NCBI RefSeq assembly: GCF_013410375.1 | Contig: NZ_JACCFL010000001.1 | Span: forward strand, 2,852,001-2,916,000 | Source of the DNA: Leifsonia shinshuensis | Lineage (GTDB): Bacteria > Actinomycetota > Actinomycetes > Actinomycetales > Microbacteriaceae | DNA length: 64,000 bases | Direction: 5' to 3' | In this document: positions 1 to 64,000 of the stretch, piece after piece | Layout of the letters: every line of letters starts with the position of its first letter | How positions within the stretch are numbered: position 1 is the first letter of the stretch | Made by a program: the position numbers and the translations under genes | The notes under the pieces: generated by a model | Database searches by the model: none | Told to the model about the DNA's origin: nothing | Seen by the model: only the letters and a program-made list of their open reading frames with translations

Positions 1-761
1 GAGCCGATGCCGTGCCCGGCGAAGTCGACCCCGACGTAGGTCATCGGGACGCCCTGCGCCCGCTGACTGGCCACCACGTCCGAGATGGTCTGGTTGAGGC
101 CGAGCGTGGCCGCATTGATCGCGGTGTCCGTGCCGAAGGTGGGTGACTTCGGGTCGTAGTTGTCGAAGAACACGGCATAGCCGGTGACGACGATGCGTGC
201 GTTCGGCGCCGCGGTGTGGACGGCCGCGTAGACCGAGGCCAGCCGCTCCGGGAGGACGTTGAGCAGCGACAGCGCTGAGGAGACCCCGTTGCGGCACGCC
301 ACGGCCTTGCCCGCGGAGCACTCCGCCGCGATGGCGGCCACGCCGAGGTCGTTGCCGCCGATGCTCAGCGTCACCAGGTCGGTGCGGTCGTCCAGGGCGA
401 TCAGCTGGTGCTTGAGGAGGTCGGAGGTGGTGGCGCCCGCGCAGGCGGCGTTGACGACGAGGTCGACGCCGGAGGCCCGGGTGAAGTCGCTGGGGTAGCT
501 GTACGGACTGGACCGGCATTTGCCCGTCTCGTCTCCCCCGCCCATCCCGGCGGCGAACGAGTCGCCCAGCGCGACGTAGCGCGTCCTGGCGGTGAGCGGC
601 GTCTTCGGGAACGGGTCGTGCGTCGCCGTCGGGGCGGGCGTCGCGGTGCCGGCGCCCGGCGACGCGGCCGGTTCCGCCGGGGCGGCGCATGCGGTCACGA
701 CCAGCAGCACGGCCGCGCACAGCGCGGTCGTGAGGGCGGGACGGAGCACTCGACGTCGCAT
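1..761 (-). CDS. SGNH/GDSL-family hydrolase lipoprotein (partial, 3' end outside window)
   Basis: Exported esterase/lipase-type hydrolase whose C-terminus lies beyond the left edge. The frame opens at an ATG at 761 with an Arg-rich N-terminus, a hydrophobic stretch and a lipobox ending VTAC (Cys25), so lipid anchoring outside the membrane is predicted. A Pro/Ala/Thr-rich linker follows. The SGNH blocks are visible: nucleophile Ser68 in ALGDSFAAGMG (block I), SIGGNDLG (block III) and, close to the edge, VDFAGHG, which fits the Asp-x-x-His end of block V. The catalytic core is therefore almost complete. Substrate cannot be told; lipids, acyl sugars or polysaccharide esters are all possible for the family. 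It faces the same way as the TetR gene 75 bp upstream but need not be co-transcribed. Confidence 0.85.
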   Translation of the reverse strand, partial: MRRRVLRPALTTALCAAVLLVVTACAAPAEPAASPGAGTATPAPTATHDPFPKTPLTARTRYVALGDSFAAGMGGGDETGKCRSSPYSYPSDFTRASGVDLVVNAACAGATTSDLLKHQLIALDDRTDLVTLSIGGNDLGVAAIAAECSAGKAVACRNGVSSALSLLNVLPERLASVYAAVHTAAPNARIVVTGYAVFFDNYDPKSPTFGTDTAINAATLGLNQTISDVVASQRAQGVPMTYVGVDFAGHGIG

Positions 762-836
762 CGAGCACACGTTACCCGGTGCGGCTCGACGTTCGATCAG
801 ACTTGCGCCGCGATCGGAGCCGGGTGCCTGCGGCGA

Positions 837-1499
837 TCAGATCCGCTCGGTGAGCGCCAGCAGGATCGCGGGCACGGACTGGGAGAGCCGCTCGGAGAAC
901 TTGCGCTCGTCGCGCGCCAGCAGTGCCCTGGCCTCCCCGTTGGCGCACAGCTCCGCGATGACGCGGACGGCTTCCTCCGGGTCGATCGTGAACCGCCGCC
1001 TGGCGCTCGCGAGCGCGGCGACGACCGTCTCGGTGAGCTCCTGGAAGAAGCCGTCCTGGTAGCGCAGGAAGTCGGCGGAGATCGCCGGGTCGCGCAGGGC
1101 GAGGAGCAGGAACTCCGACTGCACCAGCCACCAGCGCCGATCGTCGGACTGCAGTTCGAGGATGCGGGTGATCGTGCGGATGACGTCGTCGTCGTCGAGC
1201 TCCACGCCGCCCGCGCCGACGAGCGGCCGCAGGAACTGCTCGACGCCGGCGTCGAGCTGCTCGAGGCGCATCGTCTTCTCGCGCTCCATCAGCGCGAAGA
1301 AGAGCTCCTCCTTGCTGGAGAAGTTGGAGTAGAACGCACCGCGGGTGAAGCCCGCCGCCTCGGCGATCGTCTCCACGCTCGCGGCTTTGACACCCTGCTC
1401 GGCGAAGACGTCGAAGGCGGCGTCCAGGAGCCGGGTGCGGGTGCGCTGCCGGCGCGCGGACTCGACAGGCGCGTCGTCTCTGAGAGCTGTGCTGGTCAA
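837..1499 (-). CDS. TetR/AcrR family transcriptional regulator
   Basis: One-component DNA-binding repressor of 220 residues. The N-terminal three-helix HTH spans about residues 20-66 (RLLDAAFDVFAEQGV ... TIAEAAGFTRGAFYSNF), which is the classical TetR signature. The C-terminal ligand-binding half is variable and gives no ligand. The start is a TTG at 1499, chosen because AGGAAGG sits 8 bases before it and the HTH begins soon after. The gene is divergent from the MMPL/YhgE exporter pair, and the shared 138-bp gap carries GATACAC-type palindromes, so it probably represses both itself and the exporter until an inducer binds. Confidence 0.9.
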   Translation of the reverse strand: MTSTALRDDAPVESARRQRTRTRLLDAAFDVFAEQGVKAASVETIAEAAGFTRGAFYSNFSSKEELFFALMEREKTMRLEQLDAGVEQFLRPLVGAGGVELDDDDVIRTITRILELQSDDRRWWLVQSEFLLLALRDPAISADFLRYQDGFFQELTETVVAALASARRRFTIDPEEAVRVIAELCANGEARALLARDERKFSERLSQSVPAILLALTERI

Positions 1500-1526
1500 G
1501 CTGAAACCTTCCTGTGTCGAGTTTCC

Positions 1527-1576
1527 GATACACGAGTGTATCCGATACAGTCGGGCATCGGATACGACGGTGTATC
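1527..1576. promoter_or_regulatory. Paired palindromic operator between tetR and the MMPL exporter
   Basis: A perfect 7-2-7 palindrome, GATACACGAGTGTATC, lies at 1527-1542, and a second imperfect copy, GATACGACGGTGTATC, lies at 1561-1576; an extra half-site GATAC is at 1544. The two copies sit 34 bp apart between the divergent starts at 1499 and 1638. This is the expected arrangement for an autoregulating TetR protein, but binding is inferred. Confidence 0.7.
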
Positions 1577-1637
1577 GAAACCCTCTCGACGGCGCCGTTC
1601 CTCCGGCGCCGTCGTTCCCCTGACTGCTGGAGAACGC

Positions 1638-4574
1638 GTGTCCTCGCTCCTGTACTCGATCGGCCGCTGGGCCTTCCGTGCCCGCAAGCTGGTCGTCTCA
1701 CTATGGCTGCTGCTGCTCGTCCTCCTGGCCGGCGGCGCGATCGCCTTCAACCAGGGCACGGACAACACGTTCAGCATCCCCGGCACGGAGTCCCAGGCGG
1801 CGCTCGACACGCTGAGCAGGACCTTCCCGCAGGTCAGCGGCACGAGCGCGCAGATCGTCGTCGTCGCACCGAAGGGCGAGACCGTCGACCAGGCCGCGAT
1901 CAAGGACCCGGTCGAGAGCACCGTCGCCGACCTCGCCAAGACCGACGGCGTGGCGGGGACGACCTCCCCGTACAGCACCACCGTCAAGAACCTGATCTCC
2001 GACGACCGCACCGCGGCGATCATCACCGTGCAGCTGCACGGCCAGCAGACCACCGTCCCCGCCGCGACCAAGACCGCGATCAAGGACGCCGGCGCCGCGC
2101 TGCAGAAGGAGCTGCCCTCCGGCTCCCAGACCGCCGTCGGCGGCCAGCTGTTCTCGCAGAACCTGCCGACGATCTCGCTCACCGAGGGCGTCGGCCTGGT
2201 GATCGCGATCATCGTGCTGATCGTGACCTTCGGATCGATCATCGCGGCGGGTATGCCGCTCGTCACCGCCCTGCTCGGTGTGGGACTGTCGATGGCGCTC
2301 ATCTTCATCGCGACGCTGTTCGGCCCGATCTCCTCCACCACCCCGCTGCTCGCTCTGATGCTCGGGCTCGCGGTCGGGATCGACTACTCGCTGTTCATCA
2401 TCTCCCGCCATCAGAGCCAATTGAAAGCGGGTGTCGACCCGGAGGAGTCCGCCGCCCGCGCGGTGGCGACGGCGGGCTCGGCCGTGCTCTTCGCCGGCAT
2501 CACCGTCATCATCGCGCTGGCCGGCCTGGCCGTCGCCGGGATCCCGTTCCTGACCACGATGGGCCTGGCCGCGTCCGTCGCGGTGGGCATCGCCGTGCTG
2601 GTCGCACTGAGCCTCACCCCCGCGTTCCTCGGCTTCGCCGGGACGCGCATCACGCCGGGGCGCCGCGCCGCGAAGCGAGCCGAGCGCGCGGCCACGCGCT
2701 CGACGGGCGAGGCGAGCGTGCCGGAGACCGGCACCGCCGACGCCGCACCGGAGCCCGCGAGCCGCGCCAACCCCTCCCTCGCCCACGCCGCCAAGGCCGA
2801 GATCCCGAAGGGCCCGTTCCGCACCTGGGTGCGCGCCGTCACGCGGTTCCCGATCGCGACCGTCCTGGCTGTCGTGGTCGCGCTCGGCATCGCCGCCGTG
2901 CCCGCCCTCCAGCTGCGCCTCGCCCTCCCCGACGCCGGCTCGCACCCCAAGAACGACCCGGCGCGCATCGCCTACGACCTGGTGTCCGAGCACTTCGGTC
3001 CCGGCTACAACGGTCCGCTGATCGTGACCGGCTCGATCATCTCCAGCCACGACCCGCTCGGGCTGATGAAGAAGCTCGGCGCCGAGATCGCCGACCTCCC
3101 CGGCGTCGCCGCCGTGCCGCTGTCCACGCCGAACCAGAACGCGGACACCGGCATCGTCCAGGTCATCCCGACCACGGCGCCGGACGACCCGCGCACCGCC
3201 CAGCTGGTCTCCGAGCTGCGCGCCAAGCACCAGCACTTCCTCGACGAGTACGGCGTCGACCTCAAGGTGACCGGCACCACCGCGGCCCAGATCGACGTCT
3301 CCAGCCGGCTCGCGGGCGCCCTGCTGCCCTTCGGCATCCTCGTGGTCGGGCTGTCCCTGGTGCTGCTCACGATGGTGTTCCGCTCGATCGCCGTGCCGAT
3401 CAAGGCCGCGCTCGGCTACCTGCTCTCGGTCGGCGTCGCCTTCGGCGCGGTCACGGCGGTGTTCGAGTGGGGCTGGTTCGCGGACGCGGTGCACCTCGAC
3501 AAGACCGGGCCGGTGATCAGCTTCATGCCGATCATCCTGATGGGCGTCCTGTTCGGCCTGGCGATGGACTACGAGGTCTTCCTGGTCAGCCGGATCCGCG
3601 AGGACTACGTGCACGGCGGCGACGCCCGCCGGGCCATCCAGAGCGGGTTCGTCGGCTCGGCCAAGGTGGTCACGGCCGCGGCGATCATCATGATCTCGGT
3701 GTTCGCTGCCTTCGTCCCGGAGGGCGACGCGTCGATCAAGCCGATAGCGCTCGGCCTCGCCGTCGGCGTGTTCGTGGACGCGTTCATCGTCCGGATGACG
3801 CTCGTGCCCGCCGTGCTGCAGCTCCTCGGCGACAAGGCCTGGTGGATGCCGCGCTGGCTCGACCGCATCCTCCCCTCGTTCGACGTCGAGGGCGACGGGC
3901 TGCAGAAGGAGCTGGAGCTCGCCGACTGGCCGGCGCCCGGCGCCCGGTACCTCGCAGCGGCCGACGGGCTGTCGGTCAGCGCCCGGCGCACGCCGATCAT
4001 GCGCGACGTGTCGTTCCGGCTCGGCGACGGCGAGGCGCTGGTCGTGCACGGCCCCGACCGGACCGCGGCGCTCGCGCTCGTGATGGCCGTCACCGGCCGC
4101 ACCCGCATCGACGGCGGGACGGTGAAGGTCGCCGGATTCGTGCTCCCGACCCGCGGCTCCGCCGTGCGGTCGCGGACCTCCGTCGTGCGGCTCGACCACT
4201 CCGACACACCGGTGGAGGACGTCCGCCGGGCGCTCGCCAGCGCGCCGGTCATCCTCGGCCTGGACGCCGCCGACAGCCTGACCGACCCGGTGGAGCGCCG
4301 CCGCGTGCGGGTCGAGCTCGGCCGCGCCTTCGCCGACGCGTCGGCCGCCGGCCGGCCGTTCGCGCTGGTCGTGAGCTGCGTCGACCCGTCCGGACTGGAC
4401 GACCTCCTGCCCGACGTGGCGGAGCCCACCGCGGTGCAGCTCGCCGTGGACGCCGACGGCGCCGCGCACGGAACCGCGCCCGTCCCGCCCGCCGCCGACG
4501 GCGCGACCTCCACCGACCACCCCCTCGGCGACCACCACGATGCCGCCCACCTCGAGAAGGCGAACGCCCGATGA
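1638..4574 (+). CDS. MMPL/RND family transporter with degenerate ABC-ATPase-like C-terminal domain
   Basis: Large inner-membrane RND-superfamily exporter of the MMPL type, 978 residues. The start is GTG 1638, preceded by GGAGA and followed by a short cytoplasmic segment and the first membrane helix (VVSLWLLLLVLLAGG). Two halves each have an extracytoplasmic domain and a helix bundle; the DY pairs in the helices (AVGIDYSLFIISRH and AMDYEVFLVSRIRED) match MMPL proton-relay positions. From about residue 770 a soluble domain follows whose order (LSVSARRTPIMRDVSFRLGDG ... VVHGPD) looks like an ABC ATPase N-terminal half, but the Walker A GxxGxGKS is replaced by GPDRTAAL and no LSGGQ is seen. Such a tail may be regulatory. 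It overlaps the next gene by 4 bp and is probably controlled by the TetR protein. Substrates could be lipids, drugs or cell-envelope components. Confidence 0.85.
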   Translation: MSSLLYSIGRWAFRARKLVVSLWLLLLVLLAGGAIAFNQGTDNTFSIPGTESQAALDTLSRTFPQVSGTSAQIVVVAPKGETVDQAAIKDPVESTVADLAKTDGVAGTTSPYSTTVKNLISDDRTAAIITVQLHGQQTTVPAATKTAIKDAGAALQKELPSGSQTAVGGQLFSQNLPTISLTEGVGLVIAIIVLIVTFGSIIAAGMPLVTALLGVGLSMALIFIATLFGPISSTTPLLALMLGLAVGIDYSLFIISRHQSQLKAGVDPEESAARAVATAGSAVLFAGITVIIALAGLAVAGIPFLTTMGLAASVAVGIAVLVALSLTPAFLGFAGTRITPGRRAAKRAERAATRSTGEASVPETGTADAAPEPASRANPSLAHAAKAEIPKGPFRTWVRAVTRFPIATVLAVVVALGIAAVPALQLRLALPDAGSHPKNDPARIAYDLVSEHFGPGYNGPLIVTGSIISSHDPLGLMKKLGAEIADLPGVAAVPLSTPNQNADTGIVQVIPTTAPDDPRTAQLVSELRAKHQHFLDEYGVDLKVTGTTAAQIDVSSRLAGALLPFGILVVGLSLVLLTMVFRSIAVPIKAALGYLLSVGVAFGAVTAVFEWGWFADAVHLDKTGPVISFMPIILMGVLFGLAMDYEVFLVSRIREDYVHGGDARRAIQSGFVGSAKVVTAAAIIMISVFAAFVPEGDASIKPIALGLAVGVFVDAFIVRMTLVPAVLQLLGDKAWWMPRWLDRILPSFDVEGDGLQKELELADWPAPGARYLAAADGLSVSARRTPIMRDVSFRLGDGEALVVHGPDRTAALALVMAVTGRTRIDGGTVKVAGFVLPTRGSAVRSRTSVVRLDHSDTPVEDVRRALASAPVILGLDAADSLTDPVERRRVRVELGRAFADASAAGRPFALVVSCVDPSGLDDLLPDVAEPTAVQLAVDADGAAHGTAPVPPAADGATSTDHPLGDHHDAAHLEKANAR

Positions 4575-6631
4575 CCACCCCCACCTCGCCGCTGCGCCGT
4601 CCGCGCTCGCTCTTCTCGCTGGAGCGGATGCGCTCCGACAAGCGGGTGACCTGGCTGACCATCGTGGGCCTCGTGCTCGTGCCGCTCGTCATCGGCGGAC
4701 TGCTGGTGTGGGCGCTCTGGAACCCGACCGACCGCCTCGGCGAGGTCAAGGCCGCCGTCGTGAACCTCGATCAGCCGGTGACCGTCAACGGCCAAATCGT
4801 GCCGCTCGGTCGGCAGATGGCCGCGGGGCTCCTCGGCGCGAAGAACGAGAACTTCACGTGGGTGCTCACCGACCAGAAGGACGCCGACTCCGGGATCGCG
4901 AGCGGCGAGTACGTGGCCGTCGTGACCATCCCGAAGAACTTCTCGAAGGCCGCTACCTCCACGGCCGGCACCTCCGGCGCGGCGACCCAGGCGACGATCG
5001 ACGTCCGCACCAGCCAGAAGTCGAAGCTCGTGGACCCGGCGATCAGCCAGGCCGTGACCACCACGGCCACCGGCGTGCTCAACAAGCAGCTGACGACGAC
5101 CTACCTGGAGAACGTCTACGTCGGCTTCAACACGCTGCACGACCAGCTCGCGAAGGCGGCGTCGGGTGCGGGATCGCTCTCCACCGGACTCACGCAGCTG
5201 GCGAGCGGGACGCACCAGCTCGCGGACGGCGCGACGCAGCTGTCGACCGGCGCCGACTCGCTCGCGAGCGGGCTCGGGCAGCTGTCGGGCGGCGCGTCCG
5301 GGCTGGCGAACGGGCTCGGGACGCTGTCCAGCGGGACCTCGGGGCTCGCGAACGGGCTCGGAACGCTGTCCAGCGGGACCTCGGGGCTCGCGAACGGGAT
5401 GTCGGCACTCCAGCAGAAGACCGCATCGCTGCCGGCGGACACCCAGCAGCTCGCCGACGGCGCCGCGGGGGTCTCCTCAGGGCTGTCGCTCGCGGCCGGC
5501 TCGGCGAAGACGGCGCTCGCCACCTGCGTCGCGGCTCACGGCGAGACGGACCCGACGTGCGAGCAGATCGCCACCACCTACGGGATCATGACGACCCCCC
5601 AGGGCAAGAACCCGAGCCTCGTCGACGGCGCCGCGGCGCTGGCGACCGGGACCAAGCAGCTGGCGGCGGGAACTCCGGCGCTGGCGGGCGGTATCGCCCA
5701 GTCGGCGTCCGCCGCGCAGCAGCTGGCCGCCGGCACCGCGCAGTCCGCCTCCGGCGCCCAGCAGCTCGCCTCCGGCGCGGCCCAGTCGGCCTCCGGGGCG
5801 CAGCAGCTCGCCTCCGGCGTCCAGCAGTCCGCGGACGGCGCATCGCAGTACGCGACGGGCGTCCAGCAGTTCGCCGCCGGCGTCCCCGCGCTCGCCTCCG
5901 GCGCCGACCAGTCCGCGGCCGGGGCGGCCTCGCTCGCCTCGGGACTGAACCAGGCCGTCGCCCAGCTGCCCAGCTACGACGCCGGGCAGCGCACCAACCT
6001 GGCGTCCGTCGCCTCCCAGCCGGTCGGGCAGAAGCAGTCCGGCACCACCGCGTTCGGCGCGTCGAGCGTCCCGCTGTTCGCGTCCGTGGCGCTGTGGCTG
6101 GGCGCGTTCGCGTCGTTCCTCGTGCTGCAGGCGATCTCGCGCCGCGCGCTGCTGACCTCGCGGGCTGCGGGACTGATCGCGTCCGACGGGCTTCTGCCGG
6201 CCGCCGCGATCGGCGTCGTCCAGGGCGTGCTGGTCGCGGCGATCATGCAGCCCGCCATGCAGCTCGGCGTCGGCGCGTGGTTCGGCTTCGCGGGGGTCGC
6301 GGCCGCGGTGGCTGTCTGCTTCGCGGCGGTCAACCACGGGCTCGTCGCCCTGCTCGGCGGTCTCGGCCGGTTCCTCTCGATGCTCGTCGTCGTGGTCACC
6401 CTCGCCTCCGGGATCGTGTCGACCGCGCCCGGGTTCTTCGACAGCGTGACCGCCTGGCTCCCGACGTCGCCCGCGATCACGGCGCTCCAGGGCGTCGTGG
6501 ACGGCTCGACGGGAGTCTGGCGGGGGCTCGGCGGCCTGCTGATCTGGACCGCCGTCGGCTTCGCGCTCGCGCTGGCCGCGGTCGCCCGCCGACGCATTGT
6601 CACCGCCGCGCAGCTCCTCCCCGCGGAGTGA
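4571..6631 (+). CDS. YhgE/Pip domain membrane protein, ABC-2-like permease
   Basis: Membrane protein of 686 residues with the YhgE/Pip layout: one N-terminal membrane helix (WLTIVGLVLVPLVIGGLLVWAL), an extracytoplasmic region starting AAVVNLDQPVTVNG, a long repeat region, and about five or six helices at the C-terminus from near residue 500. The middle holds many short repeats of the form LASGxxQLAxG, predicted to form an extended alpha-helical stalk outside the membrane. The family includes phage-infection protein Pip and partners of MMPL and ABC exporters, especially in type VII-secretion bacteria. The ATG at 4571 overlaps the MMPL stop (ATGA), so the two proteins are translationally coupled and likely work together in exporting a lipid or envelope compound. 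Transcription probably ends at the strong hairpin just downstream. Confidence 0.85.
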   Translation: MTTPTSPLRRPRSLFSLERMRSDKRVTWLTIVGLVLVPLVIGGLLVWALWNPTDRLGEVKAAVVNLDQPVTVNGQIVPLGRQMAAGLLGAKNENFTWVLTDQKDADSGIASGEYVAVVTIPKNFSKAATSTAGTSGAATQATIDVRTSQKSKLVDPAISQAVTTTATGVLNKQLTTTYLENVYVGFNTLHDQLAKAASGAGSLSTGLTQLASGTHQLADGATQLSTGADSLASGLGQLSGGASGLANGLGTLSSGTSGLANGLGTLSSGTSGLANGMSALQQKTASLPADTQQLADGAAGVSSGLSLAAGSAKTALATCVAAHGETDPTCEQIATTYGIMTTPQGKNPSLVDGAAALATGTKQLAAGTPALAGGIAQSASAAQQLAAGTAQSASGAQQLASGAAQSASGAQQLASGVQQSADGASQYATGVQQFAAGVPALASGADQSAAGAASLASGLNQAVAQLPSYDAGQRTNLASVASQPVGQKQSGTTAFGASSVPLFASVALWLGAFASFLVLQAISRRALLTSRAAGLIASDGLLPAAAIGVVQGVLVAAIMQPAMQLGVGAWFGFAGVAAAVAVCFAAVNHGLVALLGGLGRFLSMLVVVVTLASGIVSTAPGFFDSVTAWLPTSPAITALQGVVDGSTGVWRGLGGLLIWTAVGFALALAAVARRRIVTAAQLLPAE
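5301..5398 (+). repeat. 42-bp tandem repeat inside the YhgE/Pip gene
   Basis: Two full 42-bp units (5301-5342 and 5343-5384) and a partial third encode the 14-residue unit GLANGLGTLSSGTS; they differ at only a few bases. A second, independent 42-bp duplication encoding AQSASGAQQLASGA lies near 5730-5815. These are recent slippage expansions of the stalk repeats. Confidence 0.85.
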
Positions 6632-6638
6632 CGGCACG

Positions 6639-6689
6639 GGGGTCGCAACACGCCGTTACGCGCACGCGATAACGGCGTGTTGCGACCCC
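6639..6689. terminator. Perfect 20-bp inverted repeat between convergent genes
   Basis: Arms at 6639-6658 and 6670-6689 are exact reverse complements (GGGGTCGCAAC...CGTTA), with an 11-base loop. It lies between the stop of the YhgE/Pip gene (6631) and the stop of the convergent transporter gene (6703), so it can act as a bidirectional terminator. There is no T-run. Confidence 0.75.
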
Positions 6690-6702
6690 TGTCCGGCGCG
6701 GG

Positions 6703-7857
6703 TCAGGCGGTGGCGGCCAGGGCCAGCGTCGCGAGGATGACGGTGACGGGGGCGACGATCAGCCCGAGCAGCATGTAGCGACCCCAGCGGATGCGGACGT
6801 CGAACGACGTCAGCCGCTGGTGCCACAGCAGGGTCGCCAGCGACGCCCACGGGGTGATCAGCGGACCGGCGTTGACGCCGATCAGCAGGGCGGCCAGGCG
6901 GACCGGGCTGCCGGCCGCCGGCTCGAGCGCCAGGTACGCCGGGAGGTTGTCGATGGCGTTCGCGCCGACCATGCCGGTGACCGACAGCCGCAGCAGCGCG
7001 AGCGGCGACTCCCCCGACCCCGACACGCGCGCGAGCAGCGTCCCGAGCCCGTTCGCGTGCAGCGCCTCGATGAACAGGAACAGCCCGGACGCCAGCAGCA
7101 CGAGCTGCCACGGCAGCAGCCCGAACCGCAGCACCGAGCGCCGGCGCACGGCGAAGACGACGAGCAGCACGAGAGCCGCACCCGAGGCCGGCATCCACAC
7201 CGGGATGCCCGACACCAGCAGCGGCATGAGCGCGACGACCACCGCCGCCGAGACCCAGAACAGCACCGGGTCCTCGATCCCGTCCTCCTGGCCGGTGACG
7301 TAGCGGACCAGCAGCCGCTTGCGCGAGATGACGAACACGACCACCAGCGGGACGACGATCCCCACCAGGGCCGGCGCCCACATCAGCGCGGCGAACGCGA
7401 TCGGCGACGGGTCCCCCATCGCGTGCTGGGCCAGCAGGTTCGTCAGGTTGGAGACCGGCAGCAGCAGCGAGCCGGTGTTGGCGATCCAGACGGTGGTCAG
7501 GGCGAACGGCAGCGGGTCGAGCCCGGCGTGCCGGGCGAGCACGATCACCACCGGCGTGAGCAGCACCGCGGTCGTGTCGAGCGAGAGGAAGATCGTGCTC
7601 AGCACGGCGACGACGGCGACGAGCAGCCAGAGCAGCCACGCCCGGCCGCGTCCCCAGCGCGCCGTCTGCTGCGCGACGATGGTGAACACGCCCGCCTCCG
7701 CGGCGAGCTCGGTCACCACGGTGACCGCGACGACGAAGAGCAGGATCGGCCAGACCCGGTCCCAGAGGGCCAGCGCGTCGGCCGCCGGAAGCAGGCCGGT
7801 GAGCACGGCGACGGCCCCGAGCACGAGGAGCACAGCGCCGACGATCGCCGTCCGCAT
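6703..7857 (-). CDS. SLC13/ArsB-like anion or ion transporter
   Basis: Integral membrane protein of 384 residues with about ten hydrophobic helices, belonging to the ion-transporter superfamily that includes SLC13, ArsB and NhaD. The re-entrant-loop-like motifs are visible: LSTIFLSLDTTAVLLTPVVI in the first half and GANAIDNLPAYLALEP in the second, with TTVWIANTGSLLLPVSNLTN matching the conserved N-T/S-G ion-binding loop. The ATG at 7857 was preferred over an in-frame GTG at 7872 because GGAGAGGAG lies just before it. No ars genes are nearby, so arsenite export is not assured; dicarboxylate, sulfate or sodium are other options. It is divergent from the next small gene and convergent with the exporter operon. 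Confidence 0.8.
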   Translation of the reverse strand: MRTAIVGAVLLVLGAVAVLTGLLPAADALALWDRVWPILLFVVAVTVVTELAAEAGVFTIVAQQTARWGRGRAWLLWLLVAVVAVLSTIFLSLDTTAVLLTPVVIVLARHAGLDPLPFALTTVWIANTGSLLLPVSNLTNLLAQHAMGDPSPIAFAALMWAPALVGIVVPLVVVFVISRKRLLVRYVTGQEDGIEDPVLFWVSAAVVVALMPLLVSGIPVWMPASGAALVLLVVFAVRRRSVLRFGLLPWQLVLLASGLFLFIEALHANGLGTLLARVSGSGESPLALLRLSVTGMVGANAIDNLPAYLALEPAAGSPVRLAALLIGVNAGPLITPWASLATLLWHQRLTSFDVRIRWGRYMLLGLIVAPVTVILATLALAATA

Positions 7858-7934
7858 CCCACTCCTCTCCACGCCACACCGTCGATCCGATGCCCTGGGA
7901 AGCGTACCCTGGCGGAACGAGCGAAAGGACGCGG

Positions 7935-8132
7935 ATGCGCAAGTTCATCTTCAACGGAGCGGTCATCAGCGCGATCATCGGACTGTGGTCCACGATCCAG
8001 GAGACCAAGGAGGGCCGGCGCGACTGGCGGGTGGTGCTCATGTGGGTCAGCGCGGCGATCAGCGTCGTGATCGCGGTCGGGACCGTCCTGGAGGAGTCGC
8101 GGGAGGCCGACGAGCGCGAAATCCGGCGCTGA
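7935..8132 (+). CDS. Small hypothetical membrane protein (65 aa)
   Basis: A 65-residue protein starting MRKFIFNGAVISAIIGLWST, with two hydrophobic stretches (about residues 5-18 and 35-52) separated by a charged loop (ETKEGRRDWR) and a charged tail. GAAAGGA lies 6 bases before the ATG at 7935. No recognised domain. The hairpin topology suggests a two-helix membrane protein. It stands alone between two differently oriented genes. Confidence 0.6.
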   Translation: MRKFIFNGAVISAIIGLWSTIQETKEGRRDWRVVLMWVSAAISVVIAVGTVLEESREADEREIRR

Positions 8133-8196
8133 CCGCACGATTTCCGCGAATCTCCCGGCGTGTCCGCGCGTCGTGAAGCGCTCGCGCCCCGAAACT

Positions 8197-8214
8197 GGTT
8201 CTCGACGGAGAACC
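8197..8214. promoter_or_regulatory. Small inverted repeat in the leader of the 154-aa protein gene
   Basis: GGTTCTC and GAGAACC flank a 4-base loop, ending a few bases before the ribosome-binding site GGAAGGGG of the gene at 8231. It could be an operator or a leader hairpin; function is not known. Confidence 0.4.
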
Positions 8215-8230
8215 TGGAAGGGGTATCGCG

Positions 8231-8695
8231 ATGTTTGGTCGTAGGCGGCATGCCGCCGCCGAGGTGCAGGCGGCGCCCGTTCCTCAGCTCACGGATGCCC
8301 AGATCCTCGAGGTGGTCCACACCAAGATCGCCGAGCTGATCGGCGAGAGCGGTGAATGGACCGTGTCGCGCCGTTCGACCGACGACACCGACTCCATCTT
8401 CCACTCCGTCCTCGCGCAGTCCGTCTCGGTCGGCATCACCGCCGCCCTGGTCGAGGCGCGCCGACGCCTGGAGGCCGGAGAGGCGACCGTCGTGGTCGCG
8501 TCCGAGCCGCAGCACCGCGCCCCCGCCGAGCCCGTCGCCATCGACGCCCCCGCGGTCGCCGAGGAGCAGGCGCACCAGGAGCAGGAGCAGCCCGCCGCGT
8601 TCGGCTGGGAGCCCGCTCCCATCACCGTGTGGACCGACCTGCGCAAGCCCGTCACCGGTGAGCTCCCCGCCATCGCGGAGCGCTCGGCGGCCTGA
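8231..8695 (+). CDS. Hypothetical protein (154 aa), acidic C-terminus
   Basis: A 154-residue soluble protein with no signal peptide. The N-terminal half (LTDAQILEVVHTKIAELIGESGEWTV, then ITAALVEARRRLEAGE) reads as a small alpha/beta fold; the C-terminal half is Glu/Gln/Ala-rich and probably disordered (EEQAHQEQEQPAAFGWEPAP). A good ribosome-binding site, GGAAGGGG, precedes the ATG. I do not recognise the family. It is convergent with the zwf paralogue downstream, with only 24 bp between stops. Confidence 0.65.
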   Translation: MFGRRRHAAAEVQAAPVPQLTDAQILEVVHTKIAELIGESGEWTVSRRSTDDTDSIFHSVLAQSVSVGITAALVEARRRLEAGEATVVVASEPQHRAPAEPVAIDAPAVAEEQAHQEQEQPAAFGWEPAPITVWTDLRKPVTGELPAIAERSAA

Positions 8696-8719
8696 GCCGC
8701 CCCGCCTGTCCGGCTCCGC

Positions 8720-10096
8720 TCAGCCGATCTTCTTCCACGAGGCCGGGCCGTCCGATCCTGCTCGGTAGGTCTGCAGCGGCACCTCGTCCTTCTTCCACGC
8801 CGCGATCACCGGCGCCACGATGCGCCACATCTCCACCGCCGTGTCGCCGCGCACCGACAGCGACGGGTCCCCGTCGAGGATGCCCTCCAGCACCTCCGCG
8901 TAAGCGAGCAGCAGCCCGGGCCCGAAGTCCGCGCTGAGCGCCACGCGCTCGATCTCGTGCGGGTCGTCGGGGCCGTTGATGTTCAGCTCCAGGGACATCG
9001 CGTCCGGCGCCAGCATGATCCGCAGCATCGTCGGCTCGCGGTGTCCCCTCAGCCCGCGCGGGATGTGCCGCGCCGGTTTGAAGGTGACCAGGATCTCGCG
9101 CCGGCGCGTGCCGAGCGCCTTGCCCGAGCGCAGCGTGAACGGGACGCCGGCCCAGCGCCAGGTGTCGATCTGCACCGTCATCTCGGCCAGCGTCTCGGTG
9201 TCGTTCGTGGGGTCGACCCCCGGCTCGTTCGTGTAGGCCGGGAGCTTCTGGCCGTCGATCGTGCCCGCGGTGTACCTGGCGCGCCGGCTCGAGATCAGCG
9301 GGTCGTCCTTCCAGAGCCGGGTAGCCCGCAGCACCATCGCCTTCGCGTCCCGCAGGTCGGTGGCGTCCAGAGCGCTGGGCGGCTCCATGGCGAAGACCGC
9401 GAGCACCTGCAGCAGGTGGCTCTGGATCATGTCCATCAGCGCGCCGGCGTGGTCGTAGTACCTGGCGCGATCCTCCAGCCCCAGCGACTCGTCGTAGACG
9501 ATGTCGACGCTCTGGATGTGGTCGCCGTTCCAGACCGGCTCCAGGATGCTGTTGGCGAAGCGCAGGCCGATCAGGTTCAGCACGGTGGAGTTGCCGAGGA
9601 AGTGGTCGACGCGGTGGATCTGGTCCTCCGGCACCAGCGTCGCCAGCCGCTTGTTGAGCGCGATGGCCGAGCGCTTGTCGGTGCCGAACGGCTTCTCCAG
9701 CGCCAGCGTCAGCCCGGCCGGCAGCGTCAGCTTGCCGAGCGCCTCGCACGCCTTGGCGGTGATCGCGGGCGGCAGAGCGAAGTACAGGGCGGGCGCGCCC
9801 TCGCAGGCGTCGAAGATCGTCTGCAGGTCGTCGGGCTTCGTCACGTCCGCGGGGAGGTACACGGTGCTCTTGAGCAGCTGCTCCACCGCTGGGCCACCGG
9901 CCTTCACCGTCTTGAACGACGCCTTCACAACGGAGCGCCACTTCGCGTCCGACCAGTCCTCGGCCCCGGAGCCGACGAGGTGGAAACGCCGTTCCGGGTG
10001 GTGGGTGAGCAATTGTCCGATCGCAGGGAGGAGGAGCCTGGACGACAGGTCGCCACTCGCTCCGAGAATCACCAGAGTGCCCACGGACTGCGTCAT
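8720..10096 (-). CDS. zwf: Glucose-6-phosphate dehydrogenase family protein
   Basis: NADP-type glucose-6-phosphate dehydrogenase homologue of 458 residues, entry enzyme of the oxidative pentose-phosphate pathway. The N-terminal Rossmann fingerprint GASGDLSSRLLLPAI, the EKPFG block and the substrate-domain helix MDMIQSHLLQVLAVF (with its His) are present. The substrate motif normally written RIDHYLGKE reads RVDHFLGNST here, so the conserved Lys of the motif is Asn. That is a serious change and may mean altered substrate or cofactor use; the gene stands alone, without tal, opcA or pgl, which supports a second, divergent paralogue. The start is ATG 10096 or GTG 10105; neither has a clear ribosome-binding site. 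It is divergent from the GH15 gene with about 20-30 bp between, so promoters must overlap coding starts. Confidence 0.8.
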   Translation of the reverse strand: MTQSVGTLVILGASGDLSSRLLLPAIGQLLTHHPERRFHLVGSGAEDWSDAKWRSVVKASFKTVKAGGPAVEQLLKSTVYLPADVTKPDDLQTIFDACEGAPALYFALPPAITAKACEALGKLTLPAGLTLALEKPFGTDKRSAIALNKRLATLVPEDQIHRVDHFLGNSTVLNLIGLRFANSILEPVWNGDHIQSVDIVYDESLGLEDRARYYDHAGALMDMIQSHLLQVLAVFAMEPPSALDATDLRDAKAMVLRATRLWKDDPLISSRRARYTAGTIDGQKLPAYTNEPGVDPTNDTETLAEMTVQIDTWRWAGVPFTLRSGKALGTRRREILVTFKPARHIPRGLRGHREPTMLRIMLAPDAMSLELNINGPDDPHEIERVALSADFGPGLLLAYAEVLEGILDGDPSLSVRGDTAVEMWRIVAPVIAAWKKDEVPLQTYRAGSDGPASWKKIG

Positions 10097-10125
10097 GCGC
10101 TTCACAGTACGGCCATACTGGGGAT

Positions 10126-11904
10126 ATGTCGCTCCCCATCGAGGATTACGCCCTGATCAGTGATTGCTTCACCGGGGCCCTCGTCGGACGGGACGGCAGC
10201 ATCGACTGGCTGTGCCTGCCGAGGTACGACTCGCAGTCCACCTTCGGCGCGCTGCTCGGCACGGAGGACCACGGCCGCTGGCTGCTCGCGCCCTCCGATC
10301 CCACAGCCACCAGCACGCGCCACTACGAGCGGGACACCATGATCCTGGTCACCCGCTGGCGCACCGCCACCGGCGAGGTGGAGGTCGTGGACGCCATGCC
10401 GATGGGCGACCACCGCGCCGACCTCGTGCGCCGGGTGCGCGGGGTGAGCGGCCAGGTGGAGCTGCGCGAGGAGCTGCGGATCCGCTTCGGCTACGCGACC
10501 GCCATCCCCTGGGTGCGCAGGATGACCGACCAGAAGCCGGCACCGCTCGTCGCGGTCGCCGGGCCGGACGGGCTGGTGTTCCGCGGCTCCGCTCTGCACC
10601 CGGCCGACCACGCGCACGAAGGCCGGTTCATCGTCAAGGCCGGCCAGACCGTCGACCTGTCGATGACCTGGTTCCCGTCGCACCGCGAGGCGCCGGCGGC
10701 CCTCGACGTCGAGACCTCGCTGCAGAACACCAGGAAGTGGTGGACGGACTGGGCGGACGGCTGCGACCACGACGGGCCGTACCGCGAGGAGGTCGTGCGC
10801 TCGCTGCTCATCCTGCGCGCGCTGACGCACCTGGAGACCGGCGGCATCGTCGCCGCGGCGACCACCTCCCTGCCGGAGAACTTCGGCGGGGAGCGCAACT
10901 GGGACTACCGCTACGTCTGGCTGCGCGACGCGTCGCTGACGATCGCCGTGCTGCTGGCGCACGGCTACGACGACTCGGTCGACCACTGGCGGGACTGGCT
11001 GCTGCGCGCGATCGCGGGCGACCCGGGCGACGTGCAGATCATGTACGGCCTCGCGGGCGAACGCGACCTCGCCGAGCGGGAGATCGACAGCCTGCCCGGC
11101 TACCAGGGCGCGCATCCGGTGCGGATCGGCAACGACGCGTCGACGCAGTTCCAGGCCGATGTGATCGGCGAGGTGATGCTGGCGCTCGACCACGGCCGCG
11201 AGGCAGGGGTGCAGGAGACCCGGTTCTCCTGGGCGCTGCAGCGCGCGCTGATGGGGTACCTGGAGCAGAACTGGCGCAAGCCCGACCACGGCATCTGGGA
11301 GATCCGCGGCGAGGAGCAGATGTTCACCCACTCCCGGGTGCTGGTGTGGGCGGCGTTCGACTGCGCGATCCGCGGCGTCGAGCAGTACGGCCTGGAGGGT
11401 CCGGTGGAGCGCTGGCGGCACCTGCGCGACCAGATCCGCGCCGACGTGGAGGCCAACGGCTTCGACGAGCACCGCGGCACGTACGTCCAGTACTTCGGCA
11501 CGACCGAGGTGGACGCCTCGCTGCTGCTGCTCCCGCAGGTCGGCTACTGCGCCTACGACGACCCCCGGATGCTCGGCACGGTGAAGGCGATCGAGGAGGA
11601 CCTGATGCGCGCCGGCCTCGCGCTGCGCTACCGCACCGAGAAGGGCGTCGACGGCCTCCCGCCCGGCGAGCATCCGTTCCTGGCGTGCTCGTTCTGGCTC
11701 GCCGAGCAGTACGCCCGCTCGCACCGCCTGGACGACGCTGTGCGCCTGATGGACCGGCTCGTCTCGCTGGCCAACGACGTCGGGATGCTCTCGGAGGAGT
11801 ACGACGTCGAGGGCCGGTCGCAGGTGGGCAACACGCCGCAGGCGCTCACCCACCTGGCGCTCGTGCGCGCCGCCGACGCCATCGCGGAGGCTCAGGCACG
11901 GTGA
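10126..11904 (+). CDS. Glycoside hydrolase family 15 protein (glucoamylase/trehalase-like)
   Basis: Cytoplasmic 592-residue GH15 enzyme without signal peptide. An N-terminal beta-rich domain (about residues 1-240, beginning IEDYALISDCFTGALVGRDGSIDWLCLPRYD) is followed by the alpha/alpha toroid. Family landmarks are NWDYRYVWLRDASLT and, near the end, GMLSEEYD...GNTPQALTHLAL, where the Glu pair provides the general base. Known bacterial members hydrolyse alpha-glucosides such as malto-oligosaccharides or trehalose; sequence alone does not decide. Its stop overlaps the clpS start (GTGA), giving translational coupling that is probably accidental in function. The zwf paralogue lies divergently, so released glucose could feed the pentose pathway, which is inference. 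Confidence 0.85.
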   Translation: MSLPIEDYALISDCFTGALVGRDGSIDWLCLPRYDSQSTFGALLGTEDHGRWLLAPSDPTATSTRHYERDTMILVTRWRTATGEVEVVDAMPMGDHRADLVRRVRGVSGQVELREELRIRFGYATAIPWVRRMTDQKPAPLVAVAGPDGLVFRGSALHPADHAHEGRFIVKAGQTVDLSMTWFPSHREAPAALDVETSLQNTRKWWTDWADGCDHDGPYREEVVRSLLILRALTHLETGGIVAAATTSLPENFGGERNWDYRYVWLRDASLTIAVLLAHGYDDSVDHWRDWLLRAIAGDPGDVQIMYGLAGERDLAEREIDSLPGYQGAHPVRIGNDASTQFQADVIGEVMLALDHGREAGVQETRFSWALQRALMGYLEQNWRKPDHGIWEIRGEEQMFTHSRVLVWAAFDCAIRGVEQYGLEGPVERWRHLRDQIRADVEANGFDEHRGTYVQYFGTTEVDASLLLLPQVGYCAYDDPRMLGTVKAIEEDLMRAGLALRYRTEKGVDGLPPGEHPFLACSFWLAEQYARSHRLDDAVRLMDRLVSLANDVGMLSEEYDVEGRSQVGNTPQALTHLALVRAADAIAEAQAR

Positions 11905-12203
11905 CGCCCGCGGTCACGGAACCCGACACCGCGGAGGAGGTCGACCTCGGCGAGCGGCTGGAGCTCGGCTCACCGTGGGTCACCATCGTGTGGAACGACC
12001 CGGTGAACCTCATGTCGTACGTCACCTACGTGTTCCAGAGCTACTTCGGGTTCTCGAAGGCGGAGGCGCAGCGGCTCATGCTGCTCGTCCACCACGAGGG
12101 CCGCGCCGTCGTCGCCACCGGCACCCGCGAGGAGATGGAGCGGCACGTGGAGGCCATGCACGGCTACGGCCTGTGGGCCACGCTGACGAAGGCGGACGCG
12201 TGA
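11901..12203 (+). CDS. clpS: ATP-dependent Clp protease adaptor ClpS
   Basis: Adaptor of 100 residues that delivers N-degron substrates to the ClpC/ClpA unfoldase. The core fold is clear: WVTIVWNDPVNLMSYVTYVF (with the Asn-Asp-Pro of the N-end-rule pocket), FGFSKAEAQRLMLLVHHEGRA, and the closing strand YGLWATL. About 20 acidic residues precede the core, as usual for actinobacterial ClpS. The GTG start overlaps the previous stop by 4 bp, and its own stop overlaps the GTG of the DUF2017 gene by 4 bp. The clpS-DUF2017 pairing is conserved across Actinobacteria. Confidence 0.93.
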   Translation: MTPAVTEPDTAEEVDLGERLELGSPWVTIVWNDPVNLMSYVTYVFQSYFGFSKAEAQRLMLLVHHEGRAVVATGTREEMERHVEAMHGYGLWATLTKADA

Positions 12204-12733
12204 GGCCGTTCCGCGCCGACCGGCACGGCGGCGGCGTGCACGCGCGGTTCGAGGCGGGCGAGGCCGCGATCCTGCGCGGGCTGGCCGCGGAGGCGGCCGA
12301 GCGGGCCGAGCGCGCGGGAGCGGAGTCGCCGGGCGCGACCTCCGCCGACCCGGCGCTGGCGCGCCTCCTCCCCGACGCGTATCCCGACGACCCGGAGGCG
12401 TCGGCCGAGTTCCGCCGGTTCACGGCCGAGCGCCTGGCGGAGACGAAGACGCAGAACGCCCACGTCGTGATCGCCTCGCTGAGCGGGCCTGCGGAGGAGA
12501 CGGCGCCCGACGGCGCCGTCGACGTGAGCCTGGACGCGGAGCAGGCGCAGGCCTGGCTGCGCACCCTCACCGACATCCGGCTCGGGCTGGCCGCCGGCCT
12601 CGGCATCGAGGAGGACGGCGACGAGGGCGATGTGCACGACCTGGAGTCGGCGACGCGCCGCGCGGCCTACGACTGGCTCGCCGCCGTCCAGGAGTTCCTC
12701 GTGCTCGCCCTCACCCGCGCCGAGCTCCGCTGA
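12200..12733 (+). CDS. DUF2017 family protein
   Basis: A 177-residue, alanine- and acid-rich protein that follows clpS in most Actinobacteria. Visible features are a basic start (VRPFRADRHGGGVHARFEAGEAAILRG), a conserved middle (LARLLPDAYPDDPEASAEFRRFT) and a C-terminal helical part (WLRTLTDIRLGLAAGLGI ... YDWLAAVQEFLVLAL). The GTG start at 12200 overlaps the clpS stop. Function is unknown; its constant place next to clpS suggests a role around Clp proteolysis, which is inference from context only. Confidence 0.85.
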   Translation: MRPFRADRHGGGVHARFEAGEAAILRGLAAEAAERAERAGAESPGATSADPALARLLPDAYPDDPEASAEFRRFTAERLAETKTQNAHVVIASLSGPAEETAPDGAVDVSLDAEQAQAWLRTLTDIRLGLAAGLGIEEDGDEGDVHDLESATRRAAYDWLAAVQEFLVLALTRAELR

Positions 12734-12748
12734 CCCTGCCGCCGCGGG

Positions 12749-13870
12749 TCAGACCGGGAAGCGCACCGCCGCGGCCGCCGCGCCGCCGCCCGGAACGTCC
12801 TCCGCGCGCAGCGCGTATACCTTGGCCTTCGACCCCAGCGAGCGCCGGATGATCTCGTCGACCACGCCGTAGTTGCCCGCGGAGTCCTCGTCGGCGTAGG
12901 TGATCGTGCCGGTCTCGTCGTCCAGGGTGCCCGGCACCCGCCGGTCGATGTCGAAGACGAGGGTCTCCACCGCGCCGTAGGTCGCCGCCCGGGCGATGTC
13001 GCTCAGGTCGGCCAGGGCCGTCCCGGCGGCGATGCGCGTGGAGAAGTCCTCCTTGAGGGCGGCGATCTTGGCCGCGTACAGCCGGTCCAGCACACCGCGC
13101 GCCGCGCTCGCCAGCTCGTCCTCGGTCTTCTCCTCCGGGTTGCCGGCGATCACGTCGTCCACCAGGCGCGGGTAGTCCGTGGCGCCGCGGAAGATCCCGA
13201 TCAGCGGCTCGGCCGCGGCGAGGATGAGCGGCTCGGTGGAGGTCGCCAGCAGCGGGTGCAGCGCCCGCTCGATGGCCTGCACGTACTCCAGCATCCGCAC
13301 CTTCTGCCCCTCGGAGCCCTGGATGCGCCCCTCGGCGGAGCGCCCGCTGACGGAGGTCAGGCCGACGGCCGACGCGACGTCCTTCGGCATCCCCTCGACC
13401 TCGATGAGCGCGGGCGGGAGCTCCGGGTCGATGCGGATCAGCCGGACGGAGTTCTGCGCGAGCGCGAGGATGAGCGCCGACTGCGGGAAGGTCACCGCCC
13501 GCAGCAGCGGCTTGATGTAGAACCGGTCGGCGACCTCGCACGCGGAGGTGAGCCGGTTGGCGAGGCGGAAGGTCTCGGCGAGCTCCCCGTCGAGGAAGAC
13601 GGCGAGCGAGCGGGACTGGTAGCGCCAGAAGTCGCGGTCCTCCAGGATGCCCTCCCCCTCGGCCTGGACGGCGGCGATCCGGCGCCGGTCGACGCCCAGC
13701 GCCTCCAGCGACTTCACCGCCAGGGCGAGGTGGTTCTTGAGCTCGATGCGCGCCCGGTCCGCCTCCGGCGGCGTCGTCCCGGTCGGCAGGTAGATGCTGA
13801 CGCAGCCCGGTTCGCGATGCGCCGCGATCCTCTCGATGTCGGCCTTGGTCGGAATGTCCTTGTACTCCAC
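12749..13870 (-). CDS. baeRF-type (bacterial archaeo-eukaryotic release factor-like) protein, possible ribosome hibernation factor
   Basis: A 373-residue soluble protein related to the bacterial aeRF1-like (baeRF) families. Landmarks are an N-terminal CVSIYLPTGTTPPEADRARIELKN, then a block FWRYQSRSLAVFLDGELAETFRLAN and DRFYIKPLLRAV, and a C-terminal L7Ae-like end (ATYGAVETLVFDIDRR ... YGVVDEIIRRSLGSKAKVYAL). Some members of this superfamily (Balon) bind the ribosomal A site during hibernation; assignment of that role here is inference. GTG 13870 was chosen as start because GAGGAGG precedes it by 5 bases, although the frame stays open further upstream. It is divergent from the sugar operon. 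Confidence 0.75.
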   Translation of the reverse strand: MEYKDIPTKADIERIAAHREPGCVSIYLPTGTTPPEADRARIELKNHLALAVKSLEALGVDRRRIAAVQAEGEGILEDRDFWRYQSRSLAVFLDGELAETFRLANRLTSACEVADRFYIKPLLRAVTFPQSALILALAQNSVRLIRIDPELPPALIEVEGMPKDVASAVGLTSVSGRSAEGRIQGSEGQKVRMLEYVQAIERALHPLLATSTEPLILAAAEPLIGIFRGATDYPRLVDDVIAGNPEEKTEDELASAARGVLDRLYAAKIAALKEDFSTRIAAGTALADLSDIARAATYGAVETLVFDIDRRVPGTLDDETGTITYADEDSAGNYGVVDEIIRRSLGSKAKVYALRAEDVPGGGAAAAAVRFPV

Positions 13871-13980
13871 GTTTCCTCCTCGGTCGGGGCCAGGCCGGAC
13901 GTCGGCGGCCGGTCGCCCCAGTCTCGTCGCGGGTGCAGGACGGCACAAGACCCCGTGGGGTGAAGCGCCGGGTGACCCCG

Positions 13981-14025
13981 TTGACAGATCCGAGAACCGC
14001 GGCTACCGTCCTTTAAACCGGTTTA
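13981..14025 (+). promoter_or_regulatory. Promoter with overlapping LacI-type operator for the sugar operon
   Basis: TTGACA at 13981-13986 and TACCGT at 14004-14009 are spaced by 17 bases and form a good sigma-A promoter. The perfect palindrome TAAACCGGTTTA (14014-14025) covers the expected transcription start. A central CG step within such a palindrome is typical of LacI/GalR operators. The LacI gene is second in the operon, so simple repression with autoregulation is likely. Confidence 0.8.
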
Positions 14026-14084
14026 GACGTCACCCGTTCAGGGGTGGACGGGACCACACACGAAACGCAGAGACAGGAAACGCG

Positions 14085-16151
14085 ATGAAGCGGAATCGAC
14101 TCCTCGCCGCAGCGACGGGCGCCGCCCTCGCCGCCGCCGTGCTCGTCCCGGCGCTCGCCGCCCCGGCGGACGCCGCCCCCGCCCCCGCGGCCCCGGCCGC
14201 CCCCACCCTGACGAACCTCGCCCATCTGAATTTCCTCCTGGACGATGTGCCGTTGCTTCCCGGGGTCGCGGGTCACTCCACGTATCGGCAGAGCCAGGAG
14301 CCGACCGCGCGCGCCCCGTGGGTCTACGCGAACCGCAACGCCGACGGCAGCTTCACGCGGGTCGGCGGCGGCCCGATCACGAACGCCGCGAAGGGCTGGT
14401 ACGCGCAGGGGTCCTTCGACGCCGACGACATCTCCCGCGCGGCCGTGGTCTACCTCCGCGACTGGAGGCAGAACGGCACGGCCGCCAGCCGCGCCTCGGC
14501 CTACGAGCTGCTGCGCGAACTGACCTATCTGCAGGTCGACTCCGGACCGAACGCCGGCAATGTCGTGCTCTGGCAGCAGCACGACGGCACGCTGAACCCG
14601 TCCGCGATCCCGGCCGACCAGCCGAACCCGAGCGACTCGGCCGAGTCGTACTGGCTGGCGCGCACGGTCTGGGCGCTCGGCGAGGGTTACGCGGGCTTCC
14701 AGAAGTCCGACCCGGCGTTCGCGTCGTTCCTGCAGCAGCGGATGTCGCTCGCGCTCCGCTCGCTGGAGCGCCAGTCGCTCGCGAAGTACGGCACCACCGA
14801 GACGGCGAACGGCGTCACCGTGCCCGGCTGGCTCATCGTCGGCAGCGCCAGCCCGACGGCGGAGGCCGTGCTCGGCCTGAGCGCCTACACGGCCGCCGCG
14901 CCGGGCGACACCCCGGCGCGGACCGACCTCCAGAGCTACGCGAAGGGGATCGCCAGGCTCTCCTCCGGCGGCACCGGCCAGTGGCCGTTCGGCGCGCTGC
15001 TGCCCGAGGCGAACTCCCCCACCTTCTGGCACGCCTGGGGCGGCATGCAGCCGGCGGCGCTGACCGCGGCCGCCACGCAGCTCCACGACGGCGGCCTCCA
15101 GAACGCCGCGAACACCGACCTCGCGAGCTTCACCCCGCAGCTCCTCGCCAGCGGCGGCCCGGACAACGGCTGGACCCCGACCCCGGCCGACCCGTCGCAG
15201 ATCGCGTACGGTGTCGACTCCCGCGTGGAAGGCCTGGTCGCCGCCTCCGACGCGACCGGCTCGACCGGCCTCGCCACCCTCGCCGGCGCCCAGGCCGCCT
15301 GGTACTTCGGGGCCAACCCGGCCGGTGTCCCGGTCTACGACCCGGCCACCGGCGTCTGCGTCGACGGGATCGGCGGCGACGGCGGCGTCAACCACAACTG
15401 CGGCGCCGAGTCGGCCATCCACACCGAGCTGAGCATGCTCGCGCTGGACGCCCACCCGGCGATCAAGCGCGAGGCGCTGGCGCTGACGCACCGTTCCGCC
15501 GTCGACGGCCTCCAGGTCGTGGAGGCCGAGAAGGGCGCGCTCACCGGTCCGGCCACGGTCGTGACCCCGCCATCCGCGTGGACGGGCTCGGCCAACTGGT
15601 CGGGCGGCGCCTACGTCTCCGCCGCCACAGGCGCGACGGTCACGATGACGCTTCCCGCAGGCCACGCCGCCGCGCGCATCCTCCCGATCGAGGACCTCGG
15701 ACCCGACGGCACCGCCACGAGCGGGTCGGGCACGACGGCGTGGACGGCGAGCGCGGGCAACCGCACCGTGCAGCTCGGCACCAGCCAGAACGTACGCCCC
15801 GGCGCACAGGGGATCGCGCCCAGTCCGGTGTTCCTGCTGCCCCGGACCCTGCCGGTCTCCGCTCCCGCGGACGCGACCACGATCACGGCGCGCGTGAGCG
15901 GCCAGGGCCGCCTGGACGCGGTGCTCGTGCAGCCGGTGGTCTCGCACCTCGGCCTGACCGGATCCAGCAGCCTCGACGTCTACGTCAACGCCACCTCGGC
16001 GACGGTACCGCAGCACCTCGGCTCCTCCGGCCCGGTGCTCGCCACCCGCTACGACGCCTCCGGCCACCAGGTCGGCGCCCCGATCCCGTTGAACGGCCAC
16101 GGCACGGTCACGGTCGTGCCGGGCGGCTTCACCACGGTGGTGCCGCGATGA
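14085..16151 (+). CDS. Secreted protein, probable alpha/alpha-toroid glycan-active enzyme with C-terminal beta-sandwich
   Basis: First gene of the sugar operon, 688 residues. A signal peptide is clear: KR start, hydrophobic core (AAATGAALAAAVLVPALA), cleavage after an Ala-x-Ala near residue 30. Residues about 40-480 are helix-rich with repeated Trp/aromatic positions (WYAQGSFDADDISRAAVVYLRDW, ESYWLARTVWALGEGYAGF, FWHAWGGMQPAAL), ending in AAWYFGANPAG, which resembles the closing helix of (alpha/alpha)6 glycosidases such as GH9. Residues about 485-688 look like a beta-sandwich, starting VVEAEKGALTG and close to a carbohydrate-binding module in style. No family can be named with certainty. Its place before an importer and two GH130 enzymes argues that it cleaves an extracellular glycan. 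Start ATG 14085 follows GACAGGA. Confidence 0.7.
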   Translation: MKRNRLLAAATGAALAAAVLVPALAAPADAAPAPAAPAAPTLTNLAHLNFLLDDVPLLPGVAGHSTYRQSQEPTARAPWVYANRNADGSFTRVGGGPITNAAKGWYAQGSFDADDISRAAVVYLRDWRQNGTAASRASAYELLRELTYLQVDSGPNAGNVVLWQQHDGTLNPSAIPADQPNPSDSAESYWLARTVWALGEGYAGFQKSDPAFASFLQQRMSLALRSLERQSLAKYGTTETANGVTVPGWLIVGSASPTAEAVLGLSAYTAAAPGDTPARTDLQSYAKGIARLSSGGTGQWPFGALLPEANSPTFWHAWGGMQPAALTAAATQLHDGGLQNAANTDLASFTPQLLASGGPDNGWTPTPADPSQIAYGVDSRVEGLVAASDATGSTGLATLAGAQAAWYFGANPAGVPVYDPATGVCVDGIGGDGGVNHNCGAESAIHTELSMLALDAHPAIKREALALTHRSAVDGLQVVEAEKGALTGPATVVTPPSAWTGSANWSGGAYVSAATGATVTMTLPAGHAAARILPIEDLGPDGTATSGSGTTAWTASAGNRTVQLGTSQNVRPGAQGIAPSPVFLLPRTLPVSAPADATTITARVSGQGRLDAVLVQPVVSHLGLTGSSSLDVYVNATSATVPQHLGSSGPVLATRYDASGHQVGAPIPLNGHGTVTVVPGGFTTVVPR

Positions 16152-17170
16152 CGCCGGCCGACATCACGATCAACGACGTCGCACGAGCGGCGGGCGTGAG
16201 CAAGGGCCTGGTGTCCCTCGCGCTGAACGGCAAGCCCGGCGTGGCCCTGGACACCCGCGAGCGCATCCTCGCCGCCGCGCGGGAGCTCGGGTTCACCCCG
16301 AACCCGAGCGCCCGCGGGCTCACCACCCGGCGCGCCTACGCCCTCGGCCTCATCCTCCGCCGCGCCGCCCGCACCATCGAGGTCGACCCGTTCTTCGCGG
16401 CGTTCATCGCCGGCGTCGAGACCGTGCTCTCCGAGCGCGGCCAGGTGCTGGTGCTGACCGTGGTCCCCGACCACGAGGCGGAGGCGCGCGCCTACGAGCG
16501 CCTCGCCGCGGACAAGCGGGTCGACGGCTTCCTGCTCACCGACCTCCTCGCCGACGACCACCGCATCGCGCTGGTGCAGCGGTTCGGCTCCCAGGCGGTC
16601 TCGCTCGGCGAGCCCGTCGGCGGCAGCCCGTTCCCCGTCATCACGCGCGACTACGACGCCGGCATCGACGAGCTGGTGGCGCACCTGCTCGGCCTGGGCC
16701 ACCGGCGCATCGCGCACGTGTCCGGCGACGAGCGGATGCTGCACGGCCTCCGCCGCCGCGAGCGCTTCGAGCAGGCGATGCGGGCGGCGGGACTGAACCC
16801 CGTGATCGTCCCCACCGACTTCTCGCCGGAGCAGGGCGCCGAGGCCACCAAGACGCTCCTCGACTCCGCAGAGCCGCCGACCGCGATCGTCTACGGGAAC
16901 GACCCGATGGCGATCGCCGGCATGGGCGTCGCGCACGAGCGCGGCCTCCGGCTCCCCCACGACCTGTCCATCACCGGGCTGGACGGCTCCCAGATCGGGA
17001 CCTACATCTATCCGACCCTCACGACCCTGGACAACGACCCGGCCGGCTGGGGCATCGCCGCCGCCACCGCACTGCTGCGGCTGGTGGAGCACGGCGAGCC
17101 TGCCGACGTCGCCCTGCCCCCTGCCCGACTGGTGGTGCGCGCCTCCACGGCGCCGCCATCGCGTCACTGA
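16148..17170 (+). CDS. LacI family transcriptional regulator of the sugar operon
   Basis: A 340-residue repressor. The N-terminal HTH and hinge are typical (INDVARAAGVSKGLVSLALNGKPGV ... AARELGFTPNPSARGL), followed by a periplasmic-binding-protein-like core (about residues 65-335) ending with the usual ITGLDGSQIGTYIYPTLTTL block. The ATG overlaps the stop of the secreted protein gene (ATGA). Because it is inside the operon and a TAAACCGGTTTA palindrome covers the operon promoter, negative autoregulation is expected; the inducer should be the imported oligosaccharide or a breakdown product. Confidence 0.92.
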   Translation: MTPADITINDVARAAGVSKGLVSLALNGKPGVALDTRERILAAARELGFTPNPSARGLTTRRAYALGLILRRAARTIEVDPFFAAFIAGVETVLSERGQVLVLTVVPDHEAEARAYERLAADKRVDGFLLTDLLADDHRIALVQRFGSQAVSLGEPVGGSPFPVITRDYDAGIDELVAHLLGLGHRRIAHVSGDERMLHGLRRRERFEQAMRAAGLNPVIVPTDFSPEQGAEATKTLLDSAEPPTAIVYGNDPMAIAGMGVAHERGLRLPHDLSITGLDGSQIGTYIYPTLTTLDNDPAGWGIAAATALLRLVEHGEPADVALPPARLVVRASTAPPSRH

Positions 17171-17192
17171 AATCACGGAAAGAGCACACATC

Positions 17193-18503
17193 ATGCGCAA
17201 ACGCATCACCGGCTTCCGCAGACTCGCGGTCGCCGTCATCAGCGCCGGCGTCGTCGCCGGCACCCTCGCCGCCTGCGGCTCCAGCGGAGGAGGCGGACAG
17301 ACCGACGCCATGAAGGCGCACGGCCCGATCACCATCTGGTACTCGAACAACGCGCAGGAGGTGCAGTGGGGCAAGGCCATGGTGGCCTCCTGGAACTCCG
17401 CGCACCCCAAGGAGCAGATCAAGGCCCAGGAGGTCCCCGCCGGGAAGAGCACCGAGGAGGTCATCGGCGCCGCCATCACCGCGGGCACGACGCCCTGCCT
17501 GGTGTTCAACAACCTCCCGGCGGCTACCGGCCAGTGGCAGAAGCAGGGCGGCCTCGTCGACCTGTCGAAGTTCTCCGACGGCGCCTCCTACATCGAGTCC
17601 CGCAGCGGCAAAGCGGCCGACCAGTACAAGTCCCCTGACGGCGACTTCTACCAGATGCCGTGGAAGCAGAACCCGGTGATGATCTTCTACAACAAGGCGC
17701 TGTTCCAGAAGGCCGGCCTGGACCCGAGCAAGCCCGACCTGTCGACCTACGACAAGTTCCTCGCCGCGGCCCAGAAGATCAAGTCGTCCGGCGCCGCGCC
17801 GTACGCGATCTACCCGGCCCCGACGAGCGAGTTCTTCCAGCCGAACTTCGACTATCTGCCCCTGCTGGCCGCGCAGACCGGCGGCAAGACCTTCATCGAG
17901 AACGGCAAGTCGACGCTCACGAGCCAGGACTCGCTCGACGTGGCGAACTTCTGGAAGAGCATCTACGCCGACGGCCTCGCCGGCAAGGAGCAGTACCAGG
18001 GCGACGCCTTCGCCGACGGCAAGGCGGCCATGGCCATCGTCGGCCCGTGGGCCATCGCGTACTACGGCGACAAGATCCAGTGGGGCTCGGTGCCCGTCCC
18101 GACCAAGGACGGGAAGTCCGCCGACGAGACGTACACCTTCCCGGACGCCAAGAACATCGGGATGTACACCTCGTGCAAGAACCAGGGCACGGCCTGGGAC
18201 GTCATCAAGTACGCCACCTCGAAGGACCAGGACGGCAAGCTGCTGGACGTCACCGGCCAGATGCCGATCCGCTCCAACGTCGCGAGCGTCTACTCCAGCT
18301 ACTTCGACGCGCACCCCGCGTACAAGGAGTTCGGCGCCCAGAGCGAGCGCACCGCTGACGACCCGACGGGCACCAACACCATCGCCCAGCTGCAGGCCCT
18401 CCGCGACGCCTACTCCAAGGCGGTGATCAACGGCAACGGCTCGGTCGAGGACGCCTTCAAGGCCGCGTCCCAGAAGATCGACCAGCTCCAGGCTCAGAAG
18501 TAG
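17193..18503 (+). CDS. ABC sugar transporter, extracellular substrate-binding lipoprotein
   Basis: Cluster-B-type solute-binding lipoprotein of 436 residues. The lipobox ends TLAAC, after a hydrophobic signal (LAVAVISAGVVAG), and a Gly/Ser linker follows. The mature part opens with ITIWYSNNAQEVQWGKAMVASWN, the usual first strand and helix of CUT1 family binding proteins, and contains aromatic residues suited to stacking sugars (WKQNPVMIFYNKALF). It is followed after 2 bp by the first permease. With the two permeases it forms an importer; no dedicated ATPase is encoded here, so a shared MsiK-like ATPase elsewhere is expected, as is common in Actinobacteria. Confidence 0.92.
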   Translation: MRKRITGFRRLAVAVISAGVVAGTLAACGSSGGGGQTDAMKAHGPITIWYSNNAQEVQWGKAMVASWNSAHPKEQIKAQEVPAGKSTEEVIGAAITAGTTPCLVFNNLPAATGQWQKQGGLVDLSKFSDGASYIESRSGKAADQYKSPDGDFYQMPWKQNPVMIFYNKALFQKAGLDPSKPDLSTYDKFLAAAQKIKSSGAAPYAIYPAPTSEFFQPNFDYLPLLAAQTGGKTFIENGKSTLTSQDSLDVANFWKSIYADGLAGKEQYQGDAFADGKAAMAIVGPWAIAYYGDKIQWGSVPVPTKDGKSADETYTFPDAKNIGMYTSCKNQGTAWDVIKYATSKDQDGKLLDVTGQMPIRSNVASVYSSYFDAHPAYKEFGAQSERTADDPTGTNTIAQLQALRDAYSKAVINGNGSVEDAFKAASQKIDQLQAQK

Positions 18504-18505
18504 CC

Positions 18506-19462
18506 ATGAGCACCCTCTCCGCTCCCCCGGCGGCGGGCACCGCGCCCGCCGCCGGGACGGCCCCGCGGCGGCGCCCTCCCCTGGTGAGGCGCGTCCTCGG
18601 CAGCAACCCGCTCGGCTGGCTGTTCGCCGCGCCGTACCTGATCTTCGTCCTGCTGATCTTCGCGTACCCGCTGGTGTACGCGGTCTACATCTCGTTCTTC
18701 GACTACTTCTTCGCGGCCCCCGGCGCGCAGGTCACGCAGCCCTTCGTCGGCCTGCAGAACTACGTGCAGGTCTTCACCGACCCGGCCGTGATCCAGTCGT
18801 TCATCAACGTCGGGATCTTCCTGATCATCAACGTGCCGCTCACCGTGGTGCTGTCGCTGGTGCTCGCCAACGGGCTCAACAGCATCACGCGATTCCGGAC
18901 GTTCCTGCGCGTGAGCTACTACGTGCCGTACGTCACGGCGAGCGTCGCGATCATCGGCGTCTGGCTGTTCCTGTTCAACAGCACGGGACTGGTGAACCAG
19001 ATCCTCGGCCCGCTCGCCCCGAACCCGTCGTGGTTCGTCAACCCGGTGCTGGCGATGCCGACCATCGCGATCTACGTGACCTGGAAGCAGCTCGGCCTCT
19101 ACATCCTGCTGTACCTCGCGGCGCTGCAGAACGTGCCCCGCGAGCTGTACGAGTCGGCGGCGACCGACGGCGCCGGGCGGGTGCGGCAGTTCTTCTCCGT
19201 CACCGTGCCGGGCGTGCGTCCGGCGACGGTGCTGGTGCTGCTGCTGGCCACGATCACCGGCGCCAACCTCTTCACCGAGCCGTACCTCCTCACCGGGGGC
19301 GGCGGCCCGGACGGCCACTCGACCTCGCCGGTGCTCCTGATCTACCAGCAGGGCATCCAGCAGGGCCACCCGGGCTACGCCGCCGCGATCGGCGTCGTGC
19401 TCGTGATCCTGGTGCTGATCATCGGCTGGCTGCAGAACCGATTCGCGGGAGGACGCGACTGA
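18506..19462 (+). CDS. ABC sugar transporter permease (MalF-like)
   Basis: Inner-membrane permease of the CUT1 family, 318 residues. A disordered Ala/Pro-rich N-terminus leads to six predicted helices. The EAA loop that contacts the ATPase is seen as YESAATDGAGRVRQFFSVTVPGVRP (about residues 215-239). It starts 2 bp after the binding-protein stop, and its stop overlaps the next ATG by one base. It should pair with the following permease. Confidence 0.92.
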   Translation: MSTLSAPPAAGTAPAAGTAPRRRPPLVRRVLGSNPLGWLFAAPYLIFVLLIFAYPLVYAVYISFFDYFFAAPGAQVTQPFVGLQNYVQVFTDPAVIQSFINVGIFLIINVPLTVVLSLVLANGLNSITRFRTFLRVSYYVPYVTASVAIIGVWLFLFNSTGLVNQILGPLAPNPSWFVNPVLAMPTIAIYVTWKQLGLYILLYLAALQNVPRELYESAATDGAGRVRQFFSVTVPGVRPATVLVLLLATITGANLFTEPYLLTGGGGPDGHSTSPVLLIYQQGIQQGHPGYAAAIGVVLVILVLIIGWLQNRFAGGRD

Positions 19463-20391
19463 TGACCACCCTGAAGACCACGGGCGCGGACCCGGCGGCG
19501 CGCAGCCCGCGCGCTCCCCGGCAGCGCCGCCGCCGCGACCTGGCCGCCTCCACGCGGCTGAGCCGGCCGCAGGCGATCCTGCAGGGCGTCGTGCTGACGC
19601 TCGGCGCCATCGCCTTCCTGTTCCCCTTCTACTACATGCTGGTCGGGTCGCTGCAGGCGTCCCCGGACACCACCGTCGCCGGCGCGTTCCCGAACCCCGC
19701 CAACCTGACTCTGCACAACTACGCGGCGATCGACTCCCGGATCAACCTCTGGCAGGGGCTGGTCAACTCGGGCATCTTCACCGGCGGCGTGCTGCTGTTC
19801 ACGGTCGTGTTCGGGGTGCTCGCCGGGTACGCGCTCTCGATCCTGCAGTGGCGGGGCCGCGGGGTGACCTTCGCACTGGCGCTGCTGGTGCAGACCATCC
19901 CGTTCCAGCTGCTGATGATCCCGCTTTACGTGCTGATCGCGCGCAACTACGGGCTCGGCGACAGCTACCTGGGGATGATCCTGCCGTTCGCGATCAACTC
20001 GGCGGCGGTGCTGATCTTCCGGCAGTACTTCCTGCAGTTGCCGCGCGAGCTGTTCGACGCGGCGCGGATCGACGGCGCCGGGGAGTTCACGCTGCTCTGG
20101 CGCGTGGCGCTGCCGCTGGTGCGCCCGGCGCTGGTCACGGTGCTGCTGCTGACCTTCATCGGCCCGTGGAACGAGTTCCTCTGGCCGTTCCTGATCACGA
20201 AGGAGGCGAGCCTGCAGCCGCTGGCCGTCTCGCTGGCGAACTACATCAGCACGGTCGCGGCCTCCACGTCGAACCCGTACGGGGCGATCCTCGCCGGGGC
20301 CGTGGTGCTCGCCGCACCCGTCGTGGTGCTGTTCATCGTGTTCCAGCGCTACTTCACCTCCACCGACATCGGCTCCTCCGTCAAGGGCTGA
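19462..20391 (+). CDS. ABC sugar transporter permease (MalG-like)
   Basis: Second CUT1 permease of 309 residues with six predicted helices (first: GVVLTLGAIAFLFPFYYMLVGSL). The EAA loop reads FDAARIDGAGEFTLLWRVALPLVRP. The N-terminus is a basic, proline-rich 35 residues. Coupled to the upstream permease by a one-base overlap. Together with the binding protein it imports the sugar destined for the GH130 enzymes downstream. Confidence 0.92.
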   Translation: MTTLKTTGADPAARSPRAPRQRRRRDLAASTRLSRPQAILQGVVLTLGAIAFLFPFYYMLVGSLQASPDTTVAGAFPNPANLTLHNYAAIDSRINLWQGLVNSGIFTGGVLLFTVVFGVLAGYALSILQWRGRGVTFALALLVQTIPFQLLMIPLYVLIARNYGLGDSYLGMILPFAINSAAVLIFRQYFLQLPRELFDAARIDGAGEFTLLWRVALPLVRPALVTVLLLTFIGPWNEFLWPFLITKEASLQPLAVSLANYISTVAASTSNPYGAILAGAVVLAAPVVVLFIVFQRYFTSTDIGSSVKG

Positions 20392-20431
20392 GCCGGCCGC
20401 CCACCACCCGTCACGCAACGCAAGGAGAACC

Positions 20432-21442
20432 GTGGACGCCGTCTACACCGACGCCCTCCGCCTCAGCTACGAGGAGGCGCTGGGTCACTCCAACGCCCTC
20501 ACCGACCACATCTCGACCGACCACTTCTCGGCGAACTACGTCGACCCGCCGGACTGGGCGATCGGCCCGTTCCAGCGGGACCCGGCGCTCACCTTCCGGC
20601 TGGACGGCCAGTGGGACGACCCCACCGGCGTCGGCTGGACGAGCAGCGCGATCTTCAACCCGACGATGATCGAGCGCGACGGCGAGCTGCACCTGTTCTA
20701 CCGCGCCTCCCCGCGGATGGAGTCGCTGGCCAGCCGGATCGGCCACGCCGTCCGCCGGGACGGGGTGTGGCACGACGACCCGGCCAACCCGGTCGTCTAC
20801 CCGACGCTGCCCAACGAGCCGCTCGGCTGCGAGGACCCGAAGGTCTACGAGGCCGACAGACGGTATGTGCTGTTCTACAACGCCAATCGGCGGACGGAAG
20901 CGGGCGACATCGCCGTCGACATCATGGGAGCCGTCTCCGACGACCTGATGTCGTGGGAGAAGATCGGCCTCGTCGTGCCGCTCGAGGTGTCCCAGGACTG
21001 GGCGAAGGGCGCCGTCGTGCCGCGCGACGAGCACGGCCGCGCCGTGCGGATCGGCGGCGAGTACCTGATGTACCTCTCCGAGGGCTGCGGCGGCCGGCCG
21101 ATGATCGGCCACTCCGACGACCTGGTGTCCTGGACCTTCGCCGAGCAGCCCTACCTCGACCTGTCGCCGCTGTCCGGCAGCCTGTTCGAGGTCGCCTGCG
21201 CCGTGGTGCGCGGGGACGACCTCGTGCTGGACTTCTTCTACGCCGACGAGAACGGCGACTTCGCCGCGGCCCAGGCGCACTACTCCGTCGACGCCCCCTT
21301 CACGCAGACCGGCCTCCACCGCGGCGGCTCCCTCGCCTGGGGCGGCCTGCAGAGGCTGGACGGCCGCTGGTCGTTCGCGCAAGGCTGGGACGCTCCCCGA
21401 GGAGAGCGCGAACTCTACGTCTACAAGGAGGTCACGACGTGA
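20432..21442 (+). CDS. GH130-like glycosidase/phosphorylase (first of two)
   Basis: Intracellular five-bladed beta-propeller enzyme of 336 residues. AAGGAGAA precedes the GTG at 20432. Propeller blades are marked by FNPTMIERDGELHLFYRA and by GCEDPKVYEADRRYVLFYNA; the Asp of the EDP(R/K) motif is the proton donor in GH130. GH130 members act on beta-1,2- or beta-1,4-mannosides, as phosphorylases or hydrolases; an accompanying phosphate site cannot be judged by eye. It is less canonical than the next gene and may be from another subfamily or act on a different linkage. Its stop overlaps the next start by 4 bp. Confidence 0.8.
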   Translation: MDAVYTDALRLSYEEALGHSNALTDHISTDHFSANYVDPPDWAIGPFQRDPALTFRLDGQWDDPTGVGWTSSAIFNPTMIERDGELHLFYRASPRMESLASRIGHAVRRDGVWHDDPANPVVYPTLPNEPLGCEDPKVYEADRRYVLFYNANRRTEAGDIAVDIMGAVSDDLMSWEKIGLVVPLEVSQDWAKGAVVPRDEHGRAVRIGGEYLMYLSEGCGGRPMIGHSDDLVSWTFAEQPYLDLSPLSGSLFEVACAVVRGDDLVLDFFYADENGDFAAAQAHYSVDAPFTQTGLHRGGSLAWGGLQRLDGRWSFAQGWDAPRGERELYVYKEVTT

Positions 21443-22500
21443 CTGCCCCCTTCCCGTATGCACTCACCCGCGCCGGCGTGGTGATGACCCCCGACCCCGG
21501 CGAGCCGCTGGAGGCCGAGGGCGTGCTGAACCCCGCGTCCGGCCGCGACGCCGACGGCGAGCTGTACCTGCTGCCCCGGCTGGTCGCCGACGGCAACGTG
21601 TCCCGTGTGGGCCTCGCCCGGGTCGTCGTCGAGGGCGGCGTACCCGTCGGCGTCGAGCGGGAGGGGGTCGTGCTGGCGCCGGACCGCGACTTCGAGCGCG
21701 GCCGGCGCAACTCCGGGGTGGAGGATCCGCGCACCACGTTCGTGCCGGCCCTCGGCCTCCACGTGATGACCTACGTCGCCTACGGCCCGCTCGGGCCGCG
21801 CACCGCCGTCGCCGTCTCCTCCGACCTCCGGTCCTGGCAGCGCCTTGGGCCGGTGAGCTTCGAGTACGACGACGAGCTCGGCGTCGACCTGGCGCTGTTC
21901 CACAACAAGGACACCGTGTTCTTCCCGGAGCCGGTGACGGGACCGGACGGCGTGGAGAGCCTCGCGGTGCTGCACCGGCCGGTGTGGGACCTCGGCGAGG
22001 TCCGCGACGGCGAGGGCGCGCACCCGCCGACCGGACTGGAGGAGAAGCGGCCGAGCATCTGGATCGCGTTCATCCCCTTGGCCGCCGTGCGCGACGACCT
22101 CGGTGAGCTGGCCCGGTGGCGGCACAACCGGTTCCTGGCCGGCCCGGAGTTCCCGTTCGAGGAGCTGAAGATCGGCGCCGGACCCGCGCCGGTGCGCGTG
22201 CCGGAGGGCTGGCTGCTGCTGCACCACGGCGTCACCGGCCGCCTGGAGCGCGGCGTCGACCAGCAGAAGCACGTCAACTACGCCGCCGGCGCGATGATCC
22301 TCGACGCCGACGAGCCGTGGAAGGTCGTCCAGCGCACCGCCGAGCCGCTGCTGAGCGCGGAGACCGAGGAGGAGCGCAGCGGCATCGTGCCGAACGTGGT
22401 GTTCCCCACCGCGATCGAGCGGGTGGGCGAGACCGATTGGGTGTTCTACGGGATGGCGGACTCCAAGATCGGGGTCGCGAAGCTGGAGCGGGTGGGCTGA
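21439..22500 (+). CDS. GH130 family glycosidase/phosphorylase (second of two)
   Basis: Cytoplasmic beta-propeller enzyme of 353 residues, start GTG 21439 coupled to the previous stop. GH130 landmarks are strong: GVEDPRTTF (catalytic Asp), HNKDTVFFPEPV, WLLLHHGVTG, SGIVPNVVFPTAIE and the closing YGMADSKIGVA. Together with the first enzyme it should degrade the imported oligosaccharide, releasing mannose-1-phosphate if it is a phosphorylase. A mannoside substrate is family knowledge; the exact linkage is unknown. It is the last gene of the operon, followed by a strong hairpin 10 bp on. Confidence 0.88.
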   Translation: MTAPFPYALTRAGVVMTPDPGEPLEAEGVLNPASGRDADGELYLLPRLVADGNVSRVGLARVVVEGGVPVGVEREGVVLAPDRDFERGRRNSGVEDPRTTFVPALGLHVMTYVAYGPLGPRTAVAVSSDLRSWQRLGPVSFEYDDELGVDLALFHNKDTVFFPEPVTGPDGVESLAVLHRPVWDLGEVRDGEGAHPPTGLEEKRPSIWIAFIPLAAVRDDLGELARWRHNRFLAGPEFPFEELKIGAGPAPVRVPEGWLLLHHGVTGRLERGVDQQKHVNYAAGAMILDADEPWKVVQRTAEPLLSAETEEERSGIVPNVVFPTAIERVGETDWVFYGMADSKIGVAKLERVG

Positions 22501-22509
22501 CCCCCGGCG

Positions 22510-22566
22510 ACATTCCGCACGAATGTCGACGTTCGCCGCGTCAGAGTCGACATTCGTGAGGAATGT
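22510..22566 (+). terminator. Hairpin terminator of the sugar operon
   Basis: Arms at 22510-22530 and 22546-22566 are complementary over 21 bases with one mismatch (ACATTCCGCACGAATG... against ...CATTCGTGAGGAATGT), with a 15-base loop. It begins 10 bp after the last operon stop. No T-run, as usual in high-GC Actinobacteria. Confidence 0.75.
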
Positions 22567-22639
22567 GACCGTTCTGGGACATGATGTCGAGATGACACCT
22601 CCCCGTTCGTACGAAAGGTGAGAGGAAGGAATCACGACC

Positions 22640-22978
22640 ATGTCCCAGTACCTGCTCAGCGTCTACCAGCCCGACGGGCCCGTCCCCGAGCCGGAGGTCC
22701 TCGCCGCGATCGGCGAGAACCTCGACGCCCTCAACACCGAGATGCGGGCGGCCGGCGCCTGGGTGTTCTCCAACGGCCTCCTTCCGCCGGAGTCGGCCAC
22801 CGTGCTGCGGCCGTCGGGCTCCGAGGTGCTCGCCACCGACGGACCGTTCACGGAGAGCAAGGAGCACCTCGGCGGCTTCACCATCGTCGATGTTCCCAAT
22901 CGGGACGCCGCCCTCGAGTGGGGCCGACGGCTCGCCGTCGCGACGACGCTGCCGATCGAGGTGCGGCCGTTCGCGTGA
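22640..22978 (+). CDS. YciI (YCII-related) family protein
   Basis: Small ferredoxin-like-fold protein of 112 residues of the YCII/DGPF type. The signature is DGPFTESKEHLGGFTIVDV, preceded by the strand MSQYLLSVYQPDG. In many Actinobacteria such genes stand beside extracytoplasmic sigma factors, but none is adjacent here. Its biochemical role is not established. GAGAGGAAGG lies before the ATG. Confidence 0.85.
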   Translation: MSQYLLSVYQPDGPVPEPEVLAAIGENLDALNTEMRAAGAWVFSNGLLPPESATVLRPSGSEVLATDGPFTESKEHLGGFTIVDVPNRDAALEWGRRLAVATTLPIEVRPFA

Positions 22979-23110
22979 GCGGCGAGGATGCGGCGGCGGT
23001 CAGCTCCGGAGGGATCGACTCGCCGCTCCGGGAGGCGGACGGGCGCGCTTCAGGTCTTCCGCCCCGCCTCCCGGGTTCCGTCTGAGCCGTCGACGGTGGA
23101 CAGTGGCGCT

Positions 23111-23953
23111 ATGGACATCGCATTCCTCGGGCTCGGCCGCATGGGCCGCGAGCTCGTCCCCCACCTGATCGACGCCGGCCACATCGTGACCGTGTGGAAC
23201 CGCTCACCCGGCCCCGCCGAAACGATCGGCCGTCGCGGCGCCCGTGTCGCGGGCTCCGCCGCGGAGGCGGTCGCCGGCGCGGACGCGGTCGTGAGCGTGC
23301 TGTTCGGACCCGACGCCGTCCGGGAGACACTGCTCGACGCGGACCTGCCGTGGCGCCCCGGCACGCTCTGGATCGACGTGACCACGGTGTCGCCGGACGA
23401 CGCATCCGAGTTCGCCGGGCGCGCGGCCTCCCTCGGCATCCGGTACGTCGCCTCCCCCGTCGTCGGCTCGCTCGCTCCCGCCCGCGCCGGCGCACTCGCC
23501 GTCCTCGTCGGCGGCGACCACGACGCGGTCCGCGAGGCAAAACGCATCGTCGGGCTGTGGGCGGACCAGGAGAAGCTCCGCACGTTCGACACGCCGGCCG
23601 CCGCGGCCGCCGCCAAGCTGGTGGCGAACCTCGCTCTCGCGATCTCCATGGAGGCACTGTCCGAGGCCCTCCGGTTCGGCCGTGCCGCCGGACTCGCCGA
23701 CGACGACGTGCTGGCGACGCTGTCGCTGACCGGGATCGCGCCGTTCGCGGCGATGAAGGGACCGGTCGTCGTCGCGGGCGAGTTCGACGACGCCCAGTTC
23801 ACGGCCGACGCGCTCGCCAAGGACGCGCGCCTCATGCTCGCCACCGCCGACGTGCCGCTCCCGGCCGTCGCGCTGGTCGCGGCGGAGTTGCAGCGTGCGA
23901 TCGACGCGGGCCAGGGCGGGAAGGACTTCTCGGTCATCGCGCGCGACCGCTGA
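23111..23953 (+). CDS. NAD(P)-dependent beta-hydroxyacid dehydrogenase-like (HIBADH family)
   Basis: Cytoplasmic 280-residue reductase. The N-terminal Rossmann motif is IAFLGLGRMGRELVPHLIDAGH; the catalytic Lys lies in AAAAKLVANLALA (about residue 165) in an all-helical C-terminal domain. The family oxidises 3-hydroxyisobutyrate, tartronate semialdehyde or reduces similar carbonyls and imines. The exact substrate is not clear. It stands alone between YciI and the AI-2E exporter. Confidence 0.85.
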   Translation: MDIAFLGLGRMGRELVPHLIDAGHIVTVWNRSPGPAETIGRRGARVAGSAAEAVAGADAVVSVLFGPDAVRETLLDADLPWRPGTLWIDVTTVSPDDASEFAGRAASLGIRYVASPVVGSLAPARAGALAVLVGGDHDAVREAKRIVGLWADQEKLRTFDTPAAAAAAKLVANLALAISMEALSEALRFGRAAGLADDDVLATLSLTGIAPFAAMKGPVVVAGEFDDAQFTADALAKDARLMLATADVPLPAVALVAAELQRAIDAGQGGKDFSVIARDR

Positions 23954-24038
23954 CCGCGCGTCGCGCTTGTGGCCCCGCCTTCCGCGCCCCTACGCTCGGC
24001 GGAAGGCGTGACACACGCCGACGACGAGAGGCGGGGCC

Positions 24039-25163
24039 ATGCGTTTCATCCAGTCGCCGGAGCGGCGCATGCAGGCGCACGCCGGTGACGGCGGCGGCGC
24101 CGCCGACGGCGACGGCGGACCGCTGTACAAGCGCAGCCCGCTGCTGTTCGGCTTCGTCGTCACCCTCGGCGCCCTCGGCGCGATCGCGACCGGGTACATG
24201 CTGTACGGCCTCCGGTCGATCATCTTCTCGGTGTTCCTCGCAGCGTTCGCGACGGTCGGCCTCGACCCGCTGATCCGCTGGTTCCAGCGGCACGGGATGA
24301 AGCGCGGCTGGGCGCTGGTCACGGTCATCCTGCTCATCGTCGGCGTGCTGGTCGGGATCATCTGGGTGGTCGTTCCGCTCATCATCCAGCAGATCACCAA
24401 CCTCGCGACGGCCATTCCCGCCGAGGTCGCCAAGCTGCGCGCCGAGGGCTGGTACGACACCACGAACGCGGCGAGCAACGGCGTCCTGGGTCAGGCGCTC
24501 ACCTGGATCTCCGACCAGGTGAAGAACCCGCAGACCTGGGCGAACGTCGGCAACGGCCTGGTCGGCTTCGGCCTCTCGGTGCTGAACGGCTTCACCACCG
24601 GGTTCTTCATCGCCATCCTGACCATCTACTTCATCGCCTCCTACGACTCCACGAAGGCGTCCCTCTACCACCTGGTGCGCAAGTCCCACCGCGACCGGTT
24701 CGAGGGCTACTCCGAGCGGATCCTGCAGAACTTCGGCAAGTACCTGAGCGGCATGGTGATCCTCGCGTTCTTCAACGCGACCTACAGCCTCATCCTGCTG
24801 CTGGTCACCGGCGTGCCCGGCGCCTTCCTGATCGCGCTCGCGGCGTTCTTCATCACGCTGATCCCGCTGATCGGAACCGTGCTGACCACGGTGATCATGA
24901 CGGTGCTGGCGCTCATCCACTCCCCGGTGAGCGCGATCGTCGTGCTCGTCTTCATGCTGGTCTACATGCAGGTGGAGGCATACGTCCTCACGCCCAAGGT
25001 CATGGGCAAGGCGGTGTCGGTGCCCGGCTCCGTGGTCCTCATCTCGGCGCTCGCCGGCTCGACGCTGTTCGGCCTCCCGGGCGCGCTGGTGGCCATCCCG
25101 ATCTCCGCGGGGATCATCCTCATCATCAAGGAGGTCGTGATGCCGCGGAAGGACCGGACCTAG
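24039..25163 (+). CDS. AI-2E family transporter
   Basis: Integral membrane protein of 374 residues with about seven helices, of the AI-2E exporter / PerM family. The layout is typical: a glycine-rich cytoplasmic start, helix pair (LFGFVVTLGALGAIATGYML ... IIFSVFLAAFATVGLDPL), an amphipathic middle (LATAIPAEVAKLRAEG), and the C-terminal helices with FFITLIPLIGTVL and EAYVLTPKVMGKAVSVPG, the most conserved motif in the family. Substrates in characterised members include the quorum signal AI-2 and sodium; not decided here. Convergent with the acyltransferase gene, sharing 4 bp at the stops. Confidence 0.9.
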   Translation: MRFIQSPERRMQAHAGDGGGAADGDGGPLYKRSPLLFGFVVTLGALGAIATGYMLYGLRSIIFSVFLAAFATVGLDPLIRWFQRHGMKRGWALVTVILLIVGVLVGIIWVVVPLIIQQITNLATAIPAEVAKLRAEGWYDTTNAASNGVLGQALTWISDQVKNPQTWANVGNGLVGFGLSVLNGFTTGFFIAILTIYFIASYDSTKASLYHLVRKSHRDRFEGYSERILQNFGKYLSGMVILAFFNATYSLILLLVTGVPGAFLIALAAFFITLIPLIGTVLTTVIMTVLALIHSPVSAIVVLVFMLVYMQVEAYVLTPKVMGKAVSVPGSVVLISALAGSTLFGLPGALVAIPISAGIILIIKEVVMPRKDRT

Positions 25164-26371
25164 GCTTCCGCCGCCGCCGGGGCGGGCGCCGGTTTCCACC
25201 GTTCCCGGATGGTCCGCGCCACGTGCCGGGAGAGCCGGTGCGCCCACTTCTCGACGCCGAAGTAGAACGCGACCGCCAGGGCGAGGCTGCCCACGATCTG
25301 CACGATCGTCGTCCCGATCCCCGGCCCCATCACGAACGCGAGCCCGATCGTCAGCGGGCCGTGCGTCAGGTAGAGGCTGAACGAGATGGTCCCGAGCGCC
25401 ACCAGCGGCCGCCACCGCAGCACGCGGCGCAGCGGCGGGAACGTCAGGGCGAGGCAGAGCAGCAGGACGATCCCGGCGAGGCGGAGCAGGGTGAACGCGT
25501 TGCTGGTGACCAGCGACCTCGTGCCCGCCTGCTGGATGATGAAGAAGTTGAACGTGTACGACGACGTGATCAGGAACACCGCGACGAGCACGCCGGCCGT
25601 GCCGAGGAGCGTCCCGCGGAGGTCCCCGGCCGCGACGACGCGGAGCCGGTCGGCGATCGCCTCCCAGTGGAAGCCGAGCACCGACCCGATGAGGAACATC
25701 GGCATGTAGAGCAGGAACAGCGAGTCCGTCCACACGCTGGCGACGATGAGCGCGACCGAGGCGGCCAGCGCCAGCTTCGGCATCGACCGCGCGGCCAGCA
25801 CGTAGATCGGCAGCAGGATCGAGAACAGGACCTCCCACTGCAGCGACCACAGCGGCACGTTCGCCGAGGTGGTGCCGGTCAGCAGGGTCATGTCCCGCAC
25901 CATCAGGCCGAGACCGTAGTCGTTCGGGAGACCGCCGACGAACGGGCTGTTCGCCGGGGTGACCTGGCGTGGAAGCAGAATGAACGTCAGTGCGGTGAGC
26001 AGCACGGCGGCGATGATCGGCAGGTAGAGCCGGATGATCCGGCTCGGGTAGTAGGCGTCCCAGCGGTAGTGCGGCGACGCGGCGGAGCGGGTGAGCACGA
26101 AGCCGGAGAGGATGAAGAACAGCCAGACCGCCTCCGGGCCCGCGCTGAAGATCCGCAGCGGCGAATACATGATCAGGTTGTACCAGGGGCTCGCGACGGG
26201 CGCGAAGTGCGAGCCCACCAGGAAGCCGTGCAGAGAGCTCGCGGTCGTGTGCCACAGCAGGACGGCGAACGCCGCGGCTCCGCGCAGGGAGTCCAGCTCG
26301 GTCGAGCGCACGGGTTTGCTTCCGGTCGAGCGCACAGTGTTCGTCGAGCGCACAGTGTTCGTCGAGCGCAC
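25160..26371 (-). CDS. Acyltransferase family 3 membrane protein
   Basis: Membrane acyltransferase (OafA/NodX type) of 403 residues with about ten helices. It opens with the family motif ELDSLRGAAAFAVLLWH, including the conserved His, and continues with VWLFFILSGFVLTR and SRIIRLYLPI. Such enzymes O-acylate sugars of the envelope or secreted compounds. I chose the GTG at 26371 because GAAAGGA lies 5 bases before it; the frame is open to an ATG at 26509. The first 15 codons lie inside a tandem repeat, giving VRSTNTVRSTNTVRST, an odd hydrophilic N-terminus. No glycosyltransferases nearby, so the acceptor is unknown. Confidence 0.8.
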   Translation of the reverse strand: MRSTNTVRSTNTVRSTGSKPVRSTELDSLRGAAAFAVLLWHTTASSLHGFLVGSHFAPVASPWYNLIMYSPLRIFSAGPEAVWLFFILSGFVLTRSAASPHYRWDAYYPSRIIRLYLPIIAAVLLTALTFILLPRQVTPANSPFVGGLPNDYGLGLMVRDMTLLTGTTSANVPLWSLQWEVLFSILLPIYVLAARSMPKLALAASVALIVASVWTDSLFLLYMPMFLIGSVLGFHWEAIADRLRVVAAGDLRGTLLGTAGVLVAVFLITSSYTFNFFIIQQAGTRSLVTSNAFTLLRLAGIVLLLCLALTFPPLRRVLRWRPLVALGTISFSLYLTHGPLTIGLAFVMGPGIGTTIVQIVGSLALAVAFYFGVEKWAHRLSRHVARTIRERWKPAPAPAAAEA

Positions 26372-26378
26372 AGTGTTC
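26325..26378 (-). repeat. Three exact 18-bp tandem repeats at the acyltransferase start
   Basis: GTCGAGCGCACAGTGTTC is repeated exactly at 26325-26342, 26343-26360 and 26361-26378. Read on the minus strand each unit encodes NTVRST and carries an in-frame GTG; only the outermost GTG has a Shine-Dalgarno sequence. Copy-number slippage would add or remove six residues without breaking the frame. Confidence 0.85.
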
Positions 26379-26566
26379 CTTTCGGCCGATCCGTGGCAGG
26401 GCACAGCGGTTGATCCTGATGAGGCGGAGGTGATCGGGGATCGCAGCGGCGGGGAGCTGCGCCGCAACCGCGGGCGATGGAGGCGGCCTCCCCGCGCCGA
26501 TTCCGTCATCGAGACTACCCGACGCGCCGGGAACGGTGAACCCGTCCGCGCGTACAGTGGATCGAC

Positions 26567-27328
26567 GTGACCACGAAGATCGCCCTGATCACCGGGGCAA
26601 ACAAGGGAATCGGCCTCGAGACCGCGCGCCGGCTCGGCGAGCTCGGGATGACCGTGCTCGTCGGCGCGCGGGACGAGCAGCGCGGCCTCGCCGCGGAGGC
26701 CGCGCTGCGCGACGGCGGAGCGGACGCCCGGTTCGTCCGGCTCGACGTGACCGACCAGGCCTCCATCGAGGAGGCGGCCGCGTGGATCGACCGCGAGTTC
26801 GGCCGGCTGGACGTCCTGGTTAACAACGCGGGCACCGCCACCGTCTCGCGGCAGCGCGCCCTCGCGAGCGCCACGTCCCTGGACGACATGCGCGCCGTGT
26901 ACGAGGTCAACGTGTTCGGCGTCGTCGCCGTCACCAACGCGATGCTCCCGCTGCTCCGCCGCGCCGCGGCCGCCCGGATCGTCAACGTCTCCAGCGAGGT
27001 GGGCTCGATCGGCTCGCAGTCCGACCCGGCCAGCCCGCTCCACGACCTGCCCGCCTCGGCCCAGTACCCGTCGTCGAAGGCGGCGGTCAACATGCTCACC
27101 GCGATGTACGCGAAGGAGTTGAAGGACACCCCGATCAAGGTGAACGCCGCCAACCCGGGCTTCACCGACACCGACTTCAACGACCACCGCGGCGTCCGCT
27201 CGGTCGAGGACGGCGCGGAGCCGAGCGTCCACCTGGCGACGCTGCCGGACGACGGCCCGTCCGGGATCCTGTGGGGGCACCTGTGGCTGCGGGAGGGCGA
27301 CGGCGGCTACGGCGTGCTGCCCTGGTGA
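26567..27328 (+). CDS. Short-chain dehydrogenase/reductase (SDR)
   Basis: NADP-preferring classical SDR of 253 residues. The cofactor motif is TGANKGIG (about residues 10-17), followed by NNAGTA, the catalytic Ser in NVSSEVGS and the Tyr-x-x-x-Lys pair in AQYPSSKAAVN. NxG and carbonyl-reductase-like residues (ITGANKGIGLETAR) resemble plant and animal carbonyl reductases. GTG start at 26567. The substrate is unknown; a monomeric carbonyl-reductase role is plausible. Confidence 0.88.
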   Translation: MTTKIALITGANKGIGLETARRLGELGMTVLVGARDEQRGLAAEAALRDGGADARFVRLDVTDQASIEEAAAWIDREFGRLDVLVNNAGTATVSRQRALASATSLDDMRAVYEVNVFGVVAVTNAMLPLLRRAAAARIVNVSSEVGSIGSQSDPASPLHDLPASAQYPSSKAAVNMLTAMYAKELKDTPIKVNAANPGFTDTDFNDHRGVRSVEDGAEPSVHLATLPDDGPSGILWGHLWLREGDGGYGVLPW

Positions 27329-27384
27329 GCGGGACGGCCCGGGCCGGCCGGTAGGCTGAAGACTCGCACCAGGGGGGGGTGAGC

Positions 27385-27867
27385 GTGGCGAACGGACGTC
27401 GGATCGTGCTCGCGGTCGTGGCGGTGGCCGCCGTCGGCCTCGTCGCGGGCGCGGCCGCGCTCGCCGCGGTCGCACCCGACCGGTCGCCGGCGCCGCGCGC
27501 CTCCTCCCCCGCCGCCGCGGGACCGCGTCCGACCGGCACGCCGGGCGGAGCGACGCCGGGCCCGTCGACTCCGTTGAGTGCGGGTGACGCGGCGGTTCTC
27601 GACTACGTCGCCGGCCTCCCCACGGTTCACGACGTGACGCCGGAGACCGTCGGCGAGTTCACCGACCTGGTCTGCTCGACACTCCGGTCGCCGAAGATGT
27701 CACCGGCGTTCTACGCCCAGGTGGTCGCCGTCGAACGCTCCAGCTATTCGCTGTCCGACGCGCAGGCGGGCGGCCTGCTCCGCGCGGCCGCGCAGTCCGG
27801 ATGCCCGGACGCGGTGCGCGTCGTCGACAGCGGGGGTTCGCAGGCGAGCGGGGTCCCGGCGCAGTGA
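27385..27867 (+). CDS. Hypothetical secreted or membrane-anchored protein (about 160 aa)
   Basis: A hydrophobic N-terminal segment (IVLAVVAVAAVGLVAGAAALAAV) is followed by a Pro/Ala/Thr-rich linker and an extracytoplasmic domain of about 90 residues with two Cys (LVCSTL and QSGCPDAV). GTG 27385 has the G-rich run AGGGGGGGG in the right place; another GTG lies at 27379. No recognised family. It probably sits outside the cell on a signal anchor. Confidence 0.6.
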   Translation: MANGRRIVLAVVAVAAVGLVAGAAALAAVAPDRSPAPRASSPAAAGPRPTGTPGGATPGPSTPLSAGDAAVLDYVAGLPTVHDVTPETVGEFTDLVCSTLRSPKMSPAFYAQVVAVERSSYSLSDAQAGGLLRAAAQSGCPDAVRVVDSGGSQASGVPAQ

Positions 27868-28062
27868 CGGGCGCAGTCCCCGCGCTCTGACGGCGGGGCA
27901 GCGCCCGGCGCGAGCGGCGGGCAGCGCCTCGGTACAGCGACGCCGAGCGGCATCCCGACACACCGGCGCAGCGAAAGAGAGCGCCGCCCCCGCCGCAACG
28001 ACAGCGAGCGGCGACCTGCGCAACGACCGCGAGCGGCAACCCTACGCAGCGATGCCGCCCGC
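27868..28062. other. Non-coding GC-rich gap with degenerate repeats
   Basis: A 195-bp space between two convergent genes. It holds imperfect copies of a GCAACGA-x-x-GCGAGCGGC unit (27995-28012 and 28020-28037, period 25) and looser relatives to the left. I see no gene or clear terminator. Confidence 0.5.
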
Positions 28063-30138
28063 TCAGCAGATGACGCCCGCCGCGACGTCGTCGCCGACGA
28101 CGTCCGCGCCGCCCAGGAGCGTGAGCGATCCCGCGCCCAGCGCGTAGACGGTGTCCGACGCCGGCTTGGTCAGGCAGCCGCCGCGGGCGAGCAGCAGCGG
28201 CATCCCGGCGTGGCCGGCCCAGGCGGCGCCCGTGAGCGCGTCCGGGAAGTTCAGGCCGGACGCGACCAGCACGTCGTCGGCGGAGGTGAACACCGAGCGG
28301 ATCACCGCCGCGTTCGTCGCGAAGCGGTCCGAGCCGGACAGCCGGTGGACCGGCGCGATCGCGGCGAACGCGGTCTGGGCCGACGCCGGGACGACGTTCG
28401 TGCCTCCCACGACCGTGATGGACGCGGGGCGGAGCGCTGCGAGGGTGCTCGCGACGCCGGCGGCGGAGGCGGCGTCCCCGCCGACCAGGAGCACCGGGGC
28501 GCCCTGCCCGCCCGCGACGCCGGTGGCCGAGAGGGCGTCGGCGAAGCTGTTCCCGCTGGCCACGTAGGCGGTCGGCGCCGATCCGGCGGGGAACGCGTAC
28601 GCGGCCACCCGGCGGCTGGTGTCGTACCGGTCCGAGCCCGCGATCCGCACGACCGTCGGCGCCAGCGCCGCGAGCTGGGCGGCGACTGCCGGCCCGACCG
28701 CGTTCTCGCCGCCGACGATGACGACCGTGGCCGGCTTCAGCCGTCCGATCTCGGACGCGACCACGCCGGGCAGCCCTCCCGGCGAGGTGAGCAGCAGCGG
28801 GCCGCCCTGCTTCGCCGCCGCGGCTCCCGCCGACAGCGCGTCGGGGTAGTTCAGTGCCGACGCCACGTACACGACGGGCACCGTGCCGGGGTAGCCCGCC
28901 CGGGAGATCGCGACGGCCGTCGAGAACCGGTCGGACCCGCTGACCCGCTTGTCGGTCTTGTGCTGGTGCCGGACGTCGAAGCTCTGGACGCCCATGAACA
29001 GCGAGCTCTGGTCCGTTCGGGAGATGACCGGCGTCTCCAGCCAGCCGTAGTTGGCGCCGAACGCCCCGAGCGACCCGTCCGGCGGGTAGGCGGCGTTCAG
29101 CTCGTTGGCCGGGACGGTGCGGGTGACCGTCGCGCCCGGATCGGTGCGGCAGGTGGCGACCTGCTGTCGCTGCAGGCCGAAGTCGACGTCCCGGAGGGCG
29201 TCGTCGACCGCGGCGTGGTCGGGGTGGACGTAGATGAAGCAGCCGCGCGCCGCGAGGTTGCTGTAGGCGCCGACGACGCCGTCGTCCGGGAGGGCGGGGT
29301 CGATCCCGAACTCCGCGCGGTTGCCGAGCACGGTCCGCATCGCCCAGCTCACCTTGTCCGGCGTCAGCTCGCCGTCGCCGAGGTCGAAGTCGATCAGGAC
29401 GCCCCTGCCCTGCCGGTCCGTCCAGACCTGGGCGGTGGTGTCGGTGAAGCGCTTCGTCGACGCCGGCGCCGTGGAGCGCTCGGGCTGGCGAGGCTCGCGG
29501 GAGAGCTGCGCGCCCCGTGTCGGGAACGCCCGCGTGGTCACCGGGGCGGCGAAGTCACCGGGGAGCGTCGGGTCGGCGGCGGACATCGCGGTGAAGTAGC
29601 CGACCCACGAGCCGAGCCGCGCCTGCTCGCACGACGCGGTGCGCATCCCGAGCGGCGTGACCGGTGCGGGCGGCCCTCCGGCCAGGACGCTCAGCCGGTA
29701 CCCGGCCGGCTCGCAGTGGTAGGTCGACTCGCCGCGCGTCATGAGCACGAACACCTTGAAGTCGGCCGGGGTGTTCGCGTACTGGGCCGCGGCCTCGAAC
29801 TCGTCGTCGGGATGCGGGATCGCGACGTAGAGCACCTTCTTCGGGGCGGTGGCCGGTGCGGTGGTGGGCGGGCCGGACGGGGTCGGCGACGGGGTCGGGG
29901 TGTCCGTCGGCGCCGGAGTGTCGGTCGGCGCCGGAGTGTCGGTCGGCGCCGGGGTGCCGGTCGGGGCGGGTGTTTCGGTGGGCGCCGGCGTCGCCGTCGG
30001 GTCGGTGGACGCCGGCGCACTCGGTGCGGGGGTCGAGGGATCGGGTGCGGCCGGAGCGAGGCCGGCGAAGCCGGACAGGGAAAGGCCGATCGTCAGCGCC
30101 GCCAGTGTCCTGAGCGCGCTCGAGCGCGGGGTAAGCAA
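28063..30138 (-). CDS. PIG-L family deacetylase fused to three cell-wall-binding repeat 2 (CWB2) domains
   Basis: Secreted 691-residue protein. A signal peptide (LRTLAALTIGLSLSGFAGLAPAA) is followed by a Pro/Thr repeat linker (residues about 30-95), then a PIG-L/LmbE deacetylase domain (about 100-385) with the zinc motif IPHPDDEFEAA and a distal His in FIYVHPDH. Three CWB2 repeats fill residues about 395-691, each opening with (R/K)xSGSDRFxT or AGSDRYDTS and containing a VVGG-type strand. CWB2 repeats anchor proteins non-covalently to wall polymers. The enzyme may therefore deacetylate N-acetyl-hexosamines on wall glycans, which is inference. Start is TTG 30138, with GAGGA about 14 bases before it; this start is less certain than the domains. 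Confidence 0.85.
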   Translation of the reverse strand: MLTPRSSALRTLAALTIGLSLSGFAGLAPAAPDPSTPAPSAPASTDPTATPAPTETPAPTGTPAPTDTPAPTDTPAPTDTPTPSPTPSGPPTTAPATAPKKVLYVAIPHPDDEFEAAAQYANTPADFKVFVLMTRGESTYHCEPAGYRLSVLAGGPPAPVTPLGMRTASCEQARLGSWVGYFTAMSAADPTLPGDFAAPVTTRAFPTRGAQLSREPRQPERSTAPASTKRFTDTTAQVWTDRQGRGVLIDFDLGDGELTPDKVSWAMRTVLGNRAEFGIDPALPDDGVVGAYSNLAARGCFIYVHPDHAAVDDALRDVDFGLQRQQVATCRTDPGATVTRTVPANELNAAYPPDGSLGAFGANYGWLETPVISRTDQSSLFMGVQSFDVRHQHKTDKRVSGSDRFSTAVAISRAGYPGTVPVVYVASALNYPDALSAGAAAAKQGGPLLLTSPGGLPGVVASEIGRLKPATVVIVGGENAVGPAVAAQLAALAPTVVRIAGSDRYDTSRRVAAYAFPAGSAPTAYVASGNSFADALSATGVAGGQGAPVLLVGGDAASAAGVASTLAALRPASITVVGGTNVVPASAQTAFAAIAPVHRLSGSDRFATNAAVIRSVFTSADDVLVASGLNFPDALTGAAWAGHAGMPLLLARGGCLTKPASDTVYALGAGSLTLLGGADVVGDDVAAGVIC
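29906..29959 (-). repeat. 18-bp tandem repeats encoding the Pro/Thr linker of the PIG-L protein
   Basis: Three near-identical 18-bp units (GTCGGCGCCGGAGTGTCG type) at 29906-29923, 29924-29941 and 29942-29959 encode PTDTPA repeats; more degenerate units flank them. Confidence 0.75.
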
Positions 30139-30268
30139 AATGAAACGTTGTCCTCGACTGCGGGTACCGGGTTGTCGTCACCGGGCACGCAGGCCAGGTC
30201 CCTTCAGCCTATGGGTCCGCAGCCGTCCCGTCGTATCCCCAGAACTGGGGAAACCGACCGTTCGGTTG

Positions 30269-31174
30269 CTATCGGCGCCGCGCGCGCCACCAGCGCACAG
30301 CACGGAGGTCCTCCGGCCCGAACCTGCCCACCGGAAGCGCGGCCCGGATCCGCTCGTCGTCGAAGGACCGCCACGGGCGCAGGCCGGCCGGCGGCTCCGG
30401 AGCGAACGGCGCCGGCTCGTCGACCCCCTCGTCCAGCATCCGCGCCTGGGCCTTGGCGACGAGCGGGACGACCATCGTCCACTCGGTGAGCTGCGCGAGC
30501 GCCCGGATGGTCCAGACCGGCGCAGGCACGTAGACCGGCCGACGTCCGGCGACGCGGGCGATCCGGCGCACGGCCTCCCCCAGTGTGAGCTCGTCCGCGC
30601 CCATGACGGCCACCGTCGGCTCCGGGACGCGCCCCTCCAGCGCCGCGAGCAGCACGTCGACGGCGTCCTCGACCGGGACCGGCCGCACCGTTCGCTCGCG
30701 GAAGCCGACGGTCGCGAAGATCGGCAGCGTCCGGACCGCGCGGGTCACGTGATCGACCATGTGGTCGCCGGTGCCGTAGATCATCCCGCACTTGAGGATG
30801 GTGTGCTCGATCCCAGAGGTCCGCACCAGCTCCTCGGCCGCCCACTTGGTCTCGTGGTACGGCGACCCGCAGTCGGGCCGGGCGCGGAGGAAGCTCACCA
30901 TGACGATCCGCTTCACGCCGGCGCGGCGCGCCGCCTCCACGACGGCCCTGGTCCCCTCGACGTGGACACGCTGGAAGGTCTGCTCGCCCAGTTCGCGGTT
31001 GATCCCCGCGCAGTGCGCCACCGCCTCGCAGCCCGTGAAGGCCGCCGTGAGCGCGTCCACGTCGTCGATCGCGACGCCGGTGCGGCGCGACACGACGACC
31101 GTGTCGTCCGGCTCCAGCCGTTCTGCGAGGTGACGTCCGACGAACCCGGTTCCCCCGGTGATGGCGATGCGCAC
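30269..31174 (-). CDS. NAD(P)-binding epimerase/NDUFA9-like protein
   Basis: Extended or atypical SDR of 301 residues. The cofactor motif is MRIAITGGTGFVGRHL; the mid region (VSFLRARPDCGSPYHETKWAAEELVR) holds a Tyr-His-x-Thr-Lys reminiscent of the SDR active site, and GIEHTILKCGMIYG matches the NAD(P)H-binding/complex I NDUFA9 subgroup. It may act on a nucleotide sugar, quinone or simply bind NAD(P). It is divergent from an ArsR-type regulator with palindromes between, so it is likely that regulator's target. Confidence 0.82.
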   Translation of the reverse strand: MRIAITGGTGFVGRHLAERLEPDDTVVVSRRTGVAIDDVDALTAAFTGCEAVAHCAGINRELGEQTFQRVHVEGTRAVVEAARRAGVKRIVMVSFLRARPDCGSPYHETKWAAEELVRTSGIEHTILKCGMIYGTGDHMVDHVTRAVRTLPIFATVGFRERTVRPVPVEDAVDVLLAALEGRVPEPTVAVMGADELTLGEAVRRIARVAGRRPVYVPAPVWTIRALAQLTEWTMVVPLVAKAQARMLDEGVDEPAPFAPEPPAGLRPWRSFDDERIRAALPVGRFGPEDLRAVRWWRARRR

Positions 31175-31185
31175 GACCCAACTCC

Positions 31186-31239
31186 TTCGCTAATGAGCTA
31201 ATCAGCTATTGAGCGAAACTGTATCTAGCAATGGTGCTA
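31186..31239. promoter_or_regulatory. Palindromic operator region between the epimerase and arsR genes
   Basis: An imperfect 32-bp dyad (31186-31217) has outer arms TTCGCT and AGCGAA and two inner AGCT blocks. A second small dyad, TAGCA-ATGG-TGCTA, lies at 31226-31239, just before the arsR ATG. The AT-rich dyads in a GC-rich genome suit an ArsR-family autorepressor that also controls the divergent gene. Confidence 0.65.
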
Positions 31240-31249
31240 TATTGCAACC

Positions 31250-31588
31250 ATGACAGACAGCGCCACCGAGGTCTTCGCCGCCCTCGCGCACCCGACCCGG
31301 CGCCAGATCCTGCAGGACCTCAAGGACGGCGAACTCGCTGCGGGTGAGATCGCCGGCCGCTTCAACGCCACAGGCCCGACCATCTCCCGCCACCTGAGCG
31401 TGCTGCGCCAGGCCGGCCTGGTCACGGAGCGCCGGGACGGCAACCGGATCCTCTACTCCCTGGTCGGCGACCGGCTCGCGCTGTCCGTCGGCGACTTCCT
31501 CTCCACCGTCTGCCCCGAGCAGATCGTGCTGCGCGAGGTGCGCAGGCGGGGGTCCGGCCAGGCGGCGGCGCGGCCCGCGGAGGCGTGA
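31250..31588 (+). CDS. ArsR family winged-helix regulator
   Basis: A 112-residue repressor of the ArsR type. The winged-helix motif covers about residues 7-75 (FAALAHPTRRQILQDL ... TGPTISRHLSVLRQAGLVTERRDGNRILYSL). The metal-binding ELCVCDL box is absent from helix 3 (the segment reads GELAAGEIAGRF), so metal sensing through that site is unlikely; a single Cys occurs near the end (TVCPEQ). It resembles SdpR-like members that act as simple repressors. It lies divergent from the epimerase gene over a dyad-rich spacer. Confidence 0.88.
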   Translation: MTDSATEVFAALAHPTRRQILQDLKDGELAAGEIAGRFNATGPTISRHLSVLRQAGLVTERRDGNRILYSLVGDRLALSVGDFLSTVCPEQIVLREVRRRGSGQAAARPAEA

Positions 31589-31622
31589 TTCACGCCTCCT
31601 AGCGGCCGGAGGAGGGCACCTG

Positions 31623-32318
31623 TCAGCGACGAGCGCCGAACCTCTCGCCCCCGCCCCGCGTCCCGGCCGCCAGGAACGCCGACCCGAAGCACAGCTCGCT
31701 CCAGGAGACGTCCACCAGCTCCTCCCCCATCGCGGCCCGGATCGCCTCCCACGGCCGCCGGCCGATCCACTCGTCGAGCGCGGCGGACCTCCCGACCGCC
31801 GCGACCCCCAGCCGCGTCAGCCACGCCGGCGTCCGGTCGGGGGCCTTCAGGTCGAGCACCCCCCAGCGGCCGCCCTCGGCGAGCGCCGCGGCGCCGTGCG
31901 CGATGACGGCCCCGCACTCGGGCACCTGGGTGAGCGCGTAGGTCGACAGGATCGCGTCGACTCCCTCCGGGAAGCGGAAGTCGACGGCGTCGGCCTGGAC
32001 GAGCGCGACGTTCCGCCAGCCGTGCGACCGCACGCGCCTCCGGGCCCGGTCGAGCATCGCGTCGGTGAGGTCGACCCCGACGATCCGGCCGCGCGGCCCG
32101 ACCGCGTCCTCGAGCAGCGGGAAGTTCAGGCCGGTCCCGCACGCCACCTCCACCACGGTGTCTCCGGGGCGAAGGCGCAGCTCCTCCACGGCACGCCGCC
32201 GCTGCGACCCCTGCGGGTAGCCGGGAGTCAGGTACAGCCGGGAGACCACGTCGTAGTGCGCGGCCCTGCGCCGGTAGGTCTCGATCAGGCGCTCCCTGGT
32301 GCGGTCCACCTGGCTCAC
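31623..32318 (-). CDS. Class I SAM-dependent methyltransferase
   Basis: A 231-residue methyltransferase of the UbiE/ phosphatidylethanolamine N-methyltransferase style. Motif I is VVEVACGTGLNFPLLE, the acidic residue after strand 2 is in IVGVDLTDAMLDRARRR, and VQADAVDFRFPEG marks motif II/III. GTG 32318 has GGAGG 4 bases before it and overlaps the upstream SRPBCC stop by 4 bp, so the two are coupled. The substrate is unknown; lipid or quinone head groups are plausible for this subgroup. Confidence 0.85.
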   Translation of the reverse strand: MSQVDRTRERLIETYRRRAAHYDVVSRLYLTPGYPQGSQRRRAVEELRLRPGDTVVEVACGTGLNFPLLEDAVGPRGRIVGVDLTDAMLDRARRRVRSHGWRNVALVQADAVDFRFPEGVDAILSTYALTQVPECGAVIAHGAAALAEGGRWGVLDLKAPDRTPAWLTRLGVAAVGRSAALDEWIGRRPWEAIRAAMGEELVDVSWSELCFGSAFLAAGTRGGGERFGARR

Positions 32319-32782
32319 GGCGCCTCCAGCCCCGCCTGCACGTCCGCCTCCACCGCCGCCTTGATCGCCGCCATCTCGCGGTCGCTCGTCCGCTGGATCC
32401 TGCGCCGGAGAATCCCAGGAGGTACGAGCCGCATGACGTTGGCGAGGTCGACCTCCACCCACATGATGGCGTCGGTGCTCTCCTCGCCGGCCGGCAGCAC
32501 CTCCATCCCCCACCGCGCCGGCGAGCTGCCGATCGTCCCGGCGAAGGCCATTCTGTGCGGAGGCTCGACGACGGTCACGCGCTCGCTGCGCCGGTGGCCG
32601 AACCGGAAATCCCGCGCGCTCTGATCGATCCAGCCGCCGGCGGCCAGCGGTCCCCCGCCCCGCACCCGGCACTCCAGGACGGTCGGCGCCCACTCCGCCC
32701 ACCGGCCGACGTCACACAGGTACGCCCACACGTCGCCGACGCTGCCGGCGACGATGATGCGGCTCTCCGTGCGGATGGTCAT
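32315..32782 (-). CDS. SRPBCC family (polyketide cyclase/START-like) protein
   Basis: A 155-residue protein of the START/Bet v1 superfamily: N-terminal strand and helix (TESRIIVAGSVGDVWAYLCDVGRWAEWAPTV), curved sheet, and a long C-terminal helix (SDREMAAIKAAVEADVQAGLE). These proteins bind hydrophobic ligands in a deep cavity, and some are enzymes. It is coupled to the methyltransferase downstream, which suggests that both act on the same lipophilic compound. Confidence 0.85.
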   Translation of the reverse strand: MTIRTESRIIVAGSVGDVWAYLCDVGRWAEWAPTVLECRVRGGGPLAAGGWIDQSARDFRFGHRRSERVTVVEPPHRMAFAGTIGSSPARWGMEVLPAGEESTDAIMWVEVDLANVMRLVPPGILRRRIQRTSDREMAAIKAAVEADVQAGLEAP

Positions 32783-32923
32783 GGTGGGCAGGCTCCTGAG
32801 AGGTACACGGGGTGGGAGGGGGAAAGGTTCATTCGCGCGGTCGCTCGTTCCCTTCTCGATCCGAATACCGCTCGTTGCGCGGCCGTCCCACTTCCGTTCA
32901 CCCGCAGGCGACACGCTCGGCCC

Positions 32924-33775
32924 GTGGTCGACGGAGGCAGTGGGTGGGGGCGTCGCGTCGTTTCGGGCGCGGTCGCGCTCCTCGCCGGCGTCGTGCTCGC
33001 CCTCTCCTCGATGGGCGCGGCGGAGGCGGCCGACGTGCGCGGATTCGTCCCGGCGCCCCGCAATTCGTGCAGCGCTGGGGCCCAGGTCATCGACCAGACG
33101 ACCGGCGAGCCGGTGCCTCCGCGCAGTCCGCCCGCCGATGTGCCGGCCGGCGACGTCCTCAGGGTCACGATCGGATTCAACCCGGACTTCGGCCCGGGCC
33201 CCTGTGTGGGCCCGGTGGACGTCTACAGCGAGCCCGGGACGATCCGGATGGCCGACGCCTTCTCCGACGGCTTCCACATCGAGTACACGATCCTGGTCGC
33301 TCCGGACGCGGCAGCAGGCTCGGAGCAGAGGATCGTGTTCTCCACCCCGCGCACCGACACGGCGGGCACCACCGCCGTCCTGATCAGCCAGGTCGTGTTC
33401 CGCGTCGCCGGCGGGACGACGGGCGGCTCGGTCATCACACTCGAGCCCGGCTGGCGCCCCGACCCGCCTGCGAGCACGGCACCGAGCATTTCCCACGCGC
33501 CGGCCGCATCCGCGTCACCCCGGGCGACGCCGCCCGCTGCCGCGGAGCCGGCGACGAGCACCGCTCCGACAGCCGACTCGCGCGCGACGGTCCCCAGCGA
33601 CGACCCGGTCGCGAGCGAGCCGCTCGCGAACACCTCTGCGCCGGCAGCACTCCCCCTCGGTGTGTGGGTGGCAGTCGGGATCATCGCGATCCTCGCGGTC
33701 ATCGGCACCACGACCGCCGCAGTGCTTCGCCGACTGGACCGCCGACGCCGGTACCGCCGGATGGCGGACCACTGA
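32924..33775 (+). CDS. Hypothetical surface protein with signal peptide and C-terminal membrane anchor
   Basis: A 283-residue protein from a GTG at 32924, the only start before the signal segment (VSGAVALLAGVVLALSSMGAAEA). The mature part (residues about 37-175) looks like an immunoglobulin-like beta-sandwich with two Cys (NSCSAG and PGPCVGP). A Pro/Ser/Ala/Thr-rich stalk of about 60 residues follows, then a membrane helix (LGVWVAVGIIAILAVIGTTTAAVL) and an Arg-rich cytoplasmic tail. There is no LPXTG, so it is a type I membrane protein, not sortase-anchored. The function is unknown. Confidence 0.65.
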   Translation: MVDGGSGWGRRVVSGAVALLAGVVLALSSMGAAEAADVRGFVPAPRNSCSAGAQVIDQTTGEPVPPRSPPADVPAGDVLRVTIGFNPDFGPGPCVGPVDVYSEPGTIRMADAFSDGFHIEYTILVAPDAAAGSEQRIVFSTPRTDTAGTTAVLISQVVFRVAGGTTGGSVITLEPGWRPDPPASTAPSISHAPAASASPRATPPAAAEPATSTAPTADSRATVPSDDPVASEPLANTSAPAALPLGVWVAVGIIAILAVIGTTTAAVLRRLDRRRRYRRMADH

Positions 33776-33851
33776 CGGCCTCCGTCCTCTGACGCGCCCG
33801 GTTCGGCGATGGCTCAGCCGTTCGATTCCGAGACGGGGCGACCTGAGCGCT

Positions 33852-34487
33852 TCAGCGCACAAGCCCGTTCTCGTAGGCGAACGCCACCAGCTGCACGCGG
33901 GACGTGATGCCGAGCTTGGCGAGGATGCTCCGGATGTGGGACTTGACCGTCGCCTCGGAGATGAACGCCGTCCGGCCGATCTCGGCGTTGCTCAGACCGC
34001 GCGCCGCGAGCAGGAACACCTCCTTCTCGCGGACGGACAGTGGCTCGATCGCCTCCGGACGACGCCGTGCGAGGGTGCGCAGCAGTTCGCTGGTCGACTT
34101 CGGCGCGATGACCGAGTTCCCCTCGTGGACCGTCCGGATCGCGGCGAGGATGAAGTCCGGCGTCGCGTCCTTGAGCAGGAATCCGTCGGCTCCGGCTCGC
34201 AGTGCGGAGGCCACCGCCTCGTCGCGGTCGAACGTCGTGAGGACGACGATCCGCGGGCACTCCGACGGGGACTCGCCGCGGATGGCGCGCGTGGCCGCGA
34301 TGCCGTCCATCACCGGCATCCGGATGTCCATCAGGATCACCTCCGGACGCTGCGAGCGCGCCAGCTCGACCGCCTGCCGACCGTCCGCGGCGGCCCCCAC
34401 GAAGGCCAGGTCGCTCTGGGACTCGATCATCATCTGCAGGCCGGCGCAGAACAGCGGCTGGTCGTCCGCGACGGCGACCCGGATCAT
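33852..34487 (-). CDS. NarL/FixJ-type response regulator
   Basis: A 211-residue two-component regulator. The receiver domain (residues 1-120) has the acidic pair Asp8-Asp9, the phospho-acceptor Asp54 in VILMDIRMPVMDG, the Thr in VLTTFD and the Lys in FLLKD. The LuxR-type HTH is residues about 145-205 (LSVREKEVFLLAARGLSNAEIGRTAFISEATVKSHIRSILAKLGI). It is coupled to the upstream sensor kinase by ATGA overlap. Target genes are not evident. Confidence 0.95.
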   Translation of the reverse strand: MIRVAVADDQPLFCAGLQMMIESQSDLAFVGAAADGRQAVELARSQRPEVILMDIRMPVMDGIAATRAIRGESPSECPRIVVLTTFDRDEAVASALRAGADGFLLKDATPDFILAAIRTVHEGNSVIAPKSTSELLRTLARRRPEAIEPLSVREKEVFLLAARGLSNAEIGRTAFISEATVKSHIRSILAKLGITSRVQLVAFAYENGLVR

Positions 34488-35698
34488 GCCGTCGCCTCCG
34501 TCCGGCCGGCGGCGGGGAGGTAGGCCGTCACCAGGAACCCTCCCGGGACGTCGTCGTCTTCGCCCGCGTCGAGCCAGCCGCCCGCGAGCCTCGCCCGCTC
34601 GCGCATGCCGATCAGGCCGCGTCCGGCCGCGTTCGCCGGAGCGGGCGCACCGGCGGGGGCGTCGGGGCGGGAGGCGATGGAGAGCGCCATCCCATCGTCG
34701 CGTCCGTCCAGGGCGACGCGCACCACGGCTCCCGGCCCCGCGTGCTTGAGGGCGTTGGTCAGCCCCTCCTGCACGATGCGGTACACCGCGAGTTCCTGGG
34801 CCGCGGTGAGGCCGCCGCCGTCGCCGAAGCGTTCCATCGTGACGGTGAGTCCGGAGCCGCTGAGCCGCGAGACGAGCTCGTCCAGGTCGTCCGTCCCCGG
34901 GTGCGCCGGACCGTCCGGCGTGCCGACGAGGGTCTCGATGAGGACGCGGACCTCCGTCAGCGAGGAGCGCGCCGTGGAGGCGATGGTCGCGAGCGACGGC
35001 GCCACCGCGGCGGGACGCTCCTCGGCCAGCAGCCGCGCCCCGTCGGCCTGGGCGAGGATCACCGACAGCGAGTGCGCCATGATGTCGTGCACATCCTGGG
35101 CGATGCGCTCGCGCTCCTCGGCGACGACCGCCTCGGTCTCGGCCGCGCGCAGATCGCTCGTCGCGCGTGCGAGCTCCAGCTCGCTGCTCCGCTTCCGCGT
35201 CCACACGCCGATCAGCGTGCCCATCAGCCAGGCGATCACCGCCGCGAAGGCGCACAGGACGAAGAACATGGCCCGCGCACCCGCGTCGCCCCGGCCGACG
35301 CCCAGCCACCACGCGAGCAGCCCGGCCGCCGACACGCCGCTCCCGACGGCGAAGACCAGCGCCCCCACCCGCATCCGACCGTGCACGCGGGCGGCCACGA
35401 CGACGATCACGATCGCGTACCCGAGGTAGACCAGCGGCTCCTCGAAGATCGCCGAGGGGAACAGCAACTGGCCGAACAGCACGGCGGTCCCGAGCGCCAT
35501 CGCCAGGATCGGCTGGAGGTGCGACACGCCGATCGCCACCGCCAGCAGGAGGAGCGCGGCCCAGAACGGCACCGTCGAGCGGAGCATCCCCGGCCCGAGC
35601 TGATGCCGGCCGACGAGATCGATCGCCCAGAAGACGAAGAAGGCCACGGCCAGCGCGGGCTCGAACAGCCAGCGGCCGCGGTGCAGGAACGAACTCAT
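34484..35698 (-). CDS. Two-component sensor histidine kinase (HisKA_3/DesK-NarX type)
   Basis: A 404-residue membrane kinase. About five N-terminal helices (residues 10-165) form the sensory part with little extracytoplasmic loop, so a membrane-borne signal is likely. A linker coiled coil (RKRSSELELARATSDLRAAETEAVVAEERERIAQDVHD) leads to the HisKA_3 H-box with the phospho-His in DVHDIMAHSLSV, and the HATPase domain has the N-box NALKHAG and G-box GRGLIGMRERARLAGG. Its partner is the response regulator that overlaps its stop. A decayed partial copy of this gene lies at 36781-37086. Confidence 0.95.
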   Translation of the reverse strand: MSSFLHRGRWLFEPALAVAFFVFWAIDLVGRHQLGPGMLRSTVPFWAALLLLAVAIGVSHLQPILAMALGTAVLFGQLLFPSAIFEEPLVYLGYAIVIVVVAARVHGRMRVGALVFAVGSGVSAAGLLAWWLGVGRGDAGARAMFFVLCAFAAVIAWLMGTLIGVWTRKRSSELELARATSDLRAAETEAVVAEERERIAQDVHDIMAHSLSVILAQADGARLLAEERPAAVAPSLATIASTARSSLTEVRVLIETLVGTPDGPAHPGTDDLDELVSRLSGSGLTVTMERFGDGGGLTAAQELAVYRIVQEGLTNALKHAGPGAVVRVALDGRDDGMALSIASRPDAPAGAPAPANAAGRGLIGMRERARLAGGWLDAGEDDDVPGGFLVTAYLPAAGRTEATA

Positions 35699-35892
35699 AC
35701 GGACACGCTAGGGCGCGCGGGAGACGGGACGGCGGACATCCGCATGGAGTTCAGCCCCAGGGCTGAGAGGTGATGACGGGCGGACGGATCGGCACCGTGC
35801 CGGGCGGCACGCCTGCACGAACGCTCGGCAGCCTCCCTGGGAGCGCACGGGCCGCGGGGAGGCTCACTCGCGACCCCCGGTAGGGTCGTCCC

Positions 35893-36393
35893 ATGCAGAC
35901 GGTGTTCCTGAACGGCACGGTCGGCGTGGGCAAGAGCACCGTCGCGGAGGCGATGAGTGCGGCCGAGGCGTCGCCGCACGCGGTCCTCGACCTGGACGCC
36001 ATCCGCTCCTTCCGTCCCGCGCCCGACGGCGACCCGTTCAACGTCAGCCTCGAGCTGCGGAACCTGGCCGCATTGGCCGCGAACTACCGTGAGGCCGGCG
36101 CGCAGAGGCTGATCCTCGCCGGCGTCATCGAGAGACGAGACTTTCTCCCGCGGTACGAGGATGCGGTCGGAGGCCGGCTCCGCGTGGTACGGCTCGTCGC
36201 GTCTCCCGAGGTGATCGCCGAACGGCTCAGAGCACGACACGCGGACGACCCGGCCGGCCTCGCCTGGCACCTCGAACGCGCGGGACAGCTGTCGACGATC
36301 CTGGACACGCTCGCCCTGGGCGAGTCGGTCGAGGCCGGCGACGCGGGTCCCTCCGTGGTCGCGGCTCGTGTCGCCGAGCGGACGTGGGGGTAG
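35893..36393 (+). CDS. P-loop nucleoside/shikimate-kinase-like ATPase
   Basis: A 166-residue AAA_33-type P-loop protein. Walker A is NGTVGVGKST (about residues 7-16), LDLDAIRSF matches the usual second acidic strand, and RLVASPEVIAERLRARH is the lid-like Arg-rich helix of small-molecule kinases. It could phosphorylate a small metabolite or antibiotic; nothing near it gives a substrate. Only a weak ribosome-binding site lies before the ATG. Confidence 0.7.
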   Translation: MQTVFLNGTVGVGKSTVAEAMSAAEASPHAVLDLDAIRSFRPAPDGDPFNVSLELRNLAALAANYREAGAQRLILAGVIERRDFLPRYEDAVGGRLRVVRLVASPEVIAERLRARHADDPAGLAWHLERAGQLSTILDTLALGESVEAGDAGPSVVAARVAERTWG

Positions 36394-36780
36394 AACGAGC
36401 TTGCGGGGTCTCGGCTCGGCGAGAGCGACCTCCGGGCGTGCACCGACGCGCGGGCGCTCGGCGGCACTACGTGGGCCGCATCGCTGAACGGGGTAATCGG
36501 CGCTCCCGCCCGCGAGGGATCAACGCGTCGACCTGGCCCTGGAGCTGCACCCGCGTCTCCACCAACGGGGGTCAACACGGCTCATCGCTTAAAGATCGAG
36601 GGACCCCGCATCCGCCGGCGATCACCGGCGGAAACTGTCCAAGACGCCCTCCATCAGCGCGTTCAGAAACTGGGCAACCCTGGTCAACCACAACCGCCAT
36701 TGTTGGCCCATATGTCCGGACGCCCCTTCGCGGCAATGTCGACACCTGCCATCGCCTGACCGACACTATTCGACAGCTTC
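36394..36780. other. Gap without an intact gene; possible protein remnant on the minus strand
   Basis: No complete gene is seen in these 387 bp. On the minus strand a frame of about 50 codons between stops near 36770 and 36622 reads like a C-terminal fragment (CRHC pair, then GQQWRLWLTRVAQFL), with codon use fairly rich in G/C at third positions. It ends inside a small hairpin, CCGCCGG/CCGGCGG (36612-36631). The match to any family is not known to me. The area is somewhat AT-richer than its neighbours. Confidence 0.4.
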
Positions 36781-37086
36781 GAGGGCGTTGGTCAGCCCCT
36801 CCTGCACGATGCGTTAGACCGCGAGCTCCCGGGCCGCGGTGAGGCCGCCGCCGTCCCCGAAGCGTTCCATCGTGACGGTGAGTCCGGCGCCACCGCGGCG
36901 GGACGCTCCTCGGCGACGACCGCCTCGGTCTCGGCCGCGCGCAGATCGCTCGTCGCGCGTGCGAGCTCCAGCTCGCTGCTCCGCTTCCGCGACCACACGC
37001 CGATCAGCGTGCCCATCAGCCAGGGGACCACCGCCGCGAAGGCGCAAAGGACGAAGAGCATGGCGCGCGCCGCGGAGTCGCCCCGG
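36781..37086 (-). pseudogene. Decayed partial duplicate of the histidine kinase gene
   Basis: These 306 bp align base by base with 34748-35294 of the intact kinase gene, in the same orientation, once two deletions are allowed: 145 bp (34855-34999, at a CGG microhomology) and 96 bp (between 11-bp copies of CGCTCCTCGGC at 35016 and 35112). 547 minus 241 equals 306 exactly. The first deletion shifts the frame, and AVYRI of the parent has become AV followed by TAA. The H-box is lost. It cannot make a kinase. Confidence 0.92.
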
Positions 37087-37219
37087 ACCCGGACCGCCTC
37101 AGCTGAAGCGTGCCACGACAGCTTGCGCGCGGTTCACCGCCAGGGGAAGTTTGTTGCCGGGATCGTGGATGATGCGAATGCTCGGGAACTGTCCGGCCCC
37201 CGCTTGCTAGGGTCGACCC

Positions 37220-38047
37220 ATGATCCACGGGGGGATGAAGGCGGCCTCGGCCGCCGCCTGCGCTGCGACTCTGCTGGCACTGGTGTCGGGATGCACGCTG
37301 CTGGACGCTCCGGCGCACCCGGCCACGAGATCGGCGACGTCGAGTCCGGACGCGGATCCATCGGCGAACGCGCAGCAGCTCCCCAACCTCCTGGTAGCGG
37401 GCCAGACCATCGGCACCGGCCAGCTGAAGCTGGTCTCGCACGACCCGATCCCGGGTACGGTCACCGACCATCCGCTGACGGGCGCGGTGCGCATCGTGGT
37501 CGGTGAGGACCACGTACTCGACGTGCACATCCGGCCGGACGACCCCGCGGCGGTGAATCTCGCCGGGATCCAGCTGATGTTGACCGGCAAGAGGCATGAC
37601 GGCCGGCCGGAGAACATCCAGGACCAGAACTACTACGGCGTCGTGACCGCCACGACGAGCACCGACGGTGAGCTCGTCATGCGGGCGCCGCTCGACTCCC
37701 CCGCCGCCGGCGACCCCACCTTCCTGCACTCGCTAGAGGAATCACCGGACGGCGACGCGCGGGTGTTCGCCGTCGCGACTCTCGACTGGACGCTGCCACC
37801 GGCATACCCAGGCCTCGCCCCGCTGGACCACGGCTCGGAGGCGAACGCGCGCGGCCGCACAGTCCTCGATGGCAGCACGCTCGCCTACTACGTGCCGAGC
37901 GAGGGCGACACGCTCTACCAGGTCTCGCGCCGCTTCGGCCTCACGGAGACGCAGCTGGTGTGGCTCAACCCTGAGCTGCTGATCGGATCCCCACAGCCCT
38001 ATCTGAAGTACGGGATCGGCGTGAACCTGGACCCGGCGCGGCGCTGA
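37220..38047 (+). CDS. Hypothetical lipoprotein with LysM-like C-terminus
   Basis: A 275-residue predicted lipoprotein with lipobox LVSGC at about residue 25 and a Ser/Ala/Asp-rich linker. Residues 60-210 form an all-beta-looking domain (GQLKLVSHDPIPGTVTDHPLTGAVRIVVGEDHVLDVHI). The last 60 residues (YYVPSEGDTLYQVSRRFGLTETQLVWLNPEL) match the LysM pattern, G-D-T-L-x-x-I/V-x-x-R-x-G-x-x-x-x-x-L-x-x-x-N-P, which suggests peptidoglycan binding. The start is ATG 37220, or 37235. It stands alone just after the kinase pseudogene. Confidence 0.7.
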   Translation: MIHGGMKAASAAACAATLLALVSGCTLLDAPAHPATRSATSSPDADPSANAQQLPNLLVAGQTIGTGQLKLVSHDPIPGTVTDHPLTGAVRIVVGEDHVLDVHIRPDDPAAVNLAGIQLMLTGKRHDGRPENIQDQNYYGVVTATTSTDGELVMRAPLDSPAAGDPTFLHSLEESPDGDARVFAVATLDWTLPPAYPGLAPLDHGSEANARGRTVLDGSTLAYYVPSEGDTLYQVSRRFGLTETQLVWLNPELLIGSPQPYLKYGIGVNLDPARR

Positions 38048-38349
38048 GCGGTCCGCACAGCGCGAGGGCCGTGACCACCGCGCACGATCAGGCATTCAGG
38101 CACGTCGCTTCTGAGCAGTCGAGTCGGTCACTCAGAGAAGCGACCCCGGACGCGGCTACGGCCACGCCCTGCCACCGCGCACTTCACTGTGCTGGACTTA
38201 CGTGCGCTACCGCCGCCAGCTCGCACCTCAACGTGCAGCGGAGAAGACGCGCACCGGTGAGGTACCCGCCTACGGACACGTTTCGCGTGCGGTCGGGGAC
38301 GCCCCCGCTGGGTGTGCGGCTGTGGTTGTCTGCGACCCCGGCGCAGCCG
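38048..38349. other. Intergenic stretch, nothing recognised
   Basis: A 302-bp gap between the converging lipoprotein and GNAT genes. Long frames exist on the plus strand only because of GC content and overlap the GNAT gene. I see no terminator or RNA. Confidence 0.5.
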
Positions 38350-38910
38350 TTACGCCGTGAGCGTGCGTCGCATGACCGGCCGACTGGGGAAGGTGCGGCC
38401 GAGCTCAGCGAAGCCGACCCGTTCGAACATCCTGAGGGTTCCGGTGAAGACTGCGGACGGCGAGGGTTTCCCCGTGAGCCGGTCGGTGTCGACGGGATGG
38501 CCGTCCAAGACGCTGGCCCCGTGGCTCCCGGCCCATTCGACCGCCGCCCCCAACAGCTGCACTCCGATTCCGGCCTGGCGATGGTCCCGCCGCACCACGA
38601 AGCAGGCCACCCACCAGGCGGCCGGATCGTCGTCCAGGATTCGGGCGAGCGCCCGGTTCCGAGCGATCCCCGGTAGCGTCGACCGTGGCACAACGCGCGT
38701 CCACCCCACCGCCTGATCACCGTCGTAGGCGATGAGGCCGACGGGAACGCCGGCGTGAGCGACTTCTGCGTGCAGCGCGGCCCGGTTGTCGGGAGCGGCG
38801 CCTTCACGGAAGCGCTGACACCAGCACGAGTCGGCTCTGCGGCCTAGCGGGCCGAAGACCTTCGCGATATCCATCCAACGCTCGACCGTCGCCGGCTCCA
38901 CCCGGACCAT
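38350..38910 (-). CDS. GNAT family N-acetyltransferase
   Basis: A 186-residue acetyl-CoA-dependent N-acetyltransferase. The GNAT core is clear: strand 4 AAWWVACFVVRRDHRQAGIGVQLLGAAVEWA carries the acetyl-CoA pyrophosphate loop (R-x-x-G-x-G with Gln/Ala variants), and MFERVGFAELGR is the usual C-terminal beta-bulge block. The N-terminal CWCQRF motif is typical of a subgroup of unknown substrate. ATG 38910 was preferred to GTG 38913. Neighbours give no function. Confidence 0.85.
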   Translation of the reverse strand: MVRVEPATVERWMDIAKVFGPLGRRADSCWCQRFREGAAPDNRAALHAEVAHAGVPVGLIAYDGDQAVGWTRVVPRSTLPGIARNRALARILDDDPAAWWVACFVVRRDHRQAGIGVQLLGAAVEWAGSHGASVLDGHPVDTDRLTGKPSPSAVFTGTLRMFERVGFAELGRTFPSRPVMRRTLTA

Positions 38911-39239
38911 CACGCCGAATGCCGATCACTCATAGCCCAATCATCGGACAGGGGCTCGCAAACTCGGAACGACCGCGTCACAGGCCGCAGGCGCTCTTAG
39001 CGTGACGCCAACCCTTGTGCTGCGGGAAGTTCACTCGAACTCGTCAGCGCCAACCCGACGTAGTAGGAACGCCCTGCTTCGCGGTCGGACGGGCGGTTAC
39101 CACGATGCGTCCCTTCTAACTACATCCGCGTCGCCGCGACGGCTTCAACTCGAGCAGACCGGTCGCGATGCGCGGCGAATTGAGATGTGGACAAAATGTC
39201 GGCAAACAGCCTCATCACACACCCACCCACGAAAACGAA
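38911..39239. other. Intergenic stretch, nothing recognised
   Basis: About 330 bp upstream of the GNAT gene and beyond the tRNA-Lys terminator. It is noticeably AT-richer than the surroundings. No gene, RNA or repeat is seen; it may be the worn edge of an old insertion next to the tRNA. Confidence 0.5.
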
Positions 39240-39280
39240 GAAGCCCCCGATCCCAGTGTTTCCAAGGGATCGGGGGCTTC
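39240..39280 (-). terminator. Terminator of tRNA-Lys
   Basis: GAAGCCCCCGATCCC (39240-39254) and its exact complement (39266-39280) form a 15-bp stem with an 11-base loop. On the minus strand it is followed by TTCGTTTTCG, a T-rich tail, so it terminates tRNA-Lys transcription 21 bases after the tRNA. Confidence 0.88.
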
Positions 39281-39300
39281 TCGCCACCTGCGGTGTTGGG

Positions 39301-39373
39301 TGCGCCCCCAGGGACTTGAACCCTGAACCCATTGATTAAGAGTCAATTGCTCTGCCGATTGAGCTAGAGGCGC
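39301..39373 (-). tRNA. tRNA-Lys (anticodon CTT)
   Basis: The 73-base cloverleaf has acceptor GCGCCTC/GGGGCGC with discriminator A, a D-arm GCTC...GAGC, anticodon stem ATTGA/TCAAT around CTCTTAA (anticodon CTT), and a T-arm with the TTCAAGT loop. CCA is not encoded. Its 3' end borders the gene-poor scar region, a usual place for integrative elements. Confidence 0.97.
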
Positions 39374-39495
39374 ATTCGTTCCGGTTTCCCGGACCGAGGC
39401 TCAACATTAGCATCCGATTCGGGCGGGACGCCAATCGGGGGCGGCCGGGCGGGACGCCCGGGCGTGTCCCCGCGCGTGGCCGCTAGGCTCCTGGC

Positions 39496-40299
39496 GTGAC
39501 CGACGCACGCGACACCGCCCCGCTCCGCTCCGACGACCTGGCGTTCGCGCTCCGGCTCGCTGACCTCGCCGACTCGATCTCGTCCGCGCACTTCCGCGAG
39601 CGCGGCCTCCACATCGACACCAAGCCGGACCGGACCTTCGTCACCGAGGCCGATCTGGCCGTCGAGCGGGCCATCCGCGAGGCCATCGCCGCCGAACGGC
39701 CCGGGGACGGCATCCTCGGTGAGGAGTACGGCACCGAGGGCAGCGCCGCGCGGCAGTGGATCCTCGACCCGATCGACGGGACCTCCAACTACCTGCGCGG
39801 CGTCCCGGTGTGGGGGACGCTCATCGCACTCGCGGAGAACGGGACTCCGAGCGTCGGCGTGGTCAGCTCCCCCGCGCTCGGCAAGCGCTGGTGGGCGGTG
39901 ACCGGCGGCGGTGCGTGGACGACGGACGCCCCCGGCGCGGAGCCGCGGCCCATCCGGGTGTCGGGCGTCGACGACCTCGCGAACGCGTCGATCAGCTTCC
40001 AGAGCATCGCGCAGTGGGACCAGGCCGGCTACCTCGACCGGCTCGTCGCGCTCACCCGGCGGGTGTGGCGGGACCGCGCCTACGGCGACATGTGGTCCTA
40101 CATGCTGCTGGCGGAGGGGCTGCTGGACGCGGTCGGCGAGTTCGACGTGAAGACCTACGACCTGGCGGCGCTCATCCCGATCGTGGAGGAGGCCGGCGGA
40201 GCCTTCACCTCGGTGACGGGCGAGCCGGGTCCGTCGCACGGCTCCTCGCTGGCCTCCAACGGCCTGCTGCACGCCGCCCTGCTCGACGCGCTCGCGTGA
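39496..40299 (+). CDS. hisN: Inositol monophosphatase family protein, histidinol-phosphatase-like
   Basis: Mg-dependent phosphatase of 267 residues. Metal site motifs are ILGEEYGTE, WILDPIDGTSNYLRG (the DPIDGT signature) and YDLAALIPIVEEAGG (the WDxAAG-like second motif, with Y for W). Short length and the RxYGDMWSYMLLAEGLLDAVGE block resemble the HisN histidinol-phosphatases of Actinobacteria, although inositol-1-phosphate activity cannot be excluded. GTG start at 39496. It is not with other his genes here. Confidence 0.8.
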   Translation: MTDARDTAPLRSDDLAFALRLADLADSISSAHFRERGLHIDTKPDRTFVTEADLAVERAIREAIAAERPGDGILGEEYGTEGSAARQWILDPIDGTSNYLRGVPVWGTLIALAENGTPSVGVVSSPALGKRWWAVTGGGAWTTDAPGAEPRPIRVSGVDDLANASISFQSIAQWDQAGYLDRLVALTRRVWRDRAYGDMWSYMLLAEGLLDAVGEFDVKTYDLAALIPIVEEAGGAFTSVTGEPGPSHGSSLASNGLLHAALLDALA

Positions 40300-40390
40300 C
40301 ACGGCTTCGACGCCCGACAACACTTTCATAGCCCGCGCCTCGCGCCGCAGCCCCGGCCCGCACGCCCCGCCACCCAATAGGCTCGACCCT

Positions 40391-41311
40391 GTGAACACGC
40401 ACACCGACGAGCCGCTCGTGCACATCGCCGGCTTCCGCATGGACTTCGGCCGGACCACCGTCATCCGCGACCTCTCCTTCGACATCGTCCGCGGCGAGAC
40501 ATTCGGGTTCCTCGGCAGCAACGGCTCCGGCAAGACCACGACCATCCGCGCGCTGCTCGGCATCTACCAGCCGACCGCCGGAGTCCTCCACATCGACGGG
40601 AAGGACTTCTCGCCCGAGGCCGGCGAGCGCCTCGGCTACCTGCCGGAGGAGCGCGGGCTCTACAAGAAGGAATCCGTCATCGACGTCATGGTCTACTTCG
40701 GCCGGCTGAAAGGCCTCGGCGCGGAGCAGGCCCGGCGCTGGTCGCGCGACTACCTCGAGCGGGTCGGCATCGGCGACAAGGAGAAGGTCCGGCTCGACAA
40801 GCTCTCCGGCGGCCAGCAGCAGAAGGTCCAGCTCGGCGTCACGATCATGAACCAGCCCGAGCTCCTCATCCTCGACGAGCCGACGAAGGGCTTCGACCCG
40901 GTCAACCGGCGGCTCCTCATGGACATCATCGACGACCAGAAGCGCGCCGGTTCCACGGTCATGATGGTCACCCACCAGATGGAGGAGGTGGAGCGGCTCT
41001 GCGACCGCGTCATCCTCCTGAAGGACGGGGTCTCCCGCGCCTACGGCACCGTCTCGGAGGTGCAGGAGCAGTTCGGCGGCACGGTCGTCCACGTCGACCA
41101 CGACGGCGCGATCCCGCCCTCCCCCGCCTACCGGGTCGCGTCCGACGAGCACGGCCACGCCGAGCTGGAGGTCGCGAACGACGCCGACACCGCGGCGATC
41201 CTGCGCTCCCTCGTGGAGGCCGGCCTCCACGTCACCCGTTTCGCCCCCACCCGGAAATCGCTCGACGACATCTTCGTCGAGGTGTACGGCGCCGAGAGCC
41301 AGGAGGACTGA
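40391..41311 (+). CDS. ABC transporter ATP-binding protein (NatA-like)
   Basis: A 306-residue ABC-2 exporter ATPase. Walker A GSNGSGKTTT, Q-loop area YLPEERGLYKK, signature LSGGQQQK, Walker B LLILDEP and switch His in VTHQMEE are all intact. A C-terminal extension of about 75 residues is a DUF4162-like regulatory domain (VVHVDHDGAIPPSPAYRVASDEHGH ... RSLVEAGLHVTRFAPTRKSLDDIFVEVYG). YLPEERGLY is typical of the NatA sodium-export group. It precedes its permease by 2 bp. Confidence 0.92.
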   Translation: MNTHTDEPLVHIAGFRMDFGRTTVIRDLSFDIVRGETFGFLGSNGSGKTTTIRALLGIYQPTAGVLHIDGKDFSPEAGERLGYLPEERGLYKKESVIDVMVYFGRLKGLGAEQARRWSRDYLERVGIGDKEKVRLDKLSGGQQQKVQLGVTIMNQPELLILDEPTKGFDPVNRRLLMDIIDDQKRAGSTVMMVTHQMEEVERLCDRVILLKDGVSRAYGTVSEVQEQFGGTVVHVDHDGAIPPSPAYRVASDEHGHAELEVANDADTAAILRSLVEAGLHVTRFAPTRKSLDDIFVEVYGAESQED

Positions 41312-41313
41312 CG

Positions 41314-42642
41314 ATGGCCCGCCACAACCTCAGCACCGTCATCGGCTTCGAGTTCACGCGCACGATCAAGAAGCGCAGCTTCTGGGCGGTGACGCTCATC
41401 CTGCCGATCCTGGTGTTCGGGCTGGGCGCGCTCGTCATCTCGGCGAACGTCTCCAGCGCCAACACCGCCGACCAGCAGAAGAACGCGCGCTTCGACTTCC
41501 TCTACACCGACGCCTCCGGCCTGGTCGACCCCTCCGTCGCGCACAGCTACGGCGGAAAGGAGGTCGCCAGCAGCGCCGAGGGCGTCGAGGAGGTGCAGAT
41601 CGGCGGGACCCCGGCGTTCTTCGATTACCCCGCCGACCCGTCCAAGCAGACGATCCGGGTCTACGGCGCCGACGCCGGCGTCTTCCAGAACAGCAAGTAC
41701 TCCGCCGTCGCCCAGTCGCTGCTGGCGGCGAGCGTGGAGGAGAAGCTGAACAGCCCGGTGGACGTCGCGATCCTCCGCGGCGAGACCAACACCGCCACGA
41801 CGACGTTCAAGGACGGCGCGGTCGCTCCCGGCTTCGAGGCGATCCTGCCCGCCCTGATCTTCCTGGCCGCGTTCTTCATCGTGATCGTCTTCCTCGGCAA
41901 CCAGATGCTGAACTCCACCCTGGAGGAGAAGGAGAACCGGGTCACCGAGATGATCCTGACGACGATCAACCCGACCAACCTCCTGGTCGGGAAGGTGGTG
42001 TCGCTGTTCGCGGTGGGGATCATCCAGATCGCGGTCTTCGCGCTGCCGGTCGTGGTCGGGTACCTGTTCTTCCGCGACCAACTCGCCATCCCCAACCTCG
42101 ACCTGAGCACGCTGGTGTTCGACCCGCAGAAGATGATCGTCGGCGCGCTCATCACGATCGGCGGGTTCGCGCTGTTCACCGGGACGCTGGTGGCCGTCGG
42201 CGCGGTGATGCCGACCGCGAAGGACGCGGCCCCGTTCTTCTCGGTGGTCGTCTTCGCGGTGGTCATCCCGATCTACGCCTCCAGCTACGCGATCAGCACG
42301 CCGAACGCGCCGATCGTGCAGATCCTGGCCTACTTCCCGTACACCGCGCCGATCACCGCGCTGATCCTCAACGCGTTCGGGTCGCTGCCGCTCTGGCAGG
42401 CGATCATCATCATCGTCGAGCTGTTCGCCCTCTCCTTCGTGGTGCTCCGGCTGGCCGTGCGACTGTTCCGCTACGGGTCGATCGAGTACTCCAGCAAGGT
42501 GCGCATCCGCGACGTGCTGGGACGCCGGTCCGGGCCGGGCGGCGGAAGCGGTGGCCGGTCCGGCGACGGCGGGGCGGGGGGCGGTCCTGGCGCCGGCGCC
42601 CGCGCCGCGGAGCCGGCGAGCACAGGGACGGCGGTCCGCTGA
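41314..42642 (+). CDS. ABC transporter permease (NatB-like, ABC-2 type)
   Basis: A 442-residue ABC-2 permease: one N-terminal helix (FWAVTLILPILVFGLGALVI), a large extracytoplasmic domain (residues about 45-170), and five or six C-terminal helices with LEEKENRVTEMILTTINPTNLLVGKV, the conserved ABC-2 coupling region. The last 50 residues are Gly/Ser/Arg-rich and likely disordered. With the upstream ATPase it resembles NatAB-type sodium or peptide exporters. Confidence 0.9.
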   Translation: MARHNLSTVIGFEFTRTIKKRSFWAVTLILPILVFGLGALVISANVSSANTADQQKNARFDFLYTDASGLVDPSVAHSYGGKEVASSAEGVEEVQIGGTPAFFDYPADPSKQTIRVYGADAGVFQNSKYSAVAQSLLAASVEEKLNSPVDVAILRGETNTATTTFKDGAVAPGFEAILPALIFLAAFFIVIVFLGNQMLNSTLEEKENRVTEMILTTINPTNLLVGKVVSLFAVGIIQIAVFALPVVVGYLFFRDQLAIPNLDLSTLVFDPQKMIVGALITIGGFALFTGTLVAVGAVMPTAKDAAPFFSVVVFAVVIPIYASSYAISTPNAPIVQILAYFPYTAPITALILNAFGSLPLWQAIIIIVELFALSFVVLRLAVRLFRYGSIEYSSKVRIRDVLGRRSGPGGGSGGRSGDGGAGGGPGAGARAAEPASTGTAVR

Positions 42643-43628
42643 TGCGCGCCGTGATCGTGCCGCAGCCGGGCGAGGCGGAGGTCCTGACCCTCGCCGAGGT
42701 CCCCGATCCCCAGCCCGGGCCCCGCGAGGTCCGCATCCGGGTGATCGCGGCCGGCCTCAATGGGGCCGACCTGAGCCAGCGACGTGGCTTCTACCCGCCG
42801 CCGCCCGGCGCGCCGGAGTGGCCAGGCCTCGAGGTGTCTGGCGTCATCGACGCGGTCGGCGCGGAGGTCGAGCCCGGCCGCTGGAGCGCGGGCGACGCGG
42901 TCTGCGCGCTGCTCCCCGGCGGCGGCTACGCCGAGTACGTGACGGTCGACGCCGGCCTCGTCCTCCCGATCCCACCCGGCGTGGACCCGGTGGAGGCCGC
43001 CGGCCTTCCCGAGGTCGCCGCGACCGTCTGGTCGAACGTCTTCGACCTCGGCGCCCTCGCACCCGGCGAGACGCTGCTCGTCCACGGCGGCTCCAGCGGG
43101 ATCGGCAGCATGGCCATCCAGCTCGCCCACGCACTCGGCTCCCCTGTCATCGCGACCGCGGGAAGCCCGGAGAAGGCCGCCTTCTGCCGCGGGCTCGGCG
43201 CGGACGCGGCCGTCGACTACCGCACCGACGACTTCGTGGAGGCCGTGCGCGCCTTCACCGACGGCCGCGGCGCCGACGTCGTGCTCGACATCGTGGGCGG
43301 CGCGTACATCGCCCGCGACCTGGACGCCCTCGCCACCGGAGGCCGCATCATGTCGATCGCGATCCGCGACCGCACCCCGGCCGCGGTGGACATGGGCCTC
43401 CTGATGAGCAAGCGCGCCCGCATCCAGGGCACCACGATGCGCGCCCGCCCGCTCGCCGAGCGCGTCGCGATCATCGCCGCCGTGCGCGAGCACGTCTGGC
43501 CGCTGCTGGAGTCGGGCGCCGTCCGCCCGGTCATCGACTCCGTGTTCCCGCTGGAGGACGCCGCCCAGGCGCACCGGCGGATGGAGTCGTCGGCGCACCG
43601 CGGGAAGATCCTGCTGCGCGTCTCCTGA
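42642..43628 (+). CDS. NAD(P)H quinone oxidoreductase / zinc-type alcohol dehydrogenase-like (PIG3 family)
   Basis: A 328-residue MDR-superfamily quinone oxidoreductase. The N-terminal GroES fold contains NGADLSQRRGFYPPPPGAPEWPGLEVSG, which is the PIG3/TED2 signature, and the cofactor loop LVHGGSSGIGSMAIQLAHALG binds NADPH. The structural-zinc Cys cluster is absent, as expected. It starts one base before the permease stop ends and may be co-transcribed with the ABC genes, although function is unrelated. Its 3' end overlaps a convergent gene by 98 bp. Confidence 0.9.
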   Translation: MRAVIVPQPGEAEVLTLAEVPDPQPGPREVRIRVIAAGLNGADLSQRRGFYPPPPGAPEWPGLEVSGVIDAVGAEVEPGRWSAGDAVCALLPGGGYAEYVTVDAGLVLPIPPGVDPVEAAGLPEVAATVWSNVFDLGALAPGETLLVHGGSSGIGSMAIQLAHALGSPVIATAGSPEKAAFCRGLGADAAVDYRTDDFVEAVRAFTDGRGADVVLDIVGGAYIARDLDALATGGRIMSIAIRDRTPAAVDMGLLMSKRARIQGTTMRARPLAERVAIIAAVREHVWPLLESGAVRPVIDSVFPLEDAAQAHRRMESSAHRGKILLRVS

Positions 43629-44004
43629 GCCACCGCTCCACGCCGGCGGAGACCGCCGTGGCCAGGCTTGCGCCGACCGCGTACGCGACCAGATCGACCC
43701 ACTGGAACGTCGACCCGAGCACCAGCTCGACGCCGGGGATCGCCGCCGACAGCCGAGCGGGCACGCCGGTGAGCTGGAGTACCTCCACGGCGGCGCACAC
43801 CGCGAAGGCGACCCCGCCGACGACGAGGACCGGCGCCCGCGGCACGACGAGCGCGACCAGCAGGAACAGGAGCACGGCGTAGAGCGCGTCCCCGGCGAAG
43901 GCGCCCGCAGCGCTCTGCAGGGTCTCGTGGACGGTGAGGCCGACGACGACGGTGGCCGCCGCCAGCACGAGCAGAAGGGCGCGGCGGCGGGCGAGGAACG
44001 GCAT
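43531..44004 (-). CDS. DUF2809-like small integral membrane protein
   Basis: A 157-residue protein with four predicted helices (LLLVLAAATVVVGLTVH, DALYAVLLFLLVALVV, PVLVVGGVAFAVCAAVEVLQL, WVDLVAYAVGASLATAVSAG). The C-E-V-L-Q block and the F-Q-W-x-D-L-x-A-Y-x-x-G motif match the DUF2809/VanZ-like group. The last 33 codons overlap the convergent oxidoreductase gene. The ATG at 44004 gives a normal membrane start. Function unknown. Confidence 0.75.
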   Translation of the reverse strand: MPFLARRRALLLVLAAATVVVGLTVHETLQSAAGAFAGDALYAVLLFLLVALVVPRAPVLVVGGVAFAVCAAVEVLQLTGVPARLSAAIPGVELVLGSTFQWVDLVAYAVGASLATAVSAGVERWLRRRAAGSSRGAPTTPSAGAPGRRPPAGTRSR

Positions 44005-44086
44005 GGCGTCGACGGTAATGGCGCCGCGTCGGGGTCCGCATCCGCCCGATGCCCGATCCCGTCTCATTCGGTGGGAGGATCGAAGC

Positions 44087-45100
44087 ATGACCACGCCGCC
44101 CTCCGACGACACCCTTCTCGCCCTGCCGAAAGCCGAGCTGCACTTGCACATCGAGGGGACCCTCGAGCCCGATCTGGCGTTCGAGCTCGCCGGGCGGAAC
44201 GGGGTCGAGCTCCCGTACGCCTCCGTCGAGGAGCTGGCGGCGCAGTACGACTTCTCCGACCTGCAGTCGTTCCTCGACCTGTACTACGCGACCATGGCCG
44301 TGCTGCGCACCGAGGACGACTTCGCCGAGCTCACCCGGCGCTACCTGCGGACCGCGGCCGCGCAGGGCGTCCGCCACGCCGAGCTGTTCTTCGACCCGCA
44401 GGCGCACGTGGCGCGCGGCGTCCCGATCGAGGCCGTCATCGACGGAATCGGCGGGGCGCTGGCGGAGGCCGAGCGCGACCTCGGAGTGTCCGGCGGGCTC
44501 ATCCTGTGCTTCCTGCGCGACCAGCCGGTGGAGTCCGCGGACGCCGTCCTGACCGCCGCGCTCACCCGGCCCGAGCGCCTGCTCGGCGTCGGGCTCGACT
44601 CCGCCGAGGTCGGCTATCCGCCCGAGCTGTTCGCGGGCGTGTTCGCACGGGCGAAGGACGCCGGGCTGCACGCGGTCGCGCACGCCGGCGAGGAGGGGCC
44701 GCCCTCTTACATCGTGCAGGCGCTGGACCTGCTGGGGGTGGAGCGCGTCGACCACGGCATCCGGGCGGCGGAGGACCCGGAGCTGATGGCACGACTGGCC
44801 GCCGACGGGATCCCGCTCACGGTCTGCCCGCTGTCCAACGTCCGGCTGCGCACGGTCCCCGACCTGAGCGCCCACCCGCTGCTGCGGCTGGACGCGGCCG
44901 GGGTCCGCGTGACCGTGAACTCGGACGACCCGGCCTACTTCGGCGGCTACGTCGGCGACAACTACCTCGCCATCCGGGACGCCCTCGGCGTCACGGCCGA
45001 GCAGGCCGAGCGGTTCGCGCGCACCTCGATCGACGCGTCGTTCGCGCCGACCGCGCGGAAGGCCGAGCTGCAGGCGGCGGTGGACGCGTGGCGGAGCTGA
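44087..45100 (+). CDS. add: Adenine/adenosine deaminase
   Basis: A 337-residue zinc deaminase of the ADA superfamily. Zinc and catalytic residues are visible: HLHIEGT, HAGEEG, DHGIR and the Ser-Asp-Asp of VNSDDPAYF. LPKAELHLHIEGTLEPDL and ELFFDPQAH are closer to adenine deaminases of the Aah1 type than to adenosine deaminase, so adenine to hypoxanthine is the better guess. It overlaps the following hydrolase gene by 13 bp. Confidence 0.87.
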   Translation: MTTPPSDDTLLALPKAELHLHIEGTLEPDLAFELAGRNGVELPYASVEELAAQYDFSDLQSFLDLYYATMAVLRTEDDFAELTRRYLRTAAAQGVRHAELFFDPQAHVARGVPIEAVIDGIGGALAEAERDLGVSGGLILCFLRDQPVESADAVLTAALTRPERLLGVGLDSAEVGYPPELFAGVFARAKDAGLHAVAHAGEEGPPSYIVQALDLLGVERVDHGIRAAEDPELMARLAADGIPLTVCPLSNVRLRTVPDLSAHPLLRLDAAGVRVTVNSDDPAYFGGYVGDNYLAIRDALGVTAEQAERFARTSIDASFAPTARKAELQAAVDAWRS

Positions 45101-45963
45101 CCGGAGGCCGTCCCGGGACGATCACCCGCCCCGGCGGTCGGGCGGTCCGGTTCTTCGACACCGGCGGAGCCGACACCGGCGGCGACACGGCCGCCGCGGC
45201 CGACGCCCCCGTCATCGTCTGGCACCACGGCACCCCGCAGACCGGGGCCGTCATCGCGCCGGTCGCGGAGGCGGCCGCCACTCGCGGCCTCCGCGTCGTG
45301 TCGGTCGCGCGCCCGGGATACCCCGGCTCCGACCCGCTCCCCGGCCGGACGGTCGCCGACGCCGCCGCCGACGTGCTCGCCGTGCTGGACGGGCTCGGCG
45401 TCGACCGCTTCGCCACCCTGGGCGCCTCCGGAGGCGGGCCGCACGCGCTCGCCTGCGCCGCGCTCGCGCCGAACCGGGTGGACGCGGTGGTGTCGTTCGC
45501 CGGGATCGCCCCGTACTGGGGCGACGTCGACTGGTTCGCAGGCATGGCCGACCCGGGTGGGCTGCGCGCCGCCCTCTCCGGCCGCGAGGCCCGCCTCGCC
45601 TACGCGGAGACCGCGCAGTTCGAGCCGGAGTCGTTCACCGAGCGCGACTACCGCACGCTGGAGGGCGCGTGGGCCGCGCTCGGCGCGGACGCCGGAGCCG
45701 GCGGCGCCGCCGGGCCGGCCGGCGAAGTGGACGACGACCGTGCGTTCGTCTCGCCGTGGGGCGTCGAGCCCGCCGCGGTCGCCGCGCCCACCCTGCTCGT
45801 CCAGGGCGGACGGGACCGCGTCATCCCGGCCACGCACGCCGGCTGGATGCTGGAGCGCCTGCGGCGCGGCGAGCTCTGGCTGCGACCGCGCGAAGGCCAC
45901 GTCTCAGTCCTGACCGCGCTCGGCGTCGCGCTCGACTGGGTAGTCGCGACCTCCGCCCGCTGA
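45088..45963 (+). CDS. Alpha/beta hydrolase
   Basis: A 291-residue alpha/beta-hydrolase-fold enzyme. The oxyanion region is VIVWHHGTPQTG, the nucleophile elbow TLGASGGGPHA (Ser), the acid lies in LLVQGGRDRVIP (Asp) and the His in PREGHVSV. GTG 45088 lies inside the adenine deaminase gene, 13 bp before its stop, so the two are coupled. Substrate unknown; nothing shows that it takes part in purine salvage. Confidence 0.87.
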   Translation: MAELTGGRPGTITRPGGRAVRFFDTGGADTGGDTAAAADAPVIVWHHGTPQTGAVIAPVAEAAATRGLRVVSVARPGYPGSDPLPGRTVADAAADVLAVLDGLGVDRFATLGASGGGPHALACAALAPNRVDAVVSFAGIAPYWGDVDWFAGMADPGGLRAALSGREARLAYAETAQFEPESFTERDYRTLEGAWAALGADAGAGGAAGPAGEVDDDRAFVSPWGVEPAAVAAPTLLVQGGRDRVIPATHAGWMLERLRRGELWLRPREGHVSVLTALGVALDWVVATSAR

Positions 45964-46102
45964 CGATACACACCGCGTTTCTGTGGACTCTTTCAGAAAA
46001 CCCCCGTTCTCCTGCTAAGGTCGCGGGAAGTCGACCGGCTGCGCCTTTGCCACCCCCGCTGGCGAGCTCAGCGCGCCGTTCTCGTTTCCCGAAGGAGAGC
46101 CC

Positions 46103-47518
46103 ATGACGACGACGTCCACTGCGCCCGCGCCCGCCCGCTCCGGCACCCTCCGCCGCAACCTCGGCCTGTGGGCCATCGTGGGCCTCGGCCTCGGCTACAT
46201 GACGCCGACCGTCGTGTTCGACACGTTCGGGATCGTGTCGGACGAGACCAGCGGCGCCGTGCCCGCCGCCTACCTGGTGGCGCTCGTCGTGATGATGTTC
46301 ACCGCCGTCAGCTACGGCAAGATGGCGGGCGCGATCCCGAGCGCCGGGTCGGCGTACACCTACGTGCGGGAGTCCATCCACCCGAACCTCGGCTTCATGG
46401 TCGGCTGGACCTCCCTGATCGACTACGTGCTGCTGCCGATGGTGAACTGCCTGATCATCCGGCTCTACCTGGAGCAGGTGTTCCCGGACGTGCCCGGCTG
46501 GATCTGGGTCGTCATCTACTGCGCGGTGGTCACCGCGCTCATCTACTTCACGATGCGCGGCACGTCGAACGTCAACATGATCCTGCTGGTGTTCGCCATC
46601 GTCGTCATGACCGTGTTCGTCGTGATGGTGATCGCGCAGCTCGCCAACGGTGCGGGCGACGGGACGGTCGCCTCGTTCAAGCCGTTCTTCCACGACGGCG
46701 TCACCCTGTCGGCCGTCCTCACCGGCGCCACCGTGGTCTGCTTCTCGTTCATCGGCTTCGACGCGGTGACGATGTACGCCGAGGAGGCCAAGACGCCGAA
46801 GATCATGCCGCGGGCGATCCTCCTGACTGTGGTCATCGGCGGCGCGATCTTCCTCATCGCCGGCTTCTTCACCCAGCTCCGCTTCCCGACCAACGCGCCG
46901 TTCGGCGAGTTCACCGACGACCCGCTCCCCCAGATCGGCCTGATCGTGGGCGGTCCGGTCTTCCAGGCGATCTTCGTCTCCGCCGGGTTCGCGGCCACGC
47001 TCGCCTCCGGCCTGGCGTCGCACGCGTCGGTGTCCCGGATGCTGCTGGTGATGGGCCGCAACAACGTCCTCCCCCGCCGCTTCTTCGGTTACATCGATCC
47101 GAAGACGCACACGCCGACGCTGAACATCGTGCTGGTCGGCGCGATCTGCCTGCTGGCGATGTCGTTCTCGCTCGAACTGATCTCCGCCTTCATCAACTTC
47201 GGCGCGCTGATCGCCTTCACCTTCGTGAACATCTCGGTGATCGCCTGGTTCGCCATCCGCCAGGGCCGCCGCAAGAGCTTCCGCGACATCGTGACGTTCA
47301 TCGTCCTGCCCGGCATCGGCATGGTGCTGACCGGCATCCTGTGGGCGAACCTGCACGCGGACGCGCTGATCGGCGGCCTGATCTGGACGGCGATCGGCTT
47401 CGCCTACCTGCTGATCCTCACCCGGGGCTTCCGCCGACGCGCGGCGGCATTCGATGAGAACCAACCGGTCACGGGGTTCACCAGCGCCGTCGGGCGCGAC
47501 AGGGAGCCCACCCCGTAG
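46103..47518 (+). CDS. APC family amino-acid/polyamine permease
   Basis: A 471-residue, twelve-helix permease. The first helix has GLGLGYMTPTVVFDTFG, the unwound substrate loop of APC carriers, and helix 6 has VVCFSFIGFDAVTMYAEEAK. The sequence resembles the putrescine importer PuuP/ YeeF group in length and motif, but specificity is uncertain. GAAGGAGAG precedes the ATG. No polyamine catabolic genes are adjacent. Directly upstream genes for adenine deaminase and hydrolase are separated by 139 bp. Confidence 0.85.
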   Translation: MTTTSTAPAPARSGTLRRNLGLWAIVGLGLGYMTPTVVFDTFGIVSDETSGAVPAAYLVALVVMMFTAVSYGKMAGAIPSAGSAYTYVRESIHPNLGFMVGWTSLIDYVLLPMVNCLIIRLYLEQVFPDVPGWIWVVIYCAVVTALIYFTMRGTSNVNMILLVFAIVVMTVFVVMVIAQLANGAGDGTVASFKPFFHDGVTLSAVLTGATVVCFSFIGFDAVTMYAEEAKTPKIMPRAILLTVVIGGAIFLIAGFFTQLRFPTNAPFGEFTDDPLPQIGLIVGGPVFQAIFVSAGFAATLASGLASHASVSRMLLVMGRNNVLPRRFFGYIDPKTHTPTLNIVLVGAICLLAMSFSLELISAFINFGALIAFTFVNISVIAWFAIRQGRRKSFRDIVTFIVLPGIGMVLTGILWANLHADALIGGLIWTAIGFAYLLILTRGFRRRAAAFDENQPVTGFTSAVGRDREPTP

Positions 47519-47551
47519 CGCGGCACCTGCGAGGAGCGCGGCACCTGCGAG
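47517..47551. repeat. 17-bp direct repeat at the permease stop codon
   Basis: AGCGCGGCACCTGCGAG occurs at 47517-47533 and 47535-47551, one base apart. The first copy includes the last two bases of the permease stop codon. It looks like a small tandem duplication without known role. Confidence 0.7.
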
Positions 47552-47656
47552 TAGCCCGAACCCCGCGCCCGGGCCGCACTGTTCGTTCTAGTGTTGGCAC
47601 AAGCGTCTTGACGTCAGGCCCGGACCGATCCCGTGCTTGACCGGGGAGGAGTACCG

Positions 47657-48868
47657 ATGTCCGAGCTCGACCTCAACCAGCCGTTGACCCCGCCGGATGA
47701 GCCGCCGGCCGGGGTGACGCTCACGCCTCCCGCCTCCGTCCCGGAGGTCGGCGGCGAGCAGGCCGTCGGGATGGTGGCGGTCCCGCCGGACAAGCGGGCG
47801 GCGCTCGCGGCCAAGGCGGACGAGTTCGTCGCCGGCCTCGCCGGCGTGGAGCCCGGCAGCCCGGAGTTCACCCGGCGGGTGGACGAGATCGCGCGGATGG
47901 GCGTGCAGGAGATCCGCTCGTCCTCCGAGGTGTCCAACCGGATGCTGCAGCGGCCGGAGTCGTCGCTCGCGGCCGCGCGGGGGCGCGGCGGCCCGTCGGA
48001 TCCGCAGACCCAGGTGGCGCAGACGCTGCAGCAGCTGCGGACGACGATCACCGAGCTCGACCCGGGCCACGCCGACCTGGCCGGGGCGAAGGGGCTGCTC
48101 GCGCGGCTCCCCGGCGGCAAGTCGCTGAAGCGCTACTTCGAGCGGTACCAGCCCGCGCAGAAGCAGCTGGACGCGATCATCACCGCCCTCATCTCGGGGC
48201 AGGACGCCCTGCTCAAGGACAACGCGGCGATCGACCTGGAGCGCGCCAACCTGTGGGCGACGATGGGCAAGCTCGGCGAGTACGCCACGCTCGCGAAGGC
48301 TCTGGACGAGTCCATCGAGGCGCGCGCCGCCCAGCTCCGCGCGACCGACCCGCGCCGCGCCGACTCGCTGATCGCGGACGCGCTGTTCCCGATCCGGCAG
48401 CGCAGGCAGGACCTGACCACCCAGATCGCGGTGTCCGTCCAGGGCTACCTCGCCCTCGACGCCATCCGGAAGAACAACGTCGAGCTGATCAAGGGCGTCG
48501 AGCGCGCCCGCACGACGACGGTCGCCGCGCTGCGCACCGCCATCATCGTCGCGCAGGCGCTGGGCAACCAGGAGCTGGTCCTGGACCAGATCAGCGCACT
48601 GAACGACGCGACGAACTCGATGATCGACCGCACCGGCGAGCTGCTGCGCCAGCAGACCGCACGCGTCCACGAGGAGGCCATCTCCACCGGCGTCAGCCTC
48701 GAGACCCTGCAACACGCGTTCGACAACGTGTTCGCGACGATGGACTCCATCGACACCTACCGGGTGAAGGCGGTGGAGAGCATGGCGGCGACGGTCGACG
48801 CGCTGGAGCAGCAGATCTCGCGGTCGAAGAGCTACGTGGACCGGTCGCACTCGGGAACGAGCAACTGA
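47657..48868 (+). CDS. TelA family toxic anion resistance protein
   Basis: A 403-residue, mostly helical cytoplasmic protein of the TelA/KlaA family, often linked to tellurite or general stress resistance. Conserved blocks include PGGKSLKRYFERYQPAQKQLDAII, SGQDALLKDNAAIDLERANLW, and the C-terminal DRTGELLRQQTARVHEEA...VSLETLQHAFDNVFATMDSIDTYR. GGGGAGGA precedes the ATG at 47657. It is convergent with an operon of YbjQ-like proteins (13 bp between stops). Members often sit beside TerD-type genes; none is present here. Confidence 0.88.
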   Translation: MSELDLNQPLTPPDEPPAGVTLTPPASVPEVGGEQAVGMVAVPPDKRAALAAKADEFVAGLAGVEPGSPEFTRRVDEIARMGVQEIRSSSEVSNRMLQRPESSLAAARGRGGPSDPQTQVAQTLQQLRTTITELDPGHADLAGAKGLLARLPGGKSLKRYFERYQPAQKQLDAIITALISGQDALLKDNAAIDLERANLWATMGKLGEYATLAKALDESIEARAAQLRATDPRRADSLIADALFPIRQRRQDLTTQIAVSVQGYLALDAIRKNNVELIKGVERARTTTVAALRTAIIVAQALGNQELVLDQISALNDATNSMIDRTGELLRQQTARVHEEAISTGVSLETLQHAFDNVFATMDSIDTYRVKAVESMAATVDALEQQISRSKSYVDRSHSGTSN

Positions 48869-48882
48869 GGCCGGCGGACGGT

Positions 48883-49707
48883 TCAGGGCAGATCGAGCCG
48901 CGACACCCCGAATCGCTCCGCGAGGAAGCGGCCGTTGACCAGCAGGGCGGACGCGTCGTGCTCCACGGCGGCGTCCCGCAGCCGCTTGGCCGCGCGCTCC
49001 AGCTCCCCGAGCTGCGCGATCAGCGCCTCCGAGGCCTTCGTCCCGTCCGGGAGGACGTGGTCGGCCGTCCAGTCCGCCGGGAGCGACAGGTACGCCCGCA
49101 GGGTGTCGGGGAGGTAGACCGTCGCCGTCCGCCGCACCACGACCTCCTGCTCGCCCTGACCGGCCACCCGCGGCAGCGCGTCGATGAGGAGGTCGCCGAT
49201 GCGCCCGACCAGCGCGACCGCCTCGTCCGGCACCCGCCGCCCGAGCCGCGCCGGCAGCGTCCGCAGGTCCGCCTCGATCGTGGCGTCCCGCACCTGGACC
49301 TCCGACCCGACCGGCTCCAGGCCGAGCGTCTGCAGCGCGCGGGAGGAGTTGGCCGCGTCGCCCGCGGCCTGCGCGGCGAGCGCGGCGACCCGGCCCGCGA
49401 AGGCGGTGAGCCAGTCGCCGAGGCCGAGGGGGCGGCGGGCGATGGTGACCCCGCCGTACACACGATCGACCTCGCCGCGCCAGTGCGGCCCGGGCTCGTA
49501 CCCGAGGGTGAGCGTCTCCTCTGGACCGATCAGGCTGACGCGCGCGATCGCTCCCGCCCGGCCGAACAGACGGTCGGCAAGCGTCCGCTTGCGTTCGATG
49601 ACCAGGACCCGCGCGGCGAGCGCCGGCGGCAGCGCGCGTCCGACGCTCTCGACCAGTTCGGTCAAGAATGTCTGCGGGTCGGCCTCCGCCTCAGCGGGCT
49701 CGGTCAT
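48883..49707 (-). CDS. Hypothetical protein (274 aa), last gene of the YbjQ-domain operon
   Basis: A 274-residue soluble protein with no signal peptide or known domain. The N-terminal third looks alpha/beta (VLVIERKRTLADRLFGRAGAIARVSLIGPEETLTLGYE), the middle is Ala-rich and helical (WLTAFAGRVAALAAQAAGDAANSSRALQTL), and the C-terminal end is helical (LIAQLGELERAAKRLRDAAVEH). The ATG overlaps the upstream YbjQ-like stop (49704-49707), so it is translationally coupled. Convergent with telA. A stress-related role is only suggested by neighbours. Confidence 0.7.
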   Translation of the reverse strand: MTEPAEAEADPQTFLTELVESVGRALPPALAARVLVIERKRTLADRLFGRAGAIARVSLIGPEETLTLGYEPGPHWRGEVDRVYGGVTIARRPLGLGDWLTAFAGRVAALAAQAAGDAANSSRALQTLGLEPVGSEVQVRDATIEADLRTLPARLGRRVPDEAVALVGRIGDLLIDALPRVAGQGEQEVVVRRTATVYLPDTLRAYLSLPADWTADHVLPDGTKASEALIAQLGELERAAKRLRDAAVEHDASALLVNGRFLAERFGVSRLDLP

Positions 49708-50528
49708 CCACGTCCGCCGTCGGTGAGCGGGAGGACCAGGCTCGGCGTCGCGATGACGTGGTCGTCGCGAAGCGGTCGGACCGCGGTGCCGATCGCGAAG
49801 AACTCGGTGGTGTGGCCGCCCCAGCGGTGCGGAAGCGAGAGCAGCTGCATGCCGACCACGCCCTCCGCATCGAGAGCCTCCGCCTCGGCCTGCATCCGGC
49901 CCATCGCGAGCTCACGGGCGTCGTAGAGCGCCTCGGTGAACGCGGTGATCTCCACGTTCGCGCCGAGATTGTTCATCGTCGCCAGCATCCCTTGGTGGGC
50001 GATGTGGTAGACGCACGTTCCCATCACGAGGCCCTGCGGCACGTAGCCGGACTGGATGAGCGTCCAGAAGTCCTGGCCGGACAGGTCGGACGTGAACGGC
50101 ATCCGTTTGTTGTTCCGCCAGGTGCCGGTCGGGGGCTTCTCCTCGGCGACGACGGCCGTGCCGACGGCCACGAATTCGGCGAGGTCGTTGCCGTACTCCT
50201 TGAACTCGATCTCGAGCCGCACCCCGACGATGCCGTCCGCGCCCAGCGCGTCGGCCTCCGCCTCCATCCGGGTCATCGCGAGCTCGCGCGCGTGGTACAT
50301 CGCCTCGCTCAGCTTCTCCAATTCCATGTTCTTGCCCCACTTACGAGCCTGGATGCCCACATGGTAGACGCTGGAGCCGAGGACGAGGCCGACGGGCCGG
50401 AATCCGGCCTGCCGGACGAGGAGGAACTCGTTCACCGACAGGTCGCTGGTGAACAGCCGCGCACGGCCGTCGGCCAGGCGGGCCCGTGCGTCGCTCGGGA
50501 GTGTGACGCTGGAGAACGGGTCGGACAC
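49704..50528 (-). CDS. Tandem YbjQ-like (heavy-metal-binding domain) protein
   Basis: A 274-residue cytoplasmic protein with two YbjQ/UPF0145-like domains in tandem. Domain one (residues about 20-130) ends in MTRMEAEADALGADGIVGVRLEIEF...AEFVAVGTAV, domain two (about 140-255) in MGRMQAEAEALDAEGVVGMQLL...TEFFAIGTAV. Each begins with a FTSDLS segment. YbjQ proteins form pentameric beta rings; their ligand is not known, and the metal name is historical. It sits between a related two-domain protein and a hypothetical gene in one operon. Confidence 0.85.
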   Translation of the reverse strand: MSDPFSSVTLPSDARARLADGRARLFTSDLSVNEFLLVRQAGFRPVGLVLGSSVYHVGIQARKWGKNMELEKLSEAMYHARELAMTRMEAEADALGADGIVGVRLEIEFKEYGNDLAEFVAVGTAVVAEEKPPTGTWRNNKRMPFTSDLSGQDFWTLIQSGYVPQGLVMGTCVYHIAHQGMLATMNNLGANVEITAFTEALYDARELAMGRMQAEAEALDAEGVVGMQLLSLPHRWGGHTTEFFAIGTAVRPLRDDHVIATPSLVLPLTDGGRG

Positions 50529-50556
50529 GGTGGTTCCTCTCGGATGGCGGTCGGAT

Positions 50557-51486
50557 TCAGGCGCGGGGGCGCAGGTCGCTGAGCGGGATCACGGTCGTGA
50601 CGGCGGACAGTTCGGCGCGGCGGCTGTAGCGTGGGACGGGGACCAGCGTGGTCCCGATCACTGTCGCCTCGGCGTGGAGATCCTTCTCCTCGCCGCACGG
50701 AGTGTCGAACTCGAACAGATCGAGGTCGGTCACGACCAGCTGGGCGCCCGGGATCGCGGACGCCCTCTTCCCGAGCCGGTGCAGGGATTCGGAGCGCGCC
50801 GCCTGGATCAGCTCGGTCATTCCGGTCACCTCACCGTTGACCCAGCTCGAGCGCTGGGTGCGCAGCTCGTAGTCCTCGTGCTTGGTGGAGACCGAGATGC
50901 CGAGGAGCAGTTCGCCCGGCGTATAGCCGCTGAGGATGGCGGCAGCGGTGTCCTCGACCGTCAGGTTCGTGCACCACACGTCGCCGCGGTTCTTCGGGTA
51001 CGGGACGAGCAGCGGATCGTCCGAGCGCACGGCCGTGCCGAGCGCGGTGAACTCCCACGCCGAACCGTCCAGACGCGTGCGCTCGACCGTGACGCCGACG
51101 ACGCCGTGCGCACCCAGAGCCCCCGCTTCGGCGAGCATCCGCCGGACGGCCCCGTACCAGGCGGATTCGAACGCCTTCACGTACGGGGCGAAGCCGACAT
51201 AGGTGGTTCCGCCGGAGGTGGTAACGGGCGACCGCCAGGCGTTCCGGTTGAACGCGGTGGAACGTCCCACCGCCGGACCCGTCATGGTCCACCAGGCGCA
51301 GCCCGTGCCGGTCCAGCCGAGGTTGACGACGATGCCACCGAAGACCTCGCCGACCGGGAGCAGGGCGGCACTCCGCGCCGCGGCGGCCGCGGGAGCGGAG
51401 AAGAGCGACGACCTGACCCCGCTGGCGGCCTGCCGCTCCACGCGGGAGCGTGCAGCGGCCGGGAGGCCGTCGGGTGTCGGGGTCAC
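50557..51486 (-). CDS. YbjQ-like domain protein, first gene of the operon
   Basis: A 309-residue protein. Residues about 80-165 contain a clear YbjQ-like end (VRRMLAEAGALGAHGVVGVTVERTR...WEFTALGTAV). Residues about 185-300 look like a second, more divergent copy (CTNLTVEDTAAAILSGYTPGELLLGISVS ... LHAEATVIGTTLV). Together with the next gene the operon encodes four such domains. The GTG at 51486 was chosen because GGATGA precedes it; the frame stays open to 51519. The N-terminal 50 residues are unrelated and Ala-rich. Confidence 0.75.
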   Translation of the reverse strand: MTPTPDGLPAAARSRVERQAASGVRSSLFSAPAAAAARSAALLPVGEVFGGIVVNLGWTGTGCAWWTMTGPAVGRSTAFNRNAWRSPVTTSGGTTYVGFAPYVKAFESAWYGAVRRMLAEAGALGAHGVVGVTVERTRLDGSAWEFTALGTAVRSDDPLLVPYPKNRGDVWCTNLTVEDTAAAILSGYTPGELLLGISVSTKHEDYELRTQRSSWVNGEVTGMTELIQAARSESLHRLGKRASAIPGAQLVVTDLDLFEFDTPCGEEKDLHAEATVIGTTLVPVPRYSRRAELSAVTTVIPLSDLRPRA

Positions 51487-51537
51487 GCGCTCATCCAACC
51501 ACGTCCTGCGCGGCGACACGCGGAGTGGTGCGAGCGC

Positions 51538-51954
51538 TCAGCTCCCGACGGCCGCCCGCAGCAGCTGCGCGACGCGCTCCTCGTCCTGGGCGTCGAGCTT
51601 CGTCAGCGCGTAGCCGACCGGCCAGAGGTTGCCGTCGTCGAGGGTCGCTGCCTGCTGGAACTCCAGGGTCGCGTAGCGGATCTTGAACTTGGAGCCCGGC
51701 TTGAACGCGACGACCGTCCTGCCGTCGGCGTCGGCGTAGGCCGGCATCCCGTACCAGGTCTTGGCGGCGAGAGACGTGTTCTCCTTCACCAGCCGGTGGA
51801 AGGCCTCCGCCAGCTCCTTGTCGGTCCCGGTCATCGCGGCGATCGCCTCCTCGCACGCGGCCGCGGCGTCGGCGCCGGCCTGCATGGCCTTCTTCTCGGC
51901 GACGGCGGCCTTGATGGCGGCCTTCTCCTCTTTGGTGAACGTGGTGTCTGCCAT
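51538..51954 (-). CDS. DUF1801/YdhG-like protein
   Basis: A 138-residue protein with a Lys/Ala/Glu-rich helical start (TKEEKAAIKAAVAEKKAM) and a C-terminal part typical of the YdhG/DUF1801 fold (WYGMPAYADADGRTVVAFKPGSKFKIRYATLEFQQAATLDDG.LWPVGYAL). Related proteins include frataxin-like Fra of Bacillus, but the iron role is not transferable by eye. AAGGGGACACGACA lies before the ATG. It stands alone. Confidence 0.8.
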   Translation of the reverse strand: MADTTFTKEEKAAIKAAVAEKKAMQAGADAAAACEEAIAAMTGTDKELAEAFHRLVKENTSLAAKTWYGMPAYADADGRTVVAFKPGSKFKIRYATLEFQQAATLDDGNLWPVGYALTKLDAQDEERVAQLLRAAVGS

Positions 51955-52098
51955 TGTCGTGTCCCCTTCGTCGTTCGCGAGCCGCCGATCGGCTCTGAAC
52001 TCAATCTACGGTCGCGGTGGATGGGGCGCTTCTCGATATCTGCTCGAATGCCGGAGCCGCGGACGCAGCGCATCTTCTTGCGGCACGTGGAACGGGCG

Positions 52099-54468
52099 CT
52101 ATTGCCGCCGCATGGCGACGTGGTAGGCGTACTCGGGGTCGATCAGGTGGTCATGACTGTCGTCGCCGACATCGAGGCGCACCCAGGAGATCCGCCCGGT
52201 GAACTTCGAGTCGCTCGCGTCGTAGTCGCCGGACACCGTGGTCGCGGTCTCGGCGCCGACATCCGTGGTCTCGTCCCCGGAGAAGATGAACGGATGCGTC
52301 TGCTCGACGCGGCCGGTCGCGACCACCTCGCCGTCGACATAGAGGGCGACTGTTCCCCCCTTGCCCAGACCGCCGCCGTCGTACGCGAATTCCGAGCGCA
52401 CCTGGTGGGTTCCGGCCGGGATCGTGGAATCGGCCCGCACTCGGTACCAGTCGACGCCGAGCATGTTGTAGCAGAAGCTCAACGCACCCTCGACCGCGTA
52501 CAGTGACCAGCCGCCGAAGCGTCCGCCTTGCGCGACGATCGTTCCGTTGACGCCGCCGTCGGGGACCGTGACCTCCGCCGTGACCGAGAACGAGCGGTTC
52601 TTGATGTTCAGCACCGTGTTCTCGGGGAGCCGCCGCATCGCCGGGAACAGCGTCTGGGAGGTTCCCGTGATCAGTTCGGGGCGGCCTGCGATCGACGCGT
52701 TCAGCCGCTCCGCCTTCCGGTCGTCGAGCGGGAACACGTTGTACCGGTCGGCTTGCAGCAGGAACAGCCGCTGCAGTTCGGCGAGCTTTCCGGGATGCTC
52801 GGCGGCGATATCGTGCGCTTGCGACCAGTCGGTCGATCCGTCGTAGAGCTCCCACCGGTCGTCATCGAAGTTCTGGGTCATCTGCGTGATGCCCGGCAGC
52901 CCCGGGTAGCGGTGGATCGTCACCGCCGACCAGCCTTTGTGGTAGATCCCACGGTTGCCCAGAAGCTCGAAGTACTGCGTGTCGTGCTTCTCCTCGGCGC
53001 CGGGGTCGTCGAACGTGTAAGACATGGAGGTGCCGTGAAGCGGCTCCTGGGTCACCCCGTTGACGGTGGACGGCTCAGGAATCCCGGTCGCCTCGAGTAC
53101 CGTCTTCGCCACGTCGATCACATGGGTGAACTGCTCGCGGATACCGCCTCCATCGGTGATGCGCGCCGGCCAGTGCACGATAGTCCCGTTGCGGGTTCCG
53201 CCCCAGTGCGAGGCGATCTGCTTCGTCCATTGCAGGGGCGTGCAGAACGCGTGCGCCCACCCGAGCGCGTAGTGGTTGTACGCCTCTGGTCCGCCGAGGT
53301 CGTCGATCTTCGAGGCGAGGAACTCGGGCGTCTCGATGTCGCCGCGGTAGTTGATCGAGATCAGCTCGCTGAATGTCCCCTGGAGGGTGCCCTCGGGTGA
53401 GGCGCCGTTGTCGCCGATGATGTAGTAGACGAGCGTGTTCTCGAGCGCCCCGAGCTGGTCGATCGCGTCGATGAGCTTCCCGACGTAGTGGTCCGCGTAC
53501 TCCAGGAAGCCCGCATACACCTCCGCCTGCCGCCGCAGCACCGGCAGGAGCTCCTCTGGCATGTCGTCCCAGGCTGGCATGACCGCGTCGCGCGCAGTGA
53601 GGTCGGTCAGGGGCGGGACGATGCCGAGCGCCTTCTGCTGCGCAAACGTTCGTTCGCGGAGCGCGTCCCAGCCGTCGTCGAACGCCCCCTTGTACTTGTC
53701 GGCCCACTCCTTCGGGACTTGATGCGGCGCATGGGTCGCTCCCGGGGCGAAGTAGACGAAGAAGGGCTTGTCGGGTGTCATGGCCTGCTCGGACTGGATC
53801 CAGCCGATGGCCCGTTCGGTCATGTCCTCCATGAAGTGGTAGCCCTCTTCGGGCGTGCGGTCGGGCTCGACAGGCGTCGTGCCCTCGTAGAGGGCGGGGT
53901 AGTACTGGTTCGTCTCGGCGCCGAGGAACCCGAAGAAGTGCTCGAACCCGCCGCCCGGGCTCGGCCAATGGTCGTATGGACCGGTCGGACCCGTCTCCCA
54001 CACCGGCACTTCGTGACACTTGCCGAACTGCGCCGTGGAGAAGCCGTTGAGTTTCAGGATCTCTGCGAGCGGCGCGCAGGTGTTCGGCCGGATCGACGTC
54101 GTGCCCGGTGCCGAGGTCGCCATCTCGGTGATCCCGCCCATGCCGACCGTCTGATGGTTGCGACCGGACAGGAGGGCCGCGCGGGTAGGCGAGCACATCG
54201 CCGTCGTGTGGAAACGTGTGTATTTCAGGCCGCCCGCCGCCAAGCGCGCGGCCGTCGGCATCGCGACCGGCCCACCGAAAACACTCGATGCGCCGTATCC
54301 CACATCGTCGAGCATGACGATCAGGACGTTGGGCGCGCCCTTCGGCGGCCGCAGCGGCGCAATAGGCGGGAACGTGGTGTCGGGGTCCTTTGCGTCGAAC
54401 GTCGTCGTAACGGTCGAGCGCTGGTCAGGGATCGGAAGGGTGGAACGCTGAACTTCTTCGCCGGTCAT
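52099..54468 (-). CDS. Arylsulfatase (type I sulfatase), cytoplasmic
   Basis: A 789-residue type I sulfatase without signal peptide. The formylglycine motif is C-S-P-T-R at Cys92 (TTAMCSPTRAALLSGRN), and metal-ligand Asp pair is in VMLDDVGYG near residue 54. Further landmarks are GATHAPHQVPKEW, GDNGASPEGT and GGTRNGTIVHWPARI. A C-terminal jelly-roll-like domain (about residues 640-780) follows. Length and motifs match the large PAS/AtsA-like arylsulfatases. Cysteine maturation needs a formylglycine-generating enzyme, which is not encoded in the window. It starts just beyond the ssrA terminator; base composition is visibly less GC-rich than that of neighbours, so recent acquisition is possible. 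Confidence 0.9.
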   Translation of the reverse strand: MTGEEVQRSTLPIPDQRSTVTTTFDAKDPDTTFPPIAPLRPPKGAPNVLIVMLDDVGYGASSVFGGPVAMPTAARLAAGGLKYTRFHTTAMCSPTRAALLSGRNHQTVGMGGITEMATSAPGTTSIRPNTCAPLAEILKLNGFSTAQFGKCHEVPVWETGPTGPYDHWPSPGGGFEHFFGFLGAETNQYYPALYEGTTPVEPDRTPEEGYHFMEDMTERAIGWIQSEQAMTPDKPFFVYFAPGATHAPHQVPKEWADKYKGAFDDGWDALRERTFAQQKALGIVPPLTDLTARDAVMPAWDDMPEELLPVLRRQAEVYAGFLEYADHYVGKLIDAIDQLGALENTLVYYIIGDNGASPEGTLQGTFSELISINYRGDIETPEFLASKIDDLGGPEAYNHYALGWAHAFCTPLQWTKQIASHWGGTRNGTIVHWPARITDGGGIREQFTHVIDVAKTVLEATGIPEPSTVNGVTQEPLHGTSMSYTFDDPGAEEKHDTQYFELLGNRGIYHKGWSAVTIHRYPGLPGITQMTQNFDDDRWELYDGSTDWSQAHDIAAEHPGKLAELQRLFLLQADRYNVFPLDDRKAERLNASIAGRPELITGTSQTLFPAMRRLPENTVLNIKNRSFSVTAEVTVPDGGVNGTIVAQGGRFGGWSLYAVEGALSFCYNMLGVDWYRVRADSTIPAGTHQVRSEFAYDGGGLGKGGTVALYVDGEVVATGRVEQTHPFIFSGDETTDVGAETATTVSGDYDASDSKFTGRISWVRLDVGDDSHDHLIDPEYAYHVAMRRQ

Positions 54469-54645
54469 GAGCGTCCTTTCCGAAAGCGGTACCGCTCAAG
54501 CTAGCGACACGACTCGACGTGATGGAAGTACCCGCAGAGCCACACCGCCCGACGGCATCAGCCCCGATCCCGGGGACGCTCCAGAGTCGGCTCCTCCGCC
54601 CACTGCTCACAAAAGTGTCGGCGAAATGTGGGCACGCGACAAAAA

Positions 54646-54679
54646 TCGGGGCCTCCCCCGCAAGCGGAAAAGGCCCCGA
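54646..54679 (-). terminator. Terminator of ssrA
   Basis: TCGGGGCCT (54646-54654) and AGGCCCCGA (54671-54679) pair in a 9-bp stem. On the minus strand it is followed by TTTTTG, so it ends tmRNA transcription about 50 bases after the mature 3' end. Confidence 0.82.
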
Positions 54680-54726
54680 ATCCCGCGCCACTGCGCGGAT
54701 CCCAACAACGCGCGATGACGACCGAT

Positions 54727-55122
54727 TGGTGGAGATGGGGGGAATCGAACCCCCGTCCACTGCTGTGGTCATGTGCCTTCTACGGGCGTAGCCAGTGAAG
54801 TCGCTTTCTCAGCCCCGGAACTTGTCGCTGGCACCTGCTCCGACGGGCTCAGTATCAGTTGGAGTCCCTCTGCGCCCTGATGCTCAACGCAGAAGCAAGT
54901 CTTCTAGCTGACGCCAGGATCCGGGTAGAAGACAGTTCCCGGTCTGACGGTCTCTTCAAATGGCGAAGGGGAACTTACGCCGCGAGGGCGAAGTCGGCCT
55001 TGGCCGAGACAGTGCTCTTGTTATTGGCACTTATTTTTTCGCATGGATCGTTTACGAGATAACCATGCATCCTCGACCCGCTTCTCACACTCTCGCAGAC
55101 AATGTCGAAACCGATCATCCCC
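54727..55122 (-). ncRNA. ssrA: tmRNA (ssrA)
   Basis: The 396-base gene rescues stalled ribosomes together with SmpB. The tRNA-like part is complete: 5' GGGGATG pairs with 3' CATCTCC, followed by A and an encoded CCA; the T-arm has the GTTCGATTC loop. The tag reading frame starts at a GCC resume codon (55028) and gives ANNKSTVSAKADFALAA before TAA at 54975-54977; the end ALAA targets ClpXP-type proteases. The surrounding AT-rich stretch is normal for ssrA. It follows the smpB gene, which lies on the same strand 2.5 kb upstream, with three genes between. Confidence 0.95.
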
Positions 55123-55247
55123 ATGCGACGGCCGTGAGGCCGGGTCGTCATCGCGCGCTGTTGAGTTGTCCAGATACACACCGCTCCTGGCGGCGAGCTT
55201 CTTATCCTACAACAACAGCGACCGCACTTCTATGCCACGATCGGTGA

Positions 55248-55916
55248 ATGGCCGACACCATCATCACCGTCCAGGGCGAGTACGAGCTGAAGCACCCGGC
55301 GGAGCGCGGAGCGGTCCGGCTGAGCGTCTCCTACGAAGGCGAGCAGCGCGACGAGACCCTCGCCTTGACGACGCAGCGGCACGCGTCCCTCGCCGCCGAG
55401 CTCCGGGAGTTGCACGACCCGCAGAGCGGCCCGGTGACGTCGTGGGGGTCCGACCAGCTGCGGGTCTGGGGCGAGCGGCCCTGGAGCCCGGACGGCCGGC
55501 GGCTCGCGCCGGTCTACCACGCGGAGATCGGCGTCGACGTCACGTTCAGCGAGCTGACCGCGCTCTCCGACTGGGTGGGCGTCGTCTCGCTGCTCGACGG
55601 GGTCACGATCCAGGGGGTCACCTGGAGCCTGACGGAGGCGCGGCGGCAGTCGATCACCCAGGAGGCGCGGCGGCGGGCGGTCGAGAACGCGGTCGCCAAG
55701 GCGACGGTGTACGCGACGAGCCTCGGGCTCGCCGCGGTGCGTCCGCTCGCGCTCAGCGACCCGGGGATGCTCGGCGACGGGCCGGCGGGCGGTCAGCCGA
55801 TCCAGCCGCTGCTCGCGCGGGCGATGTCGGCCGACCTCGGCGGTGCGACGCTGGCGCTGAAGCCGGAGGACATCACGGTCGCGGTGCAGGTGCACGCGCG
55901 CTTCGCGGCGTCCTGA
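55248..55916 (+). CDS. SIMPL domain (DUF541) protein
   Basis: A 222-residue protein of the SIMPL/DUF541 family: an N-terminal strand-rich block (TIITVQGEYELKHPAERGAVRLSVSYEG), the helix EARRRAVENAVAKATVYATSLGLAA that is the most conserved motif, and a closing strand ITVAVQVHARF. There is no signal peptide, so it is cytoplasmic, unlike many members. Family role is poorly understood. It is divergent from ssrA. Confidence 0.88.
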   Translation: MADTIITVQGEYELKHPAERGAVRLSVSYEGEQRDETLALTTQRHASLAAELRELHDPQSGPVTSWGSDQLRVWGERPWSPDGRRLAPVYHAEIGVDVTFSELTALSDWVGVVSLLDGVTIQGVTWSLTEARRQSITQEARRRAVENAVAKATVYATSLGLAAVRPLALSDPGMLGDGPAGGQPIQPLLARAMSADLGGATLALKPEDITVAVQVHARFAAS

Positions 55917-55935
55917 GGCGACGCCGCCCGGCTGG

Positions 55936-56703
55936 TCAGCTGCTGGGCGACGGCACGGGCGTCGGCGTCGGGGCGGTCTTCCCCGGCAGCAACGGGAGGT
56001 CGGCGACGTTGAGGATGCGCAGTGCTGTCACGGTCGTCCCCGTGCGGGCGCCCACCACGATCACCTCGTCGCCCGCGGCGAAGTCGGACGCCTTCTGCGT
56101 CTGCCCGGGGGCGCCGTAGGCGGTGGCCGAGGAGGTCACGACGGTGAGCGTGGCGCCGCGTTGGGTCTGCACGGTCCAGGTCGAGCCGGAGATCTTGGTG
56201 ACCGTGCCGCGCACGACGCTCTTGGCGATCGGGCCCTGGTCCTGACGGCCGCCCTGGCCGGAACCGCCCTTGCCGGAACCGTTCTGGCCCGGACCGTTCT
56301 GGCCGGAGCCGTTGCCCTTGCCGAACGGGTTGCCGTTCTGGCCGGGGCCTCCCGGCCAGACCTGCTCCGGTCCGCGGTTGCCGTCGTGCAGGAGCCGCGA
56401 CAGCGGCGAGCCCGCGTGGAACAGGACGGAGCCGACCGCGAACGCGCCGGCCCCGGCGATGCCGAAGAGCAGCACCACGGCGAGCACCAGCGTCGAGATC
56501 GCGAACGCGAGCCCGTGACGCTTGTAGAACGGCTCCCCCACCGGTCGCGCCGGCCCGCCGTACGGGCCCGCGGGAGGTCCGTACGGGTGCTCGGGAGCCT
56601 GCTGCTGCGGCACGCCCTGCGGCGGCACGCCCTGCGGCGGCACGCCCTGCGGCGGCTGCTGCGGGTACAGCGGCTCGGTGGGCCGGTTGTCGTCCATGCT
56701 CAC
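55936..56703 (-). CDS. Membrane-anchored protein with Pro/Gln-rich start and OB-like C-terminal domain
   Basis: A 255-residue protein. The cytoplasmic N-terminus (about 65 residues) is proline/glutamine-rich with PPQGV repeats, followed by one membrane helix (FAISTLVLAVVLLFGIAGAGAFAVG), a Gly/Asn/Gln-rich linker, and an outside domain of about 85 residues (VVRGTVTKISGSTWTVQTQRGATLTVVTSSATAYG...FAAGDEVIVVGARTG), similar to DUF5666-type OB-like folds. GTG 56703 has AGG 10 bases before it. Function unknown. Confidence 0.7.
   Translation of the reverse strand: MSMDDNRPTEPLYPQQPPQGVPPQGVPPQGVPQQQAPEHPYGPPAGPYGGPARPVGEPFYKRHGLAFAISTLVLAVVLLFGIAGAGAFAVGSVLFHAGSPLSRLLHDGNRGPEQVWPGGPGQNGNPFGKGNGSGQNGPGQNGSGKGGSGQGGRQDQGPIAKSVVRGTVTKISGSTWTVQTQRGATLTVVTSSATAYGAPGQTQKASDFAAGDEVIVVGARTGTTVTALRILNVADLPLLPGKTAPTPTPVPSPSS
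56608..56652 (-). repeat. Three exact 15-bp tandem repeats
   Basis: CGGCACGCCCTGCGG is repeated at 56608-56622, 56623-56637 and 56638-56652, encoding PPQGV units near the start of the membrane-anchored protein. Confidence 0.9.
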
Positions 56704-56785
56704 AAGAACACCTGATGAAGCCGCGATACCGCTGTAAACCGGTTATGGCTTCGATGTGAGTTCCGGCCTCCGACCACCCGGGCGC

Positions 56786-57562
56786 TCACGCCGGCTCGAC
56801 CAGCACGGAGCGCAGCTTGGCCAGCTCGAGCTCGCTCATCCCGGTCTCCAGCAGATACTCCCGGATCCCGCCGAACCGGCGATCGACGACGTCCAGGGCT
56901 TCCTCCAGCGCCTCGGGCGGGCTCCCGCCGAGGATGATGCGCAGATCGGGCGTGACCTCCACGCCGTGGCTGCGGACCAGGGCGATCATCCCGTCCAGCC
57001 AGGGGCCGCGGAGGTTCGCCTGGGTGGCGGCGTAGTCGGCGATCACCACCTCGCGATCCACTCCGACGGCGAGCAGGGCGAGAGCGACGACGATGCCGGT
57101 CCGGTCCTTGCCCGCGGTGCAGTGCACGACGACCGCGTCGTCGCCGGTGTCCGCGACCTCGCGCAGCGCGGTCACGATCACGTCGCCGTGCTGCAGAAGG
57201 ATCTTCTCGTACAGGCCGACCAGGGTGATCCCGATCGTGGACTGCGACGCCCCGGAGCCCTCGAACACCGGCAGGTGCAGCCGCTGGAGGTCCAGGCCGT
57301 CCACGTCGTCCGGCATCACCGAGACCTCGAAGTCGTCGCGCAGGTCGATCACGACCCGCACGTCAAGGTCGCGCAGCGTCTGGCGCCCCTCGTCGCCGAG
57401 CCGGGCGAGGCCGTCCGAGCGGAACAGCTTGCCCCGGCGGACGACGCCCTCCGGCACCCGGTAGCCGCCGACATCGCGGAAGTTGTACGTGCCGTTCACC
57501 GGGATGCGCTCGGCGATGACGGTCGTGCCGCCGCCCCGCGCCGCCTCGTCATTGCTGGTCAT
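56786..57562 (-). CDS. Tyrosine/lipid-type protein phosphatase (Y_phosphatase3)
   Basis: A 258-residue phosphatase of the PTP superfamily. It opens with VNGTYNFRDVGGYRV and GVVRRGKLFRSDGLARL, typical of the bacterial MptpB/IphP-like family, and has the P-loop HCTAGKDRTG with the catalytic Cys near residue 160 and the Lys and Asp that give dual-specificity or phosphoinositide activity in MptpB. ATG 57562 follows GATGAG. The gene lies downstream of smpB on the same strand. Confidence 0.88.
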   Translation of the reverse strand: MTSNDEAARGGGTTVIAERIPVNGTYNFRDVGGYRVPEGVVRRGKLFRSDGLARLGDEGRQTLRDLDVRVVIDLRDDFEVSVMPDDVDGLDLQRLHLPVFEGSGASQSTIGITLVGLYEKILLQHGDVIVTALREVADTGDDAVVVHCTAGKDRTGIVVALALLAVGVDREVVIADYAATQANLRGPWLDGMIALVRSHGVEVTPDLRIILGGSPPEALEEALDVVDRRFGGIREYLLETGMSELELAKLRSVLVEPA

Positions 57563-57609
57563 GAGCTCATCCTGCCACCCGGTGCCGACAGGACGCCCGG
57601 AAGCCGCCG

Positions 57610-58086
57610 TCACTCCCCGAGATGACGCCTGCTGGACATCGCGCGTTCGGCTTCGCGATTGTCCTGGCGCTCCCGCAGGGCCTGGCGCTTGTCGTACTCG
57701 CGCTTGCCCTTGGCGACCGCGATCTCGACCTTGGCGCGGCCGTCGCTGAAGTAGATCTGCAGCGGGACGATCGTGTAGCCGCCCTGCTTGACCTTGTTCT
57801 CGATCTTGACGATCTGGGCCTTGTGCAGCAGGAGCTTGCGCTTGCGCCGCGGCGCATGGTTGTTCCAGGTGCCGTCGAGGTATTCGGGGATGTGCACGGC
57901 GTCGAGCCAAGCCTCGCCCCCGTCGACGAACGCGTAGCCGTCGACCAGCGACGCCCGGCCCTCGCGCAGCGACTTCACCTCGGTGCCGGTGAGCACGAGG
58001 CCCGCCTCGTAGGTGTCCTCGATGGTGTAGTCGTGGCGCGCTCGGCGATTGGTGGCCACGACCTTCTGGCCACGTTCCCTGGGCAC
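57610..58086 (-). CDS. smpB: SsrA-binding protein SmpB
   Basis: A 158-residue OB-fold protein that binds the tRNA-like domain of tmRNA. Family motifs are all present: [60 protein letters not shown] and the basic tail [24 protein letters not shown], which reads the decoding centre. The GTG at 58086 has AGGAGA 4 bases before it. It lies downstream of ftsX on the same strand, with ssrA further along. Confidence 0.97.
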
Positions 58087-58170
58087 AGCGTCTCCTGACG
58101 TCGCAGATGGTGCTGCCCGGCACGTCGCCGGGCAGCAGATCAGTCTACAGCGCCGGGCCCGCGCAGCGGA

Positions 58171-59076
58171 TCAAACGCGCAGGTAGCGCTTGATCGCGAA
58201 GTTCGCGGACGCCGCCGCCAGCACCACGCCGACGACGATCAGCAGCGGGATCACCAGCCAGCCCTGCTCCATCCCGACGAAGTTGATCGACGGGATCCGC
58301 GGGCCGAGGAAGCCGCGCACGAAGTACTGCACGAGCAGCCAGATCACCACGCAGCTCAGGATCGATCCGATCAGCGCGGCGATCACGCCCTCGATGATGA
58401 ACGGCGTCTGGATGAATCGGTTGGACGCGCCGACCAGCCGCATGATGCCGATCTCCCGCCTTCGCGAGAAGGCGGACAGCCGGATGGTCGTTGCGATCAG
58501 CAGCACGGCGGCGACCAGCATGAGGATCGCGATGCCGATGGCCGTGAGACTGGCCGCGTTGAGGATGTTGAAGATCTGGTCGAGGTAGCTGCGCTGGTCG
58601 ACGACGCTCTGCACGCCGGGCGAGCTGGACAGCGTCTCGGTGAGGACGTCCGAGCGGTTCGGGTCCTTGAGGTTGACCCAGAACGTCTGCGGGATCATGT
58701 CCGGCGTGACGTAGTCCGCGATCTGGTTGCCCTTGAACTGCTGCTTGAACTGCTCGTAGCCCTGCTTCTGGTCCTGGAAGTAGAACTTCTGGATGTAGGG
58801 CGCGATCTCGGGAGACTCGAGCTGCTTCTTGACTGCCTCCACCGACTGCGCGGTGGCCGCGCCGCCCGGGCAGTTGTCGGTCTCGGTGCACATGTAGACG
58901 GCGACCTGGGCGCGGTCGTACCAGTAGGTCTTCATCTGCGCGATCTGCAGCTGCAGCAGCGCGGCGGTGCCGACGAAGGTCAGCGAGATGAAGGTGACGA
59001 GCACGACGGAGACGACCATCGAGAGGTTGCGGCGCAGGCCGTTGCCGACCTCGGACCAGATGAGCCCGAATCTCAT
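58171..59076 (-). CDS. ftsX: Cell division protein FtsX
   Basis: A 301-residue inner-membrane protein with four helices: one near residue 23-45, a large extracytoplasmic domain (about 50-170, with Cys in [11 protein letters not shown]), then three C-terminal helices, with the conserved [26 protein letters not shown] between helices 2 and 3. FtsEX activates wall hydrolases (such as RipC-like NlpC/P60 enzymes in Actinobacteria) at the septum. Its ATG overlaps the ftsE stop by 4 bp. Confidence 0.96.
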
Positions 59077-60197
59077 TTCGTGGGCCCCACATTCTGTTCG
59101 CCGTCGCGGTCGGACGCGTCGCGCAGCCCGCTCAGGTCGAGGTTGGCGGTGAAGTTCAGGTGGTCGGGGAGGTCCTCGCCGCCGGAGGGCACGGCCACCG
59201 GGACGGCCTGCACCGGCGCGGGCTGCTGCACCGGCGCGGGCTGCTGCACGGGCGCGGGCGGGACCGGAGCCTGATAGACCGGCGCGGGCGGGACCGGAGC
59301 CTGGTAGACGGGAGCCTGCTGCACAGGAGCCGGGATCGGCTGCACCGGACCGGTCGCACCGACCGGAACCGGACCCGTGGGGTTGCCGACCGGCGCGTGC
59401 GGGCGCGTCATCGGCTCGGACGGAGCCGGGGCCGCCGCTGCGGCGGGCACCGGGACGGGCGCGACCTGCGCCTCGAGCCCCTCCGCGGTCGGCCGCGGGA
59501 GCGGGATGGCCGAGGTCACACCGTAGCCGCCGTGGCGCTCGTCGCGGACGATCTGGCCGCCGACGAGCTCGATCACGCGCTGCTTCATCTGGTCGACGAT
59601 CGCGGCCTCGTGCGTGGCCATCAGCACCGTGGTGCCGCCGGCGTTGATCTGCGCGAGCACCGACATGATCCCGGCGCTGGTGGCCGGGTCGAGGTTTCCG
59701 GTCGGCTCGTCGGCCAGGAGGATCTGGGGCTTGTTGACCACGGCGCGCGCGATCGCGACGCGCTGCTGCTCGCCGCCGGAGAGCTCGTGCGGCAGGCGCT
59801 GCGCCTTGCCGTCGAGGCCCACCATCGCGAGCACGTCGGGCACGGCCTCCTGGATGAAGCCGCGCGACTTGCCGATCACCTGGAGCGTGAAGGCCACGTT
59901 CTGGAAGACCGTCTTGTTGGGCAGGAGCCGGAAGTCCTGGAAGACCACGCCGATGTTGCGGCGGAAGTACGGGACCTTGCGCGACGAGATCGTGCCGAGG
60001 TCCTGGCCGAGGACGTGGATGGCCCCCTTGGTGGGCCGCTCCTCCTTGAGGATCAGCCGGAGGCAGCTCGACTTGCCCGAGCCGGACGCGCCGACCAGGA
60101 AGACGAACTCACCGCGCAGCACCTCGAGGTTGATGCCGTTGAGCGCAGGGCGCGCTGTTCCCGCGTACTGCTTGGATACGTGTTCGAACCGGATCAT
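59073..60197 (-). CDS. ftsE: Cell division ATP-binding protein FtsE with long proline-rich tail
   Basis: The first 225 residues are a normal FtsE ATPase: Walker [36 protein letters not shown], signature [14 protein letters not shown] and Walker [10 protein letters not shown]. The tail of about 145 residues is rich in Pro, Val, Gln and Ala ([14 protein letters not shown] repeats) and ends in a less repetitive segment, [20 protein letters not shown]. Usual FtsE is near 230 residues. It overlaps ftsX by 4 bp and follows prfB on the same strand. The tail may dock a septal partner, which is inference. Confidence 0.94.
59213..59310 (-). repeat. Tandem repeats coding for the FtsE proline-rich tail
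   Basis: Two 30-bp units (59251-59280 and 59281-59310) that differ at two bases, next to an 18-bp duplication near 59213-59248, build the [10 protein letters not shown] and QQPAPV units. This is recent slippage. Confidence 0.8.
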
Positions 60198-60318
60198 GAC
60201 TGTTAGAGACTAAGCAACACTTCCGCGTTCCACAGTAGCGACATGCCCGCACGCCGCAACCCTGACAGTCCCCGGCACACGCGCTGTGCGCGAGCGTTGG
60301 GAGAACGGTGAGCGGAGG

Positions 60319-61431
60319 CTAGTCCTCGTCCTTCGCGCCGGCGCGCCAGCGGATGCCCGCGGCGATGAAGCCGTCCAGGTCGCCGTCGAACACCGACGCC
60401 GGGTTGCCGGACTCGTAGCCGGTGCGGAGGTCCTTGACCAGCTGCTGGCCGTAGAGGAAGTAGGAGCGCATCTGGTCGCCCCAGCTCGCGGTGATGGTGC
60501 CGGCGAGCTCCTTCTTCTTGGCGGCCTCCTCCTCCTTCTGGAGAAGGAGCAGGCGGGTCTGCAGCACGCGCATGGCGGCGGCGCGGTTCTGGATCTGCGA
60601 CTTCTCGTTCTGCATCGACACCACGATCCCGGTCGGGAGGTGGGTGATGCGGACCGCGGAGTCGGTCGTGTTGACCGACTGGCCGCCGGGGCCGGAGGAA
60701 CGGAAGACGTCGACGCGGATGTCACCCTCGGGGACCTCGACCGCCGTGGCCTCCTCCATCAGCGGGATGACCTCCACCGCGGCGAAGGACGTCTGGCGCT
60801 TGTCGGCCGACCCGAACGGGCTGATCCGGGCGAGGCGGTGCGTGCCAGCCTCCACCGAGAGCGTGCCGAACGCGTACGGGGCCTCGACCTCGAAGGTGGC
60901 CGACTTGATGCCCGCGCCCTCCGCGTAGGAGGTGTCCATGACCTTCACCGGGTACTTGTGCTGCTCCGCCCAGCGCAGGTACATGCGCATGAGCATCTCG
61001 GCGAAGTCGGTGGCGTCGTCGCCGCCCGCTCCGGAGCGGATGGTGACGATCGCCGAGCGCTCGTCGTACTCGCCGCTCAGCAGGGTCTGCACCTCGAGGT
61101 CGCCGAGGGTCTTCTGCAGGGCCTCCAGCTCGGCGCGCGCCTCGGCGGCGGACTCCTCGTCGTCGCCTTCGTTGGCGAGCTCGACGAGGACCTCGAGGTC
61201 GTCGAGGCGCTGCTCGACCGAGGTGATGCGGCCGAGCTCCGCCTGGCGGTGGCTGAGCGCGCTGGTGACCTTCTGCGCGTTCGCCGTGTCGTCCCAGAGG
61301 TCGGGCGCCCCGGCCTTCTCGCTGAGGTCGGCGATGTCGGCGCGGAGCTTGTCCACATTCACGACGGCGACGATGTCGGCGAGGGTGGAGCGGAGGTCCG
61401 CGATCTGCGGGGAGAGGTCTAGTTCGATCAT
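60319..61431 (-). CDS. prfB: Peptide chain release factor 2
   Basis: A 370-residue class I release factor. The stop-codon recognition SPF tripeptide is in [16 protein letters not shown], and the GGQ motif of the peptidyl-hydrolase loop is in [20 protein letters not shown]. The frame is continuous from the ATG at 61431, with no internal TGA, so the usual programmed frameshift is absent, as in other Actinobacteria. The gene is upstream of ftsE on the same strand with a 121-bp spacer. RF2 reads UAA and UGA. Confidence 0.97.
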
Positions 61432-61501
61432 GGCGTCCTCCAGCCTACCGGCTGCCCCTCGCGGCGGGACGTGCGGCTGACAGTTGTACTGTGTTAAGCA
61501 A

Positions 61502-62788
61502 ATGACTTCCGACGAGCGCCCGTTCTCCTTCCGCGCTGTCGCACTCGCCGCCTTCCTGCCGACGCTGCTCTTCTCGACCGGCGAGGGCGCGATCATCCCG
61601 ATCATCCCGATCGCCGCGGGCAACCTCGGGGCGACGCTGGCGATGGCCGGCTTCATCGCGTCGATGCTCATGCTCGGCGAGCTGGCGGGCGACATCCCGA
61701 GCGGCTGGCTCGTCTCGCGGATCGGCGAGCGCACCGCCATGATCGGCGCAGCGGCCGTCGCGGTCGCCGGCGTCGTCGTCTGCCTGGTCGCTCCGAACTA
61801 CTGGGTGCTGATGGTCGGCATCTTCGTGGTCGGGATCGCGACAGCGGTGTTCGCGCTCGCCCGGCACGCGTTCATGACGACCTACGTGCCCGTCCGCTAC
61901 CGGGCCCGGGCGCTGTCCACGCTCGGCGGGATCTTCCGGGCCGGCTGGTTCATCGGGCCGCTGATCGCGTCGGCGGTGATCGCGGCGACCGGGTCGACGC
62001 AGTCGGTGTTCTGGATCTTCATCGTGAGCTGCCTGGGCTCGGTGGTCGTGCTGCTGGTGCTGCCGGATCCCGAGCGGATGTTCGGCCCGGCGCCCACCAC
62101 CGCCGGGCACGGCGGCGAGCGGCTGACGGCGGGCGAGGAGGACGCCGAGGAGCGCACCCGCGGGCTCTTCGCGACCATCTGGGCCTTCCGCGGCGTGCTC
62201 GCCCGGATGGGCTCCGGCATCTCCCTGGTCGCGGCCGTGCGCTCCGCGCGCACCGTGCTGCTGCCGCTCTGGGCCGTGTCGATCGGCCTGAGCGAGGCGA
62301 ACACCGCGCTCATCATCGGCCTCGCCGGGGCCGTCGACTTCGCACTCTTCTACTCCAGCGGCCAGCTCATGGACCGCTTCGGCCGGATGTGGAGCGTCGT
62401 GCCGTCGATGCTCGGGCTGGGGATCGGCTTCCTCGTGCTGTCGCTCAGTCACGACCTCCCGGGGGCGGTGGTCTGGTACATCGGCGTCGCGCTGTTCCTC
62501 GCGTTGGCGAACGGAATCGGCTCGGGCATCATCATGACGCTCGGGGCCGATCTGGCGCCGAAGGAGAGCCCGGCCGCGTTCCTCGGAGCGTGGCGGTTCA
62601 CCGGCGACGCGGGACAGGCGGCGGCGCCGCTGATGGTCTCGCTGCTGACCGGGCTGGTCTCGATCGCGTTCGCCAGCGCGGTGATGGGCGTGCTCGGGCT
62701 GGCCGGCGCCGTCCTGCTCGCCCGGTTCATCCCGCGCTACATCCCGCGCCGGCCGCGTCCCGCCCCGCCCGCCGGCCTCGCGGAATAG
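61502..62788 (+). CDS. Major facilitator superfamily (MFS) transporter
   Basis: A 428-residue, twelve-helix MFS carrier. The loop 2-3 signature is [23 protein letters not shown], and the symmetric loop 8-9 element is [16 protein letters not shown]. Acidic segment [11 protein letters not shown] forms the central loop. The ATG at 61502 lies so close behind a TGTTAAGC-type -10 region that the mRNA may be leaderless. It is divergent from prfB. A drug or metabolite efflux role is likely but unproved. Confidence 0.88.
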
Positions 62789-62810
62789 GCTCGGCAGCGC
62801 GGCGGTTCCG

Positions 62811-62832
62811 TTTCGATGCATACGCATTGAAA
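62811..62832. promoter_or_regulatory. Dyad operator in front of the flavin oxidoreductase gene
   Basis: TTTCGATGC and GCATTGAAA are 9-base arms (one mismatch) around a 4-base spacer, 30 bp before the ATG at 62862. Its AT-rich, symmetric form resembles MarR or TetR operators; no matching regulator lies in the window. Confidence 0.6.
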
Positions 62833-62861
62833 CGGTGCGCGCGAGGAGCAGGAGGACGCAC

Positions 62862-63899
62862 ATGGCCGCACGGCTGGAGATCGGGATCGACACGTTCGGC
62901 GACATCACGCTGGACGCCGACGGGAAGCCGCTGCCGCACGCGCAGGTGCTCCGCAACGTCGTCGCGGAGGGCGTGGCGGCCGACCAGGCCGGGCTCGACT
63001 TCATCGGCATCGGGGAGCACCACCGCAAGGACTTCTCCGTCGCCGCCCCGGAGGTCGTGCTCGCGGCGATCGCGGGCCAGACCGAGCGCATCCACCTGGG
63101 CTCGGCGGTCACCGTGCTCAGCTCCGACGACCCGGTGCGCGTCTTCCAGCGCTTCGCCACGCTCGACGGCGTCTCGAACGGCCGGGCGGAGGTCATTCTC
63201 GGCCGCGGCTCCTTCATCGAGTCGTTCCCGCTGTTCGGCTTCGACCTCGCCCAGTACGAGGAGCTCTTCGACGAGAAGCTCGACCTGTTCGCCGCGATCC
63301 GGCAGCAGGAGCCGGTGACCTGGAGCGGCACGCTGCGGCCCCCGCTGACCGAGCAGTCCGTCTATCCCCCGGTCGAGCACGGCCTGCTGAAGACCTGGAT
63401 CGGCGTCGGCGGCAGCCCGGAGTCGGTGGTCCGCGCCGCGCGCTACGGCCTCCCGCTCATGGTCGCGATCATCGGCGGCGGCCCGATGCGCTTCCAGCCG
63501 CTGACCGAGCTCTACCGGAAGGCGCTGGAGCAGTTCGGCCAGGACACCGACCTCCCGATCGGCGTGCACTCCCCCGGCTTCGTCGCCGAGACCGACCAGG
63601 AGGCCAAGGACCTGCTCTGGCCGCACTGGGAGGCGATGACCAACCGGATCGGCCGCGAGCGCGGCTGGCCGCCCGCCACCCGGGCGCGCTTCGAGCACGA
63701 GGCGGCCGAGGACGGCGCCCTCGTCGTCGGCTCGCCGGAGACGGTCGCCCGGAAGATCGCGTACGCCGCCCGCGGCCTCGGCCTCACCCGGTTCGACGTC
63801 AAGGTGAGCAACGGCACGCTCGCCCACGAGCACATCCTGCGCGCCATCGACCTGCTCGGCCGCGAGGTCGCGCCGCGCGTGGATGAGCTATTGTCGTAG
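62862..63899 (+). CDS. LLM class flavin-dependent oxidoreductase (luciferase-like monooxygenase)
   Basis: A 345-residue TIM-barrel flavoprotein of the bacterial luciferase-like superfamily. Conserved parts are IGIDTFGD (strand 1), LDFIGIGEHHRKDFSV, RIHLGSAVTVLSSDDPVRVFQRFATLDGVSNGRAEVILGRGSF, and WIGVGGSPESVVRAARYGL. This subgroup (CE1758/PA style) is of unknown substrate. AGGAGGA precedes the ATG. A dyad operator lies upstream, so the gene is probably inducible. The stop is 19 bp before tRNA-Leu. Confidence 0.92.
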   Translation: MAARLEIGIDTFGDITLDADGKPLPHAQVLRNVVAEGVAADQAGLDFIGIGEHHRKDFSVAAPEVVLAAIAGQTERIHLGSAVTVLSSDDPVRVFQRFATLDGVSNGRAEVILGRGSFIESFPLFGFDLAQYEELFDEKLDLFAAIRQQEPVTWSGTLRPPLTEQSVYPPVEHGLLKTWIGVGGSPESVVRAARYGLPLMVAIIGGGPMRFQPLTELYRKALEQFGQDTDLPIGVHSPGFVAETDQEAKDLLWPHWEAMTNRIGRERGWPPATRARFEHEAAEDGALVVGSPETVARKIAYAARGLGLTRFDVKVSNGTLAHEHILRAIDLLGREVAPRVDELLS

Positions 63900-63917
63900 C
63901 CGCGCGCAGCGCGAGCC

Positions 63918-63999
63918 GCGGGAGTGGTGAAACTGGCAGACACGCAGGATTTAGGTTCCTGTGCTTCACGGCGTGAGGGTTCGAGTCCCTTCTCCCGCA
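63918..63999 (+). tRNA. tRNA-Leu (anticodon TAG)
   Basis: Acceptor GCGGGAG pairs with CTCCCGC followed by discriminator A, the long variable arm typical of Leu tRNA is present, and anticodon stem CAGGA/TCCTG holds TTTAGGT (anticodon TAG, reads CUN). The T-loop is TTCGAGT. The gene is complete to the discriminator; whatever follows lies at the window edge. Confidence 0.95.
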
Positions 64000-64000
64000 C

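Follow-up and report, generated by a model that had tools for sequence, protein, structure and literature searches.

A seven-gene operon of Leifsonia shinshuensis pairs two GH130 proteins with a putative secreted toroid enzyme and suggests beta-mannoside use

Results

Gene content and control signals of the operon

The locus lies within a 64,000-nucleotide stretch (the window; positions 2,852,001 to 2,916,000 of contig NZ_JACCFL010000001.1) of the 4.42 Mb genome of Leifsonia shinshuensis. Scanning for open reading frames and domains revealed seven genes, all on the plus strand, which overlap or are closely spaced between positions 14085 and 22500 (Table 1). The first gene, hereafter HYP, is followed by genes for a LacI-family regulator, for the solute-binding protein and two permeases of an ABC importer and for two GH130 proteins, named GH130a and GH130b. 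No ATPase gene was found within the operon by the same scan; the genome's best UgpC-like ATPase (G000:C1:1527749-1528633, 55% identity) is encoded about 1.3 Mb away. This composition is the one that the initial annotation had given to the operon: a secreted-type protein, LacI, an importer devoid of its ATPase and two GH130 enzymes.

Table 1. Positions of the genes and putative control elements of the operon, numbered from the first base of the window.
Feature	Position	Strand	Basis
Promoter-like TTGACA (13981-13986), 17 nt, TACCGT (14004-14009)	13981-14009	+	by eye
Palindromic operator candidate	14012-14025	.	palindrome search
HYP, 688 aa	14085-16151	+	ORF list; N-terminus signal-peptide-like by eye
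LacI-family regulator	16151-17170	+	PF00356, PF13377
ABC importer solute-binding protein (SBP_bac_1)	17193-18503	+	PF01547
ABC permease 1	18506-19462	+	PF00528
ABC permease 2	19459-20391	+	PF00528
GH130a, hydrolase-type residues	20432-21442	+	PF04041, 52.8 bits
GH130b, phosphorylase-type residues	21439-22500	+	PF04041, 105.7 bits
Strong hairpin without T-tract, after the last gene	22505-22571 (paired)	+	folding

A promoter, a LacI palindrome and a terminator had also been proposed to flank these genes. The promoter-like TTGACA and TACCGT motifs are visible by eye, but no promoter was listed by a consensus scan. The palindrome was borne out. A palindrome search returned TTTAAACCGGTTTA, presumably the target of the operon's LacI, for which 0.02 chance matches are expected in the window with up to two mismatches allowed. 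Its core, AAACCGGTTT, is found upstream of HYP in nine out of nine loci from Leifsonia and Diaminobutyricibacter (L062-L070), and exact copies longer by one base, TAAACCGGTTT or AAACCGGTTTA, are present in 18 of 80 loci overall. Searching the whole genome for TTTAAACCGGTTTA with up to one mismatch yielded a single place, matched on both strands, and the idea of a wider regulon was rejected on this ground. As for the terminator, the hairpin that follows the last gene is predicted to be very stable (-39.3 kcal/mol, z -5.26). However, it lacks a T-tract and scanning found no intrinsic terminator, so that this claim was not confirmed. When the hairpin arm was considered as a repeat, its matches within the window were no more than expected by chance.

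HYP belongs to a large family of toroid proteins

The initial annotation could not place the first protein in a family. Indeed, HYP has no match in Pfam or NCBIfam (in Pfam, none at E <= 1), yet it is no orphan. A homology search identified at least 2,182 homologs, the nearest among the matches listed being Leifsonia proteins with 98% identity, and PDB entry 7tem is a solved relative (E 2e-24) sharing both sequence and fold homology. The predicted structure of HYP and a fold search agreed with the toroid-plus-sandwich architecture anticipated for this protein: in the model, an (alpha/alpha)6 toroid (residues ~41-467) precedes a putative CBM35/CBM6-like sandwich (~474-619) and a small predicted beta tail. 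Unlike HYP, 7tem ("Putative exported protein YPO2471", a title that names no function) has a chain of ~427 residues and is devoid of the C-terminal sandwich. Insecticidal proteins, seed globulins and a phage tail also appeared in the fold lists; these are taken as shared folds only.

Conserved acidic residues in the toroid were among the features that the initial annotation had suggested looking for. Alignment of 84 sequences, including 21 short relatives at 22-26% identity, showed D114, D115, D427 and E442 to be the only four columns at least 95% acidic, all of them invariant. The consecutive Asp pair D114-D115 stands at a helix start. Helices 113-130, 189-205, 374-391 and 441-455 have, at or close to their starts, D114, D115 and R118, W190 and R193, Q372 and the N436 to S443 segment, an arrangement that fits one end of the toroid.

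The close folds of HYP include the GH76 alpha-1,6-mannanases and the alpha-1,4-endomannosidase MmpH, which differ from HYP in sequence (6-15% identity) and cut alpha links; MmpH belongs to a toroid family different from that of HYP (PMC9883506). HYP gave no match to the GH76 profile PF03663 at E <= 1 in Pfam. With hhalign, the comparison with GH76 (a small and partly faulty set) gave a 14-21% probability and left the DD pairs unaligned. Membership of HYP in GH76 therefore has no sequence-level support, although the fold is close. The top functionally named fold match was the AGE epimerases, which use two catalytic histidines. In HYP, H47 is the sole invariant histidine column, the next best being conserved in 75% of the 84 homologs; a two-histidine epimerase mechanism is thus unsupported, and the assignment of HYP as an AGE epimerase is not favoured.

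The two GH130 proteins carry different active-site residues

Both proteins exceed the curated PF04041 cut-off of 26 bits, in keeping with their original designation as GH130, GH130a being matched over residues 71-240 only. A profile comparison between the two aligned just 105 columns. Conservation was assessed with plus-strand matches of at least 50% identity, sufficient length and no stops. Across 53 sequences, residues D95, K156, R179, K243 and H262 of GH130b (numbered from base 21442; a GTG start at 21439 was read by eye) are each conserved to 97% or more, as are D135, K192, E217 and E253 of GH130a across 26. D95 and D135 represent the catalytic Asp of the EDP motif. R179, K243 and H262 are the basic phosphate-binding residues of GH130b; in GH130a, E217 and E253 stand where such residues would be, and are paired with hydrolase-type entries. 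According to PMC4599007, Glu227 and Glu268 replace the basic phosphate-binding residues in GH130 hydrolases, and Lys199 marks specificity for beta-1,2-mannose and is absent from beta-1,4 enzymes. The beta-1,2-mannose-linked lysine is present in both proteins, as K156 in GH130b and as K192 in GH130a, the latter being shifted by one column in a multi-GH130 alignment.

The best PDB matches of GH130b, 7fip and 9fj8, are beta-1,2-mannoside phosphorylases; beta-1,4 enzymes rank just below them. Those of GH130a (3r67, 4onz and 3qc2) are unassigned glycosidases, and its alignment with 3r67 pairs the glutamates. Against NCBIfam, GH130b scored 103 bits with the phosphorylase model (cut-off 450), and the scores of GH130a were nearly tied between the phosphorylase model (69.9 bits) and the hydrolase model of BT3780 (68.1 bits, cut-off 550). 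Judged by their residues, GH130b is probably a phosphorylase and GH130a probably a hydrolase, which refines the initial annotation of two different GH130 enzymes. The NCBIfam models for activity count against the type assignment, as both proteins score far under their cut-offs.

Linkage of HYP to GH130 genes is conserved

The same combination of genes reappears in related as well as unrelated genomes, indicating that the operon is more than a chance arrangement. HYP occurs together with GH130, LacI and permease matches in 17 of 20 larger genome stretches; of the others, L060 and L061, which carry the short branch described below, have GH130 nearby and L059 has no match. Among the best 80 of 312 loci, a selection that for this reason leans to close relatives, relatives of GH130b were found in 54, LacI in 56, the solute-binding protein in 53 and GH130a in 25, with the LacI and permease counts including some unrelated matches of ~30% identity. 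An HMM search detected GH130 in 55 of the 80 loci. Cryobacterium accounts for 22 of the 25 loci without GH130, and genome-wide checks of 23 of these 25 (L080 and L106 left out) located GH130 elsewhere in 23 out of 23.

A survey of 296 genomes from the class found GH130 in 68 and relatives of HYP in at least 36, of which 22 have the long type and 14 a short or weak one; the HYP counts are lower bounds because at most three candidates were scored per genome. The two co-occur in 34 of the 36 genomes (Fisher 2.7e-23, kinship ignored) and lie no more than 10 kb apart in 33; G068 and G315 have no GH130 match, and in G148 GH130 is 2 Mb away. With long-type HYP, GH130 is found within 10 kb in 22 of 22 genomes from 13 genera, a set in which nine genomes come from one genus and three (G046, G204 and G322) are partial matches. 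The operons of L048, L049, L050 and L058 contain a different GH130 with hydrolase residues. Of the three that were scanned (L049, L050 and L058), those of L049 and L058 scored best with the beta-1,2-mannosidase model and that of L050 tied, all below cut-off.

A further arrangement is seen on a plasmid of Sphingomonas hankookensis. LacI and ugpC occupy one strand, and the opposite strand carries a HYP relative (29% identity), a solute-binding protein, two permeases, GH130 and DUF1861. In this GH130, R replaces the beta-1,2 lysine; the protein scored 431.6 bits with NF050092 "BtaManbiosPhlase" (cut-off 550). The DUF1861 protein matches the MPT-4, MPT-2 and MPT-1 structures of Leishmania with E values from 4e-51 to 2e-43, entries that we take to be the GT108 mannogen enzymes. 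Together, the 22 long-type genomes and this matching operon uphold the proposed connection of the first protein with GH130 and mannose metabolism. In a search where no positive control responded, and which may therefore have missed it, DUF1861 was found neither in the window's genome nor in any of 296 actinomycetes.

Short members of the HYP family adjoin glycosyltransferase-like genes or are fused to GT4

Short relatives of HYP (~340-360 aa) have no signal peptide visible by eye. Matches to this branch number at least 3,761 proteins, which may overlap with the homologs counted above. In L060 and L061, the short relative lies between a gene that by eye resembles a glycosyltransferase and GH130; in L059 it adjoins such a gene, also recognised by eye, and there is no GH130. 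Twenty-seven plasmid records match P0121, a member of the short branch. Five were opened, and in all five the matching segment forms the end of a gene product labelled "glycosyltransferase family 4". GH130 is adjacent or one gene off in four of the five, and mannose-phosphate genes are present in two (Devosia and Sphingobium), the Sphingobium record also carrying phosphomannomutase and groES/groEL. Pfam confirmed the glycosyltransferase domain in both GT4-fused proteins scanned. The GT4-associated GH130s have Q or H at the K243 position and consequently differ in their phosphate site. This context connects the HYP domain with the chemistry of mannose 1-phosphate, and the GT4-fused short branch may be part of a mannogen-like cycle.

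Discussion

We interpret the locus, with a probability that we put at roughly 60%, as a LacI-controlled operon for a beta-mannoside polymer, likeliest beta-1,2-linked, with HYP as the secreted depolymerising enzyme. HYP would be exported, and its CBM-like sandwich would hold the polymer while the toroid cuts it, probably by glycoside hydrolysis involving some of the four invariant acids. The solute-binding protein and the two permeases would take up the resulting oligosaccharides, driven by a shared ATPase of the UgpC/MsiK type whose gene lies outside the operon. Once these are in the cytoplasm, GH130b would convert beta-1,2-mannosides and phosphate to mannose 1-phosphate and GH130a would hydrolyse other beta-1,2-mannosides, with the imported sugar releasing LacI from its single operator. 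The weakest point of this scheme is the linkage that HYP would cleave. Beta-1,2-mannosides are favoured over plant beta-1,4-mannan because of the GH130 residues and of the GT108-like gene in one related operon.

In the main rival reading, HYP attacks a heteromannan of mixed linkage, as an alpha-mannosidase or endo-alpha-mannanase, and the GH130 proteins deal with the beta-mannosyl portions of the fragments taken up. It draws its weight from the toroid mannanases close in fold to HYP, both GH76 (alpha-1,6) and MmpH (alpha-1,4), which cut alpha links, and from the fusion of the short branch to GT4, a retaining family that would make such links. Still, we consider it unlikely, as HYP has no profile-level link to GH76 and each HYP operon type inspected carries a GH130 with beta-mannoside features. 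Moreover, neither GH76 nor GH92 has a match in the genome, an argument against the classical use of yeast alpha-mannan that leaves this polymer a disfavoured, if conceivable, substrate. We give the least credence to HYP being an epimerase or another non-hydrolytic toroid protein, such as a sugar 2-epimerase, given its lone invariant histidine; an epimerase that is secreted and bears a CBM-like module would also be unusual. Action of HYP on plant beta-1,4-mannan or glucomannan also appears improbable: both GH130 proteins keep the lysine reported as absent from beta-1,4 enzymes (PMC4599007).

Within the preferred reading of a beta-mannoside operon, the HYP family is best viewed as comprising mannan-active glycosidases, uncharacterised so far, and there is a real chance that HYP represents a new enzyme family. 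As a bolder and tentative proposal, HYP might found a new GH family as a secreted beta-1,2-mannan depolymerase, and its GT4-fused form, beside GH130 and mannose-phosphate genes, might serve a mannogen-like reserve cycle of bacteria, so that one family would be used for both eating and storing. In the open literature (titles and abstract openings, in which comma-bearing names such as beta-1,2- are not searchable) we found no tested function for the HYP toroid family and no paper on YPO2471 under that name, on GH130 in Leifsonia or on a toroid enzyme that is secreted and accompanied by GH130. Beta-1,2-mannoside-active GH130 enzymes, both phosphorylases and hydrolases, have been described already. 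To our knowledge, this is not so for an enzyme that releases their substrates extracellularly, nor for a place where soil bacteria meet beta-1,2-mannan. The present analysis provides a testable substrate prediction for a large family (at least 2,182 proteins, and at least 3,761 for the short branch) with a solved structure, 7tem. Should the prediction hold true, HYP would be a tool enzyme for beta-1,2-mannans, for example those of Candida (PMC4599007) or the Leishmania reserve mannogen (PMC8950772), and would give a starting point for finding mannogen-like reserves in bacteria.

The operon type is already known in kind. As here, an importer and two GH130s are found in the cluster of the beta-1,2-mannoside phosphorylases Teth514_1788/1789, which PMC4264767 describes with a GH5 and two "hypothetical" proteins. 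GH130b shares the phosphate-binding set and the lysine with these phosphorylases. GH130a shares both hydrolase glutamates and the lysine with the BT3780-type beta-1,2-mannosidase (PMC4599007) but is divergent from it, as seen in the partial Pfam match and in a score of 68.1 bits against a cut-off of 550. Finally, the GT108 mannogen enzymes of Leishmania, presented in PMC8950772, have a DUF1861 relative within the matching Sphingomonas operon.

Genomic Context of HYP Relatives

An operon matching that of the window, with LacI, a relative of the predicted secreted protein HYP, an importer and GH130, is found on a Sphingomonas plasmid (L142:6574-15388), where the extra gene encodes a DUF1861 protein related to the Leishmania MPT enzymes. 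The Cryobacterium HYP gene (L091:9866-11947) is isolated among unrelated genes; GH130 is present in this genome but at another site. Two HYP homologs, P0086 and P0099, are publicly named "uroporphyrinogen decarboxylase", which looks like a propagated misannotation.

In the window, a very stable hairpin without a T-tract (22505-22571, z -5.26) lies past the operon end, and the ORF at 10126-11904 may, by eye, encode a GH15-type glycosidase.

GT4-HYP fusion proteins adjoining GH130
Locus	Positions
L143	1309-7035
L144	4756-8931
L145	4028-8407
L147	2812-9939

Mannose-6-phosphate isomerase or additional mannose-phosphate genes accompany the fusion at two of these four loci; groES/groEL adjoin the Sphingobium fusion locus. 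The association of GT4-HYP fusions with GH130, and at two loci with mannose-phosphate genes, makes them candidates for a bacterial mannogen-like cycle.
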